Shown one piece after another: positions 1 to 64,000 of a stretch of DNA of 64,000 bases. The notes under the pieces are model-generated. The model did no database searches. It saw only the letters and a list, made by a program, of their open reading frames with translations, and was not told the DNA's origin. A program made the position numbers and the translations under genes. The number at the start of each line of letters is the position of its first letter. The stretch's first letter is position 1. The DNA is from Methylobacterium jeotgali (GTDB taxonomy: Bacteria; Pseudomonadota; Alphaproteobacteria; Rhizobiales; Beijerinckiaceae). Location of the stretch: positions 1-64,000 of the forward strand of contig NZ_BPQR01000016.1 of the NCBI RefSeq assembly GCF_022179345.1. The letters are read 5' to 3'.

Positions 1-115
1 CGCTGAGATCGACGAAGCGGTCGATGGAGCGCAAGAGATGGTCGGCGGGAACGTGGGTGTCGAGCGAGAACTCGTAGAACAGAGCGCCCTGCTCGACTTG
101 CCGAGGTCCCATCAT
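1..115 (-). CDS. IS1182-family transposase, N-terminal part
   Basis: The minus strand reads MMGPRQVEQGALFYEFSLDT followed by HVPADHLLRSIDRFVDLS, the usual N-terminus of IS1182-type DDE transposases (remembered family motif). The gene runs off the left edge, so only about 38 residues are visible. Start is ATG at 115, with a second ATG at 112. The element's outer end probably lies near 170-205, where a GAGTTTTTCAAC stretch typical of such IS ends occurs. The remaining bases to 381 show no convincing gene. Whether the transposase is intact cannot be judged. Confidence 0.75.
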   Translation of the reverse strand, partial: MMGPRQVEQGALFYEFSLDTHVPADHLLRSIDRFVDLS

Positions 116-381
116 CTGCGTCGATCCCCGCCTCACAACGGCAGTGAATCACCTCAGATATGCCGCTGCAACAGCCGAGTTTTTCAACAAAATCGGCGCA
201 TAGCCGACCAGGCGGCATGCGAACATCCGCCCCGAATGCCGCACTGTCCGCTTCCCGGCATCCCGACGAACGACGCGGCCGGCCGATGATGGCCGACCTC
301 GGCAGGACGACGGCGCCGAAAAACGGCGGCGGCTCCTTCAGGAACCCGAGCATCATGCGCCACCCTCCATTGGCGATGTCT

Positions 382-819
382 TTACGCCTCGCCTGGGGGC
401 GGGAGGAACTGCTGGAGGCGCTCTAGGACGCGGCGCCGGGCTGCGTCGTAGGCTACCTGCCCCGCGGACCGGCCGCCGCAGCGGATGTATGCGGCGACGG
501 CGATGATGTCGGCGGTGGCGACCTGAGCATGGGCGATAGAGAGCGGGCCGGCAGCGGACCGGCGCAGCCCAGCCATCTTGACGACGGCCCGCGCCAGGTC
601 CTCGTCAATTCCTGAGACGCCACTAGCGTGCCCGAGGGCCGCCAGCAGCCGGTCGCGCTCGGCCCGTAGGGAGGCGACCTCGGCCTTCAGGGTGTTGAGC
701 TCTGCGACACGGGCAGCCTCGGTCTCACGCTGGCGCTCGCGCCATTCACGTGAACGGTCGGCGGCGGCGACGCGACGGCGGGCGGCGGACGTCTCACGGG
801 AACGGACGATGTCGGTCAT
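382..819 (-). CDS. hypothetical coiled-coil protein
   Basis: This 145-residue protein has an Arg/Glu-rich N-terminal half with heptad-like spacing (about residues 15-60, including LKAEVASLRAERDRLLAAL), which predicts a coiled coil. A more globular C-terminal half follows, with a hydrophobic helix around IIAVAAYI. I do not recognise the family. It lies divergent from the replication-like gene at 1321, with about 500 bases between them. A DNA-binding or partition-accessory role would fit the place and composition but is only inference. Confidence 0.5.
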   Translation of the reverse strand: MTDIVRSRETSAARRRVAAADRSREWRERQRETEAARVAELNTLKAEVASLRAERDRLLAALGHASGVSGIDEDLARAVVKMAGLRRSAAGPLSIAHAQVATADIIAVAAYIRCGGRSAGQVAYDAARRRVLERLQQFLPPPGEA

Positions 820-1320
820 GGCGGAAGCGTGCCAGTCCGGCCAGCAAGCCGCCAGGGGTGGTTCGAGGATCGGACGGCCTTTCCCGCGCGCAACCGGTCC
901 ACACGGTTCGCAGAGGGAAACGCGCCCATTTCACACAATTCGTAACGGACAACGCCCCCCCCGGCCCCGCAGGGGCCATAGAGGGAGGTCGCAATCGATC
1001 AGCCCCGGGTTGGTGGCAAAACCCGATATGGGCCTGAAAGGCACAGCGAAGCCCGCCTGGCCAGGGTGTTCGCTTATCCCCTGTGGGACACGGGCGCTAA
1101 TCGAGGCAACGCGTAGACCCCGTTTCCGCGCCACCTACGGGCAAGTATTAAATTCCGGTCCTGGCGTTAATCATGGACGTTCGAGGGCCGTTGACCTTCT
1201 CGTAGTCGAGGTCAATCCTTGTCGTGCCCGTAGTCGGGCTGTCGCTCCTGAACATCCCCTAAACCCGGTCCTTGTCGGTGCAGAGGTGCCCCCGACGAGG
1301 TCCCCCAACCGGAGACCACC
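820..1320. other. intergenic region upstream of replication-like gene
   Basis: About 500 bases lie between two divergent genes with no convincing gene. Bases 1065-1180 are the least GC-rich and include CGCTTATCCCCTGTGGGACA, GCTAATCGAG and ATTAAATTCC. This is where promoters for both genes, and possibly a replication origin for the primase-like protein, would be expected. One imperfect DnaA-box-like word (TTATCCCCT) is present. I see no iteron array. Confidence 0.3.
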
Positions 1321-3093
1321 GTGACCACTCTTAACGAGATCCGGGGCCATGCCGTGCCCCCGGAGGCATGGCCCGCCCGCGCCATGCCATCCGAGACCCG
1401 CGACTTCACTGCCCTCGACTACCTCCGCTTCATCCATTCCGTCGGTAGCCACGGCGTCATCCGCATCGCTGCCCGGGTGAACATCGGCATCGGCCGGAAG
1501 GCGAAGTACGTGTTCCGCGAGCGCCGGTTCAGCGTGAAGCGCATCCGCGACGGGCACGCCTCGGTCGTGAGCGCCCTCAAGGCGCTCAGCTTCCATACCT
1601 TCTGCACGTTCCCCTACCCGAAGCCGGGCGGGGCCGTCCCAGAAGCGTCGGACGCCAACGTCACCTCGATCTGCGCCAACTGGATCGACCTCGACTACTA
1701 CGGCGTCCAGGGCCTCGCGGGGCTGTCCAAGGACGACGTGCTCGACATCGTCCTACGCCGCTGCGAGGAGAAGGGCTGGCCGGCTCCGAGCTACGTCATG
1801 TCGTCCGGAAGGGGCATGCTCATCGTGTGGCTCTACGAGGTGGCGCCCCGCGAGGTCCTGCCCCGGTGGCGCGCCGTCCAGCGCACCCTGAACCGCGCGT
1901 TCGCGGACCTCGGTCACGACGCCACCGGGATGTCGCCGACGCACCTCTATCGGTACTCGGGCAGCTACAATCCCAATGCCAAGGCCCCGGCCTTTATGAT
2001 GTGGCCGTACTACACCGCCGACGTCCGCCGGGGGACGTTCGACGAGCTCGCCGCCGCCGTCATGCCGATCTCGCGCCGCAAGGCGAAGTTGTTCGTCGTC
2101 GAGAAGCTCGACGGCATCGCCAAGCGGGCCGCTAAGCAGGCCGGGCGTGACCGGGCCCGGCGGGAGGAGGAGGTGGCCCCGACGACCGCCCCTGCCGCGC
2201 CGGCACGCAAGAAGCGAGAGCGGGTGGGCGGCCACCTGACCGGCCGCTCGTACTGGGGGGCCATTGCCGCCGACGTCGAGCGCCTGCGTGTCCACCGGTT
2301 CGACGGGAAGCGGATGGTCGAGGACACGGGCCGGTCCACGATGGCCTATGCGGCGACGATGGTGCAGGCCTGGGTCATGCCGGCGTGCGACCTCGACGGT
2401 TGGGTCCGCGACCAGGCGCATGCCTGGGGGCTCGACGAGGAGCAGGCCCTGGCCTGCACCAGCGGCGTCCGCAAGGCCGCCCGGGACGCTGCAAACGGCG
2501 AGCGCAAGTTCTGGCTGGGGAAGGAGATCGACCCCCGCTACCGGCCGGGGCCGAAGCGTCTGATCGAGCTCCTCAAGATCCAGCCGGCCGAGATGGGCGC
2601 CGCCGACCTGCGCATTCTGGTCACCGCCGAGCGGAAGCGGGACGTCGTCGCTGACCGCCAAGCCACCCTGCGCCGATCCCGGGGGGCCAGGTCCCGCACG
2701 GACCAGCAGGGCGCCCGGCTCGCCGTCGGGGCCGAGGCCCTACGCCTTCGCCGCGACGAGGGGCTTGACCGCCCCGCCATCGCCGCCCGGCTCGGCGTCA
2801 CCACTCGCTACCTCGACACCGCCCTGCGTGACGCCAAGGCCGTCGAGGCCATCGGCACGGTCACGGCCCCAGACAAGCCGGTCAAGCCGCGCCGTTCACA
2901 TGGTTCGTCACGGGGTACTTCACGCGTGAGGGGCGGAAATACCTCCGGCGAGGCGACCGTCGCGCTTGTGGCGCCCGAGGCGGAGGTCTATACTGGTGGC
3001 GTCACGGTGAAGGGCACCTACCTCCCCGACAACGCCCGCTGCGCGCCTTATGGCCCGGCGGGCGTTTCTGTTCCCGAGAAGGTGTCGGCATGA
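1321..3093 (+). CDS. primase-polymerase (AEP)-like replication protein
   Basis: This 590-residue protein starts at GTG 1321. The first half carries features of archaeo-eukaryotic primase-polymerases used by plasmids and phages. WIDLDYY (D123, D125) fits the metal-binding DxD motif. SSGRGMLIVW (about 161-170) fits the second motif, but the usual His is not visible. Then GHD (about 198-200) and THLYRYSGSYNPN resemble the third motif and the RxxGS-N signature. Residues 270-300 are a charged linker. The C-terminus contains a helix-turn-helix-like stretch (IAARLGVTTRYLDTALRDA, about 482-500), suited to origin or DNA binding. It overlaps the next gene by ATGA, so the two form one operon. A replication initiator of a mobile element is the best reading; activity is unproven. 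Confidence 0.65.
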   Translation: MTTLNEIRGHAVPPEAWPARAMPSETRDFTALDYLRFIHSVGSHGVIRIAARVNIGIGRKAKYVFRERRFSVKRIRDGHASVVSALKALSFHTFCTFPYPKPGGAVPEASDANVTSICANWIDLDYYGVQGLAGLSKDDVLDIVLRRCEEKGWPAPSYVMSSGRGMLIVWLYEVAPREVLPRWRAVQRTLNRAFADLGHDATGMSPTHLYRYSGSYNPNAKAPAFMMWPYYTADVRRGTFDELAAAVMPISRRKAKLFVVEKLDGIAKRAAKQAGRDRARREEEVAPTTAPAAPARKKRERVGGHLTGRSYWGAIAADVERLRVHRFDGKRMVEDTGRSTMAYAATMVQAWVMPACDLDGWVRDQAHAWGLDEEQALACTSGVRKAARDAANGERKFWLGKEIDPRYRPGPKRLIELLKIQPAEMGAADLRILVTAERKRDVVADRQATLRRSRGARSRTDQQGARLAVGAEALRLRRDEGLDRPAIAARLGVTTRYLDTALRDAKAVEAIGTVTAPDKPVKPRRSHGSSRGTSRVRGGNTSGEATVALVAPEAEVYTGGVTVKGTYLPDNARCAPYGPAGVSVPEKVSA

Positions 3094-3587
3094 CCCGCGC
3101 CCTCGTCATCAACTACGTCAGCGACGACCTCCTTCGCCATCGCGCCCTCCAGGCTGCACGCAAGCGAGCCCTTGAGGCCTGGTACGGCGGCGCCCGTCCC
3201 GTGAACCCGCACGGTCGCCGTCCGTACCGCTACGGGCGCGTGGTCTACCTGACGGAGAACCACGCGCCGCTCCCGGCCCCGCCGGCTGCGGCCGCCGGCC
3301 AGGCTGCCCTTCGCGCGATCTTGAAAGGGTGGCGCGGCGACGGCGAGTACGCCGCCCTGGGGGCCTGGGACGACGAACGGGGTGGCGCCTCGCGTCGCGC
3401 CCTCGTCTCGGCCGGGCAACTGCTCGCTGGCGAGCCGGACGACGACGCCCGGGAGCGGGCGGACAGCCTCGTGATCCTTGCGCTCGGGCCGCCCGGCAAG
3501 GACCTTGACGGGGCGCGCGAGCGGCTGCTGGCCCTGCCGGCGCCCGCGCCATGGTCGTGGGAGGCCGCGGCCCGCTACTGGGGCTGA
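3090..3587 (+). CDS. hypothetical protein coupled to replication protein
   Basis: This 165-residue protein starts at an ATG overlapping the stop of the primase-like gene (ATGA, 3090-3093), so translation is probably coupled. The N-terminus is basic (HRALQAARKRALEAWYGG, HGRRPYRYGRVVYL). The middle is Ala/Gly-rich and the C-terminus acidic to amphipathic. No family is recognised. The tight link suggests it serves the same process as the replication-like protein, but nothing shows how. Confidence 0.6.
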   Translation: MTRALVINYVSDDLLRHRALQAARKRALEAWYGGARPVNPHGRRPYRYGRVVYLTENHAPLPAPPAAAAGQAALRAILKGWRGDGEYAALGAWDDERGGASRRALVSAGQLLAGEPDDDARERADSLVILALGPPGKDLDGARERLLALPAPAPWSWEAAARYWG

Positions 3588-3857
3588 CGCGCCCCGGGGA
3601 CGGGCTACCAAGGTTAGGCGGTCCCGTCCTCTCGACGTCTGCATGGTTTCGACCGCGCAAAGCGACGCGGACGTGCACGATCCTGTTGCGCTCCCCTATG
3701 CGACTCCGGATCGCGCGCGCAGCGTTACTGCATGGAACAAACCGCCGCCCTGGGCGTTAGTTTGGACCTCAGTCTGGACGACCCGCGCAAGCGCCGCTCG
3801 CCGTCGAGCCTGAGCGCGTGAGCCGCGATGGCGAATGTCATCGCCATCGTCTAGCGC

Positions 3858-4225
3858 ATGACCACCGAGCAGATCCGCGTGACCCTCGGCGGCAGCATGG
3901 GCAATGTCGGCCACAGCTCCGCCGGGACCTCAGCGACATCAAGAGCCGCTGCCCGGACCGCCTGCGCCGGTTGGGCTTCGAGTGCCTGTTCTGGTTCTGC
4001 GACTGCCTCGGGCAGGACCCGAGCCTCGCCATGCAGGGCCTCATCCTCCCCAAGGCTGGACGGCCGGAGTCGCGCCGCCCGAACCTAGTCCGGGGCGGGG
4101 GACGCATCCCCTCCAGCCCGGAGTGGCCGCGCCGGGTGCCTGTAGGCTGCCGAGTTCGGCGGTTCCTAAACCTCAGCGGGGGCCTCGCCCCCGCTGCTGG
4201 CGGCTGGGGCTGGGGCTGGGCTTAG
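3858..4225 (+). pseudogene. possible frameshifted remnant of a small gene
   Basis: Two frames here look coding for short stretches. One starts at ATG 3858 and reads MTTEQIRVTLGGSMGNVGH. The other continues from about 3910 with QLRRDLSDIKSRC, DRLRRLGFECLFWFCDCLGQ and DPSLAMQGLILPKAG. Joining them by one frameshift near 3905 gives a plausible small protein, while neither frame alone does. The rest of 3588-4165 shows nothing convincing. This may be a decayed gene or chance composition. Confidence 0.25.
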
Positions 4226-6334
4226 TGCCGGCAACGCCACCGCCGTCGGACCCGCTGGCTTGGCCGCCGCGGCGGGCGCGGCCCCACCGCCCGTCAGGAC
4301 GAAATCGATCTCGAACGCGTTGCGCCCGACGGATGCCAGGTAGTTCGAGAGGATGTCGGCCGCGAAGGGCTCGCGGATGCGGCCACAGCGGATCAGGCGC
4401 CACGTGACCCGCGCGGGAACGTGCGGCGGCCGTCCCTTCGCGGCCTTGGCAGGCTCGAAGCCGCCGACGGCGACGTTCTTGAAATCGTCCGGGGACGCGA
4501 CGGCAAGTAGCAGGCGCCGCGCGACGGCGCCGTGCGTGGATGCCTGGTCCTTATAGGCATCGCGAAGCCGTTCGATGGCGGCTTCCATTTCGGCGCGCAG
4601 GTCCGCCGGCGGCTCGGCGGGGGACGCCTCGACCGAAGCGGGCCCGTCAAGGGCGGACGCCGCGTCCGGCGTCGCGGGCGGCGGTTCCACCGGCGGGGCG
4701 GCGGGAGCGCCCGGAACGGCATCCCCGGCGTTCGCGGCGAGAACCGCGAAGGCGGCCTCGGGCACGGGCGCGGCGACTGGCCTGGGGCGTGCCGCAGCCT
4801 TCGCCGCGGCGACCGCGGCCGCCGCCCGGGCCGCCTTGTCCTCGCAGGCCGCGACGTAGTCCGACAGCCAGCCGGTCCGCTCCCCGTAGATGCGGACCTG
4901 CCCCGGAAGGAGCCCGGCCGGGCAGGCCTGCCCCTTGTCGAAGCGAACCGCGCCGTCGCTGCGGAAGGAGGCGAGATCCATGATCGAGAGGTCCACGGTC
5001 GCCGGGTTACGCAGGTCGACGACCGGAGTGACCCCGTCCAGGGTGCACTGCAGGACGTATTGCTTGGCGCCGGTCTTCTCCTCGCCCGGCTTGGGCGGTG
5101 CCTTCAGCGGCAGCAGGATGCCGGTGCGCGCTCCGCGCTTCCCGTTCGGACGCAGCCCGATCTCGCAGGCCTGCCCGATCAGCACGAAGCGCTTCCTGGC
5201 CATTTGCTTGTTGGAGAACTCGGAGAGATCGAGCTCGAAGACGTCGCCCGACGCGATGGGCGCGAAGGAGGCATTGATGAGATCGGCCTCCTCCCACGTC
5301 TCGGCGTTGCGGAATGCGACCAGGTCTTCGTCGGGGGGAGCCTCTACGGGAGCGAGCTTGATGCCGCGCAGCGCGCGCAGGCGTTCGCTGCTCGCGCGGA
5401 CAGTCTCGTCGGTCGCGAACATGCTGCGCATCTTCTGGGCCATGTGGGCCGTGAGGGTTCTCTCAAGCACGTGAAGCTCGGAGACGCCTTCCTCGTATCC
5501 CCGCTCGACGACGTGAGCGTCGAGCCTTTCCGGAGGGATGCGGAGCAACCTGCCGCGGGCGTCCTCGAACCATCTCGGCACCTGCGGTGCGGCCTTCGTC
5601 AGGACCTCGTGGACGCCGCGACGCAGGCCCGCCCGCTTGATGGCGACCCGGAACGCCTCCTCCATGACCTCCGTGTCTGGATCCCTGCCCGCGAGCCGCT
5701 GCTTGGAGATCACGCACAGGGGGATGTCCTCGTCGGGCTCCAGCCCCATCCTCAGCTCGACCTCGGTCTTGCCCTCGTTGGCGATGACGGTCTCGTGCGT
5801 GAGGATGAACGCCGTGCCCCGGGAGCCCTCGGTGGCCAGGACCTTGAGGATGTCCATGCCGCGCGTGACGAGCGAGCGCGTGCCCCGGCTTTCCTTGAGG
5901 TCGACGATATAGCTGACGTTCCCGTCGCCTTCTCTGACGATGTCCCGGATCTTTTGCTCGACGCCGTCGAAGGTCCACCGGTCCTTGTCGGCGATGGCTA
6001 GGAGGGAGCAGGCGCGTTCCACGGCTGCGGTCGAGAGCTCGTCGACCGGGAATCCCTCGACCGCCTTCTCGACGTCGAAGAAGATGGCCTTCACCTCGTC
6101 CCGGCGGTCTTCGCGCATGTCCGTCAGCGCCTGCACCAAGCGCCCCTCGGTCGCCTCGGGCTCAAACTCGTCCCGTTCGAGCAGGTCAGCGAATTCCGGG
6201 ACGCCGGAGACCTTAACCTTCTCAAGGTTGGCGATGAACATCGTCGCGAGCTGCGCCGGCGTGTCGTTGAAATGGTCATCGATCCAGATGACGCGGGTGC
6301 CGCCGAGGCAATGGAGTGCTGCTTCAAGCTTCAT
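4166..6334 (-). CDS. receiver-domain protein with long unknown output region
   Basis: This 722-residue protein begins with a divergent receiver domain: VIWIDD (D19, D20) for the acidic pair, YIVDLKES (D145) as likely phospho-acceptor, FILTH (T179) and ISKQRL (K211) for the conserved Thr and Lys. About 100 extra residues sit between the first strand and the phospho-acceptor strand, unlike a CheY fold. Residues 215-510 form an unrecognised globular region. About 510-595 is an Ala/Pro-rich linker and the last 110 residues another unrecognised domain. It is the third gene of an operon, 16 bases after the GHKL kinase-like gene, its likely phosphodonor. I recall a separate receiver family (Response_reg_2) found beside such ATPases in conflict loci, which fits. 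The output function is unknown. Confidence 0.7.
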   Translation of the reverse strand: MKLEAALHCLGGTRVIWIDDHFNDTPAQLATMFIANLEKVKVSGVPEFADLLERDEFEPEATEGRLVQALTDMREDRRDEVKAIFFDVEKAVEGFPVDELSTAAVERACSLLAIADKDRWTFDGVEQKIRDIVREGDGNVSYIVDLKESRGTRSLVTRGMDILKVLATEGSRGTAFILTHETVIANEGKTEVELRMGLEPDEDIPLCVISKQRLAGRDPDTEVMEEAFRVAIKRAGLRRGVHEVLTKAAPQVPRWFEDARGRLLRIPPERLDAHVVERGYEEGVSELHVLERTLTAHMAQKMRSMFATDETVRASSERLRALRGIKLAPVEAPPDEDLVAFRNAETWEEADLINASFAPIASGDVFELDLSEFSNKQMARKRFVLIGQACEIGLRPNGKRGARTGILLPLKAPPKPGEEKTGAKQYVLQCTLDGVTPVVDLRNPATVDLSIMDLASFRSDGAVRFDKGQACPAGLLPGQVRIYGERTGWLSDYVAACEDKAARAAAAVAAAKAAARPRPVAAPVPEAAFAVLAANAGDAVPGAPAAPPVEPPPATPDAASALDGPASVEASPAEPPADLRAEMEAAIERLRDAYKDQASTHGAVARRLLLAVASPDDFKNVAVGGFEPAKAAKGRPPHVPARVTWRLIRCGRIREPFAADILSNYLASVGRNAFEIDFVLTGGGAAPAAAAKPAGPTAVALPALSPAPAPAASSGGEAPAEV

Positions 6335-6350
6335 CGGTCGCTACGCGGGC

Positions 6351-9011
6351 TCATTGCGGCTGGGCGAGTACGGCGGTCAGGTCCACCTCGAACCGGTACC
6401 GGCGTCCGAGGTGGTTGAGGTCGTCCAGCAGGTCGACGGTGCACCCGTCGAGGGCGAGGAGCTGGCGGACGATGAAAAGCCCGATGCCCTGGCCGCCGGG
6501 CGATTGCCCCTCCGGCGCGGCGGGTCGCCCGGATACGAAGATCTCGAACAGACGCTCCTCGACGGCGGGATCGACCCCCGGTCCCGTATCTGACACGATG
6601 AACCCCCCGTCGGTGACGTCGATGCGGACCTCCTTGGCGGGCAGACCCTCGCCCGTGATGCCCCCGCGCCTCAACCAGTAAACGCTGTTGCGCACGAGAT
6701 TATCGAGCACCTGCAGGAGGCGGGACCGGTTGGCGCGCACAATTGCGGCCCCGGGCATCTCGTCCACGACGGCGACGATCCCGGCGTGCTCGAAGGATAT
6801 CGCCCGGTTCTCCACGTACTCCCGAACGAAATCCGCGACGGCGAAGGTTTCCCGAAGCGTCCGGGAGCGGGGCAGCATGGGGTCGATCAGGGAGGCCGCA
6901 TTGGCGATGGCCCCGCACGAGCCGCGGATGGACCGCAGGTGCGGGAGCATGGCGGCCTCGTTGCCGGATTTCCGGGCGGCGTCCTGGATGGCCTTGGACC
7001 GTTGCTGGATCTCCGCCAAGTGCGTCCGGAGCTCATGCGCGAGACCGCGCGCGCTCAACCCGACGGCGGCGCTCTCGTATAGAGCCGTGACCTGGGCGTC
7101 CTTGTCGGAGATCTCGCGGCGCAGGAAGTCCACGGCGTCGGCGGGTTCGACCTGCGGGTCGAGCTTGCTCCGGACCGCGTCAACCGCGTCGCGTGCGGTC
7201 TTGGCCAGTTCGACGGCCCGCCAGGCGGTCCGGCCGGCGTCACCGCTGTCGATGACCTCCCGTTCGAGCGCCTCGATGTCGCTCCGCAGGTCCGTGACCG
7301 TCTTGTCGGCCAGGGACCTAGCGTCGCGTGCGGTCTGCATGCTGCGCTCGACGATGCGCATCGGGTTGCCGGGCCGTGCGAGTTCCTCGCGCCCGGTTTC
7401 CTGGAGCTTGCGGGCGTATTCGTCGAGCGAGCGCCGCACGTTGTCCATCGCGTCGCTGGAGAACTTGCGGCATTGGCGGGCGATCTGGAGGAACCCGCGG
7501 TAGGGCGCGTCCTCGACGAAGCCCTCGCGGTCGGACTTCTCGGTCAACCCCGCGTTGAACTCGCCGCTCAGCGCGAAATAGCCGATGGTGTTGTCCGTTC
7601 TGAGCCCGTAGGTGCTGCCGGAGGTCATTTCCGCAGACAGGCCGAGCCAATCGCCCGGCGAGCGGACGCGGAACCCGTCGCGAAGCACGGCGATGCCGGT
7701 CAATCCCTTGATCAGGTCGGAGGAGATGCCGATGCCGGCCGCGGCCGACTTGTCCGCCTCGTCCTGACGCTGGAGATGGAAGTAGTAGAACGAGCCGGTG
7801 AATGGGCCAGGGTCCTCGATCTTGCCCTCGTTGTCCATCAGCATGGCGGACCAGGGGAAGCGCCGTTCGAGCTCCACATACCAGGGGCCGGTGTCCGAGA
7901 CGTCCTTGCGCGTATAGCCCTTGAGCTTCTTCGGCGAGAGCAGGAGGTCGCGGAATCCTTTGCCGCCGTCGCGGCCGAAGACTAGCGCAGTCTTCTCCCG
8001 TTGCTGTTTCGAGCGCTCGCCGGCGATCAGGCGCTTGCGCATGTAGGCGGTGGCAACGAGCTCCATGTCGCCCTGCCCGTCCGCCTCCCACCGGAAGTCG
8101 AACTTCGCGATGGCCCTGTCGAGGATCTCGTTCGTCACCGAGACCAGGGAGCGGTCGCGGCCGTCGAGCTGGATCGACACCGGGAACGTCGACGTGACCT
8201 CGAACGGCGAGACGAGCTTCGCAAGGCTCGCCGTGATCTCGTCGATCCGCCGCGGACGGCGCCATTCGGGCAGGTCCTTCAGCCCGAGGACGGTGACCTT
8301 CGTCCCCTTGAAACCCTCGGCGTTCGGCCTGCTGCCGAACTGGACGGGGATCTGGTCGACCGTGACGGACCGCTCGCAATCGGCCCAGCGGAACCGGGCG
8401 ACGGCGATGTCGTCGCCCGTAGACTTGGCGGTCTCCACGAGAAGGATGTCGCCGATCTTCATGGTGCCGAGGCGCCCGAGCCCCTTGTCACCGAGCGGCG
8501 TACGGTTCTGGAGGGTCGTCTTCCGCTTGGGCTGGCCCGGCAGGCCTCGCTTGACCGACCCGCTGACGACCAGCCAGGAAGACCGGAGCTGGTCCTGCGT
8601 CATGCCCTCGCCGCGGTCGGTGATGGTCATGCGCCCAGTGTAGGACAGGCGGCGCTCGCACATCGGCTCGGGCGTCTCGTCCTCGGGCTCCTCGTCCCCG
8701 TCGCGTTCGTCGGCTGGCGGCAAGGGTACGATCTCGACCTGGACGCTTTCCGCCGCCGCATCGAAGCGAGCCAGCCTGGAAACGGGCCCGACCTCGACCA
8801 GCGTACCAGTTTCCTGCGTCGCCACCTCGATGCCGCAGCCCTTCGCGTCGGCGTCGTACGCGTTCTTGACGCATTCCAGGATCGCCTGCTCGACGTCCGT
8901 TACCAGCTCGCTGCCCAATTGGATCAGCACGTGCGCGCCGACTCGGAGCTGGGCCCCGCCTACGGGGTGCGCGACCTCGCCGGAACTGCCCGGTACCATC
9001 TGGTCGCTCAC
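6351..9011 (-). CDS. dual-GHKL protein: N-terminal Hsp90/MutL-type ATPase plus C-terminal histidine kinase
   Basis: This 886-residue soluble protein holds two ATP-binding Bergerat modules. The first has an N-box ECVKNAYDAD (N50), TDRGEGM (D132) and GDKGLGRLGT (about 174-183), as in HATPase_c_3/Hsp90/MutL proteins, followed by a substrate-domain-like region to about 540. The second looks like a histidine kinase. After a coiled coil (560-645) come H659 in GLAHELRTHL, the N-box DNLVRNS (771-775), SDTGPGVD (D808) and GGQGIGLFIV (839-848). No membrane segment or PAS domain is visible, so the N-terminal ATPase may be the sensor. The GTG start at 9011 overlaps the methyltransferase stop (GTGA), and the receiver gene follows. 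Phosphotransfer to that receiver is inferred from layout and conserved residues. Confidence 0.8.
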   Translation of the reverse strand: MSDQMVPGSSGEVAHPVGGAQLRVGAHVLIQLGSELVTDVEQAILECVKNAYDADAKGCGIEVATQETGTLVEVGPVSRLARFDAAAESVQVEIVPLPPADERDGDEEPEDETPEPMCERRLSYTGRMTITDRGEGMTQDQLRSSWLVVSGSVKRGLPGQPKRKTTLQNRTPLGDKGLGRLGTMKIGDILLVETAKSTGDDIAVARFRWADCERSVTVDQIPVQFGSRPNAEGFKGTKVTVLGLKDLPEWRRPRRIDEITASLAKLVSPFEVTSTFPVSIQLDGRDRSLVSVTNEILDRAIAKFDFRWEADGQGDMELVATAYMRKRLIAGERSKQQREKTALVFGRDGGKGFRDLLLSPKKLKGYTRKDVSDTGPWYVELERRFPWSAMLMDNEGKIEDPGPFTGSFYYFHLQRQDEADKSAAAGIGISSDLIKGLTGIAVLRDGFRVRSPGDWLGLSAEMTSGSTYGLRTDNTIGYFALSGEFNAGLTEKSDREGFVEDAPYRGFLQIARQCRKFSSDAMDNVRRSLDEYARKLQETGREELARPGNPMRIVERSMQTARDARSLADKTVTDLRSDIEALEREVIDSGDAGRTAWRAVELAKTARDAVDAVRSKLDPQVEPADAVDFLRREISDKDAQVTALYESAAVGLSARGLAHELRTHLAEIQQRSKAIQDAARKSGNEAAMLPHLRSIRGSCGAIANAASLIDPMLPRSRTLRETFAVADFVREYVENRAISFEHAGIVAVVDEMPGAAIVRANRSRLLQVLDNLVRNSVYWLRRGGITGEGLPAKEVRIDVTDGGFIVSDTGPGVDPAVEERLFEIFVSGRPAAPEGQSPGGQGIGLFIVRQLLALDGCTVDLLDDLNHLGRRYRFEVDLTAVLAQPQ

Positions 9012-10354
9012 GCGAACTCCACGACCAGCGTCGTCTCCGTGTTAATCAGGCTTCCCATACTGTTGCGGGTCGGCATCCGTTTCCCGGGCAGGCGACGCCG
9101 CAGGCCGGCGACGGGCTTGCCCCCGAGATAGCACATGATGTCCCGGCAGATCTCGTCCAGCGCGACGGGCATTCCGTGGGCGGTGCGGTTCCCGGTGGTG
9201 ATCACCCAATGGGCGGCGCCGGGAGTGGTCGCACGAACCTGCGCGAAGGCGTCGAAGAGGTCGGCGACAAAATTCGAGACCTTGCGCAGGCCGCGGCCCT
9301 TCCCAGCGGAATGGGCGCTGGCGACGAGGCGGTCGAGGGTGGGCGAGATGCCGACGATGCGCTCGCCGTTGGCCTTGGCGGTCTTGAGGGATCCGCCGAG
9401 GCTCGCGGTGTCGAGCGCGAATGTGTTGCTCCGAAGGGTGTCGCTTCCCTTGAGGTCCTCGGCCGGTATCCAACGGACCGCGAGGTAGGAGAACTGCCCG
9501 TAGGGAATCGTCGTCTGGTTGTCGCCGTAGGGCGGCGAGGTGACAAGGATACGGTGACGGTCGTCCTTCGTGCCGATGTCGGCCCGGCGTACGTCGTCGC
9601 ACAGGATACGGATATCCGGGTCGCTCTCGGGGCGGCCGGCGATGAGGGCCTGATAGTCGCGCACTCGTTGCAAGGTTTGCCGGAGCGCGCCCTCGAAGTT
9701 CGCGACGATGCGCTCCGGGTCGACCCGGTCGCCCTCGGGCCGCATGTGCAGCTTGTAGGTGCTCGTCCGGCTATTCGAGGAGACCCTGATGGTCTCCGCG
9801 AAGACCGTCCACATTACCTTGCGCGCCGGCTGGTCGGGAACCGCGAGGATCGAGCGGCGCAGGCGCGAGAGGCACCGGGCCGCCGGCTCGTCGAACCACT
9901 TCGAGAGCCATGGGAAGTCGACGTCGACGGTCTCGACGATGTCGCTGCGCAGCGCCTGGATCGTAGTGACGGCCGCGCGCTCGACGTTGGCGCCGGCGTC
10001 GATGGCGGCCTTAGCCTCGCAGGTGAGGACGGCGAGAGGGTTGATGTCGACGCCGGTGAAGTCGAGCCCGCGCAGGAGGGCCTCGGTCATGATGGTCCCG
10101 GAGCCCACGAAGGGGTCCACGACCCGGGAGCCGCCGGTGCCGACCTCGTCGAGGATGGCGTCGATGATGTCACCTTGCATGCACGGGACCATCATCGCGG
10201 GATAGCGCAACATGCCGTGAAGGTTGGGACGGGCACTGCCGCCGACCGCGGCCCACGCCGCCGGCTGATTGTCCTCCATGGTCCGGAGGCGATCCCCCAA
10301 CGTTGCCGCCACGATTCGGTGTCTTTCCACGCTGCCCCAGGGCGGGAATGCCAA
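9008..10354 (-). CDS. DNA methyltransferase (N4-cytosine/N6-adenine type)
   Basis: The AdoMet-binding motif is DPFVGSGTIMTEA (about 80-92), followed by FTGVDINPLA. The catalytic motif is TSPPYGDNQ (about 272-280), the S/D-PP-Y signature of amino-methyltransferases. The order (AdoMet site before catalytic motif) is not the beta-class order. Length is 448 residues if it starts at TTG 10354; ATG 10279 (MEDNQPAAW) is a reasonable alternative, so the start is uncertain. It is the first gene of the operon, overlapping the dual-GHKL gene by 4 bases. No restriction nuclease gene is recognisable beside it, so any host-DNA marking probably serves the kinase/receiver partners. The target sequence cannot be read from the gene. 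Confidence 0.85.
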   Translation of the reverse strand: MAFPPWGSVERHRIVAATLGDRLRTMEDNQPAAWAAVGGSARPNLHGMLRYPAMMVPCMQGDIIDAILDEVGTGGSRVVDPFVGSGTIMTEALLRGLDFTGVDINPLAVLTCEAKAAIDAGANVERAAVTTIQALRSDIVETVDVDFPWLSKWFDEPAARCLSRLRRSILAVPDQPARKVMWTVFAETIRVSSNSRTSTYKLHMRPEGDRVDPERIVANFEGALRQTLQRVRDYQALIAGRPESDPDIRILCDDVRRADIGTKDDRHRILVTSPPYGDNQTTIPYGQFSYLAVRWIPAEDLKGSDTLRSNTFALDTASLGGSLKTAKANGERIVGISPTLDRLVASAHSAGKGRGLRKVSNFVADLFDAFAQVRATTPGAAHWVITTGNRTAHGMPVALDEICRDIMCYLGGKPVAGLRRRLPGKRMPTRNSMGSLINTETTLVVEFA

Positions 10355-10523
10355 GCATCCGCCCTGGAGCGCATTGTACGGTCAAGGTGGAAAAACACCA
10401 GGTGGTTTCGCAGCCTTTCCCTGCTGTTCACCCACGGCGGGAACTTTTCTACGTTCACCTCGTTGGCCGCTCCCCGATGAGGGCCGCGCGTGTGGCCTTT
10501 GTCCTTCATGTGTAAGAAATTTG

Positions 10524-10856
10524 ATGACACCGGAGATGGTCGGCATCCTTGCGGCCCGCTTGAACGGCGGCCGAGAGCGGGGCGCACCCGCCGCGCTGGC
10601 GCGTGCGATGGGAGTGCCGGTCAAGACGGCGCGGGCCTAGATGGCCGGGGTCGATGACGAGGGGAACCATCGCCGGCTGTCGAGCACGGCCCGTCGGCTG
10701 TTGACCCTGCTCACCCTTCTGGAGGCGGGGGGCATGCTGACGGAGGACTTCCCGAAGTCGGTTGAGACCTTCAAAGAAATTCTCGAAGGACCGCCCGGGC
10801 GCCTGCGGGCTTTGCTGGACCAACTCGAAACCGTGGGTGACGAAGAGGAGGAGTGA
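10524..10856 (+). pseudogene. helix-turn-helix regulator interrupted by one amber codon
   Basis: The frame from ATG 10524 gives GAPAALARAMGVPVKTARA, then TAG at 10638-10640, then resumes in frame with MAGVDDEGNHRRLSSTARR and LLTLLTLLEAGGML up to 10856. Together the halves read as one small XRE-like DNA-binding protein of about 110 residues. The stop falls where Trp (TGG) is common in such helices (TARAW-MAG). A single G-to-A change would therefore explain it. The second half could still be translated alone from the ATG directly after the stop. The gene is divergent from the methyltransferase operon and may have been its regulator. Confidence 0.55.
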
Positions 10857-10931
10857 CGGGCGGGCGTCGAGCCGCCTTCGACGTGGAACGACCGATTTTC
10901 CGGCAGCAGCGAAGCCTTAAATGGAGGGCAC

Positions 10932-11252
10932 ATGGCCAAGGCAGTCAAGAAAGCGAAGCCCAAGGAAGAATTCCGGGATTACGGCGCTGAGTTCAACAGG
11001 GCCGTCGGCGACAATATCCGGGGCGTCATGCGCAAGTTGGAGAAAGCCGGCCTCTCCGTCCGCAAGCCGCCTCACCTGACCACCCTGTTCATCCGGCGTC
11101 CGCTATCCATCACCTGGGACGAGTTCAAGGACATCATCCGCTCCGTTCTCCAGCCCCGGATCAGTGGTGTCTTCCTGACCAGTTCCACCGGCCGCATGTT
11201 CGTCTGCAGCAACAAGGGCAACAGGCCCGGCCGCTTCGAGCGCTGGGCGTAG
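10932..11252 (+). CDS. conserved-looking small hypothetical protein
   Basis: This 106-residue basic protein has a strong ribosome site (GGAGGG, 4 bases before ATG 10932). The N-terminus is Lys-rich (MAKAVKKAKPKEEF). The body has mixed helix and strand character (RRPLSITWDEFKDIIRSVLQ) and the C-terminus is compact (SSTGRMFVCSNKGNRPGRFE). I do not recognise the family, but the composition and ribosome site support a real gene. It lies between the broken regulator and the IS3 element. Bases 11253-11445 downstream show nothing convincing. Confidence 0.65.
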   Translation: MAKAVKKAKPKEEFRDYGAEFNRAVGDNIRGVMRKLEKAGLSVRKPPHLTTLFIRRPLSITWDEFKDIIRSVLQPRISGVFLTSSTGRMFVCSNKGNRPGRFERWA

Positions 11253-11445
11253 GCAATGCTCGCGTGGGTCGGTCCCGTCTATCCAAATGGGCCGAGGCCG
11301 GCCGCGCGCCGAAGCTGCCGAACCCATGGCGGAAGCCGGCTTGGTGGAGTCCCTAATCTTTTGTCCAGCACGAGACCTCGCGGTCGACGCATTTGCAGAC
11401 ATAAACGTCCACCGACCATTGCTTCCCGTCATTGGACGCCAAGGC

Positions 11446-11571
11446 TCAATCCGGGGCAGCGGCCAAGGTGTGAAAGCAATCAAGGAGGTTTGCGACCTCC
11501 TCTCTTGAAAGCTGACGCCAACCCTGCTGCCTGAACTCCTCGGGAGTTTTGGGCGTCACACTGTCGTCCAT
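11446..11571 (-). CDS. small ORF whose upstream region is cut by the IS element
   Basis: This 41-residue frame reads MDDSVTPKTPEEFRQQGWRQ then LSREEVANLLDCFHTLAAAPD. Its balanced composition looks like real protein rather than high-GC shadow. Its ATG (11571) is only 10 bases from the left end of the IS3 element (11582). The insertion must therefore have removed its promoter and leader, or the original N-terminus. Family unknown. Confidence 0.45.
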   Translation of the reverse strand: MDDSVTPKTPEEFRQQGWRQLSREEVANLLDCFHTLAAAPD

Positions 11572-11638
11572 GATGTGGGATTGGGATTGCCCCGGTTCGG
11601 TGGACACTGAGAACGCTTTCGCGTGAGGTGTTTTCCCG

Positions 11639-11974
11639 ATGCCCAAGACCCGTCCCGCATACCCCGCCGAGTTCCGCCGGCAGATGGTCGATCTGGTCCG
11701 TGCCGGCCGCGATCCCACCGACCTCGCTCGCGAGTTCGAGCCCGCACGCCAGACCATTCAGAACTGGGTCGCTGAAGCTGATCGCAGTGAAGGTCGACGG
11801 GAGGCCAAGCCGCCACCCGCCGATCCTGGCCTGACAGCGACCGAGCGTGACGAGCTCGCCCGGCTCCGGCGGGAGGTCCGGCAGTTGAAGCTTGAGCGCG
11901 ATATCCTCTCTCGCGCGACGGCCTGGTTTGCGCGGGAGACCGGGGTTCTGCCATCGGGGTCTTCCGGTTCATGA
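11639..11974 (+). CDS. IS3-family transposase OrfA
   Basis: This 111-residue protein has an N-terminal helix-turn-helix (YPAEFRRQMVDLVRAGRD, then DLAREFEPARQTIQNWVAEA) that would bind the IS ends. A leucine-zipper-like tail (LARLRREVRQLKLERDILSR) is typical of IS3 OrfA. Its stop overlaps the orfB start (ATGA at 11971-11974), and orfB lies in the -1 frame. I see no clear A-rich slippery run, so termination-reinitiation may matter more than frameshifting here. Confidence 0.92.
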   Translation: MPKTRPAYPAEFRRQMVDLVRAGRDPTDLAREFEPARQTIQNWVAEADRSEGRREAKPPPADPGLTATERDELARLRREVRQLKLERDILSRATAWFARETGVLPSGSSGS

Positions 11975-12852
11975 GCGCCAACCGGGCCGACTTCCCCATC
12001 GCCGTCATGGCCCGCACGCTCGGCGTATCGAAGGCCGGATACTATGCTTGGATCGGTCGGCCCACCTCGATGCGGAAGGTGGCCGATGCCGCGCTGCTGA
12101 AGCGGATCCGCACCGTGCACCTCGGCTCGCATGAGACCTATGGCGCGCCGCGCGTCCAAGCCGATCTTCGGATGCAAGGTGAGCGGCACTCCCGCAAACG
12201 GATCGCTCGGTTGATGCGGGAAGCCGGCCTCGTCGGGGCATGCCACCGGCGCGGCGGCCCCGTCACGACGCGGCGGGATCGGGAGGTGAGGCCCGCCCCC
12301 GATCTCGTCGACCGCATGTTCTCGGCCGAGGCGCCGAACCGGCTCTGGGTAGCTGATATCACCTATGTGCCGACGGCTTCTGGTTTCCTCTACCTCGCCG
12401 TGGTGCTCGACGCCTTCAGCCGCCGGATCGTCGGGTGGGCCATGGCCCATCACCTCCGCTCGGAGCTGGTACTGGATGCCTTGGAGATGGCCGTCACGCA
12501 GCGACGACCGCACGAGGTGATCCACCACTCGGACCAGGGGTCGCAATACACCTCGCTGGCCTTCGGCAACCGCTGCCGGGAGGCGGGGGTGCGCCCCTCG
12601 ATGGGCTCGGTCGGCGACGCCTATGACAACGCCATGGCCGAGAGCTTCTTCTCGACCCTCGAATGCGAGTTGCTCGCTCGCCGCCGCTTCCGCTCTCAGG
12701 CCGAGGCCCGGATGGCGGTGTTCAGCTACATCGAAGGCTTCTACAATCCGCTGCGCCACCACTCGGCGCTCGGCTATTGCTCACCCATTGCGTTCGAGCA
12801 GGAAACCAAAAAAGCCACGTCCAGCCCGACCTTGATCAAGCAAGCCCCCTAA
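11971..12852 (+). CDS. IS3-family transposase OrfB (DDE integrase core)
   Basis: This 293-residue catalytic subunit has the HTH_21-like region HETYGAPRVQADLRMQG near residue 55. The rve core follows, with RLWVADITYVPT (first Asp), VIHHSDQGSQYTS (second Asp) and a catalytic Glu in DNAMAESFFSTLECELL. The C-terminus has the usual YIEGFYNPLRHHSALGY. All three acidic residues are present, so it should be active. Confidence 0.93.
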   Translation: MSANRADFPIAVMARTLGVSKAGYYAWIGRPTSMRKVADAALLKRIRTVHLGSHETYGAPRVQADLRMQGERHSRKRIARLMREAGLVGACHRRGGPVTTRRDREVRPAPDLVDRMFSAEAPNRLWVADITYVPTASGFLYLAVVLDAFSRRIVGWAMAHHLRSELVLDALEMAVTQRRPHEVIHHSDQGSQYTSLAFGNRCREAGVRPSMGSVGDAYDNAMAESFFSTLECELLARRRFRSQAEARMAVFSYIEGFYNPLRHHSALGYCSPIAFEQETKKATSSPTLIKQAP

Positions 12853-12899
12853 CCGTCCACCGAACCGGGGCAATCCCAGTGCGCGGGGCGTCGGCGTGC

Positions 12900-13070
12900 C
12901 TAAGCCGGCATGCGCAGGATGCCTTGGCTGCCGGCGTGGATCTCGGCGCCGGCACGTCCCAAGCCGCGACCTCGACCCTTTCGGACGGCTGCCTCGAAGG
13001 TGCGGTTGTTGGCCCGTCGGGGGCGGAGCTTGGCGGCGTGGGTTTCCCCGGTCTGGTGGGCGTGGCTCAT
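12900..13070 (-). CDS. possible small basic protein
   Basis: A 56-residue minus-strand frame starts at ATG 13070 (MSHAHQTGETHAAKLRPRR) and stops at 12900. It is rich in Arg, His and Gly, and its third codon positions are strongly G/C. There is no clear ribosome site. A competing plus-strand frame (12910-13095) ends in a GTGA overlap with the DUF7220 gene, so the coding strand is uncertain. It could be a leftover fragment beside the IS. Confidence 0.25.
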   Translation of the reverse strand: MSHAHQTGETHAAKLRPRRANNRTFEAAVRKGRGRGLGRAGAEIHAGSQGILRMPA

Positions 13071-13091
13071 CCCGGCGAGGGAGCCGGTCGC

Positions 13092-13307
13092 GTGAGCCAG
13101 TCCCGCCGCATGTCGCTGGCCGAGACCGTCGCGAACACGGGCAGCGGGATGCTGATCTCGTGGCTGATCGGCCTCGTCGTCTACCCCGCCTTCGGCTTCC
13201 CCGTCGGCGCCGGCCAGGCCCTCGCCCTGACCGCGATCTTCACCGTCGTCAGCGTGGCCCGGGGCTACGCCTGGCGCCGCGCCTTCGAGCGCTTCCGGAG
13301 GTCCTGA
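13092..13307 (+). CDS. small membrane protein, DUF7220-like (phage type)
   Basis: This 71-residue protein starts at GTG 13092, 8 bases after a GAGGGAG ribosome site. The N-terminus SQSRRMSLAETVANTGSGM, a hydrophobic segment (LISWLIGLVVYPAFGF) and the tail FTVVSVARGYAWRRAFERF match a small two-helix membrane protein common in alphaproteobacterial phages (remembered as DUF7220). Its role is unknown. It overlaps the following kinase gene (TGATG at 13305-13309), so the pair is co-translated. Confidence 0.8.
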   Translation: MSQSRRMSLAETVANTGSGMLISWLIGLVVYPAFGFPVGAGQALALTAIFTVVSVARGYAWRRAFERFRRS

Positions 13308-14293
13308 TGTTCCTGCCCCGCCTGATCGGCGTCGTCGGCCTGGCCGGCGCCGGGAAGAGCACCCTCGCCGGCATCCTGCAGCGCGAGCACGGCTACGAGC
13401 GCCAACGCCTCGCCGCGCCCCTCAAGGGCATGACGGCGGCGTTCCTGCGCTCGGCCGGCCTGCCCGAGGCGGAGGTCCTCGACCGCGTCGACGGCGGCCG
13501 GAAGGAGGAGGAGATCCCCGGCTTCGGCTGCACCACCCGGCACGTCATGCAGACCATCGGGACCGAGTGGGGCCGCAAGTGCGTCGGCGGCGACGTCTGG
13601 CTCCGGCTCGCCCGGGCCCAGGTCGAGCGGGCCTGGGGCGAGGGCAAGCGCGTGGTCGTCGACGACGTCCGGTTCCTGAACGAGGCCGACGCCATCGAGG
13701 CGATGGGCGGGTTCCTCATCCGCGTCGACCGCCCCGGGCTCGTCGCCGGGTCGCACCCGTCCGAGCAGGAACAGGCCCGGATCGTGGCCCATTGGACCGT
13801 CCGAAACGAGGGCGACCTGATCGACCTGGAGACGGCGTTGACCTCGGCCTTCGTCTTCGCCCGGCACACGGCCGGCATCGCCGCTTGGCGAACCCCCAAC
13901 GGCGGACGCCATTTCAACAACGCCTTCGCCCACGCCCTGTTGGTGAAATCGTTGGGGGCTACGGCGAAGTTGTCGCAGGCCGGCCGACGACGAATGTCAC
14001 TGTCGGTGCGATTTCGCTGTTGTGGGTTTCCCCCCGCACACGCGGGATGCCGCCGTGATGCTCAGCGGTGCTCACCAGGGGCCGCGGCGTGCCCACGGCG
14101 GCCCATCCCGCGACCGCCAGGCCGATGGCGCACAGGGCCCATGTCGTCGCGCACGTCCGGTCCATGGCGAGGTCCTCCGCCGGGGATGATCGCGGAACTC
14201 GGCCGGGGCGCTAGTCCAGCGGGGACGGTAGGCGGGCATCCTCGTCGGCCTGCGGAACGGTCTCGGTCGGGTTTCGGGCGAGGCGTGACATGA
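13307..14293 (+). CDS. phage-type deoxynucleoside monophosphate kinase, C-terminus doubtful
   Basis: The N-terminal 190 residues show a P-loop (GVVGLAGAGKSTLA, about 8-21) and RHVMQTIGTEWGRK, VWLRLARAQVERA, VVVDDVRFLNEADAI and HPSEQEQ. This pattern matches phage dNMP kinases of the T4 gene 1 type, which phosphorylate dNMPs to feed phage DNA synthesis. Such enzymes usually end near 190-240 residues. Here the frame runs to 328 residues, and the last 120 or so are Arg/Pro/Cys-rich and overlap minus-strand genes that have good ribosome sites. The true C-terminus was probably lost through a frameshift or deletion after about position 13930. Confidence 0.8.
   Translation: MFLPRLIGVVGLAGAGKSTLAGILQREHGYERQRLAAPLKGMTAAFLRSAGLPEAEVLDRVDGGRKEEEIPGFGCTTRHVMQTIGTEWGRKCVGGDVWLRLARAQVERAWGEGKRVVVDDVRFLNEADAIEAMGGFLIRVDRPGLVAGSHPSEQEQARIVAHWTVRNEGDLIDLETALTSAFVFARHTAGIAAWRTPNGGRHFNNAFAHALLVKSLGATAKLSQAGRRRMSLSVRFRCCGFPPAHAGCRRDAQRCSPGAAACPRRPIPRPPGRWRTGPMSSRTSGPWRGPPPGMIAELGRGASPAGTVGGHPRRPAERSRSGFGRGVT
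13959..14165 (-). CDS. small secreted or membrane-anchored protein
   Basis: This 68-residue protein starts at ATG 14165 with GGAGG about 8 bases upstream. The N-terminus (MDRTCATTWALCAIGLAVAG) looks like a signal peptide or anchor. The rest (HGGIPRVRGETHNSEIAPTV) is polar. It lies antisense to the doubtful tail of the kinase gene. It is the last gene of the minus-strand series from 19409. The family is unknown; short exported proteins in phage DNA are often lysis accessories, but nothing here proves that. Confidence 0.5.
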   Translation of the reverse strand: MDRTCATTWALCAIGLAVAGWAAVGTPRPLVSTAEHHGGIPRVRGETHNSEIAPTVTFVVGRPATTSP

Positions 14294-14558
14294 CCGACAC
14301 GACATTGAGGCCGACCGCTTCCGCCACCAGGATGGCCACGCCGACGTCGACCGGCCGCCCCGCCTCCAGGTCATCGATGACGCGCTCGGGGATGCCGGTG
14401 ACGACGGCTAGGCGCCTGAGGGGCATGCGCCGCGCGAGCCGGACGCCGCGCACCGCCTCGCCGACGTCGCGCCGGCGCCGGGCGGCCTCGGCGACAGCGT
14501 GTTCCTCGGCCGACGGCTCGGGGCCGTCCGTAGTCGGGTCTTCCCAGTGCGCGCGCAT
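14211..14558 (-). CDS. XRE-like helix-turn-helix regulator
   Basis: This 115-residue protein starts at ATG 14558, with AAGGAG 9 bases upstream. The core VRGVRLARRMPLRRLAVVTG then IPERVIDDLEAGRPVDVGVA, followed by ILVAEAVGLNVV, has the five-helix layout of an XRE/Cro domain (about residues 38-90). The N- and C-termini are short, charged and probably disordered. It could control the minus-strand operon, with the tandem palindromes at 19464-19511 as a possible site; that link is inference. Confidence 0.7.
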   Translation of the reverse strand: MRAHWEDPTTDGPEPSAEEHAVAEAARRRRDVGEAVRGVRLARRMPLRRLAVVTGIPERVIDDLEAGRPVDVGVAILVAEAVGLNVVSVMSRLARNPTETVPQADEDARLPSPLD

Positions 14559-14596
14559 CGTCGGTCTCCTTCGGTTGAGGCTACGCCCCGCGCTGG

Positions 14597-15040
14597 CTAG
14601 TCACCAGAACTCAGCTCGCCGACGCCCGACGGGCACGGCGGCGCCATGTGGACGTCGGGCGTCAGGCCGTTCTCGCGCAGGAGACCGCCACCGCCCGTGA
14701 CGCCCCCGCCGACGGGCGTCCAGGTCCAAGCCAGGTTGCCCCAGCGGTCCCGGCCGCCCTCGCCGATGGCCTGGAGCTCGATGCGCTCCTTGCCGGTCTT
14801 CGTGTCGACGGTCCCGCACGTGATTTGGACGGCCCAGGCGTCGCCCACCGGGTCGGCGTAGACCCGGGCGAATCCCGCGCGACCGCCGGCGGCCGGCCCG
14901 CGCACGGATAGGTAGAAGCGGTCGCCCGGCTGCGGGAAGGGCGGCGGCTCCGGCACGGGCTGGGCCTGGCGGGCCGCCTCGACCGGGACGGTGGCTGCGA
15001 GCAGGACGGCGGCGAGGGCGAGGAAGCGGGCGACGGTCAT
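14597..15040 (-). CDS. secreted hypothetical protein
   Basis: This 147-residue protein starts at ATG 15040, overlapping the stop of the upstream gene (ATGA). A signal peptide is clear (MTVARFLALAAVLLAATVP-VEA). The mature part has strand-rich sequence (GDRFYLSVRGP, FARVYADPVGDAWAVQITCG, GKERIELQAIGEGG) and ends PPCPSGVGELSSGD. Two Cys may form a periplasmic disulfide. The family is not recognised. The overlap links it to the phage-type gene before it. Confidence 0.6.
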   Translation of the reverse strand: MTVARFLALAAVLLAATVPVEAARQAQPVPEPPPFPQPGDRFYLSVRGPAAGGRAGFARVYADPVGDAWAVQITCGTVDTKTGKERIELQAIGEGGRDRWGNLAWTWTPVGGGVTGGGGLLRENGLTPDVHMAPPCPSGVGELSSGD

Positions 15041-15411
15041 TGGCAGGTCTCCAGGGAGGGGGTGGGGTTGGCCGCCCAGGCGGTGCCGTCCGGCTCGAAC
15101 CAGACGCGGCTGGCGGCGGTGACGACCTCGTTCGTGTCGCGGCGGCGGAAGCCGGGCTCGGTCGGTCGGTACCCGATGCGGATGGCGTCGTCGGGCCGGG
15201 CGCCGTCGGCGATGATGCCCTCGATGGTCGCCACGACCTCGCGGCGCGCCGCGGCCTGGCACCGGAGCCTGCCTGCCTCGCTGGCGCGCATGACGCACTC
15301 GGCGAGGACTAGGGAGGGCGCGTGTCCGATGACGCGGCGCTTGCGGAGGATGCTCCACGACAATGAATGCAAGTTCCAGTGGATGCGTACGGGGGCTTGA
15401 TCTGGGGTCAT
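15037..15411 (-). CDS. phage-type conserved hypothetical protein
   Basis: This 124-residue protein contains VRIHWNLHSLSWSILRKRRV then IGHAPSLVLAECVMRASEAGR. It resembles a small family seen often in caudate phage genomes, whose members read roughly NLHKKCYS...GRVVGHA...VSEAGRQRV (remembered pattern). In those the tail carries KNVHAFVVG; here it is replaced by a different tail (EVVATIEGIIADGARPDDAI) ending in a short strand-rich part. Start ATG 15411 gives the whole conserved block. Function unknown. It overlaps the next gene by 4 bases. Confidence 0.65.
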   Translation of the reverse strand: MTPDQAPVRIHWNLHSLSWSILRKRRVIGHAPSLVLAECVMRASEAGRLRCQAAARREVVATIEGIIADGARPDDAIRIGYRPTEPGFRRRDTNEVVTAASRVWFEPDGTAWAANPTPSLETCQ

Positions 15412-15549
15412 GGGGGGCGCTCCGCACGAAGGGGGACGGCGGCGCGGGGGGACGCGCCGGGGACGGGCATGCCGGTCTGGCCGGCTCGGGCGCCGATGGG
15501 CGCCCGCGGGGTGGGCCGCGGTATTCGCGCGGCCGGGGTGGCTATGGCG

Positions 15550-15924
15550 TCAGGCGGCATCGGAGCCTCCGGGCGCGTCCACGGGCTCGGACCGAGGCTT
15601 CCGGACGACGTCGAACCAGCGCACGACAGGATCGATGCTGCGGTCCTCGGCCTGCAGCGGGGCCGTGGCGAACGCCTCGAACTCGGCCCGCGCGATGACT
15701 AGCGAGGCTTCCTCTGGCGACATCTGCCCGCGGATGGCCCGCTGGGCCGCGCGATCCGCACGTTGGCAGTAGGCGTCTGCCAGGAGCTCGCAGATCTCGC
15801 CGGCCTCCGCGGCGGCCTCGATGCGGAGCACGACGCCGGAGTGGGCGGCGAAGACCGCCCGCAGGACCTCGCGGGCATCGGCCCGGTTAGACGGGTGGAC
15901 GTCGGTGCTGGCTGGTTCTGACAT
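15550..15924 (-). CDS. hypothetical helical protein
   Basis: This 124-residue protein starts at ATG 15924, 8 bases after AAGGAG. The middle is predicted helical (REVLRAVFAAHSGVVLRIEA, CELLADAYCQRADRAAQRAI) and the C-terminus is short and charged (VVRWFDVVRKPR). It is the third gene of a run that begins with the FtsH-like protease, with a 30-base gap from the gene before. No family is recognised. Confidence 0.6.
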   Translation of the reverse strand: MSEPASTDVHPSNRADAREVLRAVFAAHSGVVLRIEAAAEAGEICELLADAYCQRADRAAQRAIRGQMSPEEASLVIARAEFEAFATAPLQAEDRSIDPVVRWFDVVRKPRSEPVDAPGGSDAA

Positions 15925-15954
15925 CGTGGTCTCTCCTTCGGGTGGGACGGGGGG

Positions 15955-16197
15955 TCAGTGGCAGGCCGGGTCGCGGCGCGATCCGGTCCGCAGCAGGGAG
16001 CGGGCGAGGCGGCCCGCGTCGGCGGCGGCCGCCTTTGCGTCGAGCTCGCCGGAGGCCACGCGGGCCATCATGTCGGCGACGACGCGGACGCCGTCGGCGA
16101 GGAGGGCGTCTTCGCCGGCGCGGGAGAGCGCCGAGACGAGTAGCAGGCTGCTGACGCGGAGCTGGCCCGCGTCGCTGGGAGGCTGGAGGAGCGTCAC
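15955..16197 (-). CDS. small helical hypothetical protein
   Basis: This 80-residue protein starts at GTG 16197, 13 bases after the stop of the FtsH-like gene. The G-rich ribosome site (GGGGGG) overlaps that gene's end, so the two are closely coupled. It is almost wholly helical (LRVSSLLLVSALSRAGEDAL, VRVVADMMARVASGELDAKA). It could be an adaptor or subunit of the protease, but that rests on position only. Confidence 0.55.
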   Translation of the reverse strand: MTLLQPPSDAGQLRVSSLLLVSALSRAGEDALLADGVRVVADMMARVASGELDAKAAAADAGRLARSLLRTGSRRDPACH

Positions 16198-16210
16198 GAC
16201 GATGGCCCCC

Positions 16211-18790
16211 CTAGCGGACCAGGGCCGCGGCGGGCTCGGCGACGAGCCGGGCCACCTCGTCGCCGTCGAGCCTGCGCCGCTCGACCAGGGCGTCGGCGAC
16301 GCGGCGGACCGCGCCGGCGTGCCGGCGGACCGTGGCCAGGGTCTCGCCGTAGAGCCGGTCGAGGAGCTCCTGCACGTCCCGCCGCAGGAGGGGGTCCGTC
16401 GCCAGCGCCATCGACGGCTCCTGCTCGACCGCGACGAGGCCGCGGCCGCCCATCCCCCACTCGCCGATCAGGCCGACGGCCATGCGGGTCGCCGTCAGGA
16501 GGTCCTGGCGCGCCCCGGAGCTCGCGCTGTCGAGGAGCGTCTCCTCGGCCGCCCGCCCGCCCAGCATGATCCGGACGTGCTCCTCGACGGCGGCGCGCGT
16601 CCAGATGCCCTGGTGCGGGTCCTTGGCCGCCATCCATCCGCGCTCTTCGCCGCGCGTCTGCAGGGCCAGGACCATCTCCCGTCCGGGCTCCTCCAGGTAA
16701 GCCAGCAGGGCGTGACCGGCCTCGTGGACGGCGATCCGGTCGAGGACGGCGGCCGGGGTCGCCTCGTCGCCCGTGCCCGCCACCGCGAGCAGGTCGTCGA
16801 GGGCCAGCGGGCGCCCGGCATGCCTTGCCCGGCGGCGGGCGTCCTCGACGAGGGCCTCGATCATGGCCCCGGTGTAGCGCTCGGTCCGGTACGCGACCGG
16901 CATCAGGTCGGCGCCGGGCAGGTCGTCGCCGAGGCGCACGCGCAGCATCTCGACGCGCTCCCCGGCGTCCGGCAGCCCGATCTCGATGTGGCGCCCAAGC
17001 CGTCCCGGGCGACGGATGGCCGGGTCGATGCGGTTGGCGTCGTTGGTCGTCCCGACGACGATGACGCCTTCCCGGCCGCCCACGCCGTCCAGGCATTCGA
17101 GGAACGCGTTGATGATCTCCAGGACGTAGTCGGCGTGCGCGTGCCTGACGGTACGACGGTCGACGAAAACGTCGCACTCGTCGACAAGGACCAGGCATCC
17201 GCGCTTCCCGGCCGCCAGCGCCTTGGCCTCGGCGAAGAAGCGCCTCATCGCCCGCAGCGTCGTCCCGAGATGCGCCTGGTCCTCGGACTGCCACTGCGCC
17301 AGCGACGCGGCCAGGAGGGGAATCCCCGCGCTGGCGGCGATGGCCTGGGCGCCCAGGGTCTTGCCCGTCCCGGGTGGCCCGGACAGAAGCGCGCCGCTTG
17401 CGACCGAAGACCAGGGCGCACCGTCCCTCCACGCCTGGAGGTCGCGGATGACCTCGCGGCCGTACGCCACGACCTCGCGGCAGCCGTGGAGCTCGTCCAG
17501 CGTGATGTCCCGCCCGCGGCCCGTCGGCGCCGGCGGGGCCGCCAGGCGGACGAGATGCGCGACGCAGTCCGCCGGCGCCCGCCCGGGCCGGATGGACACC
17601 GCCAGGTGCTCCGCGGAGATGCGCAGCCCGTCGAGCGCGCGCCGGTCCTGGGGGGAGCAGGCGGCGCCCGTCGTCGAGCGGATCGCGGCGGCGACGTCGG
17701 ACGTGTCGATGGGGGCCAGCGTCAGGCGGTGCTCCGCCGCCAGCAGCGCCGCAGCCGGCAGATGGGACGCCGCGTCAGGCGAAAGGCACAGGATCGCGCC
17801 TGGATGCCTAAGCAGGGCCAGGAACTCGCACGCCCGCCGGTCCCGGTCGCTCCCCTTGGGCGCGTCCTTGACGAGGTGCTTCCGCAGTCCAAGCGGCAGG
17901 CCGAGCGCGATGCTCGACCTGCCGTCCAGGGCGAGGATCGACAAGGCCTCCGGGACGTCGACTGTGACGACGACGTCCCGTTCCGCGAGCGCCTGCCGCA
18001 GCCCCGGGACCGCGTCGAGCGTGCGGGCGAGCTGGCGGAGGACGGCGAGTTCGACGGGGGAGAGTGCCTCGTCGGCCGCGTCCGGAGCCTCCTCTCGGTT
18101 CACGCCCGCACGGTCGTCGTCCATCTCCTCGGCGTGCGTCGGGCGCGCCGGCAGGGCCGCCGCGTTCGTCGACCTCAGGAACGTCTTGGCGTGGACCTCG
18201 GCGATGCCCAGCGGGTCAGTCGGGTCGTAGAAGGGGACGATCTCCGGCAACGCGTCGTCGCCCCCCTCGTCGAGCAGCGCCGTTCCGGACGCGCGCAGGA
18301 CGAAGGCGGGGGCGTGCTCGCTCCCGCTCCGGGCGTAGGCCCACAGCGTGTCGACGAGGACCGGCGTCGCCGCGGCGTAGCCGAGCATGTGCAGATACAG
18401 CGTCAGGGCGTCATGCAGGACGGCGCGCGCCGGGGCGTTCACGCCGGGGATCTCCGGCGTCCAGAGCCCCATCGTACGCCACGTGGCCTCGGTGCGCCGG
18501 AGCGAGCCCCAGGCGAGGGACAGGGGCTCCAACATGGCCTCGTCGCCGGTCCCGGCAGGCGAGGCAAGCGTGTCCAGGCCGGACGCGTGCAGGGACAGGC
18601 AAAGGGCGGCGATAAACGCGTCGCCGCCGCATTCGCGCAGGACGGCCGCGCGGTTGCGGCGCGCCGTCGAGGGCGCGATGGCGAGGATGCGGGCTGAGAG
18701 GTCGCTGGGGATGCGGCCGCGGTGCAGTCCGGCCTGCCCGGCCAGGACGTGCTCAAGCGGCGCCGCACCCTTCGAGGGGGGCTGCTTCAT
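16211..18790 (-). CDS. soluble FtsH-like AAA+ ATPase with M41 zinc peptidase domain
   Basis: This 859-residue protein has an AAA+ module with Walker A GPPGTGKT (471-478), Walker B CLVLVDECD (532-540) and an arginine-finger region RRPGRLGRHIEIGLP (593-607). A C-terminal M41-type peptidase follows: HEAGH (689-693) binds zinc, and D763 in SSGARQDLLTAT matches FtsH's third ligand. Unlike FtsH it has no transmembrane segments. Instead about 430 unrecognised residues precede the ATPase, so it should act in the cytoplasm. Start ATG 18790 (MKQPPSKGAAPLEH) has only a weak ribosome site. It probably unfolds and degrades protein targets chosen by the N-terminal region. It leads an operon of small genes within the mobile region. 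Confidence 0.82.
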   Translation of the reverse strand: MKQPPSKGAAPLEHVLAGQAGLHRGRIPSDLSARILAIAPSTARRNRAAVLRECGGDAFIAALCLSLHASGLDTLASPAGTGDEAMLEPLSLAWGSLRRTEATWRTMGLWTPEIPGVNAPARAVLHDALTLYLHMLGYAAATPVLVDTLWAYARSGSEHAPAFVLRASGTALLDEGGDDALPEIVPFYDPTDPLGIAEVHAKTFLRSTNAAALPARPTHAEEMDDDRAGVNREEAPDAADEALSPVELAVLRQLARTLDAVPGLRQALAERDVVVTVDVPEALSILALDGRSSIALGLPLGLRKHLVKDAPKGSDRDRRACEFLALLRHPGAILCLSPDAASHLPAAALLAAEHRLTLAPIDTSDVAAAIRSTTGAACSPQDRRALDGLRISAEHLAVSIRPGRAPADCVAHLVRLAAPPAPTGRGRDITLDELHGCREVVAYGREVIRDLQAWRDGAPWSSVASGALLSGPPGTGKTLGAQAIAASAGIPLLAASLAQWQSEDQAHLGTTLRAMRRFFAEAKALAAGKRGCLVLVDECDVFVDRRTVRHAHADYVLEIINAFLECLDGVGGREGVIVVGTTNDANRIDPAIRRPGRLGRHIEIGLPDAGERVEMLRVRLGDDLPGADLMPVAYRTERYTGAMIEALVEDARRRARHAGRPLALDDLLAVAGTGDEATPAAVLDRIAVHEAGHALLAYLEEPGREMVLALQTRGEERGWMAAKDPHQGIWTRAAVEEHVRIMLGGRAAEETLLDSASSGARQDLLTATRMAVGLIGEWGMGGRGLVAVEQEPSMALATDPLLRRDVQELLDRLYGETLATVRRHAGAVRRVADALVERRRLDGDEVARLVAEPAAALVR

Positions 18791-18875
18791 CGGAAGACAC
18801 CGTGTTGGCCTTGGCGCGACAGGATCGTCACCTAGGCTGAGGAGCCCCCCTCTTAGCAGCCCATCCGTTAAAGGA

Positions 18876-19409
18876 TTATGAGTCCGATCCTTCGTCTGCG
18901 TTGCGCTTGAACGTTTTTCCCTTCCGGACGTCGAGGAGCAGGTCGAACGCGTTGGCGACGGCGCGCTTCGTGTTGCCCAGGGTCTCGAAGGGATTGTCGC
19001 CGCCCTCCGCGTAGCGGTCGGCGTAGAGGGCCAGGGCCGACAGCAGGGCGCCCATGCCGGGCGCATCGTATTCGTTCGCCGCGAAGGCCAGGGACCGCAG
19101 CACGACCGGGTTCAGCCCCTTCTTGGCGATCTTGTCCGGCTGGGTCGTGCGCCGGTTCAGGCCGAAGGCCAGCGGCAGCGCGTTCGTCCATCCCCCCGGC
19201 CAGACCTTCATGGCCGCGGCCGCGACGGCGTCGACGAGGGCCGCGTTGACCTCGGCGGGGTCGAGCGGCTCAGGACCGCCGTCCCCGAGGAGGAACGGCT
19301 GACGCTCCGGGTCGTAGGCGAGCGCCTGGTGGCCGACGCGCCCGACGACGGTCCATCCGGCGGGGCACGGCCACAGGTCGGCCGGCATGTAGTCGAGCAC
19401 GATCTCCAT
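18876..19409 (-). CDS. hypothetical protein at head of the protease operon
   Basis: This 177-residue protein starts at ATG 19409 with GGAGGGAC directly upstream, much better placed than the further-upstream starts. The N-terminal half has mixed sequence (MEIVLDYMPADLWPCPAGWT, ALAYDPERQPFLLGDGG). The C-terminal half is helical and basic (LRSLAFAANEYDAPGMGALL, TKRAVANAFDLLLDVRKGK). No family is recognised. It is first in the minus-strand series, about 55 bases downstream of two palindromic sites, and the FtsH-like gene follows after 85 bases. Confidence 0.65.
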   Translation of the reverse strand: MEIVLDYMPADLWPCPAGWTVVGRVGHQALAYDPERQPFLLGDGGPEPLDPAEVNAALVDAVAAAAMKVWPGGWTNALPLAFGLNRRTTQPDKIAKKGLNPVVLRSLAFAANEYDAPGMGALLSALALYADRYAEGGDNPFETLGNTKRAVANAFDLLLDVRKGKTFKRNADEGSDS

Positions 19410-19463
19410 GTCCCTCCGGATAGCACGGCCCCGGCGGCGCGCCACCGGCCTGGCGTGTCCGTT

Positions 19464-19511
19464 CCTATACCCATGTCGGTATAGGAGAGCCCGCATACCG
19501 ACATCGGTATG
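19464..19511. promoter_or_regulatory. two tandem palindromic operator-like sites
   Basis: Site 1 (19464-19485) has 8-bp arms CCTATACC and GGTATAGG around 6 bases. Site 2 (19494-19511) has arms CATACCGA and TCGGTATG around 2 bases. Both share ATACC-N6-GGTAT, with centres 28 bp apart. They lie 55-100 bases upstream of the gene starting at 19409. This looks like a repressor site controlling the minus-strand operon, possibly bound by the XRE-like protein encoded at 14211-14558. Confidence 0.6.
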
Positions 19512-19585
19512 GCCCGCAGGGCGAGGCCAGGCATTTGAGCGGACGCGGTTAACGGGGTCGCTTAAATGCCCAGCCCGATTGCGTT

Positions 19586-19649
19586 ATATACGAGTCACCG
19601 ATTTTTGGGCCGCTCTGCCGCCGAAAATCGGTGACTGATATACGCGTCA
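19586..19649. repeat. 13-bp inverted repeat flanked by 12-bp direct repeats
   Basis: AGTCACCGATTTT (19593-19605) and its perfect reverse complement AAAATCGGTGACT (19624-19636) face each other across 18 bases. They sit inside two near-identical direct repeats, ATATACGAGTCA (19586-19597) and ATATACGCGTCA (19638-19649). This is too ordered for chance in GC-rich DNA. It may be a regulator or replication/partition site. The remainder of 19650-19857 holds several GTTAAC words and two AACGTCTCC words but no gene. Confidence 0.5.
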
Positions 19650-19857
19650 ATCGCCGGCCGCCCGCGGACCCCGGCGTTAACCAGTCCCGGTCCGGAAACG
19701 TCTCCTGCAGGGGACGCCCCCTGAGCGAGGGCGGGATCGAACGTCTCCCCCGTAGGACGTCCCGGCGCGGCTTTCGGAGACCTCGTTAACCGCCCGGGCG
19801 CGTCCCTGTACGAATCCGGGGATCCCCGTACCCTCCCTGATGGGAAGGGACCGGGAC

Positions 19858-20256
19858 ATGCTGACGGACACCGAACTGGACGAGCTCGCGCGCGCCGTCG
19901 CCGGGCTCGGGGACGAGGATGCCGGGCGGCTCGACGGGGCGGTCCTGGAGCTCCGGCATCGACGCCGGGCCGAGGCCGAGGTGGAGCGCATCGCCGCGCT
20001 GCGGGCGATGTCGGACTTCGACGCCTTCGAGGCGGCATTGGATGTTGGGCAGGTTCTCGCCGCCGACGTGCACCCCATCGACAAGGCCCTGCAGGTCCTC
20101 CGTGACGCGGGCTTCGTGCGCGGCGACGGTCTCAAGGCCCTGTACCGGGCCGGCTGGAACGATGCCCTCAGGCGGTACCCGGACGACGGGGAGGCCGAGT
20201 TCCAGCAAGGCAGGGACCGCGCCATCGAGCGCCTCCTCATGATGGAGCGCATCTGA
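19858..20256 (+). CDS. hypothetical helical protein
   Basis: This 132-residue protein starts at ATG 19858, 7 bases after AAGGGA; an earlier ATG at 19840 would overlap that site. It is acidic and helical (ELDELARAVAGLGDEDAGRL, LRHRRRAEAEVERIAALRAM), with a C-terminal part FVRGDGLKALYRAGWNDALR. No family is recognised. The next gene begins two bases after its stop, so they form an operon. Confidence 0.55.
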   Translation: MLTDTELDELARAVAGLGDEDAGRLDGAVLELRHRRRAEAEVERIAALRAMSDFDAFEAALDVGQVLAADVHPIDKALQVLRDAGFVRGDGLKALYRAGWNDALRRYPDDGEAEFQQGRDRAIERLLMMERI

Positions 20257-20258
20257 CC

Positions 20259-20729
20259 ATGGACGGGCAGACCCTGCGCGACCGGTTCGACCTGCGCCTG
20301 CAGGTCTCCGCGAACGACGATTGCCTCGGCGACCGGGGCAGCCGCTACGTGGGCGTGAAGTCGTGCAAGCCCATGATTGAGGAAGCCGCCGCTGCGCTCG
20401 ACCGAGAGCGGACCCTCCGTAAGGAGGCCGACGAGGCGTTGGAGCTCGCCTGGGAGGAACTCAACCGGGCGACCGAAGATCTCGACCGCGAGCACGCCCG
20501 GAGGGAAGCGGCGATATCCGCTGCCTTCGACGCAGCGGTGTCCGCATGCGTCGGGGCGTCCTACGGGCCGCCGTCGGGCTGGGGCGACGGCCGCCCGCGG
20601 GGCTGGCACCTGACGGAGCCGTGCTCGCCCCGGGACGCGTGCATGCACGACAACGGCTGCATGGACGCCGCCCGGCGCATCCGGCTGCGGCAGAACGCGG
20701 ATGCCGAGAGGCGGGAGTCCCACGTCTAG
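20259..20729 (+). CDS. hypothetical protein with coiled coil
   Basis: This 156-residue protein starts at ATG 20259, two bases after the previous stop. Residues about 40-90 form a charged coiled coil (EEAAAALDRERTLRKEADEA, LELAWEELNRATEDLDREHA). The C-terminal part carries several Cys and His (GWHLTEPCSPRDACMHDNGC), a possible metal site or disulfide cluster. No family is recognised. It is probably expressed with the gene before it. Confidence 0.5.
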   Translation: MDGQTLRDRFDLRLQVSANDDCLGDRGSRYVGVKSCKPMIEEAAAALDRERTLRKEADEALELAWEELNRATEDLDREHARREAAISAAFDAAVSACVGASYGPPSGWGDGRPRGWHLTEPCSPRDACMHDNGCMDAARRIRLRQNADAERRESHV

Positions 20730-20731
20730 GA

Positions 20732-20965
20732 TTACTCCCGAGGGTGGATGACGACACCTTCAGCATCGTCCAGCATCTCCTGAAGCTCCTCCCAGCCCCG
20801 CTGCTCTTTGGCGCGTTCGGCATGGAGGGGATCGAGGATCGTCGGGTCGTCGGTATGGCTGTCGATGATCGGCGCCTGGTTCTTGTGGTGGACCCTGGCG
20901 GTGGCCAGGGCGCGCTTCAGTGCCTCGATCTGGTCGTCCGTCAACGGCTTAGGTGTCGTGGCCAT
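20732..20965 (-). CDS. small hypothetical protein
   Basis: This 77-residue acidic protein starts at ATG 20965 (MATTPKPLTDDQIEALKRAL). It has a basic patch ATARVHHKNQAP and a helical C-terminus (HAERAKEQRGWEELQEMLDD). It follows the gene ending at 20990 on the same strand after 24 bases and converges with the plus-strand pair. The normal composition supports a real gene; the function is unknown. Confidence 0.55.
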   Translation of the reverse strand: MATTPKPLTDDQIEALKRALATARVHHKNQAPIIDSHTDDPTILDPLHAERAKEQRGWEELQEMLDDAEGVVIHPRE

Positions 20966-20989
20966 AGACCTTGCTCCCCTCAATCAGGG

Positions 20990-22177
20990 TTACGGGCAAC
21001 CGATGCCCTGTTTCTGTTGAGTAAACAGCATGACCATTCCCGTCATGTTCTCGACCGCCTGCTTCACTTGGGGCTCCCCAGAGCCAAGGCAGGCATAGAG
21101 ATCATCATGCATTTCACGGTAGATCGAAATCTGGTCGTTCAGGAAGGGGCACGCAGGGCCTGGGCCGTTGAGGGAGATTTCGGGAGCGTTCTTGAGCTTC
21201 TCTCCAAGCTCCATCGACCGCTTCATCCGGCCGTCGTAGTAGGCGTTCTTGGCCTGCAAGGACGGGCATGCCTTGGCCATCCGCTCGTTCGCCAGCTTGG
21301 TTTCCTCGGCCTTCTCGGCAGCAAGTCGCGCTTCGCGCTCGACCTTGAGGCGTTCGTCCTCAGCCCTCTTGGCCTCGGCTTTGTCACGCTCTTCACGACG
21401 AAGCTTAGCCTCGACCTCGGCGCGCTGTGTGGCCTCCGCCTCGGCCTTCTCCCTCATGAACCGTTGGATGCGTGCGTCATCCGCCGCGCGTCGGGCTGCG
21501 TCAGCCCTATCCGCCTCAGCCTTCGCATCTCGGTCGGACTTGCCCTTCTCCCATGCCTCGGCCTCGGCAAGGCGGGACGAGCGGATCTTGTCCTCCAGCT
21601 TGAGTAGCGCCGCGTTGACCTCGTCGATGTCCGCCTGCGCAATGGGTGTGCCCCCGGCATTGGTGCCTCGGACACCGCCGCGCTTGGCGGATGCCGTTGA
21701 CGGAGGAGCAGCCGCTAGCCGGCGCAGCCCGTCGAGCTTCGCCGATAGCTCCTCGGTCGTGCCACCTGCGTCAATGGCGTTTCTCGCTCCATTAAGGATT
21801 GAAAGCTTCCAGGATCGCAGCCCGTCACGTCCTTCCGCCGCCTGCTCTGCGAGAGCACCGTTTTCCCTATACGAAGACGAGATGAGGGCGGTGATCACGC
21901 TTCCCTCGATGGCCTGCTTGTCCTTGTTGCATTCGACGGCACGGTTTTGGAACGCTCTCCAGACATCCTTCGTCCACGCATAGACTGGAACGCCGAACGG
22001 AGCGTCGGGAGAGCCGTCCGGCGTTCCCCCCTGACGCCAAGCTCGTGAATCGACCGTTCTTCTGGTGAGGGCGGAGCAGGATAGCTGCGACGCCTGCGCG
22101 ACGTAGTCTGGCTCGGCCCTCGCCTCCGTAGCGGCGACCGTGGCCACCAACGCCACCAGCATCAGACGTCCCATCAT
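20990..22177 (-). CDS. secreted protein with long charged coiled coil
   Basis: This 395-residue protein starts at ATG 22177 after AGGGGG. An N-terminal signal peptide (MMGRLMLVALVATVAATEARA) is followed by a domain with two Cys (QLSCSALTRRT, AVECNKDKQAIEG). A very charged Ala/Glu/Lys/Arg coiled coil spans about residues 195-305. A C-terminal Cys-containing part follows (AKACPSLQAKNAYYDGRMKR, GPACPFLNDQISIYREM). The even number of Cys suggests periplasmic disulfides. No family is recognised; the TolA-like coil may span part of the periplasm. Third-position composition is less GC-biased than in neighbours, consistent with recent arrival. Confidence 0.6.
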   Translation of the reverse strand: MMGRLMLVALVATVAATEARAEPDYVAQASQLSCSALTRRTVDSRAWRQGGTPDGSPDAPFGVPVYAWTKDVWRAFQNRAVECNKDKQAIEGSVITALISSSYRENGALAEQAAEGRDGLRSWKLSILNGARNAIDAGGTTEELSAKLDGLRRLAAAPPSTASAKRGGVRGTNAGGTPIAQADIDEVNAALLKLEDKIRSSRLAEAEAWEKGKSDRDAKAEADRADAARRAADDARIQRFMREKAEAEATQRAEVEAKLRREERDKAEAKRAEDERLKVEREARLAAEKAEETKLANERMAKACPSLQAKNAYYDGRMKRSMELGEKLKNAPEISLNGPGPACPFLNDQISIYREMHDDLYACLGSGEPQVKQAVENMTGMVMLFTQQKQGIGCP

Positions 22178-22427
22178 ATCCCCCTTGCGTGCCCGTGCGA
22201 GGCGAGCCGACGCAATCCGCACGATAGGGATGGATGCAAACCCTGGGCGTTCGGTCAATCCTACGATGCGCTGGCGTCGGGCGGCAGCCTCGTCTGGGCG
22301 GATGACCCGGCTGACGTTGTCGCGGTCAGGCTTCGGCAATCGCTTCCTGCGACATCCTGTCCTGAATGCCGATTGCCGTTTCCGGTCCCGGGGCTTCGCT
22401 TCGATTGCAGGGACAAGGAGACATGCC

Positions 22428-22697
22428 ATGACCGAAGCCAACCGCAGCGACATCATCTTCGAGCTCCACCTCGCCGAGGGCGAGGCCGACCGGAACGCCA
22501 CTTTGGTGCGCCTCGTCCAGGCCTACCCGAGCCTGCGCGAGGACCTCCTCGACCACTGGTGCGAGATCGTCCTCATGGAGCTACGGGCGGCCGCATACCC
22601 GGAGCCGCCGTGCCCTCCGGTCGACGAGGCCGAGGCCGCGCGGGCCCTGGCGCGCTTCCGGGAGATGGAGGCGGAACTGGCCGCGGCGAACCCCTGA
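22428..22697 (+). CDS. small acidic hypothetical protein
   Basis: This 89-residue protein starts at ATG 22428, 8 bases after AAGGAG. Another ATG at 22423 is out of frame. It is helical and acidic (IIFELHLAEGEADRNATLVR, LVQAYPSLREDLLDHWCEIV). A sequence like HPEHRDALLDHW occurs in small proteins found near metalloprotease/regulator pairs, so a regulatory partner role is possible but unproven. It is the last accessory gene before the tRNA boundary. Confidence 0.55.
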   Translation: MTEANRSDIIFELHLAEGEADRNATLVRLVQAYPSLREDLLDHWCEIVLMELRAAAYPEPPCPPVDEAEAARALARFREMEAELAAANP

Positions 22698-23159
22698 AAC
22701 GAGAGCGCCCCTTTCGGGGGCCGTCCGGCCGGGATCGGCCTCGGGGCGAAGCTCTCGGGGGATACCCTGACCCCTGAAGGGGGACCGTGCCCGTAGGCCC
22801 GATGGCGCCGGCTCTCCCACGCCCGGGGTCCGGCGGTCTGGGTGGCCTGTGTCTTATGCCGGGTGCCCTAGCCCGTGGGCGTAGGCGGTCCCGGCAAGCC
22901 TTTCGGCGTTCGCTAGGGGCCTCGGCTCTCGCCTGCGCCCGCACCTGCCGGAAGCCAGGATCGACCTCGAATCGGCGCGCCGCAAGGGGCGATGGCGCCG
23001 GCGTCCGACGCGCTATCCCCACGAATCGTGAGCGCGCAGAAGCCTGGGCTGCGCGTTGTATCGATGTTGTATCGGGGGGGGGGTCGGGCCCAAGCCGAAG
23101 CTGTGCAGGGACAGTGCCTAAGCGACTGTCCAGGCTTCAGGAAACGGCGATGAGAGGAG
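22698..23159. other. non-coding junction between island and tRNA-Gly
   Basis: About 460 bases hold no convincing gene. There is a short G/C hairpin (GCCCC-TTTC-GGGGG, near 22708) and a direct repeat TGTATCGA / TGTATCGG ending in a long G-run near 23074. The last bases adjoin the 3' end of tRNA-Gly. This is where an integrated element's right attachment site would be expected. No integrase gene lies inside the window. Confidence 0.4.
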
Positions 23160-23233
23160 TGGAGCGGGTACCGGGAATCGAACCCGGGTATTCAGCTTGG
23201 AAGGCTGCTGCTCTACCATTGAGCTACACCCGC
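23160..23233 (-). tRNA. tRNA-Gly (TCC)
   Basis: The minus strand gives a full cloverleaf: acceptor GCGGGTG / TACCCGC, D-arm GCTCAATGGTAGAGC, anticodon loop CTTCCAA (anticodon TCC), T-arm CCGGGTTCGATTCCCGG, and encoded CCA (23160-23162). Its 3' end faces the accessory region, the usual geometry for an integration target. Confidence 0.93.
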
Positions 23234-23308
23234 GCGGCGCGCCGGATAGCACGGGGCCGGATGCCTTGTGAAGGCATTCCCGAAAAGCATCTGCGGGCGT
23301 GGGTCGCT

Positions 23309-23392
23309 TGGTGGGGGAAGTAGGACTCGAACCTACGAAGCTTACGCAGCGGATTTACAGTCCGCCCCCTTTGCCGCTCGGGACATTCCCCC
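23309..23392 (-). tRNA. tRNA-Tyr (GTA)
   Basis: The minus strand shows a class II tRNA of 84 bases with CCA: acceptor GGGGGAA, anticodon loop CTGTAAA (anticodon GTA), a variable arm (GCTGCGTAAGC) and T-arm TAGGTTCGAGTCCTA. It is 75 bases upstream of tRNA-Gly and probably co-transcribed with it. Confidence 0.93.
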
Positions 23393-23534
23393 AAACGACG
23401 GCCCGCCGGGCCGCGTGGCCGCCCTTATGGTGAGGGGGGAGGCGGGTGTCAACGGCTCTCGCGCCGGCTTGGCGTCGGTCCAGGAGAAGGGGTGACCGGT
23501 TCTCTGTCAGGACCGACGATCGGGCTTCCGCGGC

Positions 23535-25385
23535 TCAGTCCTGCTCCGGCTCGCTCTCCGCGAGGTCGCGGATGCGAAGCTGCGCCCGCTCGGTGCCTTT
23601 CCAGCGGTCGCAGGCCAGCGACCCGGCGACGTGCATCTCCCGGCCGATGCCGGCGAGCAGCGCCTGCCCGAGGGGCGTCTGCGCCGCCCGGAAGACGATG
23701 CCGCCGAGGATCTGCCCGTCGCGGCTGCGGAAGCGGGCGCGCACGTGGCTCTCGCCGACGAGGCCGGCATCGATGATCCGGTGCCGGGCGAGGGCGAAGA
23801 CCGGCTCCGGCGCGCCCTGTCCGAAGGGCCCGGCCCGCTCCACGAGGCGCACCAGCTCGGCGGTGGCGCCGCCCGCGCTCAGGGAGGCGTCCACGAGCAG
23901 CGCCTCGGACGCCCGCGCCTCGGCGATGGATGCCCCGAGAGCCTCGCGCAGATGGGTGTCGAGGCGCGCGAGGCCGTCGCGGGCGAGGATCTCCGGCGCG
24001 AGGCTGAGGCCGGCGGCCATGGCGTGCCCACCGCCCTTGCTGGCGAGCCCCGCCGCGACCGCACCGCGCACGGCCGCGCCGAGATCGACCCCCGCCACGG
24101 AGCGGCCGGAGGCGGTGCCGGAGCCGTCCGGGCGGAGCGCCACCGCCAGCGCCGGCCGGCCGAAGCGCTCCTTGAGCCGCGCGGCCACCAGCCCGACGAC
24201 GCCGGGGTGCCACTCCGCGGAGGCCGCGACGAGGACCGGCCGGTCCGGGTCCTTGTCGAGGGCGAAATCCATCTGCGCCTCGGCCTCGGCGACGGCCCGG
24301 GCCTCGATCGCCTGCCGCTCCCGGTTGAGGCGGTCGAGCTCGGCAGCGATCCGGGCGGCCTCCGCCGGATCGTCGGTGAGGAGCAGCCGGGCGCCGAGGC
24401 CCGCCTCGCCGATGCGGCCGCCGGCGTTGATGCGCGGCCCGACCACGTAGCCGAGGTGCCAGGACTGGGGCGCCTCGTCGAGGGAGGCGGCATCGAGCAG
24501 CGCCGCGAGCCCGCGCCGGGCCCTGGTACGCATCACGCTCAGCCCCTGCACGACGAAGGCGCGGTTCAGCCCGACGAGGGGCACCACGTCGGCGACGGTG
24601 GCGAGCGCCACGAGGTCGAGCCGGCCCTTGAGGTCGGGCTCCGGCCGGGCGTCGAAGGATCCGCTCCGGCGCAGCGCCCGGTTGAGGGCGACGAGGGTGA
24701 GGAACACGATCCCCGCCGCGCAGAGATGGCCGAGGCCGGAGAGGTCGTCGAGGCGGTTCGGGTTCACCAGCGCCCGTGTCTCGGGAAGGATCTCGGTGGC
24801 CGCGTGATGGTCGAGCACGATCGTGTCGAGCCCGAGGGCGGCGGCCTGCGCGAGCGGCTCGTGACCCGAGGTTCCGCAATCGACGGTGACGAGGAGGCTC
24901 GCCCCCTCCCCGGCGAGCCGCGCCACCGCCTCGCTGTTGGGGCCGTAGCCCTCGGTCAGGCGGTCGGGGATGTGGATGCGGACCGGCACGCCGAGCTGGC
25001 GCAGGTAGCCGGCGAGCAGCGCCGCGCTCGCCGCCCCGTCGACGTCGTAGTCGCCGAACACCGCGACGCTCTCGCCCGCACGGACGGCGCGGGCCAGCCT
25101 TTCGGCGGCGGCCTCCATGTCGAGGAGGCAGGCAGGGTCCGGCATCAGGTCGCGCAGGCGCGGGGCGAGATAGGCGGCGGCTTCCGCCGGCCGCACCCCG
25201 CGCCCGGCGAGCACGCGGGCGAGCATGTCGGGCAGGGCGTGAGCCTGGACCATCATCGCGGCCTCGGCCTGGGCGCGCGGATCGGCGCAACGCTCGTGCC
25301 AGGCGCGGCCGAGGAGCGAGCGGGAAACACCGAGGAACGGGCGCGGCGTCGCGCCCGGCGGCAGGTCGAGGGAGGAGCGGGTCAC
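23535..25385 (-). CDS. recJ: single-stranded-DNA-specific 5'-3' exonuclease RecJ
   Basis: This 616-residue protein has the DHH phosphoesterase signatures VAVFGDYDVDGAASAALLAG (about 104-123), VTVDCGTSGHEP and IVLDHHAATEI (the DHH motif binding Mn/Mg). RINAGGRIGEAGLGARLLLT and a C-terminal DHHA1 region (GKGGGHAMAAGLSLAPE) follow. It degrades 5' ends during recombination and mismatch repair. The length is normal for alphaproteobacteria. It marks the start of stable chromosomal DNA after the tRNAs. The gene-free stretch 25386-25690 holds only the terminator listed next. Confidence 0.95.
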   Translation of the reverse strand: MTRSSLDLPPGATPRPFLGVSRSLLGRAWHERCADPRAQAEAAMMVQAHALPDMLARVLAGRGVRPAEAAAYLAPRLRDLMPDPACLLDMEAAAERLARAVRAGESVAVFGDYDVDGAASAALLAGYLRQLGVPVRIHIPDRLTEGYGPNSEAVARLAGEGASLLVTVDCGTSGHEPLAQAAALGLDTIVLDHHAATEILPETRALVNPNRLDDLSGLGHLCAAGIVFLTLVALNRALRRSGSFDARPEPDLKGRLDLVALATVADVVPLVGLNRAFVVQGLSVMRTRARRGLAALLDAASLDEAPQSWHLGYVVGPRINAGGRIGEAGLGARLLLTDDPAEAARIAAELDRLNRERQAIEARAVAEAEAQMDFALDKDPDRPVLVAASAEWHPGVVGLVAARLKERFGRPALAVALRPDGSGTASGRSVAGVDLGAAVRGAVAAGLASKGGGHAMAAGLSLAPEILARDGLARLDTHLREALGASIAEARASEALLVDASLSAGGATAELVRLVERAGPFGQGAPEPVFALARHRIIDAGLVGESHVRARFRSRDGQILGGIVFRAAQTPLGQALLAGIGREMHVAGSLACDRWKGTERAQLRIRDLAESEPEQD

Positions 25386-25666
25386 GGAGGCGATGATAGC
25401 GGCGGCGGGGCCCGCGGGCAGCCGCCGGAAAGCGACAGGGAGGCCCCTTTCGGAGGCCGCCCTGCGTTTCGTCCCGCCCCGATGCCGGGCGTCGCGCCCG
25501 GCAGGCGGGATCGGAGGTTCTTGACGATCGAGTCAACGACCTTCTTCGGACATCACGGCGATGCGCATTCAGAAGGTGCTTTGGGATCGCAGGCGACGAA
25601 TGCGCCAGATCCGTCGGTGGGGCGGGGCGAGCTGTCTGGTTGGTCTGGTGGAAGCGTGGCGATTTT

Positions 25667-25690
25667 AACCGGCTCCGCCGGAGCGGAGCC
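25667..25690 (-). terminator. hairpin downstream of the oxidase subunit IV gene
   Basis: Arms GGCTCCGC (25671-25678) and GCGGAGCC (25683-25690) pair across four bases, followed on the minus strand by GGTTAAAAT. It starts nine bases after the stop at 25699. The U-tract is weak. Confidence 0.45.
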
Positions 25691-25698
25691 GGACGGCC

Positions 25699-25992
25699 TC
25701 AACCGAAGAAGAGGTAGAGGGCGAGGAGAAGCGCGACGAAGGCGGGGGCCTTCCAGCCGATCGCGGGGGCGAAGGCGGCGATCGCGCCGGCAGCGCTCGA
25801 GGCGATGACGCCGGCGATGGCCAGGAGCCAAGCCTCGTGGATGCCTCCGACCGCGAGGGCGAGGACCCAGCAGATCACCACGCCCGTCGAGATCTCGACG
25901 AAGCGGACGAAGCCCTTGTAGGTCTGCTCGTGAGTGCCGGCATCCATGGCCGAGCTGTAGCCAAGCTCGGAGATGCTCCTGGTATCGGCCAT
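25699..25992 (-). CDS. aa3-type cytochrome c oxidase subunit IV
   Basis: This 97-residue protein starts at ATG 25992 (MADTRSISELGYSSAMD). The N-terminus is soluble with HEQTYKGFVRFVEISTG, the conserved core of the bacterial aa3 oxidase subunit IV family. Three hydrophobic segments follow: VVICWVLALAVGG, WLLAIAGVIASSAAG and AFVALLLALYLFFG. Family members usually keep only one membrane helix, so this looks like a longer version. It is a small accessory subunit of the respiratory oxidase. It stands alone here, as is common. Confidence 0.85.
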   Translation of the reverse strand: MADTRSISELGYSSAMDAGTHEQTYKGFVRFVEISTGVVICWVLALAVGGIHEAWLLAIAGVIASSAAGAIAAFAPAIGWKAPAFVALLLALYLFFG

Positions 25993-26192
25993 GTCGATTC
26001 CGTCCCTTGCGCGCAGTGTTTCAAGCCCGCGCGAATTAGCGCAACCGTACCTTTGCCGCAATCGGCCGGCGCTGGACCATTCGGGGCCGTTGTCGACAGT
26101 CCATCTGGTATACCAGATGGACTGTCTAGAGGGTTTCAAGCGTTGCTGTGGGCAACGCGGCCCGGATCGCGGATCAAGCGTGCGCGATGGGT

Positions 26193-27554
26193 TCAGGCCG
26201 GCTGCGGCAGGCCGACGGCCGCGAGCGCCGCGCTCTGACGGGTGGCGAGATCGTCGAGGGAGAAGCGCTCGATCTCGGCCTCGAACAGCCGGTGGTAGTT
26301 CAGCTCGGAGCGCAGGTGCAGGAACACGGCGCCGAGCCCGACCGCGGCCCTGTCCATGAACACGAACTCCTGCGGCACCGTCACCGGGCCCTTCTCCTTG
26401 AGCGCCTGATGCACCTCGAAGGCCTGCCGGCGGCCGTAATCGCCGGGCTTGACGCCGTCGGCGACGGTGCGGACCCGGTCCTCCAGGAGCGGCCCGTAGA
26501 TGAAGCGCGCCCAGACGTTGAGGATGTCGATGAGGTCGCGGTTGAGGTCTCGGAAGCCCCAGACCTCGTAGGCGTGGACGGTGCGGGCTTCGTCACCTTC
26601 CAGCAAGCCCCGGTAGAGATCGACCACGCCGCCGACGAAGCGCGGATGGAAGATGCGGATGCAGCCGTAGTCGAGGAGGTTGATGCCGCCAGGCTCGGCC
26701 CCCTCGGTGAAGACCGTGTAGTTGCCGAGATGGGGATCGCCGTGGATCACCGCGGCGCGGCCGAACGGGTGCCACCAGGCCTTGAACATCGCCTGCGCGA
26801 TGCGGTTGCGGATCTCCACCGGGCTGTCGGCGAAGCCGAGGATGCGCTCGCCCTCGAGCCAGCCGAGGGTGAGGAGCCGGCGGGTCGACAGGTCCGTGTG
26901 CACGGCGGGCACGCGCACGGCCTCGACGTCGCGCAGCACGTCTCCGTAGAGGGCGGCGTGCCGGGCCTCGCGGGTGTAATCCAGCTCCTCGCGGACGCGG
27001 GCGCCGATTTCCTTCGCGATCTCGCGGGTGTCGAGCCAGGAGCTCATGCGGCGGTGGAGGGCGAAGGCGACTTCGAGCTGCTTGAGGTCGGCCTCCACGG
27101 CGGATTGCATATCTGGGTACTGGAGCTTGCAGGCGAGCGCCTCCCCCTCCCGCGACACGGCGCGGTGGACCTGTCCGAGGGAGGCAGCGGCGGCGGGCTT
27201 CAGGTCGAAGCTCTCGAAGCGGGACTGCCAGTCCGCCCCGAGCTCGGCCATCATGCGGCGCTTGACGAAGGCCGCGCCCATGGGCGGCGCGTCGGCCTGG
27301 AGCTTCTGCAGCTCGGCGGCGTATTCCGGCGGCAGCAGGTCGGGCACGGTGGCCAGCAGCTGCGCCACCTTCATGATCGGACCTTTGAGGCCGCCCAGCG
27401 CCTGCGCCAGGGCGGCGGCGTTGGTGGTGCCCTCCCGGCCGAACAGCCGGGCGCCGGCCATGCGCGCCGCGACCCCGCCGACATTGGCGCCGACGCGGGC
27501 GTAGCGCCCGGCGCGGGCGGAGAATCGGTTGGCTTCCGGATCGGTCTCGGACAT
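26193..27554 (-). CDS. ABC1/UbiB-family atypical kinase
   Basis: This 453-residue protein has the ABC1/ADCK core: GPIMKVAQLLATVPDLLPPE (the KxGQ-like helix region, with A in place of G), PAAAASLGQVHRAV (Ala-rich loop), ACKLQYPDM (catalytic Lys), REELDYTREA and VIHGDPHLGNYTVF (HGDPHxGN catalytic loop). The DFG-like motif is LLDYGCIRIF. Family members support ubiquinone biosynthesis or lipid homeostasis. It is shorter than UbiB and lacks C-terminal membrane helices, so it is more like the cytosolic relatives. Monocistronic. Confidence 0.85.
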   Translation of the reverse strand: MSETDPEANRFSARAGRYARVGANVGGVAARMAGARLFGREGTTNAAALAQALGGLKGPIMKVAQLLATVPDLLPPEYAAELQKLQADAPPMGAAFVKRRMMAELGADWQSRFESFDLKPAAAASLGQVHRAVSREGEALACKLQYPDMQSAVEADLKQLEVAFALHRRMSSWLDTREIAKEIGARVREELDYTREARHAALYGDVLRDVEAVRVPAVHTDLSTRRLLTLGWLEGERILGFADSPVEIRNRIAQAMFKAWWHPFGRAAVIHGDPHLGNYTVFTEGAEPGGINLLDYGCIRIFHPRFVGGVVDLYRGLLEGDEARTVHAYEVWGFRDLNRDLIDILNVWARFIYGPLLEDRVRTVADGVKPGDYGRRQAFEVHQALKEKGPVTVPQEFVFMDRAAVGLGAVFLHLRSELNYHRLFEAEIERFSLDDLATRQSAALAAVGLPQPA

Positions 27555-27658
27555 CGGGCCTGGCTGTCGCTCGGGGAGCCTTCGAGATAAGCGCCCTGCC
27601 CCGCTCCGCCAGGGCCATGGGGCGGCAGGCCGCGGTTATGTCCGAGGCGCCGCGGGGC

Positions 27659-28816
27659 TCAGCGCAGGTAGATGACGCTGTAGAGCGTGCGGCGCAGCTC
27701 GCCCTCGTTCAGCCAGACGCGGCCGTTCTCGCAGCGCTCGCGGACCCCCGGCCTCATGCGCGAGCAGTACTCGCCGGTATTGTCCTGCACGAGGTAGCGG
27801 CAGGCGCCGCCCTGCCGCCGCCGCGCGATCACGGTGCTCGAATGATCCGCGGCGAGGTCCGGGTCCTTCGGGTCGCGGTCCTGGAGGATGTACCAGGAGT
27901 AGCCGACGGTGGGCGCGCGGCCGTTGTCGAGGGCGTAGTCGACCATGGCCAGCATCCGCTCGATCTGGCGCGGCGTCGGCGGGGTCCCCGCCTCCAGCAT
28001 GTCCATGAACTCGAGCTGGTTCGCGGCGACCCGGTAGGAGATCGGCAGCAGCGGCACCGGCAGGGGGCGGCGCCGGCAGCGCGCCTCCGTCAGCCGAAGC
28101 CAGGCGTCGTTGAAGGCGTCGGCCCGCCGGCTGCGCAGCCGCTCGACGGTGGCGCCGGTGCGGCGGAAGCACTGGTTCGGCGCCCGCACGGAGGCGGAGA
28201 AGCGCAGCTTGGCGAAGGGCTTGGTGAAATGCGCGTATCCTTCGTGCGAGGGAAGGTCGCGCTCCGTGCAGAGCCCGTCGAGATTGTAGAGGAGCGCCGC
28301 CGCGTCCTCCTCGCCGCCCTCGAGCTTGTCGAAATAGGGTTCGCGCCGCCTGTTACCGTCGATCGAGATGTCGACGGCGTTGCGGCTCCAGGCGATGTCC
28401 TCCCGGTAGGAGGGATGCGCCCGGAGATGGGCCCGTACCCGCGGGTCGGGGTGATCCGCCAAGCGGCCGGGATCGGCGAAGTAAAAGCGCGTGGCGACGT
28501 CGAGCGGCGAGACCGCGACCCCGACCCGCTGCGAGATCATGTCGGCGGTGGCGTAGGCGTAGCAGATGGCGCTGTCGCCCTGCCCCACCGGGATCTCGGC
28601 GGGTTTCGGCGAGAGCCCGACGTTTCCCGGCAGAGCGTGGGTGCTCGGCGGCATCGGAATGCGCACCGGCGCGCAGGCGGGGTTGCGGGCATAGGCCGGT
28701 CGCGCCGGCAGCAGCCGGGGATCGACGCGCTCGCCCGCGCCGGCCGGCACGACCGCAAGCGCCGCAGCGAGGCCGAGCCAAGCCGCTCTCGCCCATCCTC
28801 CGAACCCCGCACCCAT
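27659..28816 (-). CDS. secreted papain-like peptidase-fold protein
   Basis: The protein has 385 residues from ATG 28816 (an upstream ATG at 28852 would add 12). The signal peptide is GGWARAAWLGLAAALAVVPA-GAG. VGQGDSAICYAYATADMISQ has the Gln/Asp...Cys-Tyr-Ala-Tyr-Ala layout of the C1 peptidase oxyanion and nucleophile region. DHSSTVIARRR (His) and LVQDNTGEYC (Asn) lie near the C-terminus in the expected order. It is therefore probably an exported cysteine peptidase or an inactive relative. The substrate is unknown. I am moderately sure of the fold and less sure of activity. Confidence 0.6.
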   Translation of the reverse strand: MGAGFGGWARAAWLGLAAALAVVPAGAGERVDPRLLPARPAYARNPACAPVRIPMPPSTHALPGNVGLSPKPAEIPVGQGDSAICYAYATADMISQRVGVAVSPLDVATRFYFADPGRLADHPDPRVRAHLRAHPSYREDIAWSRNAVDISIDGNRRREPYFDKLEGGEEDAAALLYNLDGLCTERDLPSHEGYAHFTKPFAKLRFSASVRAPNQCFRRTGATVERLRSRRADAFNDAWLRLTEARCRRRPLPVPLLPISYRVAANQLEFMDMLEAGTPPTPRQIERMLAMVDYALDNGRAPTVGYSWYILQDRDPKDPDLAADHSSTVIARRRQGGACRYLVQDNTGEYCSRMRPGVRERCENGRVWLNEGELRRTLYSVIYLR

Positions 28817-28882
28817 CCGCCGCCCCCGATTCCCGAGGGCGCGTAGCCTCATCGGCCGGAGTCCTTCAAGCGTGATGGAGGC

Positions 28883-30763
28883 TCAACCCTGCGCCTCCAT
28901 CGCCTCCAGCTCGGCGATCATGCCCTCGATCATGCCGAGCCCGATCTGCCAGAAGGACGGGTCGCCGGCATCCAGGCCGAAGGGCTTCAGAAGCTCGCCG
29001 TAGGGCTTCGAGCCGCCCGCCGAGAGCAGGGCGAAGTAGCGTTCCACGAAGCCCTCCTCGGCCTTGGCGTAGACCCCGTAGAGGGAGTTCACGAGGCAGT
29101 CGCCGAAGGCGTAGGCGTAGACGTAGAACGGCGAGTGGATGAAGTGCGGGATGTAGGCCCAGAAGGGCTCGTAGCCCGGATCCAACGTGATCGCCGGCCC
29201 CAGCGACTCGGCCTGCACCGACATCCAGAGGGCGTTGATCTCCTCCGCCGTCAGCTCGCCCTTGGCGCGGGCGAGATGGACCTTCCGCTCGAAGGAGTAG
29301 AAGGCGATCTGCCGCACCACCGTGTTGATCATGTCCTCGACCTTGGCGGCGAGCATGGCGCGCCGCTGGGTCGTGTCGGTGGTGGCTGCGAGAAGGCGGC
29401 GGAACGTCAGCATCTCGCCGAACACGCTTGCGGTCTCGGCGAGCGTCAGGGGCGTCGGCGCCATCAGCGCGCCGTTGGGGCCGGCGAGCACCTGGTGGAC
29501 GCCGTGGCCGAGCTCGTGGGCCAGCGTCATCACGTCCCGCGGCTTCCCCTGGTAGTTCACGAGCACGTAGGGGTGCACGGAGGGCACGGTCGGATGCGCG
29601 AAGGCGCCGGGCGCCTTGCCGGGCCGGGTCGGCGCGTCGATCCAGTTGCGGTCGAAGAAGTCACGGGCGATGCCCGCCATCCGCGGCGAGAAGGCGCCGT
29701 AGGCGTCGAGCACCGTGTCGCGGGCCTCGGTCCAGGGGATCACCCGCTGCTCGACCTTCGGGAGCGGCGCGTTGCGGTCCCAGTAGGGCAGCGCCTCGAC
29801 GCCGAACCACTTCGCCTTGAGCCGGTAGTAGCGGTGCGAGAGCCGCGGGTAGGCGGCGCGCACCGCCTCGACGAGGGCGGCCACCACCTCCGGCTCGACG
29901 CGGTTGGCGAGGTGGCGGGCGTCGGCCACGTCCTTGAAGCCCCGCCAGCGGTCGGAGATCTCCTTGTCCTTGGCGAGCGTGTTGGTGATGAGGGCGAAGA
30001 CCCGCAGGTTCGCCCGGAACACCTCGCTGAGCGCGCCGGCCGCCTCCCGGCGGACGGCCCCGTCCGGGTCCTGGAGCTTGTTGAGGGTCGGCTCCAGCGG
30101 CAGGCTCTCGCCGTCGACGGGGAAGCGCAGCGCCGCGATGGTCTCGTTGAAGAGCCGGTCCCAGGCGGCGTTCGAGGTCACGGACTTGTCGAGGAAGAGC
30201 TTCTCGATGCGGTCCTCGAGCTGGAAGGGCTTCTCCCGGCGCAGGTCCTCGATCCAGGGCGCGTAGCGGGCGAGCGGGCCGGCGGCCATGGCCCGGTCCA
30301 TGGTGGCGTCGTCCGCCCGGTTCAGCTCCAGGGCGAAGAACAGCAGGTTGCCGGAGGCGGCGGTGAGGCGCTCGCGGGTGTCGCCGTAGAACTTGGCCCG
30401 CCGCTCGTCGGTGGTGTCGCCCGAGTAGACGAGCCCGGCATAGGACATCAGCTTGCCGAGAAGCTCCTCGATCCCCTCGTAGGCGACCACCGCCTCGGCC
30501 AGCGCCCGCGAGGCGCCCTCCCCCTCGACGAGCGCGCCGATGCGGCCGGCGTAGCGCTCGTGGAAGCCCAGGCACTCGGCCTCGGCGCGGGCGAGGTCGT
30601 CGGCGAAGGCCGGATCGTCGAGGCCTGCGTAGAGGTCGCGCAGGTCCCATTCCGGCAGGGGCCCGAGGTCGACGGCGCGGGCCGCGGCCCGCGCTGCGGC
30701 GGCGCCCTCCGGCGTCCAGGCGCGCTGCGGCAGGTCGAGGGGCGCGTCGGCACGGATCGGCAT
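28883..30763 (-). CDS. pepF: oligoendopeptidase F (M3 family)
   Basis: The protein has 626 residues from ATG 30763 (MPIRADAPLDLPQRAW); the frame stays open further upstream but that part is shadow. The zinc motif is TLAHELGHGVHQVLAG (HELGH, about residue 415), with a downstream Glu in LAETASVFGEMLTF. The C-terminal PHFIHSPFYVYAYAFGDCLV and GGSKPYGELLKPFGLD are typical of PepF. It degrades cytoplasmic oligopeptides. It is divergent from the sigma-54 response regulator. Confidence 0.93.
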   Translation of the reverse strand: MPIRADAPLDLPQRAWTPEGAAAARAAARAVDLGPLPEWDLRDLYAGLDDPAFADDLARAEAECLGFHERYAGRIGALVEGEGASRALAEAVVAYEGIEELLGKLMSYAGLVYSGDTTDERRAKFYGDTRERLTAASGNLLFFALELNRADDATMDRAMAAGPLARYAPWIEDLRREKPFQLEDRIEKLFLDKSVTSNAAWDRLFNETIAALRFPVDGESLPLEPTLNKLQDPDGAVRREAAGALSEVFRANLRVFALITNTLAKDKEISDRWRGFKDVADARHLANRVEPEVVAALVEAVRAAYPRLSHRYYRLKAKWFGVEALPYWDRNAPLPKVEQRVIPWTEARDTVLDAYGAFSPRMAGIARDFFDRNWIDAPTRPGKAPGAFAHPTVPSVHPYVLVNYQGKPRDVMTLAHELGHGVHQVLAGPNGALMAPTPLTLAETASVFGEMLTFRRLLAATTDTTQRRAMLAAKVEDMINTVVRQIAFYSFERKVHLARAKGELTAEEINALWMSVQAESLGPAITLDPGYEPFWAYIPHFIHSPFYVYAYAFGDCLVNSLYGVYAKAEEGFVERYFALLSAGGSKPYGELLKPFGLDAGDPSFWQIGLGMIEGMIAELEAMEAQG

Positions 30764-31033
30764 CGGGGCTTGTGTCCTTGCGCGGCCGGCTGAAGCGCCG
30801 CGTTCGGGCTGAGATATCGAGCGCCCCCGGCCCCGATCAACCGGTCCGCGTCGCGATGGCGACCGCATCCCCGCAATGCCGGCCCGCGCCGCCCCGCGAA
30901 CGTCGTTAAGCGAGGCTTTACGCTCTTGGGCGACCCTGCATCTCGAATCGAAACAGGGCCGGCCGCGCCGGCGCCGCGGCCTCGCGCCCGGTGCCCGCCG
31001 CTCGCGCCCGCACATCCGGAAGTGGCGCCGTTC

Positions 31034-32524
31034 ATGACGACCACCGTTCTCATCGTCGACGACGATCCCGTGCAGCGCCGCCTCACCGAGGCGATGGTGC
31101 GCCGCTTCGGCTTCGAGGTGCGGCTCGCGGAGAACGGCGTGGACGGTCTCGCCACCCTGCGGGCGGGCGGCGACATCGACGTGGTGCTGCTCGATCTCGT
31201 CATGCCCGGCGGCCTCGACGGGATCGGCGTCATGGCCGAGATGCGCAAGGCCGGCCTCGACACGCCCGTCATCGTGCAGACCTCGAACGGCTCCATCGAC
31301 GCCGTGGTCAACGCGATGCGCGCGGGCGCCGTCGACTTCGTCGTGAAGCCCGCCGGCGCCGAGCGCCTCCAGGTCTCGATCAAGAACGCGCTCCGCGTCG
31401 ACCAGCTGGAAGAGGAGGTCCGCCGGATGCGCCGGCGCGCCAGCGGCGCGCTGACCTTCAAGGACCTCGCCTCCCGCAGCCCGGACATGGAGCGGGTGAT
31501 CCGGCTCGCCGAGCGTGCCGCCAAATCGAACATCCCCGTGCTGATCGAGGGCGAGTCCGGCGTCGGCAAGGAGGTGCTGGCCCGCGCCATCCAGGGCTCG
31601 GGCGAGCGCCGCGGCAAGCCGTTCGTCACCGTCAACTGCGGCGCGATCCCCGAGAACCTCGTGGAGTCGACCCTGTTCGGCCACGAGAAGGGGGCCTTCA
31701 CCGGCGCCACCGAGCGGCATGTCGGCAAGTTCGTCGAGGCGTCGGGCGGCACGCTCTTCCTGGACGAGATCGGCGAGCTGCCCCTCGACGCGCAGGTGAA
31801 GCTGCTGCGGGCCCTTCAGGAGGGCGAGGTCGATCCCGTCGGCGGCAAGCGCTCCGTGCGGGTCGATATCCGCCTCGTCTCGGCGACGAACCGCTCGCTC
31901 CTCGATCTCGTCAAGCAGGGCAAGTTCCGCGAGGACCTCTACTACCGCCTCAACGTCTTCCCGATGACCCTGCCGCCCCTGCGGGCCCGCCGGGAGGACA
32001 TCCCGGACCTCGCCCGCTCCTTCTGCGCGCGCTTCGCGGCGGAGGAGGGCAAGCGGGTCCGCGGCATCACCGGCGAGGCCATGGGGCTGATCAGCCGCTA
32101 CGGCTGGCCCGGCAACGTCCGACAGCTCGAGAACGCCCTGTTCCGGGCCGTGGTGCTCGCCGACGGGGACGAGCTCACCGTGGCCGAGTTCCCGCAGATC
32201 GCCGCCCAGGTCGAGGGCTTCGACGTGCGCATCCCGCCGGCCCCGAGCCGGCCGCCGGCCGCGGACGTGCCCGAGCCCGTGCGCGAGATCGTCCGCGTCG
32301 AGGTCCGCGACCCCCACGCCATGTCGCTGCTCGTCGAGGACACCGGCGAGATGAAGACCATGGAGACGCTGGAAGCCGAGGTGATCCGCTTTGCCCTCCA
32401 GTTCTACCGGGGGCGCATGTCGGAGGTCTCCCGCCGCCTCGGGATCGGCCGCTCGACCCTCTACCGCAAGCTCAAGGACCTTGGCCTCGAAGGAGAGGAC
32501 AAGGCGGACGACGCCGCGGCCTGA
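31034..32524 (+). CDS. NtrC-type sigma-54-dependent response regulator
   Basis: The protein has 496 residues. It has a receiver (VLIVDDDPVQ, phospho-acceptor D in VVLLDLVMPGG, K in FVVKPAG), then a AAA+ activator domain with GESGVGKE (Walker A), GAFTGA for sigma-54 contact (in HEKGAFTGATERH) and FLDEIGELPLDAQ (Walker B). A Fis-type helix-turn-helix closes it (GRMSEVSRRLGIGRSTLYRK). No histidine kinase is adjacent, so its partner is elsewhere. An extra segment (about 400-440) between the AAA+ domain and HTH is specific to this protein. The target genes are unknown. Confidence 0.93.
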   Translation: MTTTVLIVDDDPVQRRLTEAMVRRFGFEVRLAENGVDGLATLRAGGDIDVVLLDLVMPGGLDGIGVMAEMRKAGLDTPVIVQTSNGSIDAVVNAMRAGAVDFVVKPAGAERLQVSIKNALRVDQLEEEVRRMRRRASGALTFKDLASRSPDMERVIRLAERAAKSNIPVLIEGESGVGKEVLARAIQGSGERRGKPFVTVNCGAIPENLVESTLFGHEKGAFTGATERHVGKFVEASGGTLFLDEIGELPLDAQVKLLRALQEGEVDPVGGKRSVRVDIRLVSATNRSLLDLVKQGKFREDLYYRLNVFPMTLPPLRARREDIPDLARSFCARFAAEEGKRVRGITGEAMGLISRYGWPGNVRQLENALFRAVVLADGDELTVAEFPQIAAQVEGFDVRIPPAPSRPPAADVPEPVREIVRVEVRDPHAMSLLVEDTGEMKTMETLEAEVIRFALQFYRGRMSEVSRRLGIGRSTLYRKLKDLGLEGEDKADDAAA

Positions 32525-32645
32525 GCGGCCCCGGCCGGTGCCGATCCGCACCGTCGCCGGGACCTCGATTGCCTAAGGCCCCGCTCGAACCGATATTGTC
32601 AGGATCCGGTCGGCCGCCCGTGGCCGCCTCTCCGGGAGACAGGAC

Positions 32646-34670
32646 ATGGGCGCCCCGCGTTCCGCCAAAGCCGCCCTCGCCGTGCTCCTTGCCGGGTCGG
32701 TCTGCGCCGCCAGCCTCGCGCGGGCGCAGGAAGCCGCCGCCACGGTTCCCGATGCGCCGGTGACGCGCTCCGCCGCCGTCGAGCCGGCCGCGCCCGCTCC
32801 GGAAGAACCCGCACCCGGAAGCGACGCCGCGCCGGTCGCCGTCGCGCCCGGCCCGTCCCCGGAGCCGCGCCCGGCCGAGATGACCGGCGCCGTGAGCCCG
32901 CAGGCCGATCCCGCGCCGGTGCCGAATGCCGCGAGCGCGCCGGAGAAGGCCGCCGAGGCCCCTCCCCCCGTGCCTGCCGATCCGTTGTCGGCGGCGGTCA
33001 CCGCCCGTCTGTCGAGCGGCGCGCCGCTGCTGCCGCGCTTCGGCGCCCGCGACCGGGAGTCGCTCCAGGCGGTCTATGCGCTCGGCGCCTTCAAGCCGGT
33101 CTGGATCGTCGACGGCCGCTTCACCCCGGCCGCGACCGCCGCCGCTGCCCGCCTCGCCCGCGCCGGAGAGGACGGTCTCGACCCGGCCGCCTACCCGGTG
33201 CCCGTGCTCGCGGTGACCGGCCGCGCGCCGACCGAGGCCGAGATCGCCGACGCCGACCTGCGGCTCTCGGCGGCGGTGGCGCTCTACGCCCGCGACGCGC
33301 GGGGCGGGCGCATCAACCCCACGAGCCTGTCGCGGCTGGTGACGCCGGTCCTCGATCTGCCGTCGCCCGACGCCGTGGTCGGCCGGATCGCCGCCGCGGG
33401 CACGAACGCGGGCGACCTCCTCCAGGCCTACAACCCGCACGAGGCGGGCTATCTCGCCCTCAAGTCGCGGCTCGCGAGCCTGCGCGGCCCGGCCGTCGCC
33501 GAGGCGCCGGCCCTGAAGCTGCCGCCCGGCCCGATCCTGCGGGTCGGCATGCGCGACCCGAGGGTGCCGCAGCTGCGCGCCCGCTTCGGTCTCGAGACCC
33601 GCACCGCCGGCACCCTCGACGCGGCGCCCGGCGATCCCGAGACCTACGATGCCGCCGCCGCCGCCGCCGTCTCCGCCTTCCAGCGGGAGCGCGGCCTGGC
33701 GGCCACCGGCGCGCTCAACGCCCAGACCGTCGTGGCGCTCGCGAGCCCCGCCGGCCGGCTCGGCGGCGGCGAGGAAGCGTCGCTTCTCGTCAACATGGAG
33801 CGCTGGCGCTGGCTGCCCGCCGATCTCGGGCCCGACTACGTGATGGTCAACGTGCCCGAGTACCGCCTGCGGGTCTTTCGCGATGGGCGCCTGCGGGACG
33901 AGACCCGGGTGATCGTCGGCAAGACCGAATCGCCGACGCCCATCTTCTCGGGGATGATGGAGTACGCGGTCGTGAACCCCTCGTGGCACGTGCCGCCCTC
34001 GATCCTCAAGAACGAGTTCCTGCCGGGGCTCGCCCGCGATCCGTCCTACGCGGCGCGGCGCGGCTACGAGGTCGTGCGGCGGGGCAACTCCATCTCGGTG
34101 CGGCAGCCGCCGGGGGAGCGAAACGCCCTCGGGTTCATCAAGTTCATGTTCCCGAACAACCATGCGGTCTACCTGCACGACACGCCGAACCGCTCGCTCT
34201 TCGCCCGCTCCGAGCGGGCGCTCAGCCACGGCTGCGTGCGCGTCGACGACCCGTTCCGCTTCGCCGATTCCGTGCTGCCCGCGGCCTGGACCAGCGAGCG
34301 GCTGAAGAAGCTGATCGGCAAGGGCGAGCGCACGGTCCAGCTCGGCACCAAGCTGCCGGTGCATCTCGCCTACTTCACCGCCTATGTGGACGATGCCGGC
34401 CGCTATCGGACGCTCCCCGACCTCTACGGCTACGACGCCCGCATGCGCACGGCGCTGGGCCTGCCGGGTGGCGCCCCGGCGATGGTGCGCGCCCCCGCCG
34501 AGCCCGCCCGCGTGGTTTCGACGATGCCTGCGATGAAACCGGCCGTGAAGCCCGCGGCTCCGCCGAAGAAGGTCGCGCAGCGTCCGACGCGGGCCGCGCC
34601 GGAGTACGGCGAGCCGGGCCTGATGACCCCGGTGCCCGAATCACCCCGCCGCAGCTTCGGCTGGTGGTAG
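32646..34670 (+). CDS. L,D-transpeptidase of the YcbB type
   Basis: The protein has 674 residues. It has a signal peptide (AKAALAVLLAGSVCAASLARA) and a Pro/Ala-rich linker to about residue 110. A peptidoglycan-binding region follows (YDAAAAAAVSAFQRERGLAA, near 340). The YkuD catalytic domain has MVNVPEYRLRVFRDG, YLHDTPNRSLFARSERALSH and GCVRVDDP, with nucleophile Cys about 530. The layout matches LdtD/YcbB, which makes 3-3 cross-links in peptidoglycan. The C-terminal tail is basic and disordered. A second cell-wall gene follows. Confidence 0.9.
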   Translation: MGAPRSAKAALAVLLAGSVCAASLARAQEAAATVPDAPVTRSAAVEPAAPAPEEPAPGSDAAPVAVAPGPSPEPRPAEMTGAVSPQADPAPVPNAASAPEKAAEAPPPVPADPLSAAVTARLSSGAPLLPRFGARDRESLQAVYALGAFKPVWIVDGRFTPAATAAAARLARAGEDGLDPAAYPVPVLAVTGRAPTEAEIADADLRLSAAVALYARDARGGRINPTSLSRLVTPVLDLPSPDAVVGRIAAAGTNAGDLLQAYNPHEAGYLALKSRLASLRGPAVAEAPALKLPPGPILRVGMRDPRVPQLRARFGLETRTAGTLDAAPGDPETYDAAAAAAVSAFQRERGLAATGALNAQTVVALASPAGRLGGGEEASLLVNMERWRWLPADLGPDYVMVNVPEYRLRVFRDGRLRDETRVIVGKTESPTPIFSGMMEYAVVNPSWHVPPSILKNEFLPGLARDPSYAARRGYEVVRRGNSISVRQPPGERNALGFIKFMFPNNHAVYLHDTPNRSLFARSERALSHGCVRVDDPFRFADSVLPAAWTSERLKKLIGKGERTVQLGTKLPVHLAYFTAYVDDAGRYRTLPDLYGYDARMRTALGLPGGAPAMVRAPAEPARVVSTMPAMKPAVKPAAPPKKVAQRPTRAAPEYGEPGLMTPVPESPRRSFGWW

Positions 34671-34857
34671 TCGCGCCCGCGCGACCGAGCCGTCACGCCT
34701 CTGGAAATCGTGTCCCGCGTGCCGGTTCGCCCGTGCGCGGGCGCACTTGCGGGCTGAATTCGGCCACGGTTGCGCCTTAGCCATTCCGCCTCGATGGGTG
34801 TCCGGCGAAGGACCCGCTAACCGGCTCTTCACGGTTTTCGGCAACCTTGCGTTCACC

Positions 34858-36408
34858 ATGACCCGCGCGCCTCCCGCGCGATCCGGACGAGGGTGGACCA
34901 TCGTGACTGCGGCTCTCGCGGACGGACCGGATCGGCGCAGGGGATCGGAGACGGCCGGACGCCTGCGCGCCGGGCTGAAGATCCTCGCCCTCGGCGGTCT
35001 CGCCCTCACCGCCTGGCTCGGCGCGGCGCGGGGCACGCAGGACGCGGTGGCCAACGGCGACACCCGCACGCTGACCATCTTCCACACGCACTCCAAGGAG
35101 AGCGCGACCATTACCTTCCGGCGGGACGGGCGCTACGACCGCGCCGGCCTCGATCAGCTCAACCATCTCCTGCGCGACTGGCGCACGGACGAGTCGACGC
35201 GGATGGACCCGCGCCTGTTCGACACGGTCTGGGAGGTCTACCGGCAGGTCGGATCCTCGGAGGCGATTCACATCGTCTCCGCCTACCGGGCGCCCGGCAC
35301 CAACGCGATGCTGCGCCGCCGCTCCAAGGCGGTGGCCGAGTTCAGCCAGCACATGCTCGGCAAGGCCATGGACTTCTACCTGCCCGACGTGTCGATCGAC
35401 CAGATCCGCGCCATGGGCATGAAGCTCCAGCGCGGCGGCGTCGGCTGGTATCCGCGCTCCGGCTCGCCCTTCGTGCATCTCGACGTCGGCTCGGTGCGCT
35501 CCTGGCCGCGCATGACCCACGACCAGCTCGCCCGGCTCTTCCCCGACGGAAAGACCGTCCACCTGCCCACCGACAACCGGCCGCTCGCCCGCTACGAGGA
35601 GGCCCGCGCCGAGGTGCTCTCCCGCGGCGGCACCGTCTCCGGCGTGACGCAGGTCGCCTCCGCCGAGGAGGAGGACGGCCCGAGCATCCGCGGCTTCTTC
35701 GCCGGCCTGTTCGGCGGCCGCAGCGAGACGCCCCCGGCCGAGGCCGCACCCGCGCCGCGGCGCAAGGCGCCGGCGGTGGTCGTGGCGAGCGCCGATCCCG
35801 AGGCCGGCATCGGTGCGCCCCAGGCGCTCGCCTTCGCCCCCGCCGACCCGACGAAGCGCGACGCCAGGGCGCTGCTGACCGCCGAGCGGCCGGCGGAGGC
35901 CGCCGCCCGCATCGCCGTCGAGACGCCGAACGTCGATGCGCTCGCCGCCGCCCCTGCCGCGCCCCTGCCCCCGCGCCGCCCGGCGGAGTTCGCCGCGGTG
36001 ATGGCCGCCCTGACCATGCCGCTGCCCCCCGCCCGGCCGGCCCAGTTCGCGACCCTCGGCCCGACCCCCCTGCCCGCCGCCGTAACCGGGATGGCGAGCA
36101 CCCTGGCGGGCACGGCGATCGACCCCGCGTCCCGACGCAGGGCGCCCCTCGTCGCCGCGGACGCGGATTCCCGCACGCAGCTGCGTGCCCTGTTCGAGGC
36201 GGCCTCCGCCGAGGCCCGCCCGGCCGGCCCCGCGACCCCGGTGCGCGTCGCCGTCGCCCGCCCCCGCTTCGACGCGGCGCCGGGTGCTCTCGTGACCGGC
36301 GCGGGCCCGCGCGTGACCACCCGCTTCGCCGCCGGCAGCCCCGGTGACGAGCTCGCCACTTCCCGTTTCACCGGCTCCGCCACCCGCGCCGTGCCCGGCG
36401 CCCGCTGA
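34858..36408 (+). CDS. DUF882 (YcbK-like) peptidoglycan-processing protein
   Basis: The protein has 516 residues if ATG 34858 is used; ATG 34747 and GTG 34903 are alternatives. An uncleaved or cleaved signal-anchor (LKILALGGLALTAWLGAARG) precedes the domain. SAYRAPGTNAMLRRRSKAVA, FSQHMLGKAMDFYLPD (His and Asp zinc ligands) and SPFVHLDVG (His) are the signature of the DUF882/M15-like metallopeptidase family. The last 230 residues are Pro/Ala-rich, probably disordered and unique to this clade. Its position after the L,D-transpeptidase gene supports a cell-wall role. Confidence 0.85.
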   Translation: MTRAPPARSGRGWTIVTAALADGPDRRRGSETAGRLRAGLKILALGGLALTAWLGAARGTQDAVANGDTRTLTIFHTHSKESATITFRRDGRYDRAGLDQLNHLLRDWRTDESTRMDPRLFDTVWEVYRQVGSSEAIHIVSAYRAPGTNAMLRRRSKAVAEFSQHMLGKAMDFYLPDVSIDQIRAMGMKLQRGGVGWYPRSGSPFVHLDVGSVRSWPRMTHDQLARLFPDGKTVHLPTDNRPLARYEEARAEVLSRGGTVSGVTQVASAEEEDGPSIRGFFAGLFGGRSETPPAEAAPAPRRKAPAVVVASADPEAGIGAPQALAFAPADPTKRDARALLTAERPAEAAARIAVETPNVDALAAAPAAPLPPRRPAEFAAVMAALTMPLPPARPAQFATLGPTPLPAAVTGMASTLAGTAIDPASRRRAPLVAADADSRTQLRALFEAASAEARPAGPATPVRVAVARPRFDAAPGALVTGAGPRVTTRFAAGSPGDELATSRFTGSATRAVPGAR

Positions 36409-36506
36409 TCGAACGCGGGCATCTCTCCCCGCCCGGCGGCGCGGGCGTCTCGGCGTCGCTCGGCGGATAAGTCCGGGATGGAGCCTGCACGGTTTCGAGA
36501 CGAGAA

Positions 36507-36540
36507 CGGCCCCGTAAGCTATCGCTCGCGGGGCCGCTTT
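36507..36540 (+). terminator. rho-independent terminator after the DUF882 gene
   Basis: CGGCCCCG (36507-36514) pairs with CGGGGCCG (36529-36536), followed by CTTTCATTTC. It lies between two convergent genes and may serve both. Confidence 0.6.
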
Positions 36541-36578
36541 CATTTCAAGTCGGGCTGAAGCGCTCGGCCTTCGTTGTC

Positions 36579-39275
36579 TTACTCACCCTTGACGCTGCTC
36601 TCGCCCTTCAGCGCGGCCTGGGCAGCGGCGAGGCGGGCGATCGGCACGCGGAAGGGCGAGCAGGACACGTAGTCGAGCCCGACCTCCTGGCAGAAATGGA
36701 TCGAGGCCGGGTCGCCGCCATGCTCGCCGCAGATGCCGAGCTTGATGTCGGGGCGCGACTGACGGCCGCGCTCGACGCCGATCCGCACCAGCTCGCCGAC
36801 GCCTTCCTGGTCGATCGTCACGAAGGGGTCGGCCTCGAGGATGCCCTTCTGGGTGTAGGCGCCGAGGAAGGTGCCGGCGTCGTCGCGCGAGATGCCGAGC
36901 CCCGTCTGGGTGAGGTCGTTGGTGCCGAAGGAGAAGAACTCCGCCGTCTCGGCGATCTCCTTCGCGCGCAGGCAGGCGCGCGGCAGCTCGATCATGGTGC
37001 CGACCTGATACTCGACGCTCTCGCCGGTCTCCTCGGCGACGGCCTTGGCCATGGCGTCGATGCGGGCCTTGACGATGTCGAACTCGGCGCGGGTGAAGAC
37101 CAGGGGCACCATCACCTCCGGCGTCACCGGGGCGCCGGTCTTGCGGGCAGCCTCGACGGCGGCCTCGAAGATGGCACGGGCCTGCATCTCCGCGATCTCG
37201 GGGAAGGCGATGGCCAGCCGGCAGCCGCGGAAGCCGAGCATCGGGTTGAACTCGGAGAGCTCGCGCATGCGGTGGCGCAGCTTGTCCTCGGAGACGCCGG
37301 TGCCGGCGGCGACCTCGGCCACCTCGGCGTCGGTGTGGGGCAGGAACTCGTGCAGCGGCGGGTCGAGGAGGCGGATCGTGACGGGCAGGCCCTGCATGAT
37401 CGTGAACAGCGCCAGGAAGTCCTGGCGCTGGTAGGGGAGGATCTTGGCGAGCGCGGCGCGGCGGCCCTCGACGTCGTCGGAGAGGATCATCTCGCGCACC
37501 GCGACGATGCGGTCGCCCTCGAAGAACATGTGCTCCGTCCGGCACAGGCCGATGCCCTCGGCGCCGAACTCGCGGGCGGTGCGGGCGTCGGTCGGCGTGT
37601 CGGCGTTGGCGCGGATGCCCATGGTGCGGACCTCGTCGGCCCAGCCCATCAGGGTCGCGAAGTCGCCGGACAGTTCGGGGGCGACCATCGCGACCTCGCC
37701 CTGGATCACTTGGCCCGTGGAGCCGTCGATGGTGAGCTTGTCGCCGGCCTTCAGGGTGACGGGCCCGACCGCGAGGGTGCCGGCCTTGTAGTCGATGCGG
37801 ATCGCGCCGACGCCGGAAACGCAGGGCTTGCCCATGCCGCGGGCGACGACCGCCGCGTGGCTCGTCATGCCGCCGCGGGTGGTGAGGATGCCCTCGGCCG
37901 CGTGCATGCCGTGGATGTCCTCCGGCGAGGTCTCGATGCGCACGAGGATGCAGGGGCGCCCGGCCTTCCGCGCGGCCTCGGCGGCCTCGGAGGAGAACAC
38001 GATCTCGCCGCTCGCCGCGCCCGGCGAGGCCGGGAGACCCGAGGCGATGACCTTGCGCTCGGCCTTCGGGTCGATGGTCGGGTGGAGAAGCTGGTCGAGG
38101 GCGCCGGGCTCGACGCGGCCCACCGCCTCCTCGCGGCTGATGAGCCCCTCGCCGGCGAGCTCGACGGCGATGCGCAGCGCGGCCTTCGCCGTGCGCTTGC
38201 CGTTGCGGGTCTGGAGCATCCAGAGCTTCCCGCTCTCGATGGTGAACTCCATGTCCTGCATGTCGCGGTAGTGCTTCTCGAGGAGCCCGTAGATGCGGGT
38301 CAGCTCACTGAAGCTCTCCGGCATCGCCCGCTCCATCGAGGGCTTCTCGCTGCCGGCTTCTTGCCGCGCCTTCTCGGTGATGTCCTGGGGCGTGCGGATG
38401 CCCGCCACCACGTCCTCGCCCTGGGCGTTGATGAGGAACTCGCCGTAGAGCGCCTTCTCGCCGGTGGAGGGGTTGCGGGTGAAGGCGACGCCGGTGGCCG
38501 AGGTGTCGCCCATGTTGCCGAAGACCATGGCCTGGACGTTCACCGCCGTGCCCCAGCTCTCGGGGATGGCGTTCAGCTCGCGGTACTTCTTCGCCCGCGG
38601 GATCATCCAGGAGTCGAACACCGCGCCGATCGCGCCCCAGAGCTGGTCCTGGGGCGACTGCGGGAACTCGGCGCCGTGCTCGTCGCGCACGATGCGCTTG
38701 TAGGTCGAGACGAGGGTCTTCCAGTCCTCGGCGCCGAGGTCTGTGTCGAGGCTCGCCCCCTTGCTCTCCTTGTAGTGCTCCAGCGCCTCCTCGAAGGCGT
38801 GGTGCTCCACGCCGAGCACGACGTTGGCGTACATGGTGATGAAGCGGCGGTAGGAATCGTAGGCGAAGCGCGGGTCGCCGGCGTTGCGGGCGAGCGCCTC
38901 GACGGTCTCGTCGTTGAGGCCGAGGTTGAGCACCGTGTCCATCATGCCCGGCATCGAGGCGCGGGCGCCGGAGCGCACGGAGACGAGGAGCGGGTGCTCC
39001 GCGTCGCCGAAGCGCTTCCCAGTCAGCGCGCCGACCTGGGCGAGCGCTGCGTCGACCTGCTCGCGAAGCGCCTCCGGGTAGCGCTTGCCGCCGGCATAGT
39101 AGGCCGTGCAGACCTCGGTGGTGATGGTGAAGCCGGGGGGCACCGGCAGGCCGAGATTGCACATCTCGGCGAGGTTGGCGCCCTTGCCGCCGAGCAGGTT
39201 GCGCATCGACGCCTTGCCCTCGGCCTTCCCGTCGCCGAAGGAATAGACCCACTTGGTGCCGCTCTCGCTCGCCAT
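36579..39275 (-). CDS. ppdK: pyruvate, phosphate dikinase
   Basis: The protein has 898 residues from ATG 39275 (MASESGTKWVYSFGDGKAEG), with AAGGA about 10 bases upstream. The ATP-grasp N-terminal part includes LLGGKGANLAEMCNLGLPVP, SVRSGARASMPGMMDTVLNLG and GDTSATGVAFTRNPSTGE. The swivelling domain has GGMTSHAAVVARGMGKPCVS with the phosphorylated His. The C-terminal PEP/pyruvate barrel has GLCRTEHMFFE and SFGTNDLTQTGLGISRDD. It interconverts pyruvate and PEP using ATP and Pi, which matters for C1/C2 assimilation in methylotrophs. Length and motifs are normal. Confidence 0.96.
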   Translation of the reverse strand: MASESGTKWVYSFGDGKAEGKASMRNLLGGKGANLAEMCNLGLPVPPGFTITTEVCTAYYAGGKRYPEALREQVDAALAQVGALTGKRFGDAEHPLLVSVRSGARASMPGMMDTVLNLGLNDETVEALARNAGDPRFAYDSYRRFITMYANVVLGVEHHAFEEALEHYKESKGASLDTDLGAEDWKTLVSTYKRIVRDEHGAEFPQSPQDQLWGAIGAVFDSWMIPRAKKYRELNAIPESWGTAVNVQAMVFGNMGDTSATGVAFTRNPSTGEKALYGEFLINAQGEDVVAGIRTPQDITEKARQEAGSEKPSMERAMPESFSELTRIYGLLEKHYRDMQDMEFTIESGKLWMLQTRNGKRTAKAALRIAVELAGEGLISREEAVGRVEPGALDQLLHPTIDPKAERKVIASGLPASPGAASGEIVFSSEAAEAARKAGRPCILVRIETSPEDIHGMHAAEGILTTRGGMTSHAAVVARGMGKPCVSGVGAIRIDYKAGTLAVGPVTLKAGDKLTIDGSTGQVIQGEVAMVAPELSGDFATLMGWADEVRTMGIRANADTPTDARTAREFGAEGIGLCRTEHMFFEGDRIVAVREMILSDDVEGRRAALAKILPYQRQDFLALFTIMQGLPVTIRLLDPPLHEFLPHTDAEVAEVAAGTGVSEDKLRHRMRELSEFNPMLGFRGCRLAIAFPEIAEMQARAIFEAAVEAARKTGAPVTPEVMVPLVFTRAEFDIVKARIDAMAKAVAEETGESVEYQVGTMIELPRACLRAKEIAETAEFFSFGTNDLTQTGLGISRDDAGTFLGAYTQKGILEADPFVTIDQEGVGELVRIGVERGRQSRPDIKLGICGEHGGDPASIHFCQEVGLDYVSCSPFRVPIARLAAAQAALKGESSVKGE

Positions 39276-39512
39276 GTCGCTCTTTTCCTTTGCCGACGGG
39301 ACACGCCCACGCGGCGGGGTGAACCATCTGATGCTGCAACGCAAGATGAACGGCTGCGCCGGCCGCGCTCCGTCCTATGACGGAGCCGGTCCGTTGTAAC
39401 GCCGCCGTTCCAGGCTCACGATAGGGCGCGGAGGTGCCCGCAGCCAGTCACTCGCGGCGACGGGCCCGTGGCACCGTGGGACGGATGTCTCGCCGCCGGG
39501 CGAGGCCGTTCC

Positions 39513-40154
39513 TCAGACCCGATACTTGCCGTTGCGCTTCACGAGCACGGTGGCGCCCACCGGCACGCGCTCGTAGAGGTCGACGATGTCCTCGTTGAGC
39601 ATGCGCACGCAGCCCGACGACATCTGCTCGCCGATGCTCCAGGGCTCGTTGGTGCCGTGGATGCGGAAGAGGATGTCGCGGTTACCTTGGTAAAGGTAGA
39701 GGGCGCGGGCGCCGAGCGGGTTGTCGACGCCGCCCTTGCGGGTGCGCGGCAGGTCCGGGTTGAGGGAGACCATGGTCGTGGTCGGGCTCCAGTCCGGCCA
39801 GACGCCCTTGCGGCCGACCCGCGCCTCGCCCTTCCAGGAGAAGCCGAGCTTGCCCACGCCGACGCCGTACTGGACGGCGGTGCCGTCCGCCTGGACGAGG
39901 GCGAGCTGACGCTTGTCGATGTCGACGACGATGGTGCCCGGCCGCTCGGGACCGGTGTAGCTGACGACCTGGCGGCGGTACTTCGGATCGAGGCGGGACT
40001 TGTCGACCAGCGGCACGTCGTAGGGCTTGTCGGGCATCGTGCCGATGTACCAGGCGGAGTCGTCGTCGGCGGCCACGTTGACCGGGCCGCGCTGTTGGCA
40101 GGCGGCGAGCGGCGCGATCAGCAGCGCGGCGAGGAGGATCCGGCGGGCCGTCAT
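39513..40154 (-). CDS. L,D-transpeptidase lipoprotein (ErfK/YbiS family)
   Basis: This 213-residue protein has a lipoprotein signal (LLAALLIAPLAAC-QQ, lipid Cys at 19). The YkuD domain includes IVVDIDKRQLALVQADG, PLGARALYLYQGNRDILFRI, HGTNEPWSIG and SSGCVRMLNED, with nucleophile Cys and upstream His present. It should attach to a membrane and cross-link peptidoglycan or anchor proteins. Monocistronic. Confidence 0.92.
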   Translation of the reverse strand: MTARRILLAALLIAPLAACQQRGPVNVAADDDSAWYIGTMPDKPYDVPLVDKSRLDPKYRRQVVSYTGPERPGTIVVDIDKRQLALVQADGTAVQYGVGVGKLGFSWKGEARVGRKGVWPDWSPTTTMVSLNPDLPRTRKGGVDNPLGARALYLYQGNRDILFRIHGTNEPWSIGEQMSSGCVRMLNEDIVDLYERVPVGATVLVKRNGKYRV

Positions 40155-40273
40155 GGGCTTCCCTTCGTGCAGGTCGTCTCGTGCAGGGGCGAAGCCTCAT
40201 CACTACCCCCGGGCGGCTTCCGGGGGTGTCACCTTTGGGCCGCAGGTCGGCCTCTTCCGGCCCGTCGCCTGCC

Positions 40274-40789
40274 ATGGCCCGGCGCGCGGCCGTGCCCTAT
40301 CTCGCCAAGACGGGGACGCGCGGAGTGGCGGCGATGGCCGAGACCGAACTGGAGGCGGAGGTCGAGGGCGTCGCCGATCCGACCCTGCTGCGGCCGGCGA
40401 TCCATCTCGACCACTGCGTCATCCACGTCTCCGACTGGAAGCGCGCGGCGCGGTTCTACGGGGACGTGCTCGGCGCGGAGGTGATCCCGTTCAAGCGTGG
40501 CTACGTGTTCCGCTTCGGCGGCGTCCAGCTCAACGTCCACGGCCCCGGTCAGGTCGGCGAGCCCAGGGCGGCCGAACCGGTGATGCCGGGCAACAGCGAC
40601 CTCTGCTTCCGCTGGTCGGGCCCGATCGAGGAGGCGCTCGCCCATCTCGCGGCGCAGGGCGTGCCCGTCGAGCTCGGGCCCGTGGCCCGCAACGGCGCGG
40701 CCGGCGAGGGCCGCAGCGTCTACTTCCGCGACCCGGACGGCTCGCTGATGGAGTTCATCAGTTACGAGGCGGCCGCGGACGCGTCCTGA
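40274..40789 (+). CDS. VOC (glyoxalase/dioxygenase superfamily) protein
   Basis: This 171-residue protein may start at ATG 40274 or ATG 40334 (MAETELEAEVEGV). The domain begins at HLDHCVIHVSDWKRAARFYG, continues DVLGAEVIPFKRGYVFRFGG and ends SVYFRDPDGSLMEFISYE, the paired beta-alpha-beta-beta-beta layout of VOC enzymes. His, and Glu in the last motif, fit metal ligands. The substrate is unknown; similar proteins are often annotated as virulence or lactoylglutathione-lyase-like. Confidence 0.85.
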   Translation: MARRAAVPYLAKTGTRGVAAMAETELEAEVEGVADPTLLRPAIHLDHCVIHVSDWKRAARFYGDVLGAEVIPFKRGYVFRFGGVQLNVHGPGQVGEPRAAEPVMPGNSDLCFRWSGPIEEALAHLAAQGVPVELGPVARNGAAGEGRSVYFRDPDGSLMEFISYEAAADAS

Positions 40790-40877
40790 GCCGTCGTGCA
40801 CAGCGTCCAGACCGAGCAACTCGATCTGCACCCTCGCCGTTGTCCGGCATGTCCATCGATCCATCAGGGAGACGACC

Positions 40878-41120
40878 ATGCTTCGCGTCGCGATGACCGC
40901 CGGTGCCTTGATCCTTGCCGCCACGGCCGCCCAGGCGCGCGGCGGCTCCTCCGGCGAGGGGGACGGCTGGCTGCGCCAGCAGCTCCAGAACCCGAGCTAC
41001 ATCGAACCGAGCCCCTACGCCTATCGCAACGGCTACCGGCCGAACGACCCGGGCGCCGAGTACGAGGCCTATCGCCGGGGCTACCCGATCTACGGCGAGT
41101 GGGGCTGGAAGGCCCGCTGA
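40878..41120 (+). CDS. small exported protein rich in Tyr and Gly
   Basis: This 80-residue protein has a signal peptide (MLRVAMTAGALILAATAAQA). The short mature part is polar and aromatic (YIEPSPYAYRNGYRPNDPGA, YEAYRRGYPIYGEWGWKAR). A CAGGGAG ribosome site precedes the start. No family is recognised. It follows the VOC gene on the same strand and converges with the cNMP-binding gene. Confidence 0.7.
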   Translation: MLRVAMTAGALILAATAAQARGGSSGEGDGWLRQQLQNPSYIEPSPYAYRNGYRPNDPGAEYEAYRRGYPIYGEWGWKAR

Positions 41121-41136
41121 CCCGGGCGAGGTCGGA

Positions 41137-41580
41137 TCAGGCGCCGCTGCGCGCGAGCGCCTGATTCGTCTGCTCGAGGCGCAGCGCCAGCTCGCGCATC
41201 ACGGCGAGGCCGAGACGGGGGAACTGGGCGAGAAGCTCGAGAAACACGTCCCGGTCGATGCGCAGCGCCAGGGTCTGCCCCTCCGCCGTCACCGTGGCGG
41301 AGCGCGGCTGGTCGGCGAGGATGCCCATCTCGCCGACCAGGGCGTTGGCGCCGAGCGTGGCGAGGCGAAACGGGCCGGTCGGCCCGGTGATCGAGACCTC
41401 CGCGCCCCCTTCGAGGATCAGGTAGGCGGCGTCCGCCGCGTCCCCTTGCGCGAACAGCCGCTGGCCCGGCTCGAAATGGACGCGCTCGCTGGTGAAGGCG
41501 AGGAGCTTGAGCCGGGACGGCTCGACCTCCCGGAAGAGCGGGACCTGCTTCAGCGACAGGACCTCGGTATCGAGGGTCAT
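41137..41580 (-). CDS. cyclic nucleotide-binding domain protein
   Basis: This 147-residue protein is a single cNMP-binding fold: FREVEPSRLKLLAFTSERVH, FEPGQRLFAQGDAADAAYLI, and the phosphate-binding cassette GEMGILADQPRSATVTA with its Arg. There is no helix-turn-helix or other output domain. It may work as a partner subunit, or bind the ligand without being a CRP-type regulator. Common as a lone gene in Methylobacterium relatives (recollection). Confidence 0.88.
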   Translation of the reverse strand: MTLDTEVLSLKQVPLFREVEPSRLKLLAFTSERVHFEPGQRLFAQGDAADAAYLILEGGAEVSITGPTGPFRLATLGANALVGEMGILADQPRSATVTAEGQTLALRIDRDVFLELLAQFPRLGLAVMRELALRLEQTNQALARSGA

Positions 41581-41700
41581 GCATGGGCTCCCGCGGCGCC
41601 GCGCCAGGGCTCGGGCGCTGCCGTCGCAACTTGCCGTTTCGCGCGCCGCTGTCCAGCGGTGCGCTTCGTCGAACCGGCCTCCTCTTCGGCGAGGAGCCTT

Positions 41701-41907
41701 CTAGCGCCGATCCGTGGAGAGGCCCGAATGGCGTTCGTCCGGCGCCGCGCGCTGGCCGCTCTCGTTGGGCTGCGGCGAGTCGATGGGGTCTTCCGTCGTG
41801 GCGGGCACCGGGCTGTCCTCGGGAGCGGGCACCGACGGCTGGGGCGTGCGGTTGGGCTCCGTGGGCAATCCCGAGGCCTTGGGCGAGACCATGTTGGCGT
41901 TCGTCAC
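41701..41907 (-). CDS. small disordered Pro/Ser-rich protein
   Basis: This 68-residue protein starts at GTG 41907 with GGAGA upstream. The sequence is low in hydrophobics (GLPTEPNRTPQPSVPAPEDS) and should be disordered. No family is recognised. The good ribosome site and non-shadow composition favour a real gene, but it could also be chance. Confidence 0.45.
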   Translation of the reverse strand: MTNANMVSPKASGLPTEPNRTPQPSVPAPEDSPVPATTEDPIDSPQPNESGQRAAPDERHSGLSTDRR

Positions 41908-42091
41908 GTCCGTCTCCGTACGCTTCGATGAAACCTGCGCGTGCGTCCGCGAGGTTTCATCATGTGTGGAATCTCATGGAAAACGCTGCCCGATCGTGTC
42001 AGTTTCCACTTGCCTGATGCGGGTTTGACACAGGAACCATCGCCGAGCGGCGAAGGTTGTCCTTCTGCAAACGATCACCGAGGAGGCGCTT

Positions 42092-42286
42092 ATGGCATCC
42101 GGAAACTCGACCTCGAAGCGAGGGTTCGCTTCCATGAATCTGGAGAAGCAGCGGGAAATAGCGAGCAAGGGCGGCCGCAGCGTGCCGGCCGAGAAGCGGT
42201 CCTTCTCGCAGGATCGCGAGCTTGCTTCGTCCGCCGGACGCAAGGGCGGCCAGTCCACCGGCACGGGTCGGGGCGGCGCGGAGTAG
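42092..42286 (+). CDS. KGG-repeat stress-induced protein
   Basis: This 64-residue protein starts at ATG 42092 with AGGAGG upstream. It has the short repeated units RGFASMNLEKQREIASKGGR and ELASSAGRKGGQSTG of the stress-induced KGG family (like E. coli YciG). It is strongly charged and hydrophilic. These proteins accumulate in general stress, fitting the PhyR/NepR genes 1-2 kb away. A terminator follows. Confidence 0.88.
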   Translation: MASGNSTSKRGFASMNLEKQREIASKGGRSVPAEKRSFSQDRELASSAGRKGGQSTGTGRGGAE

Positions 42287-42311
42287 CTTTCCCCTGGTTG
42301 CGTTCAGAAAG

Positions 42312-42338
42312 GCCCTCGGCGCTCCGCCGGGGGTTTTT
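42312..42338 (+). terminator. rho-independent terminator after the KGG gene
   Basis: CCCTCGGCG pairs with CGCCGGGGG (one G-T) around a short loop, followed by TTTTTCTTT. It lies about 25 bases after the stop at 42286. Confidence 0.8.
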
Positions 42339-42443
42339 CTTTGGCGGTGTCGATCGGGCGCGATCACGTGAACGCGCAGGAAAAAGCCGCCTGTCCATCT
42401 CTGGAAGGCGGCTTCGGTGCGCAGGCGCTGTGGCTGCGGTCGA

Positions 42444-42815
42444 TCAGGTGAGGCAGCGGCCGGGGACCATCCGCCTCGCTTCGGGGCCAGCGAGGCCGCT
42501 TACCGGCGTCTCGCAACCTTCCTTGACGAGGCGACGAGGCTTCGGAGCGAGCTGAGCCTTCTCCTCGCCGTCGCGGTTCAGGTGAGGAGTGCGGGCCGGA
42601 CCGTTGCCGAGATCGGCGACATGGGTCGGGCTGATCGCCAGCGAGACGGGGCGCATACCCGGCAGCGGCGCCGGCAGGACGGCGGGCGTCGAGATGGCCA
42701 CCGGCAAGGACGGCCCGGTCAGCGCGTCGGCGGTCTGGCGCGCCAGCGGCAGGATCGCGATCGAGAGAACGGCTGCAAGCCCGCTGACGCCGAGGAAGGA
42801 GCGAGACCGAAGCAT
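42444..42815 (-). CDS. small exported hypothetical protein
   Basis: The protein has 123 residues from ATG 42815, 9 bases after GGAG. The N-terminus MLRSRSFLGVSGLAAVLSIA ILPLARQTADA is a signal peptide. The mature part is Pro-rich (PAVLPAPLPGMRPVSLAIS), with a Lys/Arg-rich end and a single pair of Cys. No family is recognised. The longer open frame above ATG 42815 is not needed. Convergent with the KGG gene. Confidence 0.55.
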   Translation of the reverse strand: MLRSRSFLGVSGLAAVLSIAILPLARQTADALTGPSLPVAISTPAVLPAPLPGMRPVSLAISPTHVADLGNGPARTPHLNRDGEEKAQLAPKPRRLVKEGCETPVSGLAGPEARRMVPGRCLT

Positions 42816-43160
42816 CGACGTGATCTCCAGCGAGAGCTTGACAGGTTGTCTTGAGAACGCCTCCTGCGAAGGTTGGTTCCGAAGACTGTCCCGTTTCGAT
42901 ATCGCCGAGTATTCGCGCTCTCTTCCCGACGCGTCGGTGCGGTTTTGCACGCAGCCGTCCACAGGGCCGGATGTGGCAGAAAAAGCACGAGATGCGAAAT
43001 TCGCTCTCCGGCGGAACCTCCCCTCGCCCGCCCCGTTACCGGATCACCCGGCCAACTGGTCCTCCCCGCATTCCCCTTGTGCATCGGCCGGAACCTTCCC
43101 GACGGGTCGGACGCGAAGTCCGGCCCGTTTTTTCTCGTCTCCCGGTCGTTGCCGCCCACG

Positions 43161-43190
43161 AAAAAGGCCCCGCGTCGCCGCGGGGCCTTT
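43161..43190 (-). terminator. rho-independent terminator of phyR
   Basis: A 12-bp perfect stem, AAAGGCCCCGCG (43163-43174) with CGCGGGGCCTTT (43179-43190), is followed on the minus strand by TTTTT. It starts 26 bases after the phyR stop. Confidence 0.85.
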
Positions 43191-43215
43191 CCGGTCGTCC
43201 GAACGGTGCGGAGGT

Positions 43216-44019
43216 TCAGCTTCGCGCTTCGCGGCGGCGGGCGGTCTGCTGGAAGAACAGCGCCTGGCTGATGACCGCCGACACGTTGGCGGGCTGGAAC
43301 GGCTTCGCGATGAGGAAGGCCGGCTCCGGCCGCTCGCCGGTCAGGAAGCGCTCCGGATAGGCGGTGATGAAGATCACCGGCACCTCGAAGGTCTTCAGGA
43401 GGTCGTTGACGGCGTCGAGGCCCGACGAGCCGTCGGCGAGCTGGATGTCGGCGAGGATCAGGCCCGGCCGGCGGCCGTCGTCGCCCGCGAGCTTGAGCGC
43501 CTCGGTGCGGGTGCGGGCGACGCCGATGACGTTGTGGCCGAGGCCTTCGACCAGGGCCTCGAGGTCCATGGCGATGAGCGGCTCGTCCTCGATGATCAGG
43601 ATCTCGGTAGCCATGTCGGCCGCGAGCTCGCGGCCGGCCTCGTCGACGAGGTCGCGCACCTCGGTGACGTCGACGTCGAGGATGATCGCCGCGTCCTCCT
43701 CGGAGAAGCCCTCCAGACAGGAGAGCAGGAAGGCCTGGCGCGGCAGCGGCGTGATCTGCCCGAGGCGGACCTCCGCGGGCAGGTCGCGCTGAACCTGATC
43801 GCTCTGGCCGTTCACCGAGAGCGAGTTCCAGATGCGGGTAAAGACCCGGAAGAGGTCGGCCTTGACGTTCTGGCTGCGGCCCAGGGTGTCGGGCTCGTTG
43901 ACGAGCGTCTCGAGGGTCGCGGCCACGTAGGCGTCGCCCGCCACTTGGCTGCCCGTGAGCGCGCGTGCGTAGCGGCGCAGGTAGGGCAGGTGCTGAACAA
44001 CGAGCTGTGATGTGGACAT
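43216..44019 (-). CDS. phyR: PhyR, general stress response anti-anti-sigma response regulator
   Basis: This 267-residue protein has an N-terminal sigma-like domain (LPYLRRYARALTGSQVAGDA, LPRQAFLLSCLEGFSEEDAA, residues 1-135). The C-terminal receiver (ILIIEDEPLIAMDLEALVEG, phospho-acceptor Asp in LILADIQLADGSSG, Lys in FLIAKPFQP) completes the layout. This architecture is diagnostic of PhyR, first described in Methylobacterium extorquens. When phosphorylated it captures the anti-sigma NepR and frees sigma EcfG. Start ATG 44019 follows AGAGGA. It is divergent from nepR, with an exact sigma-EcfG promoter upstream. Confidence 0.96.
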   Translation of the reverse strand: MSTSQLVVQHLPYLRRYARALTGSQVAGDAYVAATLETLVNEPDTLGRSQNVKADLFRVFTRIWNSLSVNGQSDQVQRDLPAEVRLGQITPLPRQAFLLSCLEGFSEEDAAIILDVDVTEVRDLVDEAGRELAADMATEILIIEDEPLIAMDLEALVEGLGHNVIGVARTRTEALKLAGDDGRRPGLILADIQLADGSSGLDAVNDLLKTFEVPVIFITAYPERFLTGERPEPAFLIAKPFQPANVSAVISQALFFQQTARRREARS

Positions 44020-44062
44020 ACGATCCTCTGCGGCCCCTTGGACGTTTCCGTCGCTCCCGCCC

Positions 44063-44087
44063 AACGCCGATCAACCGTGTCCGTTCC
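44063..44087 (-). promoter_or_regulatory. sigma-EcfG promoter of phyR
   Basis: On the minus strand GGAAC (44087-44083) and CGTT (44066-44063) are 16 bases apart, an exact match to the remembered alphaproteobacterial sigma-EcfG consensus GGAAC-N16/17-CGTT. It ends about 44 bases before the phyR start. Confidence 0.8.
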
Positions 44088-44096
44088 GGAGGAAGC

Positions 44097-44121
44097 GGAA
44101 CCGATCCCCAGCGGCTGCGTT
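44097..44121 (+). promoter_or_regulatory. sigma-EcfG promoter of nepR
   Basis: GGAAC (44097-44101) and CGTT (44118-44121) are separated by exactly 16 bases, facing nepR, about 83 bases before its start. With the mirror-image site at 44063-44087 it forms a back-to-back pair. Confidence 0.8.
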
Positions 44122-44204
44122 GCCGGGGAGCCATGGACCATGTCGAGCCGCAAAACAATCGTGGCCATGCGCGGCGCCGTACGGCGGCCGAGGGGACCTT
44201 GTGT

Positions 44205-44438
44205 ATGCCATACGAGTACGAAGCCGGAGCCGGCGCGTCGGGCAGACAGAATGCCTCCGCCGTCCCCGAGACCGGCACGGGATCCGACGCCTCGGACGCT
44301 CATGAGATCAGGCTGAGCGATCAGGCGCAGCGCAGGATCGGCGCGCATCTCCGATCGATGTACGAGTCCATGATGAGCCAGCCGGTGCCGGAGAAGTTTC
44401 GCGCGCTCATCGAGCGGCTCGACGAGACGAAAGGCTGA
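44205..44438 (+). CDS. nepR: NepR anti-sigma factor
   Basis: This 77-residue protein starts at ATG 44205 after GAGGGGA. The N-terminus is disordered. The conserved core IRLSDQAQRRIGAHLRSMYE, SMMSQPVPEKFRALIERLDE is the NepR motif that holds sigma EcfG. PhyR titrates it during stress. The sigma gene itself is not next to it in the window. The terminator at 44509-44542 follows. Confidence 0.92.
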   Translation: MPYEYEAGAGASGRQNASAVPETGTGSDASDAHEIRLSDQAQRRIGAHLRSMYESMMSQPVPEKFRALIERLDETKG

Positions 44439-44508
44439 CAGGACCGCGGCACGGGCCCGCTTCTTCTTCGACCCTGGATGCCGCTGCCGCCAAGATCCTG
44501 CTCAGAAC

Positions 44509-44542
44509 AAGAAGGTCCGCGACGGGTGTCGCGGACCTTCTT
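44509..44542. terminator. bidirectional terminator between nepR and the DUF1328 gene
   Basis: A 15-bp perfect stem (44509-44523 with 44528-44542, arms AAGAAGGTCCGCGAC and its complement) around GGGT lies between convergent genes. Confidence 0.85.
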
Positions 44543-44552
44543 CATTTCGGCC

Positions 44553-44726
44553 CTAGAGGGTCGAACGGCCTCGCATCAGGCCCATGACGGCCGAGATGGC
44601 GAAGAGCACGATCGCCACGAAGAAGACCAGCTTCGCGGCCTCCATGGCGGTGCCGGCGATGCCGCCGAAGCCGAGCAGAGCGGCGACCAGGGCGACGACA
44701 AGGAAGGTGACGGCCCAACCGAGCAT
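44553..44726 (-). CDS. DUF1328-like small membrane protein
   Basis: This 57-residue protein starts at ATG 44726 after AAGGA. It has two hydrophobic helices ([20 protein letters not shown] and [18 protein letters not shown]) around [12 protein letters not shown], the typical DUF1328/YtjA sequence. Such proteins are common near stress genes. Its function is unknown. Confidence 0.88.
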
Positions 44727-44983
44727 GTGAGTAGTCCTTCAACGATACGGCTGCGCGGCCTCGGCCGGCGCCTTCTGAGCTGATAACGTCAAGTTTTCGC
44801 CCCGGTTCCTCAGTCCTCGCTGCGCTCGGTCAAGTCTTGCGCGGCATGGTGACTCGGCGTGCGATCGCGCCCTTGCAAGGCGGAGGCGGAACCGGAACGA
44901 TGGGATCGGACCGGGCGTTTGGACATCCGAACCCCGAAACTTCGAAGGCTCGATTCGGGCCGCAACCGGAGACGAGAGCGCCG

Positions 44984-45130
44984 ATGAGCGTGATTTCCCG
45001 AGCGAAGACCTGGGCCGGCGAGGCATCGGCGCGGCTCGCGGAGGCCCTGGCCGCTCTCGCAGACACCGTGGCTCCGGCTCCGCAGCCCAAGCCCGTGCCC
45101 GTGCGGGTGCGCAACGAGCGGCGCCGCTAG
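44984..45130 (+). CDS. possible small helical protein
   Basis: The frame gives 48 residues from ATG 44984, with GGAGA 10 bases upstream: MSVISRAKTWAGEASARLAE, ALAALADTVAPAPQ, then a basic end VRVRNERRR. The amphipathic helix and short charged tail look plausible. No family is recognised. The frame could also start further upstream at 44837. Confidence 0.4.
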   Translation: MSVISRAKTWAGEASARLAEALAALADTVAPAPQPKPVPVRVRNERRR

Positions 45131-45213
45131 GACGTCCACGCGGACGCCCGTTTGTCCGCCGCGCCGGGATGGCGTAGGGCCCGGCATCCTCGGGAGCGGC
45201 ACGGGTTGGCGGA

Positions 45214-46143
45214 ATGAGCGGCGAGCGTCACGGCGAGGCCCCCCCGGCCTTCGAACCCCCGTCCGCCGCAACCGGGTCGAGCGAGACGGTGCATCCGCTG
45301 ATCCGCCGGAGGGTCGCGAACAACCCGAGCGCCTTCACCGCCACCGGCACCTGCACCTATGTGATCGGCCGCGGCTCCGTCGCGGTCATCGACCCGGGCC
45401 CAGAGGATGCGGCCCACATCGAGGCGCTCCTCGGCGATCTCGCCGGCGAGACCATCGCCGCCATCCTCGTCACGCATACCCACAAGGACCACTCCCCGGG
45501 CGCCCGGCTTCTGAAGGCGCGGACCGGGGCGCCGATCCTCGGCTGCGGTCCGCACCGGGCCGCCCGCCACCGGCTGCCGGGGGAACTGCCCCTGCTCGAT
45601 GCCAGCGCCGACCGCGCGCACCGGCCCGACCGGGAGATGTCCGAGGGCGACGAGGTCTCCGGTCCCGGCTGGACGCTGCGGGCCGTCGAGACGCCGGGCC
45701 ACACCATGAACCATCTCGCCTTCAGCCTCCCCGAGGCGGGCACGCTGTTCTCCGGCGATCACGTCATGGCCTGGGCGACGAGCGTGGTGGCGCCGCCGGA
45801 CGGCTCGATGCGGGCCTATCTCGCCTCCCTCGACCGTCTGCGCGAGCGGGACGAGACGATCTACTGGCCGGGCCATGGCGGGCCCGTGCGCGATCCGGGC
45901 CGCTTCGTGCGGGCGCTCGCGGCGCATCGCCGCCAGCGGGAATCGGCGATCCGGGCGCGGCTGTCGGCCGGCGACCGCGACATCGGCACGATCGTCGCGT
46001 CCATCTACCAGGGGCTCGATCCGCGCCTGCGCGGGGCGGCGGCGCTCTCGGTCTTCGCCCATCTCGAGGATCTCGTGGAGCGGGGCCTCGCGGCGGCGGA
46101 GGGGCCGGTGCTGATCGACGGGCGCTACCGGCCGGCCGGCTGA
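45214..46143 (+). CDS. MBL-fold metallohydrolase (LACTB2-like)
   Basis: This 309-residue protein has VTHTHKDHSPGARLLKARTG (HxHxDH zinc motif), VETPGHTMNHLAFSLPEAGT, LFSGDHVMAWATSVVAPPDG and IYWPGHGGPVRDP. A C-terminal winged helix-like region follows (TIVASIYQGLDPRLRGAAAL). The family is close to LACTB2/glyoxalase-II-like hydrolases, sometimes with endoribonuclease activity. The true substrate cannot be told. Confidence 0.88.
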   Translation: MSGERHGEAPPAFEPPSAATGSSETVHPLIRRRVANNPSAFTATGTCTYVIGRGSVAVIDPGPEDAAHIEALLGDLAGETIAAILVTHTHKDHSPGARLLKARTGAPILGCGPHRAARHRLPGELPLLDASADRAHRPDREMSEGDEVSGPGWTLRAVETPGHTMNHLAFSLPEAGTLFSGDHVMAWATSVVAPPDGSMRAYLASLDRLRERDETIYWPGHGGPVRDPGRFVRALAAHRRQRESAIRARLSAGDRDIGTIVASIYQGLDPRLRGAAALSVFAHLEDLVERGLAAAEGPVLIDGRYRPAG

Positions 46144-46147
46144 CCGC

Positions 46148-46927
46148 TCACTTCACCGCCAGCGCCAGGTTGGCGACCTCGTCGAGATAGGCCCGCACCC
46201 GGTCGGCGTTGGCGCCGAGGTCGCGGGCGCCGATCCGCGAGGCGGAGCGCACGTCGATGCGGGTGCCGTCGGCGCGGGGGCGGACCCGCACGGTCACGTC
46301 GTCGGGACGGTTCAGGATGAGGCCGCGCGCCACCGCCTCGATGCGGCCGTTGCCGACCCGGCCGCCGGGGCGGATCGCCTCCACGATCTGCCAGCGCCGG
46401 TTGACGGCGGCCTTGCGGGCCAGCTCGAACGCCATGTCCGCGTCGATGTCGAGGCTGAGGGAGGCGACCTGCGGGTAGGCCTTGCGCTGCGCCTCGCGGG
46501 CCGCCGGGCCGGGGTCAGGCGGGTAGCGCCCGTCGCGGGCGGCGAAGGCGGCGCGGGAGCGCGAGAAGGCCGGCGGGTTCTCGGTGTCGGTGCTGACGTC
46601 GGCGATGGCCGGCAGGCGAAGGCCCCGGAGCGAGGCGTAGGCCGGATAGGCGAGGACGAGGCCGGCCACGAACAGGCCTGCGAGCGCCCCGCCGAGGCCG
46701 CGCGCGCCCTCCCGCCAGATCCGGACGAAGGCGAACAGCGCGAGCAGGGCGGCGAGCAGCGCTGCGGCGAGCCCCGCCCCGAGGGCGGCGAGCGCGGCCG
46801 GGCCGTCGGCCCGCTGGTCGCGCACCAGCAGCAGCGCGATCAGCGTGGCCGCCAGGGCGAACAGCGCGACCCGTCGCGAGAGCGGGCCGGCGCGGGTGAC
46901 GGGCTCCTCGGCGAGCAGGCGGCGCAT
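46148..46927 (-). CDS. DUF1499 membrane protein
   Basis: This 259-residue protein has three hydrophobic segments (ALFALAATLIALLLV, LGAGLAAALLAALLALFAFV, LAGLFVAGLVLAYPAYASL). A periplasmic-type DUF1499 domain follows (TDTENPPAFSRSRAAF, RRWQIVEAIRPGGRVGNGRI, EAVARGLILNRPDDVTVRVR, RIDVRSASRIGARDLGANAD). The function is unknown. It converges with the MBL gene, only a few bases apart. Confidence 0.88.
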   Translation of the reverse strand: MRRLLAEEPVTRAGPLSRRVALFALAATLIALLLVRDQRADGPAALAALGAGLAAALLAALLALFAFVRIWREGARGLGGALAGLFVAGLVLAYPAYASLRGLRLPAIADVSTDTENPPAFSRSRAAFAARDGRYPPDPGPAAREAQRKAYPQVASLSLDIDADMAFELARKAAVNRRWQIVEAIRPGGRVGNGRIEAVARGLILNRPDDVTVRVRPRADGTRIDVRSASRIGARDLGANADRVRAYLDEVANLALAVK

Positions 46928-47107
46928 GGGGTCGGGCTGATCTCGGAAGGCCGCCGGCGAGGGCGGCGGGACGGCCCCGGTTTACCGGCCCCTGGCCGGT
47001 CGCGCCAGCCGCAAGCCCCGCATCCCCGGCCGGATCGGCGGGCCCGGTCCTTCCCTGTGGACGCGCCCTGCCGCCGGGCGCCCGACCCTGCTATACCGTC
47101 GGCAACG

Positions 47108-47584
47108 ATGAAGTCCCCCTCCCCGTCCGACGCCGAGACTGCCGCGGCCATCGATCCCTTGCGGGTCTGGTTCCGCTTCGTTCGCCTGCACCGGCGCGTC
47201 TCTGCGGCGGTCGGGGCCGAGCTGCGACGGCTCGGCCTCTCGATCCCGCAGTTCGACGTGCTCTCGACCCTGACCGAGCGGGAGGGGCTGACGCAGCAAG
47301 AATTGGCCGCGCGGCTCTACGTGACCAAGGGCAACGTCTCCGGCCTCATCGACCGGCTCGTGGAGGCCGGGCTCGTCGAGCGGCATCCCATCCCCGGCGA
47401 CCGGCGCTCGCACGCGCTTCACCTGACGTCCGAGGGCACGCGCCTCGCCCGCGCCGGCATCGCTGCGCAGACCGCCTATGTCGGCCGCACTCTCGGCAGC
47501 CTGCCTCCTGCCGACCTCGCCGAGTTCGAGCGGCTGGTGCTGATCTGGCGCGACGCCGCCCGCGAGCAAGCGACCGAAGGCTGA
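47108..47584 (+). CDS. MarR-family transcriptional regulator
   Basis: The protein has 158 residues from ATG 47108 (an ATG at 47057 would add 17). The winged-helix core is LSIPQFDVLSTLTEREGLTQ, QELAARLYVTKGNVSGLIDR, LVEAGLVERHPIPGDRRSHA. MarR proteins are dimeric repressors, often ligand-released. It lies 111 bases upstream of mgsA on the same strand. It is a candidate regulator of methylamine genes. Confidence 0.9.
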   Translation: MKSPSPSDAETAAAIDPLRVWFRFVRLHRRVSAAVGAELRRLGLSIPQFDVLSTLTEREGLTQQELAARLYVTKGNVSGLIDRLVEAGLVERHPIPGDRRSHALHLTSEGTRLARAGIAAQTAYVGRTLGSLPPADLAEFERLVLIWRDAAREQATEG

Positions 47585-47602
47585 GCCGGCTTCACCCTCG
47601 CT

Positions 47603-47619
47603 ATTTCCTATGAAGAAAT
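47603..47619. promoter_or_regulatory. possible MarR operator upstream of mgsA
   Basis: ATTTC-N7-GAAAT (47603-47619) sits in the only AT-rich stretch between the MarR gene and mgsA. Short AT-rich inverted repeats like this suit MarR dimers. The match is short. Confidence 0.3.
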
Positions 47620-47695
47620 TTTAGTGCCCATCGGTTGACGAACCCGGGACGCCGTGCGAGCAGTATCGCGAGGCCGCCAGGGAGGAGCGATCGCG

Positions 47696-48628
47696 ATGTG
47701 CGGGATTGTCGGGCTGTTCTTGAAGAATCCGGCGCTGGAGCCGCAACTCGGCACGCTGCTGTCGGGCATGCTGGAGACCATGACCGGGCGCGGGCCCGAC
47801 AGCGCGGGCTTCGCGATCTACGGTGCCGGCGACGCCGAGGACGGGAGCGTCAAGCTCACCTTGCGCGGCCCCGACGCCGGGACCCTCTCGAAGGCCGTCT
47901 CGGGCCTCGAGAGCGATCTCGGCCTGTCGCTCTCGGCGCTCGCCCGCGACACGCACAGCGTCGTCGCGGTGCCGGCCAAGGACGAGCAGCGGGTGCGCGC
48001 CTGGCTCACCGCCAACGCGCCGCGGGTCGACGTGGTCAGCGCCGGCCGCCGTATGGAGATCTACAAGGAGGTCGGCCTGCCCGCCTCCGTCGCCGAGCGC
48101 TTCGACCTCGCCGGCATGACCGGCAGCCACGGCATCGGCCACACCCGCATGGCCACCGAGAGCGCCGTGACCACGAACGGCGCCCACCCCTTCTCCACGG
48201 GCGCCGACGAGTGCCTCGTCCATAACGGCTCGCTGTCGAACCACAACGACATGCGCCGCCGCCTGGAGCGCGAGGGCCTGAGCTTCGCCACCAAGAACGA
48301 TACCGAGGTCGCCGCCGGCTACCTGAGCTGGCGGATGCGCGAGGGCGCGTCGCTCAAGGAGGCGCTGGAATCGAGCCTCACCGACCTCGACGGCTTCTTC
48401 ACCTTCGTCGTCGGCACCGAGTCGGGCTTCGCCGTGGTGCGCGACCCGATCGCCTGCAAGCCGGCGGTGATGGCCGAGACCGACGACTACGTCGCCTTCG
48501 GCTCCGAGTACCGCGCCCTCGTCGGGCTTCCGGGGATCGACAAGGCGCGGGTGTTCGAGCCCGAGCCCGCCCGCGTCTACGCCTGGGAGCGTAACGCCGG
48601 GACCAGCCAGACTGCGGAGCGCCCGTGA
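47696..48628 (+). CDS. mgsA: N-methylglutamate synthase subunit A (class II glutamine amidotransferase)
   Basis: The protein has 310 residues from ATG 47696, with AGGAG upstream. MCGIVGLF puts the nucleophile Cys directly after the initiator Met. HGIGHTRMATESAVTTNGAH and DECLVHNGSLSNHNDMRR are typical Ntn-glutaminase motifs. In the NMG pathway it likely handles the amide or methylamide group of gamma-glutamylmethylamide for transfer by MgsB/MgsC. It is the first gene of mgsABC-gmaS, and its stop overlaps mgsB (TGATG). Confidence 0.93.
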   Translation: MCGIVGLFLKNPALEPQLGTLLSGMLETMTGRGPDSAGFAIYGAGDAEDGSVKLTLRGPDAGTLSKAVSGLESDLGLSLSALARDTHSVVAVPAKDEQRVRAWLTANAPRVDVVSAGRRMEIYKEVGLPASVAERFDLAGMTGSHGIGHTRMATESAVTTNGAHPFSTGADECLVHNGSLSNHNDMRRRLEREGLSFATKNDTEVAAGYLSWRMREGASLKEALESSLTDLDGFFTFVVGTESGFAVVRDPIACKPAVMAETDDYVAFGSEYRALVGLPGIDKARVFEPEPARVYAWERNAGTSQTAERP

Positions 48629-49317
48629 TGCCGAGCTTCGATCTCAGCCGCTCGCCCCGCCGCGAGCTCAACCGGGCGCTCCACGCCCTTCGCCAGGACA
48701 CCAACGAGACCCAGTGGACGGTCTCGAACCCGGAGGGGCAGCACGCCATCGCCGCCGGGCTCGACGCACCGGTCACCGTCGAGATCGAGGGCAACGTCGG
48801 CTACTACTGCGCCGGCATGAACAAGCAGGCGAGCGTGCTCATCAACGGCAATGCCGGGGTGGGCGTCGCCGAGAACATGATCTCGGGCTTCGTGCACGTC
48901 CGGGGCGACGCCAGCCAGTCGGCCGGCGCCACCGCCCATGGCGGCCTCCTCGTCGTCGACGGCAACGCGGGCGCCCGCTGCGGCATCTCGATGAAGGGCG
49001 TCGACATCGTCGTGAAGGGCTCGATCGGCCACATGTCGGCCTTCATGGCCCAGGCCGGCACCCTCACCGTGCTCGGCGATGCCGGCGAGGCGCTGGGCGA
49101 CTCCCTCTACGAAGCCCGCCTCTTCATCCGCGGCTCGGTCAAGAGCCTCGGGGCCGACTGCATCGAGAAGGAGATGCGCGACGAGCACCGGGAGCTGCTC
49201 TACGCGAAGCTCAAGGCCGCCGGCCTCGCGGGCGAGGTCGATCCCGCCGAGTTCAAGCGCTACGGGTCGGCCCGCCGGCTCTACCACTTCCACGTCGACA
49301 ACGCTGGAGCCTACTGA
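48628..49317 (+). CDS. mgsB: N-methylglutamate synthase subunit B (GXGXG domain)
   Basis: This 229-residue protein consists almost entirely of the right-handed beta-helix found at the C-terminus of glutamate synthase: VTVEIEGNVGYYCAGMNKQA, SVLINGNAGVGVAENMISGF, VHVRGDASQSAGATAHGGLL and LTVLGDAGEALGDSLYEARL. In glutamate synthase this helix is structural. Start ATG 48628 overlaps the mgsA stop, and the stop overlaps mgsC (TGATG), so all three subunits are coupled. Confidence 0.93.
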   Translation: MPSFDLSRSPRRELNRALHALRQDTNETQWTVSNPEGQHAIAAGLDAPVTVEIEGNVGYYCAGMNKQASVLINGNAGVGVAENMISGFVHVRGDASQSAGATAHGGLLVVDGNAGARCGISMKGVDIVVKGSIGHMSAFMAQAGTLTVLGDAGEALGDSLYEARLFIRGSVKSLGADCIEKEMRDEHRELLYAKLKAAGLAGEVDPAEFKRYGSARRLYHFHVDNAGAY

Positions 49318-50663
49318 TGGCCGATCAGAACGGAAAGCCGCAGGCGCCGCGCACCAAGCCCCGCTTCTCGGCGACCTTCACCCCCGACGTGATGAGCGAG
49401 ATCCGCCGTGCGGCGGCGACCGGCATCTACGACATCCGCGGCGCCGGCGCGAAGCGGGCCCTGCCCCACTTCGACGACCTGCTCTTCCTCGGTGCCTCGA
49501 TCAGCCGCTACCCGCTCGAGGGCTACCGCGAGCGCTGCGGCACCGAGGTGGTGCTCGGCTCCCGCTTCGCCTCGAAGCCGATCCACCTCAAGACCCCGGT
49601 GACCATCGCCGGCATGAGCTTCGGCTCGCTCTCGGCCAACGCCAAGGAGGCGCTCGGCCGCGGCGCCAGCATGGCGGGCACCTCCACCACCACCGGCGAC
49701 GGCGGCATGACGCAGGAGGAGCGCGGGCACTCGAAGACCCTCGTCTACCAGTACCTGCCCTCCCGCTACGGCATGAACCCCGACGACCTGCGCAAGGCCG
49801 ACGCCATCGAGATCGTCATCGGCCAGGGCGCCAAGCCCGGCGGCGGCGGCATGCTGCTCGGCCAGAAGATCACCGAGCGGGTCGCCGGCATGCGCTGCCT
49901 GCCGCCCGGCGTCGACCAGCGCTCCGCCTGCCGCCATCCGGACTGGACCGGCCCGGACGACCTCGAGATCAAGATCGAGGAGCTGCGCGAGATCACCGAC
50001 GGCGAGAAGCCGATCTACGTGAAGGTCGGCGCCTCGCGGCCCTACTACGACACCGCGCTGGCGGTGAAGTCGGGCGCCGACGTGGTGGTGCTCGACGGCA
50101 TGCAGGGCGGCACCGCGGCGACGCAGGACGTGTTCATCGAGCATGTCGGCATCCCGACGCTCGCCGCGATCCGTCCCGCCGTGCAGGCGCTCCAGGATCT
50201 CGGCATGCACCGCAAGGTGCAGCTCATCGTCTCCGGCGGCATCCGCTCCGGCGCCGACATGGCCAAGGCGCTCGCGCTCGGCGCCGACGCGGTGGCGATC
50301 GGCACCGCCGCGCTGATCGCGCTCGGCGACAACGATCCCCGCTGGGAGGCCGAGTACGAGAAGCTCGGCACCGTGGCCGGCGCCTACGACGACTGGCACG
50401 AGGGCAAGGATCCGGCCGGCATCACCACGCAGGACCCGGAGCTCGCCAAGCGTCTCGACCCCGAGCTCGCGGGACGGCGGCTGGCCAACTACCTCGCCGT
50501 GATGACGCTGGAGGCTCAGACCATCGCCCGCGCCTGCGGCAAGAGCCACCTGCACAACCTCGAGCCCGAGGACCTCGTGGCGCTGACCATCGAGGCCGCG
50601 GCCATGGCGCAGGTGCCGCTGGCCGGCACCGGCTGGATCCCCGGCCAGGGGGCCAAGTTCTGA
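49317..50663 (+). CDS. mgsC: N-methylglutamate synthase subunit C (FMN-binding glutamate synthase domain)
   Basis: This 448-residue protein matches the FMN/synthase domain of glutamate synthase: KTPVTIAGMSFGSLSANAKE, GDGGMTQEERGHSKTLVYQY, EIVIGQGAKPGGGGMLLGQK, YVKVGASRPYYDTALAVKSG, DVVVLDGMQGGTAATQD and LIVSGGIRSGADMAKALALG. The Cys cluster (CLPPGVDQRSACRHPDW) fits an iron-sulfur site. It would make N-methylglutamate from the methylamine carried by gamma-glutamylmethylamide and 2-oxoglutarate. A strong hairpin follows before gmaS. Confidence 0.94.
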   Translation: MADQNGKPQAPRTKPRFSATFTPDVMSEIRRAAATGIYDIRGAGAKRALPHFDDLLFLGASISRYPLEGYRERCGTEVVLGSRFASKPIHLKTPVTIAGMSFGSLSANAKEALGRGASMAGTSTTTGDGGMTQEERGHSKTLVYQYLPSRYGMNPDDLRKADAIEIVIGQGAKPGGGGMLLGQKITERVAGMRCLPPGVDQRSACRHPDWTGPDDLEIKIEELREITDGEKPIYVKVGASRPYYDTALAVKSGADVVVLDGMQGGTAATQDVFIEHVGIPTLAAIRPAVQALQDLGMHRKVQLIVSGGIRSGADMAKALALGADAVAIGTAALIALGDNDPRWEAEYEKLGTVAGAYDDWHEGKDPAGITTQDPELAKRLDPELAGRRLANYLAVMTLEAQTIARACGKSHLHNLEPEDLVALTIEAAAMAQVPLAGTGWIPGQGAKF

Positions 50664-50674
50664 GGCAGCTTCCA

Positions 50675-50709
50675 GGGCCGTCTCGCCGACGGGGCGAGGC
50701 GGCCCTTTT
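50675..50709 (+). terminator. intra-operon terminator between mgsC and gmaS
   Basis: A 13-bp stem (50675-50687 with 50693-50705, one G-T pair, arms GGGCCGTCTCGCC and its partner) is followed by TTTTC. It starts 12 bases after the mgsC stop and ends about 42 bases before gmaS, with no room for a clear separate promoter. Confidence 0.75.
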
Positions 50710-50751
50710 CTTGAATGAGCAGGCCGAACCGGCCCCACGGGAGGTTTTGTG

Positions 50752-52050
50752 ATGACGCTCGATCTCGAAGCCGCCGCCAAGGAGCGCGGCATCAAGTACT
50801 TTCTCGTGTCCTACACGGACCTGTTCGGCAACCAGCGCGCCAAGCTCGTGCCGGCCGCCGCGATCCGCTCGACCTGCAAGAACGGCGCGGGCTTCGCCGG
50901 CTTCGCGACCTGGCTCGACATGAGCCCGGCCGATGCCGACCTCCTCGCCATGCCCGACGCCGACGGCCTCATCCAGCTCCCCTGGAAGCCCGAGGTCGGC
51001 TGGCTGCCCGCCGACCTCGTCATGAACGGCAAGGCCGTCGACCAGGGCCCGCGCAACATCCTCAAGCGCCTGATCGCGGAGGCCGCCCGCGAGGGTCTCC
51101 AGATGAAGACCGGCGTCGAGTGCGAGTTCTTCCTGATCACGCCCTGCGGCTCGGAGCCGGCCGACACCGCCGACAAGCAGACGAAGCCCTGCTACGACCA
51201 GTCGGCCCTGATGCGCCGCTACGAGGTCATCACCGAGATCTGCGACGGCATGCTGCAGCTCGGCTGGAAGCCCTACCAGAACGACCACGAGGACGCGAAC
51301 GGCCAGTTCGAGATGAACTGGGACTACGACGACGCGCTGGTCACCGCCGACCGGCACGCCTTCTTCAAGTACATGACCCGCTCGATCGCCGAGAAGCACG
51401 GGCTGCGGGCGACCTTCATGCCCAAGCCCTTCATGGACCTGACGGGCTCGGGCTGCCACGCCCACGTCTCCCTCTGGCAGGACGGGCGCAACGTCTTCGC
51501 CGACGGCTCGGACGAGATCGGCCTCTCCCAGACCGGCTACCACTTCATCGGCGGCCTCATCCACTCGGCCGACGCGCTGGCCGCGCTGACCAACCCGACG
51601 GTGAACTCCTACAAGCGCATCAACGCGCCGCGCACCACCTCGGGGGCGACCTGGGCGCCCAACACCGTCACCTACACCGGCAACAACCGCACCCACATGA
51701 TCCGGGTGCCGGACGGCGGCCGCTTTGAGTTCCGCCTCGCGGACGGCGCGGCCAACCCCTACCTGCTCCAGGCCGCGATCCTGGCGGCGGGCCTCGACGG
51801 CATCCGCAACCGCCGCGATCCGGGCAAGCGCCTCGACATCAACATGTACACCGACGGCCACACGGTCGAGGGCGTGAAGCGGCTGCCGCTCAACATGCTC
51901 GATGCGCTGCGCGCGCTGGAGCAGTCGAGCGTCCTCCACGAGGCGCTGGGCGGCTTCGTGCCGAGCTATCTCAAGCTCAAGACCCAGGAGTGGAACGACT
52001 ACTGCCGCCACCTCACCCAGTGGGAGCGGGACACCACCCTCGACTGCTGA
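50752..52050 (+). CDS. gmaS: gamma-glutamylmethylamide synthetase
   Basis: The protein has 432 residues from ATG 50752 after GGGAGG. Glutamine-synthetase motifs are VECEFFLI, EDANGQFEMNWDYDD, KYMTRSIAEKHGLRATFMPK, GSGCHAHVSLWQDG, NPTVNSYKRINAP and EFRLADGAANPYLLQAA. In this operon context it should condense glutamate and methylamine using ATP to form gamma-glutamylmethylamide, the first NMG pathway step. It is shorter and more divergent than housekeeping GlnA. The sequence alone cannot separate it from other GS-like amide ligases; the neighbours decide. Confidence 0.93.
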   Translation: MTLDLEAAAKERGIKYFLVSYTDLFGNQRAKLVPAAAIRSTCKNGAGFAGFATWLDMSPADADLLAMPDADGLIQLPWKPEVGWLPADLVMNGKAVDQGPRNILKRLIAEAAREGLQMKTGVECEFFLITPCGSEPADTADKQTKPCYDQSALMRRYEVITEICDGMLQLGWKPYQNDHEDANGQFEMNWDYDDALVTADRHAFFKYMTRSIAEKHGLRATFMPKPFMDLTGSGCHAHVSLWQDGRNVFADGSDEIGLSQTGYHFIGGLIHSADALAALTNPTVNSYKRINAPRTTSGATWAPNTVTYTGNNRTHMIRVPDGGRFEFRLADGAANPYLLQAAILAAGLDGIRNRRDPGKRLDINMYTDGHTVEGVKRLPLNMLDALRALEQSSVLHEALGGFVPSYLKLKTQEWNDYCRHLTQWERDTTLDC

Positions 52051-52081
52051 GCCCCGCGACGCCGGGAAAAGGCCGGTGGAG

Positions 52082-52309
52082 ATGGACCTGCGCTTCTCCT
52101 CCGGCCGATGCCCGGCCTGCGGCGCCACCTACGGGACCGTCGCCGGGCCGGGCCTCCTCGTCCTCTACCCCTGGCCGGCGCCTCTGAACTGCCGAGCGTC
52201 CGCCGGCCGGCTTGCGCAGGCCCCCCTGTCCTGCCCTACCCTGCGCGACGCCCTCGCCCTGCGCGACGGGCGTCGAACCGCATCCTCGAACAGGCCGGAA
52301 ACATCATGA
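52082..52309 (+). CDS. possible small Cys-containing protein coupled to the Fae-like gene
   Basis: A 75-residue frame from ATG 52082 begins MDLRFSSGRCPACGATYGTV, a CxxC knuckle. It ends in an ATGA overlap with the Fae-like gene (52306-52309). The rest is Ala/Leu/Pro-rich and less convincing. The overlap favours a real gene; the composition does not. Confidence 0.35.
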   Translation: MDLRFSSGRCPACGATYGTVAGPGLLVLYPWPAPLNCRASAGRLAQAPLSCPTLRDALALRDGRRTASSNRPETS

Positions 52310-52854
52310 GCGATCGCATCATCCTTCGTGCGGGCGAGGCTTTGGTGGCGGGAGGGCCGCCGAACACGGCCTCCGAGCCCGAGGTGATTATCGGGGAGCT
52401 CGACGGCCCGGTGGGCACGGCGCTGGCGACGCTGACGGGCGACCAGGTCGTCGGGCATTCCCGCGTCTTCGCGCTGCTCAACACCGACATCATGGTGCGG
52501 CCGGTGACGCTGTGCGTCTCGAAGGTCAGCGTGACGGAGAGCCGCTACACCTCGATCCTGATGGGGACGGTGCAGTTCGCCATCGCCAACGGCGTACTCG
52601 ACGCGGTGCGGGCGGGCTACATCCCGAAGGACAAGGCCAACGATCTCGGCATCATCTGCTCGGTCTGGCTAAGCCCCGGGGTGATCGAGGCCGAGAGCAT
52701 CGACCACAAGGCGCTGTTCGACATCCAGCGCCGGGGCATGACGGAAGCGATCCGCAAGGCGATGACCAACGAGCCCTCGATCGACTGGCTCCTCGAGAAC
52801 CAGGACAAGATCACCCACAAGTACTACCAGATGGGTCTCGACGGGAAGATCTAG
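52306..52854 (+). CDS. formaldehyde-activating enzyme (Fae)-like protein
   Basis: This 182-residue protein resembles Fae, which couples formaldehyde to tetrahydromethanopterin: ILRAGEALVAGG, EVIIGELDGPVGTALATLTG, VRPVTLCVSKVSVTE, MGTVQFAIANGVLDAVRAGY and IPKDKANDLGIICSVWLSPG align with known Fae. The catalytic His of Fae1 (in AHIDLIIG, from memory) aligns with Glu here (SEPEVIIG). It may therefore not catalyse the same reaction; paralogues of unknown function are recalled as Fae2/Fae3. Beside methylamine genes a role in handling or sensing formaldehyde is likely but unproven. It has a long C-terminal helix (MTNEPSIDWLLENQDKITHK). Confidence 0.75.
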   Translation: MSDRIILRAGEALVAGGPPNTASEPEVIIGELDGPVGTALATLTGDQVVGHSRVFALLNTDIMVRPVTLCVSKVSVTESRYTSILMGTVQFAIANGVLDAVRAGYIPKDKANDLGIICSVWLSPGVIEAESIDHKALFDIQRRGMTEAIRKAMTNEPSIDWLLENQDKITHKYYQMGLDGKI

Positions 52855-52975
52855 GCACCGTCGCCGCGTCCGCGGCCCCGCCCGCTCGCGCATCGTCCCG
52901 AGGCCTGTCGAGGCGGTCCATTGCCAGACTTGGCCGCCGCCCTAGGCTTGTGCATGTCCCCAGGACGAGGGCGAC

Positions 52976-53521
52976 ATGATCTTCGTGACGGACGCCGCGT
53001 GCCACCGCATCTACGCCAGCGGCGAATGGACGGCCCTGACCGGGCAGAGCATCCCTGACTCGCTCGGCCGGGGCTGGCTCGACCGCGTCCACGCGGACGA
53101 CCGCCGGATCGTCATGGACGCCCTGGCGCGCGCCTTCTCGACAGCCTCCGAGTTCAGCATCCGCTTCCGCGTCCTGCGGCCGGACGGGCGGGAGCTCTGG
53201 GTGGTCGCCGGGGGAATCCCCTCCCACGGTCCGCCGGACAATGCCTTCATCGGCTATCTCGGATCGCTCACCGAGCTGACCGAGACGGCGGCGCCGGGCC
53301 TCGAGGCCTATGCCAACGTCCGCCGGTTCGTGCCGCCGCCGACCCATCGCTCCGCGTCGGCGGACGACAAGCTCGACCGGATCGCCGATCATCTCATCAT
53401 CGCGCACTCGCTCATCGACACGGACGGGGTCCGGTCGGCGCTGCCGGCGCTGAAGCAGGCTCTCGCCGAGGTCGGCTTCGCGCTCGCCGCGAGGATGCGG
53501 ACGATGCCGCCGCCGCACTGA
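52976..53521 (+). CDS. stand-alone PAS-domain protein
   Basis: This 181-residue protein has the PAS fold with ACHRIYASGEWTALTGQSIP, GRGWLDRVHADDRRIVMDAL, FSIRFRVLRPDGRELWVVAG and FIGYLGSLTELTE (about 5-105, PAS_3-like). A short linker and a helical C-terminus (LDRIADHLIIAHSLIDTDGV) follow. There is no kinase, GGDEF or DNA-binding domain, so it would need a partner. It lies last in the mgs/gmaS direction and convergent to mgdD, so a methylamine or formaldehyde sensing role is possible. Confidence 0.7.
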   Translation: MIFVTDAACHRIYASGEWTALTGQSIPDSLGRGWLDRVHADDRRIVMDALARAFSTASEFSIRFRVLRPDGRELWVVAGGIPSHGPPDNAFIGYLGSLTELTETAAPGLEAYANVRRFVPPPTHRSASADDKLDRIADHLIIAHSLIDTDGVRSALPALKQALAEVGFALAARMRTMPPPH

Positions 53522-53552
53522 TCCGGCCGACGTGCCCGGCGCGGCCGGAAAG

Positions 53553-54173
53553 CTACCGCGGCAGGCCCCGCACCTCGCAGCCGTACTCGGCGGCGGATTC
53601 CGTGAGCCAGCCCCAGAAGCTGCCGGCGAAGCTCCGCGGCACCGCGAGCTCGTAGGTGGGCGCATCGTCGAGCTGCCAGATCTGCGCGACGATGTGGCTG
53701 ATGCCGGTGCCGGCGGCGCTGCCGGCGCGGAAGGCCCGCGGGTGCAGGTCGACGCCGACGCCCTTCGAGAGGGCCGTGCGGGCCTGAGGCCCCGAGACGC
53801 GGACCACGGCGCGGGAATCACTCTGGTCGGTGACGGCGGCGAGCCCCGCCAGCGCCTCGCCGAAGCCCGCGAGGTCCGCCCGCGAGGGTGCTACGGCGAG
53901 CCACTGGCCGGGGCCCGCCCAGACGAGCCCGCGCCCGCTCGCGAAGGCGGCGGCTCCCGGCGCCGGCGGCGCGAAGCCGAAGCGTTCGGAGAGCGCGCGG
54001 GCAAGCGCCTCGTCCTGCCCGTCGGCCAGGATGATCGTGGCGAGCCCGATCCCCTCGCGCAGGTCCAGGATGACGCCGGGCTCAGCCCCGGCCCGGCCCT
54101 GCCGGCCGGGCTTGGCGAAGCCGGCCCAGGCGCTGCGGGGCCGCCAGGAGGATGTCGTCGCGATCTCAGACAC
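53553..54173 (-). CDS. mgdD: N-methylglutamate dehydrogenase subunit D (sarcosine oxidase gamma-like)
   Basis: The protein has 206 residues from GTG 54173, with AAGGAGGAG upstream, inside the end of mgdC (8-base overlap). LDLREGIGLATIILADGQDE, VWAGPGQWLAVAPSRADLAG, AVVRVSGPQARTALSKGVGV, DLHPRAFRAGSAAGTGISHI and YELAVPRSFAGSFWGWL are typical of the SoxG family. It is an accessory subunit of the heterotetrameric dehydrogenase that splits N-methylglutamate. Confidence 0.9.
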   Translation of the reverse strand: MSEIATTSSWRPRSAWAGFAKPGRQGRAGAEPGVILDLREGIGLATIILADGQDEALARALSERFGFAPPAPGAAAFASGRGLVWAGPGQWLAVAPSRADLAGFGEALAGLAAVTDQSDSRAVVRVSGPQARTALSKGVGVDLHPRAFRAGSAAGTGISHIVAQIWQLDDAPTYELAVPRSFAGSFWGWLTESAAEYGCEVRGLPR

Positions 54174-57100
54174 GCAGCTTCTCCTCCTTCGGGTCCACGA
54201 ACACGGGCGAGCAGATCTCGACCTCGACATCGCCCCCGCGCACGGGGTCGTAGGCGCGCACCCGCTCCCCGTGGCGCTCGGTGCCGCCGCGGATCAGGCC
54301 GATGCCGATCCAGGACTTGAGGCTCGGCGAGTAGGCGACCGAGGTCAGGTAGCCCTGGTCGGCGGCCAGGCTCGGCGTCTCGCCGACTCCGAGGAAGTGC
54401 GAGCCCGCCCGCAGGCGCTGGCTCGCATCCACGGGCTTGAAGCCGACGAGGATCGGCCGCTGTGGGTCGGTTAGCGCGGCGCGCTCCTTCATCAGGCGGC
54501 CGACATAGTCCTTCTTCTTGGCGAGCATCCCGCCGAGGCCGATGTCTCGGGCGGTGGTCTGGCCGTTGATCTCGGCGCCGGCGGCGTGGCCCTTCTCGAT
54601 GCGCATCACCGAGAGCGCCTCGGAGCCGTAGGCGGTGATGCCGTAGGGCGTGCCCGCCGCCATGATCGCCCGCCAGGCGGCGTCGCCGTAGGCGGCCGGC
54701 ACCGCGATCTCGTAGGCGAGCTCGCCGGAGAACGAGATGCGGAACAGCCGCGCCGGGATGCCGCCGCCGACGGTGACGTCGGCGCAGGCGAGGAACGGGA
54801 AGGCCTCGTTCGAGATGTCGAAGCCGGGGTCGATCACGCCCTTCAGCGTGTCGCGGGCACGGGGACCGGCGACGGCGTACTGCGCCCACTGCTCGCTGAT
54901 CGACACGATCTGCACGTCGAGCTCCGGCCAGAGCCATTGCCGGGCGTATTCGAGGTGCTGCATCACCCGGGCGGCGTTCGCCGTCGAGCAGGTCATGACG
55001 TAGTGGCTGTCGGACATGCGGGCGACGGTGCCGTCGTCGAGCACGAAGCCGTCCTCCCGCAGCAGGATCGCGTAGCGGGCCTTGCCGATGGCGAGCGTGC
55101 CGAACGGGTTCGCCGTGACGCGCTCGATGAAGGCCAGCGCGTCCTTCCCCTGGATGTCGACCTTGCCGAGGGTCGTCACGTCGCAGACGCCGACCTTGGC
55201 GCGCACCGTGTCGACCTCGCGGTTGACGCTCTCCATCCAGTCCGCCTCGCCCTTGCGGGGGAAGTAGGCGGGCCGTAGCCACAGCCCGGTCTCGACGAAG
55301 ACACACCCGTTCTCCTCAGCCCAGGCGTGGGACGGGACGTGCCGGGTCGCGCGGAACTCCTTACCGCGATGGTGGCCGGCGAAGGCGCCGATGGCGATCG
55401 GCGTGTAGGGCGGCCTGAACACCGTGGTGCCGACACTCGGGATCGGCTGGCCCGTCAGCTCGGCCATGATCGAGAGGCCGGCGAGGTTCGAGGTCTTGCC
55501 CTGGTCGGTGGCCATGCCGAGCGTCGTGTAGCGCTTCAGCAGCTCGACGGCCCGGAAGCCCTCGCGATGGGCCAGCTCGATGTCGGAGACCGCGACGTCG
55601 TTCTGGAAATCGGCGAAGGCCTTGCCCTTGGTCCTCGGCGCCCGCCACAGGGGCGTGTGACTGACGCTCTCCGGATCGGTCTGGGGCGCAGGCGCGGCCG
55701 CGCCGTCGAAGCCGCAGGTCGCAGCCGCCTCCTGGCCCGCCCGTGCACCGCCGGACAGGCAGTCGGCCAGCGCGAAGTCGCCTGCCGCAGAGCCGGCGGC
55801 CGTCATGCCCGAGGGCAGCGTGCCGGGGACGAAGGCGTGGATGTCCTCCCGCCAGACCGGCCGGCGGGAAAGGTGCGAGTCGAGATGGACGATCGGGTTC
55901 CAGCCGTTCGCCATGGCGAGGCAGTCGCAGGCGATCTGGTCGAAGCGCCCCGAGGCGTCGGAGACCTCGATCGCCGAGAGCGCGAGATGGCCCTTCGTGC
56001 CGGATACGAAGCTGCCGGTGAGCACGCGGCCCCCCGCCGCCTCGACGGGGCGGCGCAGCTCGGCCGGGACGCTCGGGCGCGTATCGATGACGGCGGCGAC
56101 CGTGCCGCCCGCCGCCAGCACGTCGGCGGCCGTGCGCCAGCCGTCGTCGCTGGAGGTCAGGACCGCGATGCGCTTGCCCGGCAGCACGCCGAAGCGGTTG
56201 AGGTAGGTGCGCACGGCGCCGGCCAGCATGACGCCGGGCCGGTCGTTGCCGCCGAAGACGTGGGGACGCTCGATGGCGCCGGCAGCGAGCACCGCGCGCT
56301 TCGCCGCGATCCGCCACAGCCGCTGGCGCGGCGTATGGGCGGGCGGCACGGCGAGGTGGTCCGAGACCCGCTCCACCGCCCCGTAGGATCCGTGATCGTA
56401 GACGCCGAACAGCGTGGTCCGGGGGAGGATGCGCACCTCGGGCATCGAGGCCAGCTCGGCGAGCGCCTGCGCGGCCCAGTCCGCGGCGGGGCGCCCGTCG
56501 ATCTCCCGGCGCTCGGCGAGCAGCCGGCCGCCGGGGCGCGAATCCTCGTCGACGAGAATGACGCGGGCCCCCATGCGCCCGGCGGCGAGCGCCGCCGAGA
56601 GGCCGGCCGGGCCGCCGCCGATCACCAGCACGTCGCAATGGGCGAACATGCGGTCGTAGTGGTCGGGGTCCGGCGCGTTCGCCGCCCGGCCGAGCCCCGC
56701 GGCGCGGCGGATCATCGGCTCGTAGAGCTTCTCCCAGAAGGCGGCCGGCCACATGAAGGTCTTGTAGTAGAAGCCCGCCGCGAAGATCGGCGCGGCGAGC
56801 GCGTTGACGCCCAGCGCGTCGAAGGCGAGCGAGGGCCAGCGGTTCTGGCTCGACGCCTCGAGCCCGTCGTAGAGCTCGGCCACGGTGGCGCGGGTGTTCG
56901 GCTCCCGGCGCGCCCCGGTGCGCAGCTCGACGATGGCGTTCGGCTCCTCGGAGCCCGCCGAGAGGATGCCGCGGGGCCGGTGATACTTGAACGAGCGCCC
57001 GACGAGCCGCACGCCGTTGGCGAGCAGCGCCGAGGCGAGCGTATCGCCGGGGAAGCCCGTGAGGGCGCGTCCGTCGAAGCGGAAGGAGAGCGGACGGGTC

Positions 57101-57201
57101 CGGTCGACGAGGCCGCCCGCGACGCGGAAGGGCTGCGCGGGATTGTCCGAGCGGGCGAGCGGTGCCTGGGTTTCCGCGCGCTTGAGGGTGAGCGTGCTCA
57201 T
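54166..57201 (-). CDS. mgdC: N-methylglutamate dehydrogenase subunit C (sarcosine oxidase alpha-like)
   Basis: This 1011-residue protein starts with FDGRALTGFPGDTLASALLA, a ferredoxin-like region. An NAD/FAD-binding domain follows with VLVIGGGPAGLSAALAAGRM and VILVDEDSRPGGRLL. The C-terminal aminomethyltransferase (GcvT-like) domain has VGVCDVTTLGKVDIQGKDAL, FSGELAYEIAVPAAYGDAAW and YGSEALSVMRIEKGHAAGAE. This is the alpha-subunit layout of heterotetrameric sarcosine oxidase. In the NMG pathway the complex oxidises N-methylglutamate to glutamate, passing the C1 unit as formaldehyde or methylene-tetrahydrofolate. It overlaps mgdB (ATGA at 57198-57201). Confidence 0.94.
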   Translation of the reverse strand: MSTLTLKRAETQAPLARSDNPAQPFRVAGGLVDRTRPLSFRFDGRALTGFPGDTLASALLANGVRLVGRSFKYHRPRGILSAGSEEPNAIVELRTGARREPNTRATVAELYDGLEASSQNRWPSLAFDALGVNALAAPIFAAGFYYKTFMWPAAFWEKLYEPMIRRAAGLGRAANAPDPDHYDRMFAHCDVLVIGGGPAGLSAALAAGRMGARVILVDEDSRPGGRLLAERREIDGRPAADWAAQALAELASMPEVRILPRTTLFGVYDHGSYGAVERVSDHLAVPPAHTPRQRLWRIAAKRAVLAAGAIERPHVFGGNDRPGVMLAGAVRTYLNRFGVLPGKRIAVLTSSDDGWRTAADVLAAGGTVAAVIDTRPSVPAELRRPVEAAGGRVLTGSFVSGTKGHLALSAIEVSDASGRFDQIACDCLAMANGWNPIVHLDSHLSRRPVWREDIHAFVPGTLPSGMTAAGSAAGDFALADCLSGGARAGQEAAATCGFDGAAAPAPQTDPESVSHTPLWRAPRTKGKAFADFQNDVAVSDIELAHREGFRAVELLKRYTTLGMATDQGKTSNLAGLSIMAELTGQPIPSVGTTVFRPPYTPIAIGAFAGHHRGKEFRATRHVPSHAWAEENGCVFVETGLWLRPAYFPRKGEADWMESVNREVDTVRAKVGVCDVTTLGKVDIQGKDALAFIERVTANPFGTLAIGKARYAILLREDGFVLDDGTVARMSDSHYVMTCSTANAARVMQHLEYARQWLWPELDVQIVSISEQWAQYAVAGPRARDTLKGVIDPGFDISNEAFPFLACADVTVGGGIPARLFRISFSGELAYEIAVPAAYGDAAWRAIMAAGTPYGITAYGSEALSVMRIEKGHAAGAEINGQTTARDIGLGGMLAKKKDYVGRLMKERAALTDPQRPILVGFKPVDASQRLRAGSHFLGVGETPSLAADQGYLTSVAYSPSLKSWIGIGLIRGGTERHGERVRAYDPVRGGDVEVEICSPVFVDPKEEKLRV

Positions 57202-57500
57202 GCGGCCTCTCCCGACGTCGTGCCAGAATTGCGACGGGCGAGCCCGGCCTCGCGGGCGGAGGTCACGTCGCTGATCTCGTGGGTGCGGGTGTCGCGGGTG
57301 ACGACGAGCCAGGAGCGGCAGCCGGCCCCGTGGTACCAGAGCTCCCGGTGCACCCCGGCGCGGTTGTCGCGCAGGTACACGTAGTCGTGCATGGCGGCCG
57401 CGTCGGTGCCCATCCCGTCCGGCCGGGCGCCGCCGGCGTCGCCGAGATAGGTGAACTCGCCGTTGTCGCGCTCGCCGCAATAGGGGCATCGGATGCGCAT
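57198..57500 (-). CDS. mgdB: N-methylglutamate dehydrogenase subunit B (sarcosine oxidase delta-like)
   Basis: This 100-residue protein starts MRIRCPYCGERDNGEFTYLG, with a zinc knuckle of the SoxD family. DYVYLRDNRAGVHRELWYHG and AGCRSWLVVTRDTRTHEI follow, as in delta subunits of sarcosine oxidase. It overlaps mgdC by 4 bases and follows mgdA after a 117-base gap. Confidence 0.93.
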   Translation of the reverse strand: MRIRCPYCGERDNGEFTYLGDAGGARPDGMGTDAAAMHDYVYLRDNRAGVHRELWYHGAGCRSWLVVTRDTRTHEISDVTSAREAGLARRNSGTTSGEAA

Positions 57501-57617
57501 GGATCGGGTCTCCTGATCGGGTTCGGCGTCCGCCTGAGCGGGCGCCGCAAGCGCGACCGCGCGTCGCCGCCCATGCGGCGGATCGCGTCGGCGGCTCCAC
57601 CGCCGACGCGAGGGGCG

Positions 57618-58868
57618 TCAGTGCAGGTTGGGCTGGGCGCCCATGCCCTTCTCGTCGATGACGTGGCCTGTGGCGAAGCGGTCGAGGCGGTAGGCGGCGC
57701 TGTGGGGATGGGCCTCGTCGCGGGCGATGGTGTGGGCGAAGCAGAAGCCCGCCGCAGGGGTCGCCTTGAAGCCGCCGTAGCACCAGCCCGCGTTGAGATA
57801 GAGGCCGCCGATGTCGGTGCGGTCGATGATCGGCGAGCCGTCCATCGACATATCCATGATGCCACCCCAGTGGCGCAGGAGCCGCAGCCGCCCGAGGCCA
57901 GGCCAGAGGGCCATGCCGCCCTCCATCACATCCTCGATCGTGGCGAGGTTTCCGCGCTGGGCGTAGGAGTTGTAGCCGTCGATGTCGCCGCCGAAGACGA
58001 GGCCGCCCTTGTCGGACTGGCTGACGTAGAAGTGCCCGGCGCCGAAGGTCATCACGCAGTCGATAAGCGGCTTGATGCCCTCGCTGACGAAGGCCTGGAG
58101 CACGTGGCTCTCGATGGGCAGGCGCATGTCGACCATCGCCGCGAGCAGCGACGAGGAGCCGGCGACCGAGAGTGCGACCTTCTTCGCCTTGATGAAGCCC
58201 CGGCTCGTCTCGACGCCGGTGACGCGGCCGTTCTCCCGGCGGATGCCGGTGACGGCGCAGTTCTGGATGATGTCGACACCCCGGTCGCTGGCGGCGCGGG
58301 CGTAGCCCCAGGCCACGGCGTCGTGGCGCACGGTGCCGCCCCGGCGCTGGAGGAGGCCGCCCTTCACGGGAAAGCGCGCGTTGTCGAAATCGATGAAGGG
58401 CACCATGCCCCGAACGCCCTCGCGGTCGAGGAGCTCGGCGTCGATGCCGGCCATGCGCATGGCGTTGCCGCGGCGCGCGTAGGAATCCCGCTGGGCGTCG
58501 GAGTGGAACAGGTTCAGGACGCCGCGCTGGCTGACCATGGCGTTGTAGTTGATGTCCTGCTCCAGCCCCTCCCAGAGCTTCATCGAATGCTCGTAGAAGG
58601 GGATGTTGCCCGGCAGCAGGTAGTTCGAGCGCACGATGGTCGTGTTGCGGCCGACATTGCCCGAGCCGACATGGTTCTTCTCGACCACGGCGACGTTGGT
58701 GATGCCGTGCTCCTTGGCGAGGTAGTAGGCGGTCGCCAGCCCGTGCCCGCCGCCGCCGACGATGACCACGTCGTACTCGGGCTTCGGCGCCGCATCCCGC
58801 CACTGGGGCTTCCAGTCCCGCTGGCCGCGGAGCGCCTGGGCGAGCACGCTGAAGACCGAATAGTGCAT
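57618..58868 (-). CDS. mgdA: N-methylglutamate dehydrogenase subunit A (sarcosine oxidase beta-like)
   Basis: This 416-residue FAD subunit starts at ATG 58868 (MHYSVFSVLAQALRGQRDWK). YDVVIVGGGGHGLATAYYLA is the dinucleotide-binding motif. NVGRNTTIVRSNYLLPGN, GIMDMSMDGSPIIDRTDIG and LYLNAGWCYGGFKATPAAG match SoxB. It is the first gene of mgdABCD and probably holds the site that oxidises the N-methyl group. Divergent from the GlxA-like regulator gene, with 113 bases between. Confidence 0.94.
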   Translation of the reverse strand: MHYSVFSVLAQALRGQRDWKPQWRDAAPKPEYDVVIVGGGGHGLATAYYLAKEHGITNVAVVEKNHVGSGNVGRNTTIVRSNYLLPGNIPFYEHSMKLWEGLEQDINYNAMVSQRGVLNLFHSDAQRDSYARRGNAMRMAGIDAELLDREGVRGMVPFIDFDNARFPVKGGLLQRRGGTVRHDAVAWGYARAASDRGVDIIQNCAVTGIRRENGRVTGVETSRGFIKAKKVALSVAGSSSLLAAMVDMRLPIESHVLQAFVSEGIKPLIDCVMTFGAGHFYVSQSDKGGLVFGGDIDGYNSYAQRGNLATIEDVMEGGMALWPGLGRLRLLRHWGGIMDMSMDGSPIIDRTDIGGLYLNAGWCYGGFKATPAAGFCFAHTIARDEAHPHSAAYRLDRFATGHVIDEKGMGAQPNLH

Positions 58869-58953
58869 CCCGTGGCTCCCGATCCGCGCCGCCTCGCGAC
58901 GGCTTCGATGGGGAGAGTATCCGCCGAAGGACCCGAAGGCGGCTTGCAATTCG

Positions 58954-58979
58954 CGACGCGATTCCGGCAAATCGCGTCG
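58954..58979. promoter_or_regulatory. perfect palindrome between mgdA and the GlxA-like regulator
   Basis: CGACGCGATT (58954-58963) and its exact reverse complement AATCGCGTCG (58970-58979) are separated by CCGGCA. It ends two bases before the regulator's start codon and about 85 bases upstream of mgdA. This is a likely operator for autoregulation and for mgdA. Confidence 0.65.
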
Positions 58980-58981
58980 AT

Positions 58982-59947
58982 ATGCAGCCCGTGATCCCGG
59001 ACACTGATTCCGACGTGCCGATCACCTTCGGCTTCGTGCTGCTGCCCGGCTTCCCGCTGATGTCCTACGCGGCGGCGGTCGAGCCGCTGCGGGCAGCCAA
59101 CACCATCACGGGCCGGGACCTCTATCGCTGGTGGCACGCCGCGCCCGGCGGCGGCGCGGTGACGGCCTCGAACGGCGTCGCGGTCGTGACCGACGTCGCG
59201 GTCGGCGAGGGCCGGCTCGGCGCCGACCGGGTGTTCGTGTTCGCAGGCGGCAACCCCTCGGGCTTCGAGGACCCGGCGCTGAGCGCCTGGCTGCGGCGGC
59301 TGGCGCGGGGCGGCGCGACGCTGGGGGGTATCTCCGGCGGTCCCTACCTCCTGGCGCGGGCGGGCCTCCTCGACGGGCACCGCTGCACGCTCCACTGGGA
59401 GCACGTGCCCGCCTTCCAGGAGAGCTTCCCGGGGGCGCAGGTGGTGCGCTCGCTCTACGAGATCGACGGCGCGCGCGTCACCTGCTCCGGCGGCATCGCC
59501 GCCCTCGACCTGATGCTGCACCTGATCGGCCGCGACCACGGTCCGGGGCTCGCGGCTGGCGTCGGCGACTGGTTCCTGCACAACCAGATCCGCGAGGGCC
59601 TCAGCCCGCAGCGCATGGACCTGCGCCAGCGCTTCGGCGTGCGCGATCCGCGGCTGCTGCGGGTGCTCGGCGCGATGGAGGAGGCGCTGGAGACGCCGCT
59701 CTCTCGCGAGGCGCTCGCCGATATCGCCCATGTCTCGGTGCGCCAGCTCGAGCGGCTGTTCCGGGACGGGCTCGGGACAGGCCTGCACCGGCACTACCTC
59801 GACCTGCGCCTCGACCAGGCGCGGCGGCTGCGGCGGGAGACGAGCCTGAGCGTGGCCGAGATCGCCGCGGCGACGGGATTCGCCGACGCGGACGAGCTCT
59901 CGCGCGCCGAGCGCCGCCGGGCGCGGCGGGGGGCTCAGGCCCGCTGA
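58982..59947 (+). CDS. GlxA-family regulator: DJ-1/PfpI domain plus AraC-type DNA-binding domain
   Basis: This 321-residue protein has the amidase-like domain first (ITFGFVLLPGFPLMSYAAAV, VFAGGNPSGFEDPALSAWLR, GISGGPYLLARAGLLDGHRC). The AraC region follows, with LADIAHVSVRQLERLFRDGL and VAEIAAATGFADADELSRAE. The second helix-turn-helix is altered: the usual SHFSRAFRRRFG block is replaced by DADELSRAERRRARRGAQAR and the protein ends. It probably senses a methylamine-pathway metabolite and controls mgd. Start ATG 58982; the palindrome at 58954-58979 adjoins it. Confidence 0.85.
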   Translation: MQPVIPDTDSDVPITFGFVLLPGFPLMSYAAAVEPLRAANTITGRDLYRWWHAAPGGGAVTASNGVAVVTDVAVGEGRLGADRVFVFAGGNPSGFEDPALSAWLRRLARGGATLGGISGGPYLLARAGLLDGHRCTLHWEHVPAFQESFPGAQVVRSLYEIDGARVTCSGGIAALDLMLHLIGRDHGPGLAAGVGDWFLHNQIREGLSPQRMDLRQRFGVRDPRLLRVLGAMEEALETPLSREALADIAHVSVRQLERLFRDGLGTGLHRHYLDLRLDQARRLRRETSLSVAEIAAATGFADADELSRAERRRARRGAQAR

Positions 59948-60222
59948 GAGGCCTGCGCCGTCGCCTCGCGCAGGCGGGCGATGCGGTAGGCGTCGGGGAT
60001 CGAGATCGCCCACACGAACAGGCCTGCCGCGTGGCGGCCGATGGCGCTCGCGTCGGGCCCGGCGAACTTCGTAGTCAGCCAGGCGCCGAGCAGCGTGAAG
60101 AAGGCGAAGCCGAGTCCGCGCTGCGCCCGGCCGAGGAGCACGTGGCCCATGCCCGGCAGGGCGAGCGCCGCGGCGAGGACGAGATAGGGGTTAGGCCGCC
60201 GCACGGGGTCCTGCACTGTCAT
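59935..60222 (-). CDS. small membrane protein in permease operon
   Basis: This 95-residue protein starts at ATG 60222, overlapping the preceding gene by 32 bases. Two to three hydrophobic stretches (YLVLAAALALPGMGHVLLGR, LGFAFFTLLGAWLTTKFAG, AAGLFVWAISIPDAYRIARL) suggest a TM2-like membrane protein. The tail is short and charged. It lies last in the permease operon, convergent to the GlxA-like regulator gene. Function unknown. Confidence 0.65.
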   Translation of the reverse strand: MTVQDPVRRPNPYLVLAAALALPGMGHVLLGRAQRGLGFAFFTLLGAWLTTKFAGPDASAIGRHAAGLFVWAISIPDAYRIARLREATAQASQRA

Positions 60223-60871
60223 GCTCTGCCTTTCCGGCGCTCCGGGAGAGGATCAGCGCCGCCTCGAGCACCGGCGCCAGCGCCTGCGGCGGCACCCGCT
60301 CGATGGGAAAACTGTTCTCGCGCAGGAGAAGGTAGGCGCCGCGCTCGCCCTGCGCGAGCTGCGTGACGATGCGGGTCCCGCGGGGGGTGATGAGCACCTC
60401 CTTCACCCGCGCGTCCCGCAGGATGCCGGCCACCGGCTCGCGGAGACGGTCGAGGAGCGTCCCGGCACCCCGCGTGCCGCGCAGGCAGGTGTCGCCCGGC
60501 CAGCCCTCCGGCACCGCGAGGCGCTCGGGAAGCCGGTCGCCGGGGCTGTAGAACTCGGCGCCCGCCACGCGCCGCAGGGCGTCGAGCGTATGCGGCTGGC
60601 CGGTCGGCGCGTGGACGGACACGCTGAGCCAGAGCTGCGGCAGACGCCGGAAGACGAGGGCCTCGGGGATCAGCCGCACGGCGACCGGCAGGCCGCGGTA
60701 GCGGCCGTCGAGGGTGGCGTAGCCGGTCCGATCCGTGCCCTTCACAGGGTCTTCGAGGAGCGCGGCGCAGCCGTCGAGCATCGCCGCGCGGATCCGGCCC
60801 GCCGCGACGGCGCGCCGGCGCAGGAGGAACCCTGCGCCGGCGGCGATCGCGATGGCGAGAAGCCAGGTCAT
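60191..60871 (-). CDS. hypothetical membrane-anchored protein in permease operon
   Basis: This 226-residue protein has an N-terminal signal-anchor (MTWLLAIAIAAGAGFLLRRR). A soluble alpha/beta part follows (GYATLDGRYRGLPVAVRLIP, LVFRRLPQLWLSVSVHAPTG, EVLITPRGTRIVTQLAQGER, YLLLRENSFPIERVPPQAL). No family is recognised. It lies six bases downstream of the permease and overlaps the last gene. The link to methylamine transport is by position only. Confidence 0.6.
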   Translation of the reverse strand: MTWLLAIAIAAGAGFLLRRRAVAAGRIRAAMLDGCAALLEDPVKGTDRTGYATLDGRYRGLPVAVRLIPEALVFRRLPQLWLSVSVHAPTGQPHTLDALRRVAGAEFYSPGDRLPERLAVPEGWPGDTCLRGTRGAGTLLDRLREPVAGILRDARVKEVLITPRGTRIVTQLAQGERGAYLLLRENSFPIERVPPQALAPVLEAALILSRSAGKAEHDSAGPRAAA

Positions 60872-60877
60872 CCGGGC

Positions 60878-62329
60878 TCAGTACCCCTTCGGCCTCGGCC
60901 AGTGCATCGTGAACTGGTCGCCCCGGCGCACGTACTTGTAGCGGTGCAGGACGAACCAGGCGGAGGCCGTGATGTAGAAGGTCATCATCGCCACGAGCTG
61001 GGTGCCGTAGCCGAGGAACACCGCCACGTAGGTAACGATGCAGAGGATCAGCAGCAGCGCGCAGGGCAGCGGGTGCATGGGGTGGACGTAGCCCCGCGCG
61101 ATGGTGCCGAGCGGCCACTTGCGGCGGAACAGGATGATGGACAGCGCCATCAGCGTGTAGCCGAGCAGGCCCGACAGGATCGAGAAGGCGATGGTCTGGT
61201 CGAGGGGCGTCGAGATGGCGAACAGGATCGCGATCGGCACGAAGAACACGATCGAGCGGTAGGGCGTCCGGTAGGTCGGGTGCACCGCGCCGAACCAGGC
61301 CGGCATGTAGCGGTCGCGGCCCATGGCGAACCAGGCGCGGGAGGCGTCGTTGATGCAGCCGTTGGCCGAGGCGACGGTGGCGAACAGCGTCCCGAAGAAC
61401 AGGAACACCTCGAGATACGGGTTCCCGGTGAGACGGCCCGCGTCGTAGAGCGGCGTCACCGCCTGCCCGAGATACTCCCAGGGCATCAGGCCCGAGCAGA
61501 CGTACCAGGTCGCGGTGGCCGCGATCAGCAGCGTCATCATGCCGGTCATGGTGCCCAGCGGCAGGGCGCGGGCGGGGGAGCGCACCTCCTCCGCCGCCTG
61601 GGTCGTGCCCTCGATGCCGAGGTAGAACCACAGGCCGAAATGCATCGCCGCCAGGATACCGAGGGAGCCGTAGGGCAGCTCGACGAACAGGCTCTGGTGC
61701 TGGAGCACGGCGCCCGGCGCCCAGGGCTGGGTCGCCAGGAACAGCACCACGATCGCGACGAAGGCGGCGGCCGTGATCAGCAGGTTGAGGGTCAGCGAGG
61801 CGAGCACGCCCCGGTAGTTGAGGAAGGCCAGCGCCACGATGGTCAGCACCATGAAGGCGCGCTTGTCGACGCTTCCGGGAATGCCGTGGTTGGCCAGGAA
61901 CGCCTCGATGAGATCGCCGGTGACGATGGCGTTCGAGACCTCGAGCATGGTGTAGGCCATGACGAGGTAGAGCCCGACGTTGAAGGCCGCGAGCGGCCCG
62001 ATGATGTGCTTGGCCTGGGCGTACTGCCCGCCGGCGGCGGCGACCGTCGAGGTGATCTCCGAGTCGATCATCGCGACGCAGGTGTAGAGGATGCCCGCGA
62101 GCCAGCAGGCGGTGAGCGCGGCCACGGGCCCGCCCTTCCCCACCGCGAAGTTCCAGCCCATGTACTCGCCCACGAGCACGATGCCGACGCCGAGCGCCCA
62201 GACATGGCCCGGCCCGAGGACGCGCAGCAGCGCGATGCGCTTGCCCGGCGTGGCGGCGACCTCGGGAGGCGCCTCCGCGGCGGCGCCCGGAAGAATGGCG
62301 GTGGACCCGATCGTCTGACCCTTGCTCAT
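60878..62329 (-). CDS. APC-family amine/amino acid permease
   Basis: This 483-residue protein has about 12 hydrophobic helices. The first consensus-like helix is LGPGHVWALGVGIVLVGEYM. AMIDSEITSTVAAAGGQYAQ and YLGIEGTTQAAEEVRSPARA match the APC superfamily, close to ethanolamine permeases (EutP/EAT type). Given the neighbours, methylamine or a related amine is the likely substrate, but this is inference. Its start overlaps the previous small gene by one base (TGATG). Confidence 0.88.
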   Translation of the reverse strand: MSKGQTIGSTAILPGAAAEAPPEVAATPGKRIALLRVLGPGHVWALGVGIVLVGEYMGWNFAVGKGGPVAALTACWLAGILYTCVAMIDSEITSTVAAAGGQYAQAKHIIGPLAAFNVGLYLVMAYTMLEVSNAIVTGDLIEAFLANHGIPGSVDKRAFMVLTIVALAFLNYRGVLASLTLNLLITAAAFVAIVVLFLATQPWAPGAVLQHQSLFVELPYGSLGILAAMHFGLWFYLGIEGTTQAAEEVRSPARALPLGTMTGMMTLLIAATATWYVCSGLMPWEYLGQAVTPLYDAGRLTGNPYLEVFLFFGTLFATVASANGCINDASRAWFAMGRDRYMPAWFGAVHPTYRTPYRSIVFFVPIAILFAISTPLDQTIAFSILSGLLGYTLMALSIILFRRKWPLGTIARGYVHPMHPLPCALLLILCIVTYVAVFLGYGTQLVAMMTFYITASAWFVLHRYKYVRRGDQFTMHWPRPKGY

Positions 62330-62499
62330 CACGACCTCGCTGCCGTCTCGCCGGTCTCGGCGTCGATGATCTCGCCCTCCTCGGAGGAGAGCAGGTAGTC
62401 CTCGCCGTAGGTGCGGTTGACCCGCAGGAGGTCGGCCCCCATCCACAGCGCGAGGGCGGCGGCGATGCCCCACGCCCCCCAGTTCATGATCTCGACCAT
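62329..62499 (-). CDS. 56-residue single-helix membrane protein
   Basis: Start ATG 62499 (MVEIMNWGAWGIAAALALWM), then GADLLRVNRTYGEDYLLSSE and an acidic tail (EGEIIDAETGETAARS). One transmembrane helix is followed by a cytoplasmic tail. It overlaps the permease start by one base. Too short for a transporter on its own, so it is probably an accessory subunit. Confidence 0.7.
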   Translation of the reverse strand: MVEIMNWGAWGIAAALALWMGADLLRVNRTYGEDYLLSSEEGEIIDAETGETAARS

Positions 62500-62540
62500 G
62501 CCGGCGTCCCCGATCGGTGCGATTGTCGTGAAGGGTGTGC

Positions 62541-62942
62541 TCAGGACCGGCGCGGGCCGGTCTCGTCGCCGAAGCGCTCGGCGATGACCTCCCGGTACTC
62601 CTTCTCCGAGTATCGGAACATGAAGATGAAGTATCCGACGATGATGATCGCCGTGAAGGCCAGCGCCACCCAGTTGAAGCTGTAGTCGAAGCGCGTGCCG
62701 ATGATGGTCGCCGCCTTCTCCGGGGCGATGCCGAGCTTCTCCCACTGCGCGGCCATGGTGGCGTTCTGCCCCAGGCTCTCCCAAGTCGGGCTCTGGAACT
62801 CCCGCGTCGTGGTGCCGGCGCCGGCGAGCTTGAACAGCAGCGGCAGGTAGAGGGTGATGCCGACGAGGACGAGCATCAGCAGCCCGTCGAAGATCTGGCC
62901 CGCCACCGACTGCTTCGGCGGCTCGTAGGGAACCTTGCTCAT
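62541..62942 (-). CDS. two-helix membrane protein in permease operon
   Basis: This 133-residue protein has a helix FDGLLMLVLVGITLYLPLLF near the N-terminus and VALAFTAIIIVGYFIFMFRY near the C-terminus. About 55 residues between them include TTREFQSPTWESLGQNATMA. The C-terminal tail SEKEYREVIAERFGDE is charged. No family is recognised. It overlaps the gene upstream (ATGA at 62939-62942). Confidence 0.7.
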   Translation of the reverse strand: MSKVPYEPPKQSVAGQIFDGLLMLVLVGITLYLPLLFKLAGAGTTTREFQSPTWESLGQNATMAAQWEKLGIAPEKAATIIGTRFDYSFNWVALAFTAIIIVGYFIFMFRYSEKEYREVIAERFGDETGPRRS

Positions 62943-63244
62943 CGGCTTCCTTTCACGCGCCGGCGCTCCTCGCGCAGCCGGTCGAGGTAGTAGATGTCCA
63001 TGCCGTAGATGGCGGCGCGGTCCTCGCCGTAGTGGCGGATCATCGCCGCGATCGCCGCGGTGTTGAGGAAGAGGACGCAGGCTCCGAGGACGACCATGAT
63101 CCAGGTCACCTGCGAGGCCTCGAAGGCACTTCGCATCGTCCAGAACGTGAAGCCGTAGATCAGCCACACCGCGACGACGGCGCCGATGGCCGCGGCGCAA
63201 TCGCGCCGGAACATCGACGCGACGCGGGGATCCTGGTGCTGCAT
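62939..63244 (-). CDS. two-helix membrane protein, first gene of permease operon
   Basis: This 101-residue protein starts MQHQDPRVASMFRRDCAAAI. Helices GAVVAVWLIYGFTFWTMR and WIMVVLGACVLFLNTAAIAA are followed by MIRHYGEDRAAIYGMDIYYL and a basic tail. DUF485-like small membrane proteins accompany solute transporters in a similar layout, but I cannot confirm membership. It begins the operon, with a sigma-70-like -35 about 83 bases upstream. Confidence 0.68.
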   Translation of the reverse strand: MQHQDPRVASMFRRDCAAAIGAVVAVWLIYGFTFWTMRSAFEASQVTWIMVVLGACVLFLNTAAIAAMIRHYGEDRAAIYGMDIYYLDRLREERRRVKGSR

Positions 63245-63303
63245 GGCACGCTTCCCTCCCTCTCAGGCCATTCCTTCAAGGAACTGGCCGTTCTTTTCAG
63301 GAA

Positions 63304-63332
63304 AGATCGTGCGGAATCGTGCAGCCTGTCAA
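63304..63332 (-). promoter_or_regulatory. possible promoter of the permease operon
   Basis: On the minus strand TTGACA (63332-63327) is an exact -35 hexamer. A weaker -10 (CGATCT or GATCTT) lies about 17-18 bases on. The 5' leader holds a GGCCATTCC / GGAACTGGCC hairpin. Bases 63245-63407 contain no gene. Confidence 0.4.
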
Positions 63333-63407
63333 TGCCGAAATGACGCATGATGCGCCGATCGCGCAATTTTGTGCCACGCGCTGCCTCTCAGGAGGGCAGC
63401 GGACAGC

Positions 63408-63443
63408 AAAAGACCCGCCGCGCCTGGGGTCGGCGGGCGGGTC
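63408..63443 (-). terminator. terminator after gapR
   Basis: GACCCGCC (63412-63419) pairs with GGCGGGTC (63436-63443), and the minus strand continues TTTT. It lies 28 bases after the gapR stop. Confidence 0.7.
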
Positions 63444-63470
63444 CGGTCGGTCGCGGCGCTGCGAGCCGCG

Positions 63471-63746
63471 TCAGGACATGCCCAGGGCCTGCATGTAGAG
63501 CTCGAGGATCGCCTCCTGCTCTTGGCGCTCGGAATGGTCCTGCTTGCGCAGGCGCAGGATGGTGCGCACGGCCTTCACGTCGAAGCCGCGGCCCTTCAGC
63601 TCGGCCATCACGTCCTTGATGTCGCCTGCGATGCCGGCTTTCTCCTCCTCGAGGCGCTCGATGCGCTCGATGAACTGCTTGAGCTCCTCGGCGGCGACGC
63701 CGCCGGCGCCGGAGATGTCGGCCTCCGGCATGGAATGGGCGTTCAT
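63471..63746 (-). CDS. gapR: GapR-like nucleoid-associated protein (DUF2312)
   Basis: The protein has 91 residues from ATG 63746. [40 protein letters not shown] and [16 protein letters not shown] match the DUF2312/GapR family, a coiled-coil dimer that clamps overtwisted DNA ahead of replication and transcription forks in Caulobacter. Length and ends are normal. Confidence 0.93.
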
Positions 63747-63849
63747 GGTCACGGTCTCCTGTGGAGGCTCCCGCGCCCTCGCGGCGCGCTGTCCTCGCTC
63801 GTACGCGGTCAACCTTACCCGGAGGTGAGCGCCGGAGTCCCGGGCGTCC

Positions 63850-64000
63850 TCAGTGCGAGGCGTCCTTGGCCTGCGCCTCTGCGAACGCGGCCGCCTGCGC
63901 CGGGCTCGCCTCGGCCTGGTGCTGCGCCTTCCAGGTCTCGTAGGGCATGCCGTAGACGGCCTCGCGGCTCTCGTCCTTGCTCATCGTCAGGCCGCGCTCC
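63850..64000 (-). CDS. DUF1244-like protein, C-terminal part
   Basis: The minus strand reads [40 protein letters not shown] and ends TGA at 63850. This is the C-terminus of DUF1244 (about 100 residues), where a metal-binding Cys/His part lies upstream, off the window. The Met inside is not the start. Confidence 0.75.

Follow-up and report, generated by a model that had tools for sequence, protein, structure and literature searches.

A recurrent methyltransferase, dual-GHKL histidine kinase, and response regulator trio in Methylobacterium jeotgali that may form a modification-coupled signaling defense

Pairs of a histidine kinase (HEF_HK, PF19191) and a receiver protein (Response_reg_2, PF19192) beside restriction-modification (R-M) genes were described by Bellieny-Rabelo et al. 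in 2021 (PMC8011034). In the portion of that report considered here, the pairs come from 628 strains, their function is given as unknown, and the authors propose signaling that controls R-M systems. Three other kinds of system are close in one respect or another. N-terminal GHKL ATPases are linked to DNA methyltransferases in enzymes of the paraMORC/BbrUII-HgiDII type, according to the sections of Iyer et al. (2008, PMC2292703) used here. Detocs is a defensive two-component system of three genes, the best described one having, in the excerpts of PMC11249213 and PMC10952713 consulted, a PNP effector that degrades ATP. Histidine kinases beside SspE have been speculated to regulate sspE expression (PMC7464106, in part), and Ssp loci without sspE in Acinetobacter baumannii may have a two-component system nearby (PMC12421847, in part).

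The window analyzed here is a stretch of 64,000 nt from Methylobacterium jeotgali (NZ_BPQR01000016.1). The three open reading frames of the original prediction (9008-10354, 6351-9011, and 4166-6334) were confirmed, all on the minus strand and with their motifs intact. They encode an amino-type (N4/N6) DNA methyltransferase of 448 aa (9008..10354; TTG start), a dual-GHKL histidine kinase of 886 aa (6351..9011; GTG start), and an atypical response regulator of 722 aa (4166..6334; ATG start), in which the reading frame and a structure model indicate a receiver, a helical region, and a barrel output. The coupling predicted for these genes was read directly from the sequence: methyltransferase and kinase overlap by the four bases GTGA (9008-9011), and 16 bases (6335-6350) separate the kinase from the receiver gene. 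An IS3-type transposase adjoins this copy of the trio.

The trio recurs as a unit. The original prediction had left co-occurrence to a neighborhood search; kinase-anchored scans gave 15 new loci where the kinase is a close relative, every one with the other two genes adjacent, as in the three query loci, making the trio complete in 18 of 18 kinase-defined loci. A methyltransferase-anchored scan yielded three further trios, for a total of 21 loci. Gene order (methyltransferase, kinase, regulator, same strand) is kept in 19 of the 21, intergenic gaps, measured in 18 loci, lie between −35 and 57 bases, and pairwise protein distances correlate across the 21 aligned loci (Mantel 0.795, 0.911, and 0.777; each P = 0.0001). 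The trio kinases form one clade (SH-aLRT 100). One exception to co-occurrence was seen, a genome with a lone regulator remnant and no such kinase. The unit is rare, the regulator profile matching, among 398 genomes sampled from the phylum, only the window's own, and its distribution is scattered over phyla, with two copies on plasmids, five on viral contigs, and 13 of 21 on contigs of species genomes. No further conserved neighbor was detected among 155 ORFs around 18 loci (BLAST E of 1e-4), and an endonuclease was found neither in the trio nor, at these loci, as a conserved neighbor.

The original prediction did not recognize the system as named, but its kind already has a name, given the 2021 description of HEF_HK/Response_reg_2 pairs beside R-M genes (PMC8011034, in part) and the profile link of the trio regulator to them. 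In the available part of that description, the kinase has the same HATPase_c_3, DHp-like, and HATPase_c architecture near methyltransferases, and the adjoining receiver protein is without other known domains. The trio output region matched PF19192 proteins with a probability of 86.8 and an E-value of 4.3e-6 (a one-model E-value) over 158 columns, compared with 0.1 in all four reversed-alignment controls. The receiver parts are linked via other groups only, at E-values of 3e-8 and 9.6e-10 on the trio side and 1.6e-9 and 1.2e-10 on the PF19192 side; the trio regulator is also profile-linked to regulators beside related kinases. PF19192 itself was found in 0 of 16 trio regulators (Pfam, E up to 10). 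PF19191 was absent from the window kinase and sub-threshold in 5 of 18 trio kinases (best E of 0.043), with a model insensitive enough to find 3 of 65 other related kinases at an E of 0.001 and miss the remaining 62. Whereas a C5 methylase and/or Vsr accompanies the kinase in 53 of 67 other kinase loci, single-sequence profiles detected neither in any of the 18 trio loci, and the trio has an amino-methyltransferase throughout. On these sequence comparisons, the trio appears to be a distinct branch of the HEF_HK/Response_reg_2 kind, missed by the Pfam models. For the most part, the related kinases group according to the DNA mark beside them (amino-methyl, 5-methylcytosine, or phosphorothioate).

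The amino-methyltransferase assignment was borne out by a PADLOC MTase_II match (E of 4e-68) and by retention of motifs I and IV; the Pfam N6_N4_Mtase model matched the window protein below threshold, and the same MTase_II models matched all 18 trio methyltransferases scanned. Motif I (DPFVGSGT, residues 80-87; 10094..10117, minus strand) has D80, G84, and T87 in 21 of 21 loci, as catalytic motif IV (SPPYGDN, residues 273-279; 9518..9538, minus strand) has SPPYGD. A profile of the trio methyltransferases detected six plasmid methyltransferases (E of 7e-80 to 9e-128), and an annotated MvaI/BcnI endonuclease adjoins the relative in four of the six plasmid neighborhoods fetched. Among 20 viral loci, shorter GHKL proteins adjoin family members in 6, and four of the five such proteins scanned matched the BbrUII/HgiDII restriction enzyme model N-terminally, below the cut-off. 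The trio shares its methyltransferase family with MvaI/BcnI type II R-M systems but has a kinase and a regulator in place of the endonuclease. Since relatives of the methyltransferase adjoin either these endonucleases or shorter GHKL proteins, the pair of kinase and regulator appears to fill the position of the restriction enzyme. Two further relatives (L171 and L190; 58 to 60% identical to the window's methyltransferase over the matched parts) have phage tail genes around them and neither kinase nor regulator; phages that use the mark for self-protection would be expected to show this arrangement.

These solo phage genes bear on the idea that the trio is an addiction module of a mobile element, in which loss of the methyltransferase would leave the chromosome unmarked, the kinase would fire, and segregants would be killed, with phage protection secondary. 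The scatter over phyla, the plasmid and viral-contig copies, and the IS3-type transposase next to the window copy all suit such a module, but most trios (13 of 21) sit on species-genome contigs, and phages carrying the methyltransferase relative fit a conflict with phages better. We consider the addiction reading quite improbable.

The kinase combines two ATPase modules, as the original prediction had it in naming an Hsp90/MutL-type ATPase and a histidine-kinase module. Pfam places HATPase_c_3 at residues 123-213 and HATPase_c at residues 761-861 (6429..6731, minus strand; E of 6e-15), and all 18 trio kinases scanned have the former N-terminally and the latter C-terminally. The N-terminal MutL/Hsp90-type GHKL module (approximately residues 22-215; 8367..8948, minus strand), a putative sensor, has N50, D53, D132, G134, G136, K176, and G177 invariant in 21 of 21 loci. 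It also matches the BbrUII/HgiDII restriction enzyme model below threshold, and matches of the kinase to restriction-enzyme models are confined to this GHKL part. The likeness to paraMORC/BbrUII-HgiDII enzymes lies in the N-terminal GHKL module and in a methyltransferase family that also pairs with such proteins, while the trio differs in having a histidine kinase core after the GHKL module and a separate receiver protein as effector. A linked nuclease domain or gene of the paraMORC type was not found by Pfam, NCBIfam, or PADLOC in the trio or by the BLAST search for conserved neighbors, GHKL being present. The predicted phospho-accepting histidine, H659 (7035..7037, minus strand), is conserved in 21 of 21 loci and is followed by E in 19 (E660 in the window) and by D in 2.

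The first part of the regulator was modeled with AlphaFold2 as a receiver domain (approximately residues 8-245; 5600..6313, minus strand), and VIA-align superimposed residues 12-236 on the receiver domain 3eqz (Z of 9.2, rmsd of 3.4, 116 aligned). The insertion of about 100 residues noted earlier is present in the model as a helical segment after strand 1. Conservation of the receiver residues held for D19 of the acidic pair D19-D20 (6275..6280), the predicted phospho-accepting D145 (5900..5902), and the receiver lysine K211 (5702..5704; all minus strand), each in 21 of 21 loci; it was looser for D20, which is D in 20 and E in 1, and for position 179, which is T in 14 and S in 7. With H659, D19, D145, and K211 all invariant, the two-component residue set is complete.

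The remaining 500 or so residues, earlier regarded as an unknown output, now resolve into three parts: a helical stretch, a barrel (predicted), and an insert rich in Ala and Pro. The output domain (approximately residues 356-673; 4316..5269, minus strand) is predicted from structure matches to be a MazF/CcdB-toxin-like barrel with a low-complexity insert (approximately residues 500-640), which is missing from the close relative L020. The regulator models are of moderate confidence (pLDDT of 68.7 and 72.2; pTM of 0.62 and 0.75), and the full-length model had the unrelated LRRK2 as its top Foldseek match (probability of 0.30). When the output domain of L020 was modeled alone, MazF/CcdB-type toxins made up 50 of 50 Foldseek and 50 of 50 VIA matches listed; among these, Foldseek probabilities reached 1.00 with all E-values above 0.001, target-normalized TM-scores of 0.37 to 0.48, and rmsd values of 12 to 14 in many, and VIA Z was 7.0 to 8.4. 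A sequence link to PemK/MazF was not obtained (hhalign probability of 0.7%, against a shallow alignment of 20 PemK proteins from 23 loci). A signature Q-x-C-(D/N/E/S)-...-R-...-R (residues 388-400; 5135..5173, minus strand) has Q388, C390, R395, and R400 invariant in 21 of 21 loci, as is D453. From a comparison by eye, we take these residues to have no obvious coincidence with the MazF active site. Compared with MazF/CcdB (PemK-like) toxins, the output domain would share a predicted fold but has large insertions, other invariant residues, and receiver control instead of an antitoxin; a common fold would also not by itself imply a toxin's activity.

The invariant polar set could instead belong to a DNA-binding domain or a novel nuclease, so that the kinase would gate restriction and the regulator would attack the unmodified DNA of an invader and not the cell, much as relatives of the methyltransferase pair with DNA endonucleases. 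The earlier observation that no nuclease is visible still stands, however, even with the barrel now predicted: no nuclease family matched above chance in Pfam, NCBIfam, or PADLOC for the window regulator or in Pfam or PADLOC for its relatives. The predicted fold is nearest to those of MazF and CcdB, which are not known to cut DNA, and we regard direct attack on DNA as improbable.

Another reading is a regulatory two-component system, an epigenetic switch in which methylation or nucleotide state would be sensed by the kinase, and the regulator would set the expression of the methyltransferase or of neighboring genes. It would suit the complete receiver, and it has precedents in the signaling control of R-M suggested by the authors of PMC8011034 and in the speculation on kinases regulating SspE in PMC7464106 (both in part). 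Against it, Pfam recognized no DNA-binding output domain in 16 regulators, only weak, scattered matches; the 155 ORFs around 18 loci offer no conserved neighbor as a target; and the prediction for the output domain is a barrel like that of toxins. We judge the switch unlikely while granting it some chance.

We take Detocs to resemble the trio in joining a kinase to a receiver-linked effector. No PNP domain was among the Pfam matches listed for the trio regulators, nor a Detocs model among the PADLOC matches listed for the trio proteins, and these listings do not place the trio in Detocs. The trio further differs in having a methyltransferase, which does not figure in the description of Detocs as excerpted from PMC11249213 and PMC10952713. 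Kinase-regulator pairs of a related clade lie beside phosphorothioation genes (L010, L011, L013, L015, and L019), with at least one of DUF4007, ATPase, PAPS-reductase, and cysteine-desulfurase as neighbors. They resemble Ssp/type-4 BREX systems that have a kinase next to them (PMC12421847 and PMC7464106, in part), where the mark is backbone sulfur rather than the base methylation of the trio.

The best reading of the trio, which these comparisons support, is a modification-coupled signaling defense. Specifically, we propose a defense unit with a phosphorelay where a restriction nuclease would otherwise be, ending in a toxin-like effector, and we see the chances for and against this full scheme as evenly balanced. 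The methyltransferase, whose catalytic motifs and family are evident, would mark host DNA at a short motif. The MutL-like GHKL module may then engage unmarked DNA or a DNA state produced by invasion, upon which the activated C-terminal kinase would phosphorylate H659, as its conservation in 21 of 21 loci suggests. The regulator's D145 would be next to take up the phosphoryl group, to judge from a receiver that has its full set of residues and from the closely correlated divergence of the two proteins. Phosphorylation could free the predicted MazF/CcdB-like barrel, which may halt the infected cell or the invader by, for example, cutting RNA or poisoning an essential target. Since the unit would act like an R-M system with signaling plus a toxin-like effector as its output, abortive infection is expected.

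New here are the barrel prediction for the output, the kinship of the methyltransferase with those of MvaI/BcnI systems, and the sorting of kinases by DNA mark. A broader proposal, which we hold tentatively and lean against, is that one and the same module of kinase, receiver, and output can be plugged in as the restriction arm behind amino-methylation, 5-methylcytosine, and phosphorothioate marks, with unmarked DNA triggering a His-Asp phosphorelay to a MazF/CcdB-like toxin. If true, such modification systems would punish via signaling and arrest of the cell, leaving the invader uncut. The defense reading of the trio, if right, would show that restriction-modification can run as a signal-transduction circuit and would add a second receiver-controlled defense beside Detocs. 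It could also account for phosphorothioation systems that are missing their nuclease, among them the Acinetobacter baumannii Ssp loci without sspE (as far as the source extends here), and would give HEF_HK/Response_reg_2-type kinase-receiver pairs a testable function.

Three adjoining ORFs lie on the minus strand of the window: a methyltransferase (10354 to 9008), a kinase (9011 to 6351), and a receiver protein (6334 to 4166). The first two meet in a GTGA overlap and the last two are separated by 16 bases, so the coordinates, strand, and junctions are those of the original prediction. Pfam placed two GHKL domains in the kinase and gave a weak N6_N4_Mtase match to the methyltransferase; the receiver protein had no Pfam matches above the cutoff. 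In a PADLOC and NCBIfam scan, type II methyltransferase models matched the methyltransferase (E = 4e-68), and the kinase N terminus resembled, below the cutoff, the GHKL portion of restriction enzymes of the BbrUII/HgiDII type. The methyltransferase is present in one copy in the genome. No sigma-70-type promoter was found, and terminator-like sites showed no excess over chance. Just beyond the operon is an IS3-type transposase pair (HTH_Tnp_1 and rve; window 11639 to 12852), followed by an ORF partly resembling deoxynucleotide monophosphate kinase (DNMK; 12896 to 14293) and, also outside the operon, a 951-amino-acid AAA ATPase that resembles FtsH and carries a peptidase M41 domain (16211 to 19066).

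This three-gene system is real and conserved. A kinase query made from a three-sequence alignment (the window, Hymenobacter plasmid L008, and Rhizobium plasmid L009) was scanned against species genomes and viral contigs; the best 80 of 322 relatives were kept from the species genomes, and trio frequencies are therefore lower bounds. Kinase E values fell into two sets with a gap between them, ≤7e-65 (13 genome loci and 2 viral loci) versus ≥1e-35. A methyltransferase and a regulator adjoined the kinase at all 15 loci of the low set and at the 3 query loci. The predicted co-occurrence of the three proteins was thus borne out at 18 of 18 kinase-defined loci, and a chance neighborhood was rejected on the same count. 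A methyltransferase-anchored scan yielded 20 viral loci, comprising 5 full trios (two already known), 1 locus cut by a contig end, 6 with the methyltransferase and a shorter GHKL protein, and 8 with neither partner among the genes listed (3 of these 8 at contig ends). Distinct full trios numbered 21. Three of them (L172, L173, and L177) were chosen for being trios and so add nothing to the co-occurrence count; L178 and L179 duplicate contigs L100 and L130 and entered the count once, and L174, with a kinase truncated at the end of its contig, was excluded. The L177 regulator was missed by the profile at an E value of 1e-4, yet it is adjacent and keeps the invariant residues. Start codons of five regulators (L021, L022, L027, L029, and L039) were reset downstream.

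The order and strand methyltransferase-kinase-regulator are kept in 19 of the 21 trios; the methyltransferase is convergent and downstream at L029 and downstream on the same strand at L030. Apart from the window, 18 loci are co-oriented, with intergenic gaps ranging from −35 to +30 and from −17 to +57 bases. A fourth conserved gene was rejected, with only two cross-locus pairs among 155 neighboring ORFs of at least 100 amino acids at the BLAST sensitivity applied (E = 1e-4). According to record labels, trio hosts belong to Pseudomonadota, Myxococcota, Bacteroidota, Balneolota, Chloroflexota, Actinomycetota, and Bacillota and include a nanoarchaeal MAG; several hosts are MAGs, contigs of which may be misassigned. 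The Hymenobacter monticola regulator (L008:11587-13383) is misannotated as "cytochrome P450." Among 398 genomes of the phylum, the regulator profile recovered the window's own copy alone, and searches of phage records with the regulator and with the methyltransferase each gave zero matches. A regulator search over 61 genomes gave a match in 2. The second of these, G056 (same order), holds a lone 330-residue output-domain remnant (L007:1480-2472), apparently a decayed regulator copy, and zero kinases matching beyond the common kinase core; a remnant lacking a trio-clade kinase counts against our reading of the trio as a modification-coupled defense unit.

Alignment of the 21 trios showed that the phosphorelay residues named in the original prediction are kept. 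The predicted phospho-accepting histidine, H659, and regulator residues D19, D145, and K211 are invariant (21/21), T179 is T in 14 and S in 7, and D20 is D in 20 and E in 1; the residue after H659 is E in 19 and D in 2. Among the other residues counted, also invariant are N50, D53, D132, G134, G136, G174, K176, and G177 of the kinase N-terminal module, N771, D808, G812, G840, G842, and G844 of its C-terminal module (Q767 in 20/21, G810 in 19/21), D80, G84, and T87 of methyltransferase motif I together with SPPYGD, and Q388, C390, R395, R400, D453, and G461 of the regulator output domain. Distance matrices of the three proteins were correlated (0.795 for methyltransferase-kinase, 0.911 for kinase-regulator, and 0.777 for methyltransferase-regulator; each P = 0.0001, 9,999 permutations), values that include shared descent.

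A model of the full window regulator (pLDDT, 68.7; pTM, 0.62) resembled receiver domains over about residues 8 to 245 and MazF/CcdB-type toxins over about residues 356 to 673, although an unrelated protein headed its Foldseek list (probability, 0.30). In this model the output domain carries the window regulator's Ala/Pro-rich insert; modeled alone and without that insert from the closest relative, Sphingomonas locus L020, it reached a pLDDT of 72.2 and a pTM of 0.75. For this model, 50 of the 50 Foldseek matches listed were MazF/CcdB-type toxins (best E = 2e-3; probability up to 1.00), with TM-scores by target of 0.37 to 0.48 and a global rmsd that was often poor. All 50 matches listed by VIA-align were likewise such toxins, with 93 to 108 residues aligned, nearly the whole toxin (rmsd, 3.0 to 4.4); their Z scores of 7.0 to 8.4 should be read with the tool's warning that the highest-ranked matches may reach 7 to 8 by background, and rank 50 still scored 7.0 versus the stated 4 to 5 at that rank. 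A few matches with titles such as YdcE, MoxT, and "toxin-antitoxin complex" are counted here as members of this toxin class. Profile comparison of the output domain with 20 PemK proteins gave no link (probability, 0.7), nor did its profile link to solved structures (best E = 6.1), and we take the invariant Q388, C390, R395, R400, D453, and G461 to show no obvious coincidence with the MazF active site. Because of the absent PemK link and these invariants, our claim is confined to the fold: the output domain is predicted by modeling to be a MazF/CcdB-like barrel, toxic activity lying outside the claim.

As for the other partners of METHYLTRANSFERASE, 28 plasmid records carry a relative of the window methyltransferase, the 2 trio plasmids included. 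In six further plasmid neighborhoods, an annotated MvaI/BcnI-family endonuclease lies nearby in four (L219, L220, L221, and L223), L222 has a 711-bp ORF of opposite strand that carries no name, and no endonuclease partner was seen in L218. On viral contigs, GHKL proteins pair with the same methyltransferase family; five of six such partners were scanned, of which four resemble the BbrUII/HgiDII model at the N terminus, below the cutoff, and the fifth matches Hsp90/MutL/kinase models alone. Since methyltransferase relatives adjoin either MvaI/BcnI endonucleases or GHKL proteins, the kinase-regulator pair seems to occupy the place that a restriction enzyme has in relatives. The methyltransferase profile resembled solved methyltransferases over short stretches alone; the SPPY motif fits N4-cytosine methylation and is not diagnostic. 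A solo methyltransferase whose matched parts share 58 to 60% identity with the window methyltransferase was found in a single metagenome sample on two contigs (L171:3-977 and L190:6211-6527), each ending within the gene. Its neighbors encode tail parts of a phage (tape measure, tail sheath, and baseplate), and kinase and regulator are absent from these contig stretches. It is possible that this gene, perhaps from a single phage, is a countermeasure to a mark-checking defense, against which phages would be expected to carry methyltransferases of this solo kind. The same methyltransferase family is present on a 355-kb viral contig (L187:7010-8284), with kinase and regulator not among the genes listed.

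Sequence comparison establishes the synteny, the catalytic and phosphorelay residues, the methyltransferase family, and the clade structure, and modeling predicts the receiver and barrel folds of the regulator. In the mechanism we propose, the methyltransferase would protect the cell's own DNA, the GHKL module would sense unmarked DNA, H659 would donate a phosphoryl group to D145, and phosphorylation would free a toxic barrel, with phage defense as the outcome. Elsewhere, GHKL modules of the MutL type clamp DNA in an ATP-driven step that is coupled to the activation of a partner, and a DNA-sensing role is therefore reasonable for the kinase N-terminal module. Readings of the trio as a regulatory switch or an addiction module, or of the regulator as an effector acting directly on DNA, are given lower weight than this defense mechanism.

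Neither PADLOC nor NCBIfam named a system for the trio. A catalogued PADLOC system was rejected on generic MTase_II and REase_II models and otherwise weak matches (LmuB, DruC, JetC, PDC, and AbiTi models); the REase_II matches, seen in 16 of 18 trio kinases (best E = 3e-13), come from the GHKL part. Pfam found PF19192 (Response_reg_2) in 0 of 16 trio regulators and PF19191 (HEF_HK) in 5 of 18 trio kinases, all subthreshold (best E = 0.043). Profile-profile comparison, in which E values are one-model values and four reversed-alignment controls gave a probability of 0.1, linked PF19192-family regulators to the trio output domain (probability, 86.8; E = 4e-6), trio regulators to phosphorothioation/FtsK-linked regulators (95.1; E = 3e-8), and the latter to the PF19192 family (96.3; E = 1.6e-9). 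At the profile level, this shows homology of trio regulators to both other groups. The suggestion that the kind had no name is therefore not supported, given this homology to a kind described in PMC8011034. The trio is a clearly delimited branch of a published, functionally uncharacterized kinase-receiver kind, and the branch itself is new. No report of a functional test of the trio or related regulators, or of a toxin-like output, was found in a search lying outside bioRxiv and most subscription journals. The DefensePredictor paper (PMC13092281) names HATPase and REC in one figure legend, and PMC12137116 mentions paraMORC, its subject being other systems.

A quick tree of 91 kinases, labeled by neighborhood, held kinases from 18 of the 21 trios and placed those 18 in one clade (SH-aLRT, 100) and eight plasmid kinases in a second (SH-aLRT, 100); three further kinases branch near these two. 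Five of the eight have Ssp/type-4-BREX-like genes as neighbors, and the remaining three adjoin different genes (FtsK in two). At the five (L010, L011, L013, L015, and L019), the pair adjoins at least one of DUF4007, SspC-like ATPase, PAPS-reductase, and cysteine-desulfurase genes, as if the kinase-regulator pair were the effector of phosphorothioation systems. PMC12839542 describes DUF4007, ATPase, and PAPS-reductase as common to Ssp and type-4 BREX. Earlier hints of the phosphorothioation association exist: for A. baumannii Ssp, which lacks the sspE nuclease, PMC12421847 names a region with a two-component system as a possible site of that gene and suggests a new variant, and PMC7464106 speculates on expression control by kinases beside SspE.

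The remaining large group holds 62 kinases, of which 52 have a C5-methylase or Vsr in the neighborhood, and is sorted imperfectly (10 label changes). A C5-methylase and/or Vsr was found at 53 of 67 loci in the distant genome set and 0 of 18 trio loci, with C5 and Vsr profiles each built from one sequence. Identity of this group with the Pfam HEF_HK family was rejected; PF19191 matched 3 of 65 kinases at an E value of 0.001, and the group is therefore wider than that family. Small regulator profiles found a published-type regulator at 2 of 67 loci. For 57 of the 65 kinases (L032 to L099), an ORF of 300 amino acids or more on the same strand starts by the kinase's end, and 54 of the 57 fall into two receiver-like clusters (33 and 21 loci); an N-terminal D-D or E-D motif can be seen in many of these proteins. 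They are short, about 340 to 560 amino acids as read, and the PF19191/PF19192 models mostly miss them. The cluster of 21 matched trio regulators (probability, 96.5; E = 1e-9) over 344 columns that extend to the end of the output domain, and it also matched PF19192-type regulators (97.0). The cluster of 33 was clearly linked to phosphorothioation/FtsK-linked regulators alone (89.5; E = 2e-6), with no clear link to trio regulators (5.9). The tree, the neighborhoods, and the downstream receiver clusters therefore indicate a kinase-receiver module that recurs with different DNA marks. The profile matches support the presence of the trio's exact output domain within part of the wider group, and the effector hypothesis reaches that part of the wider kinase-receiver family.
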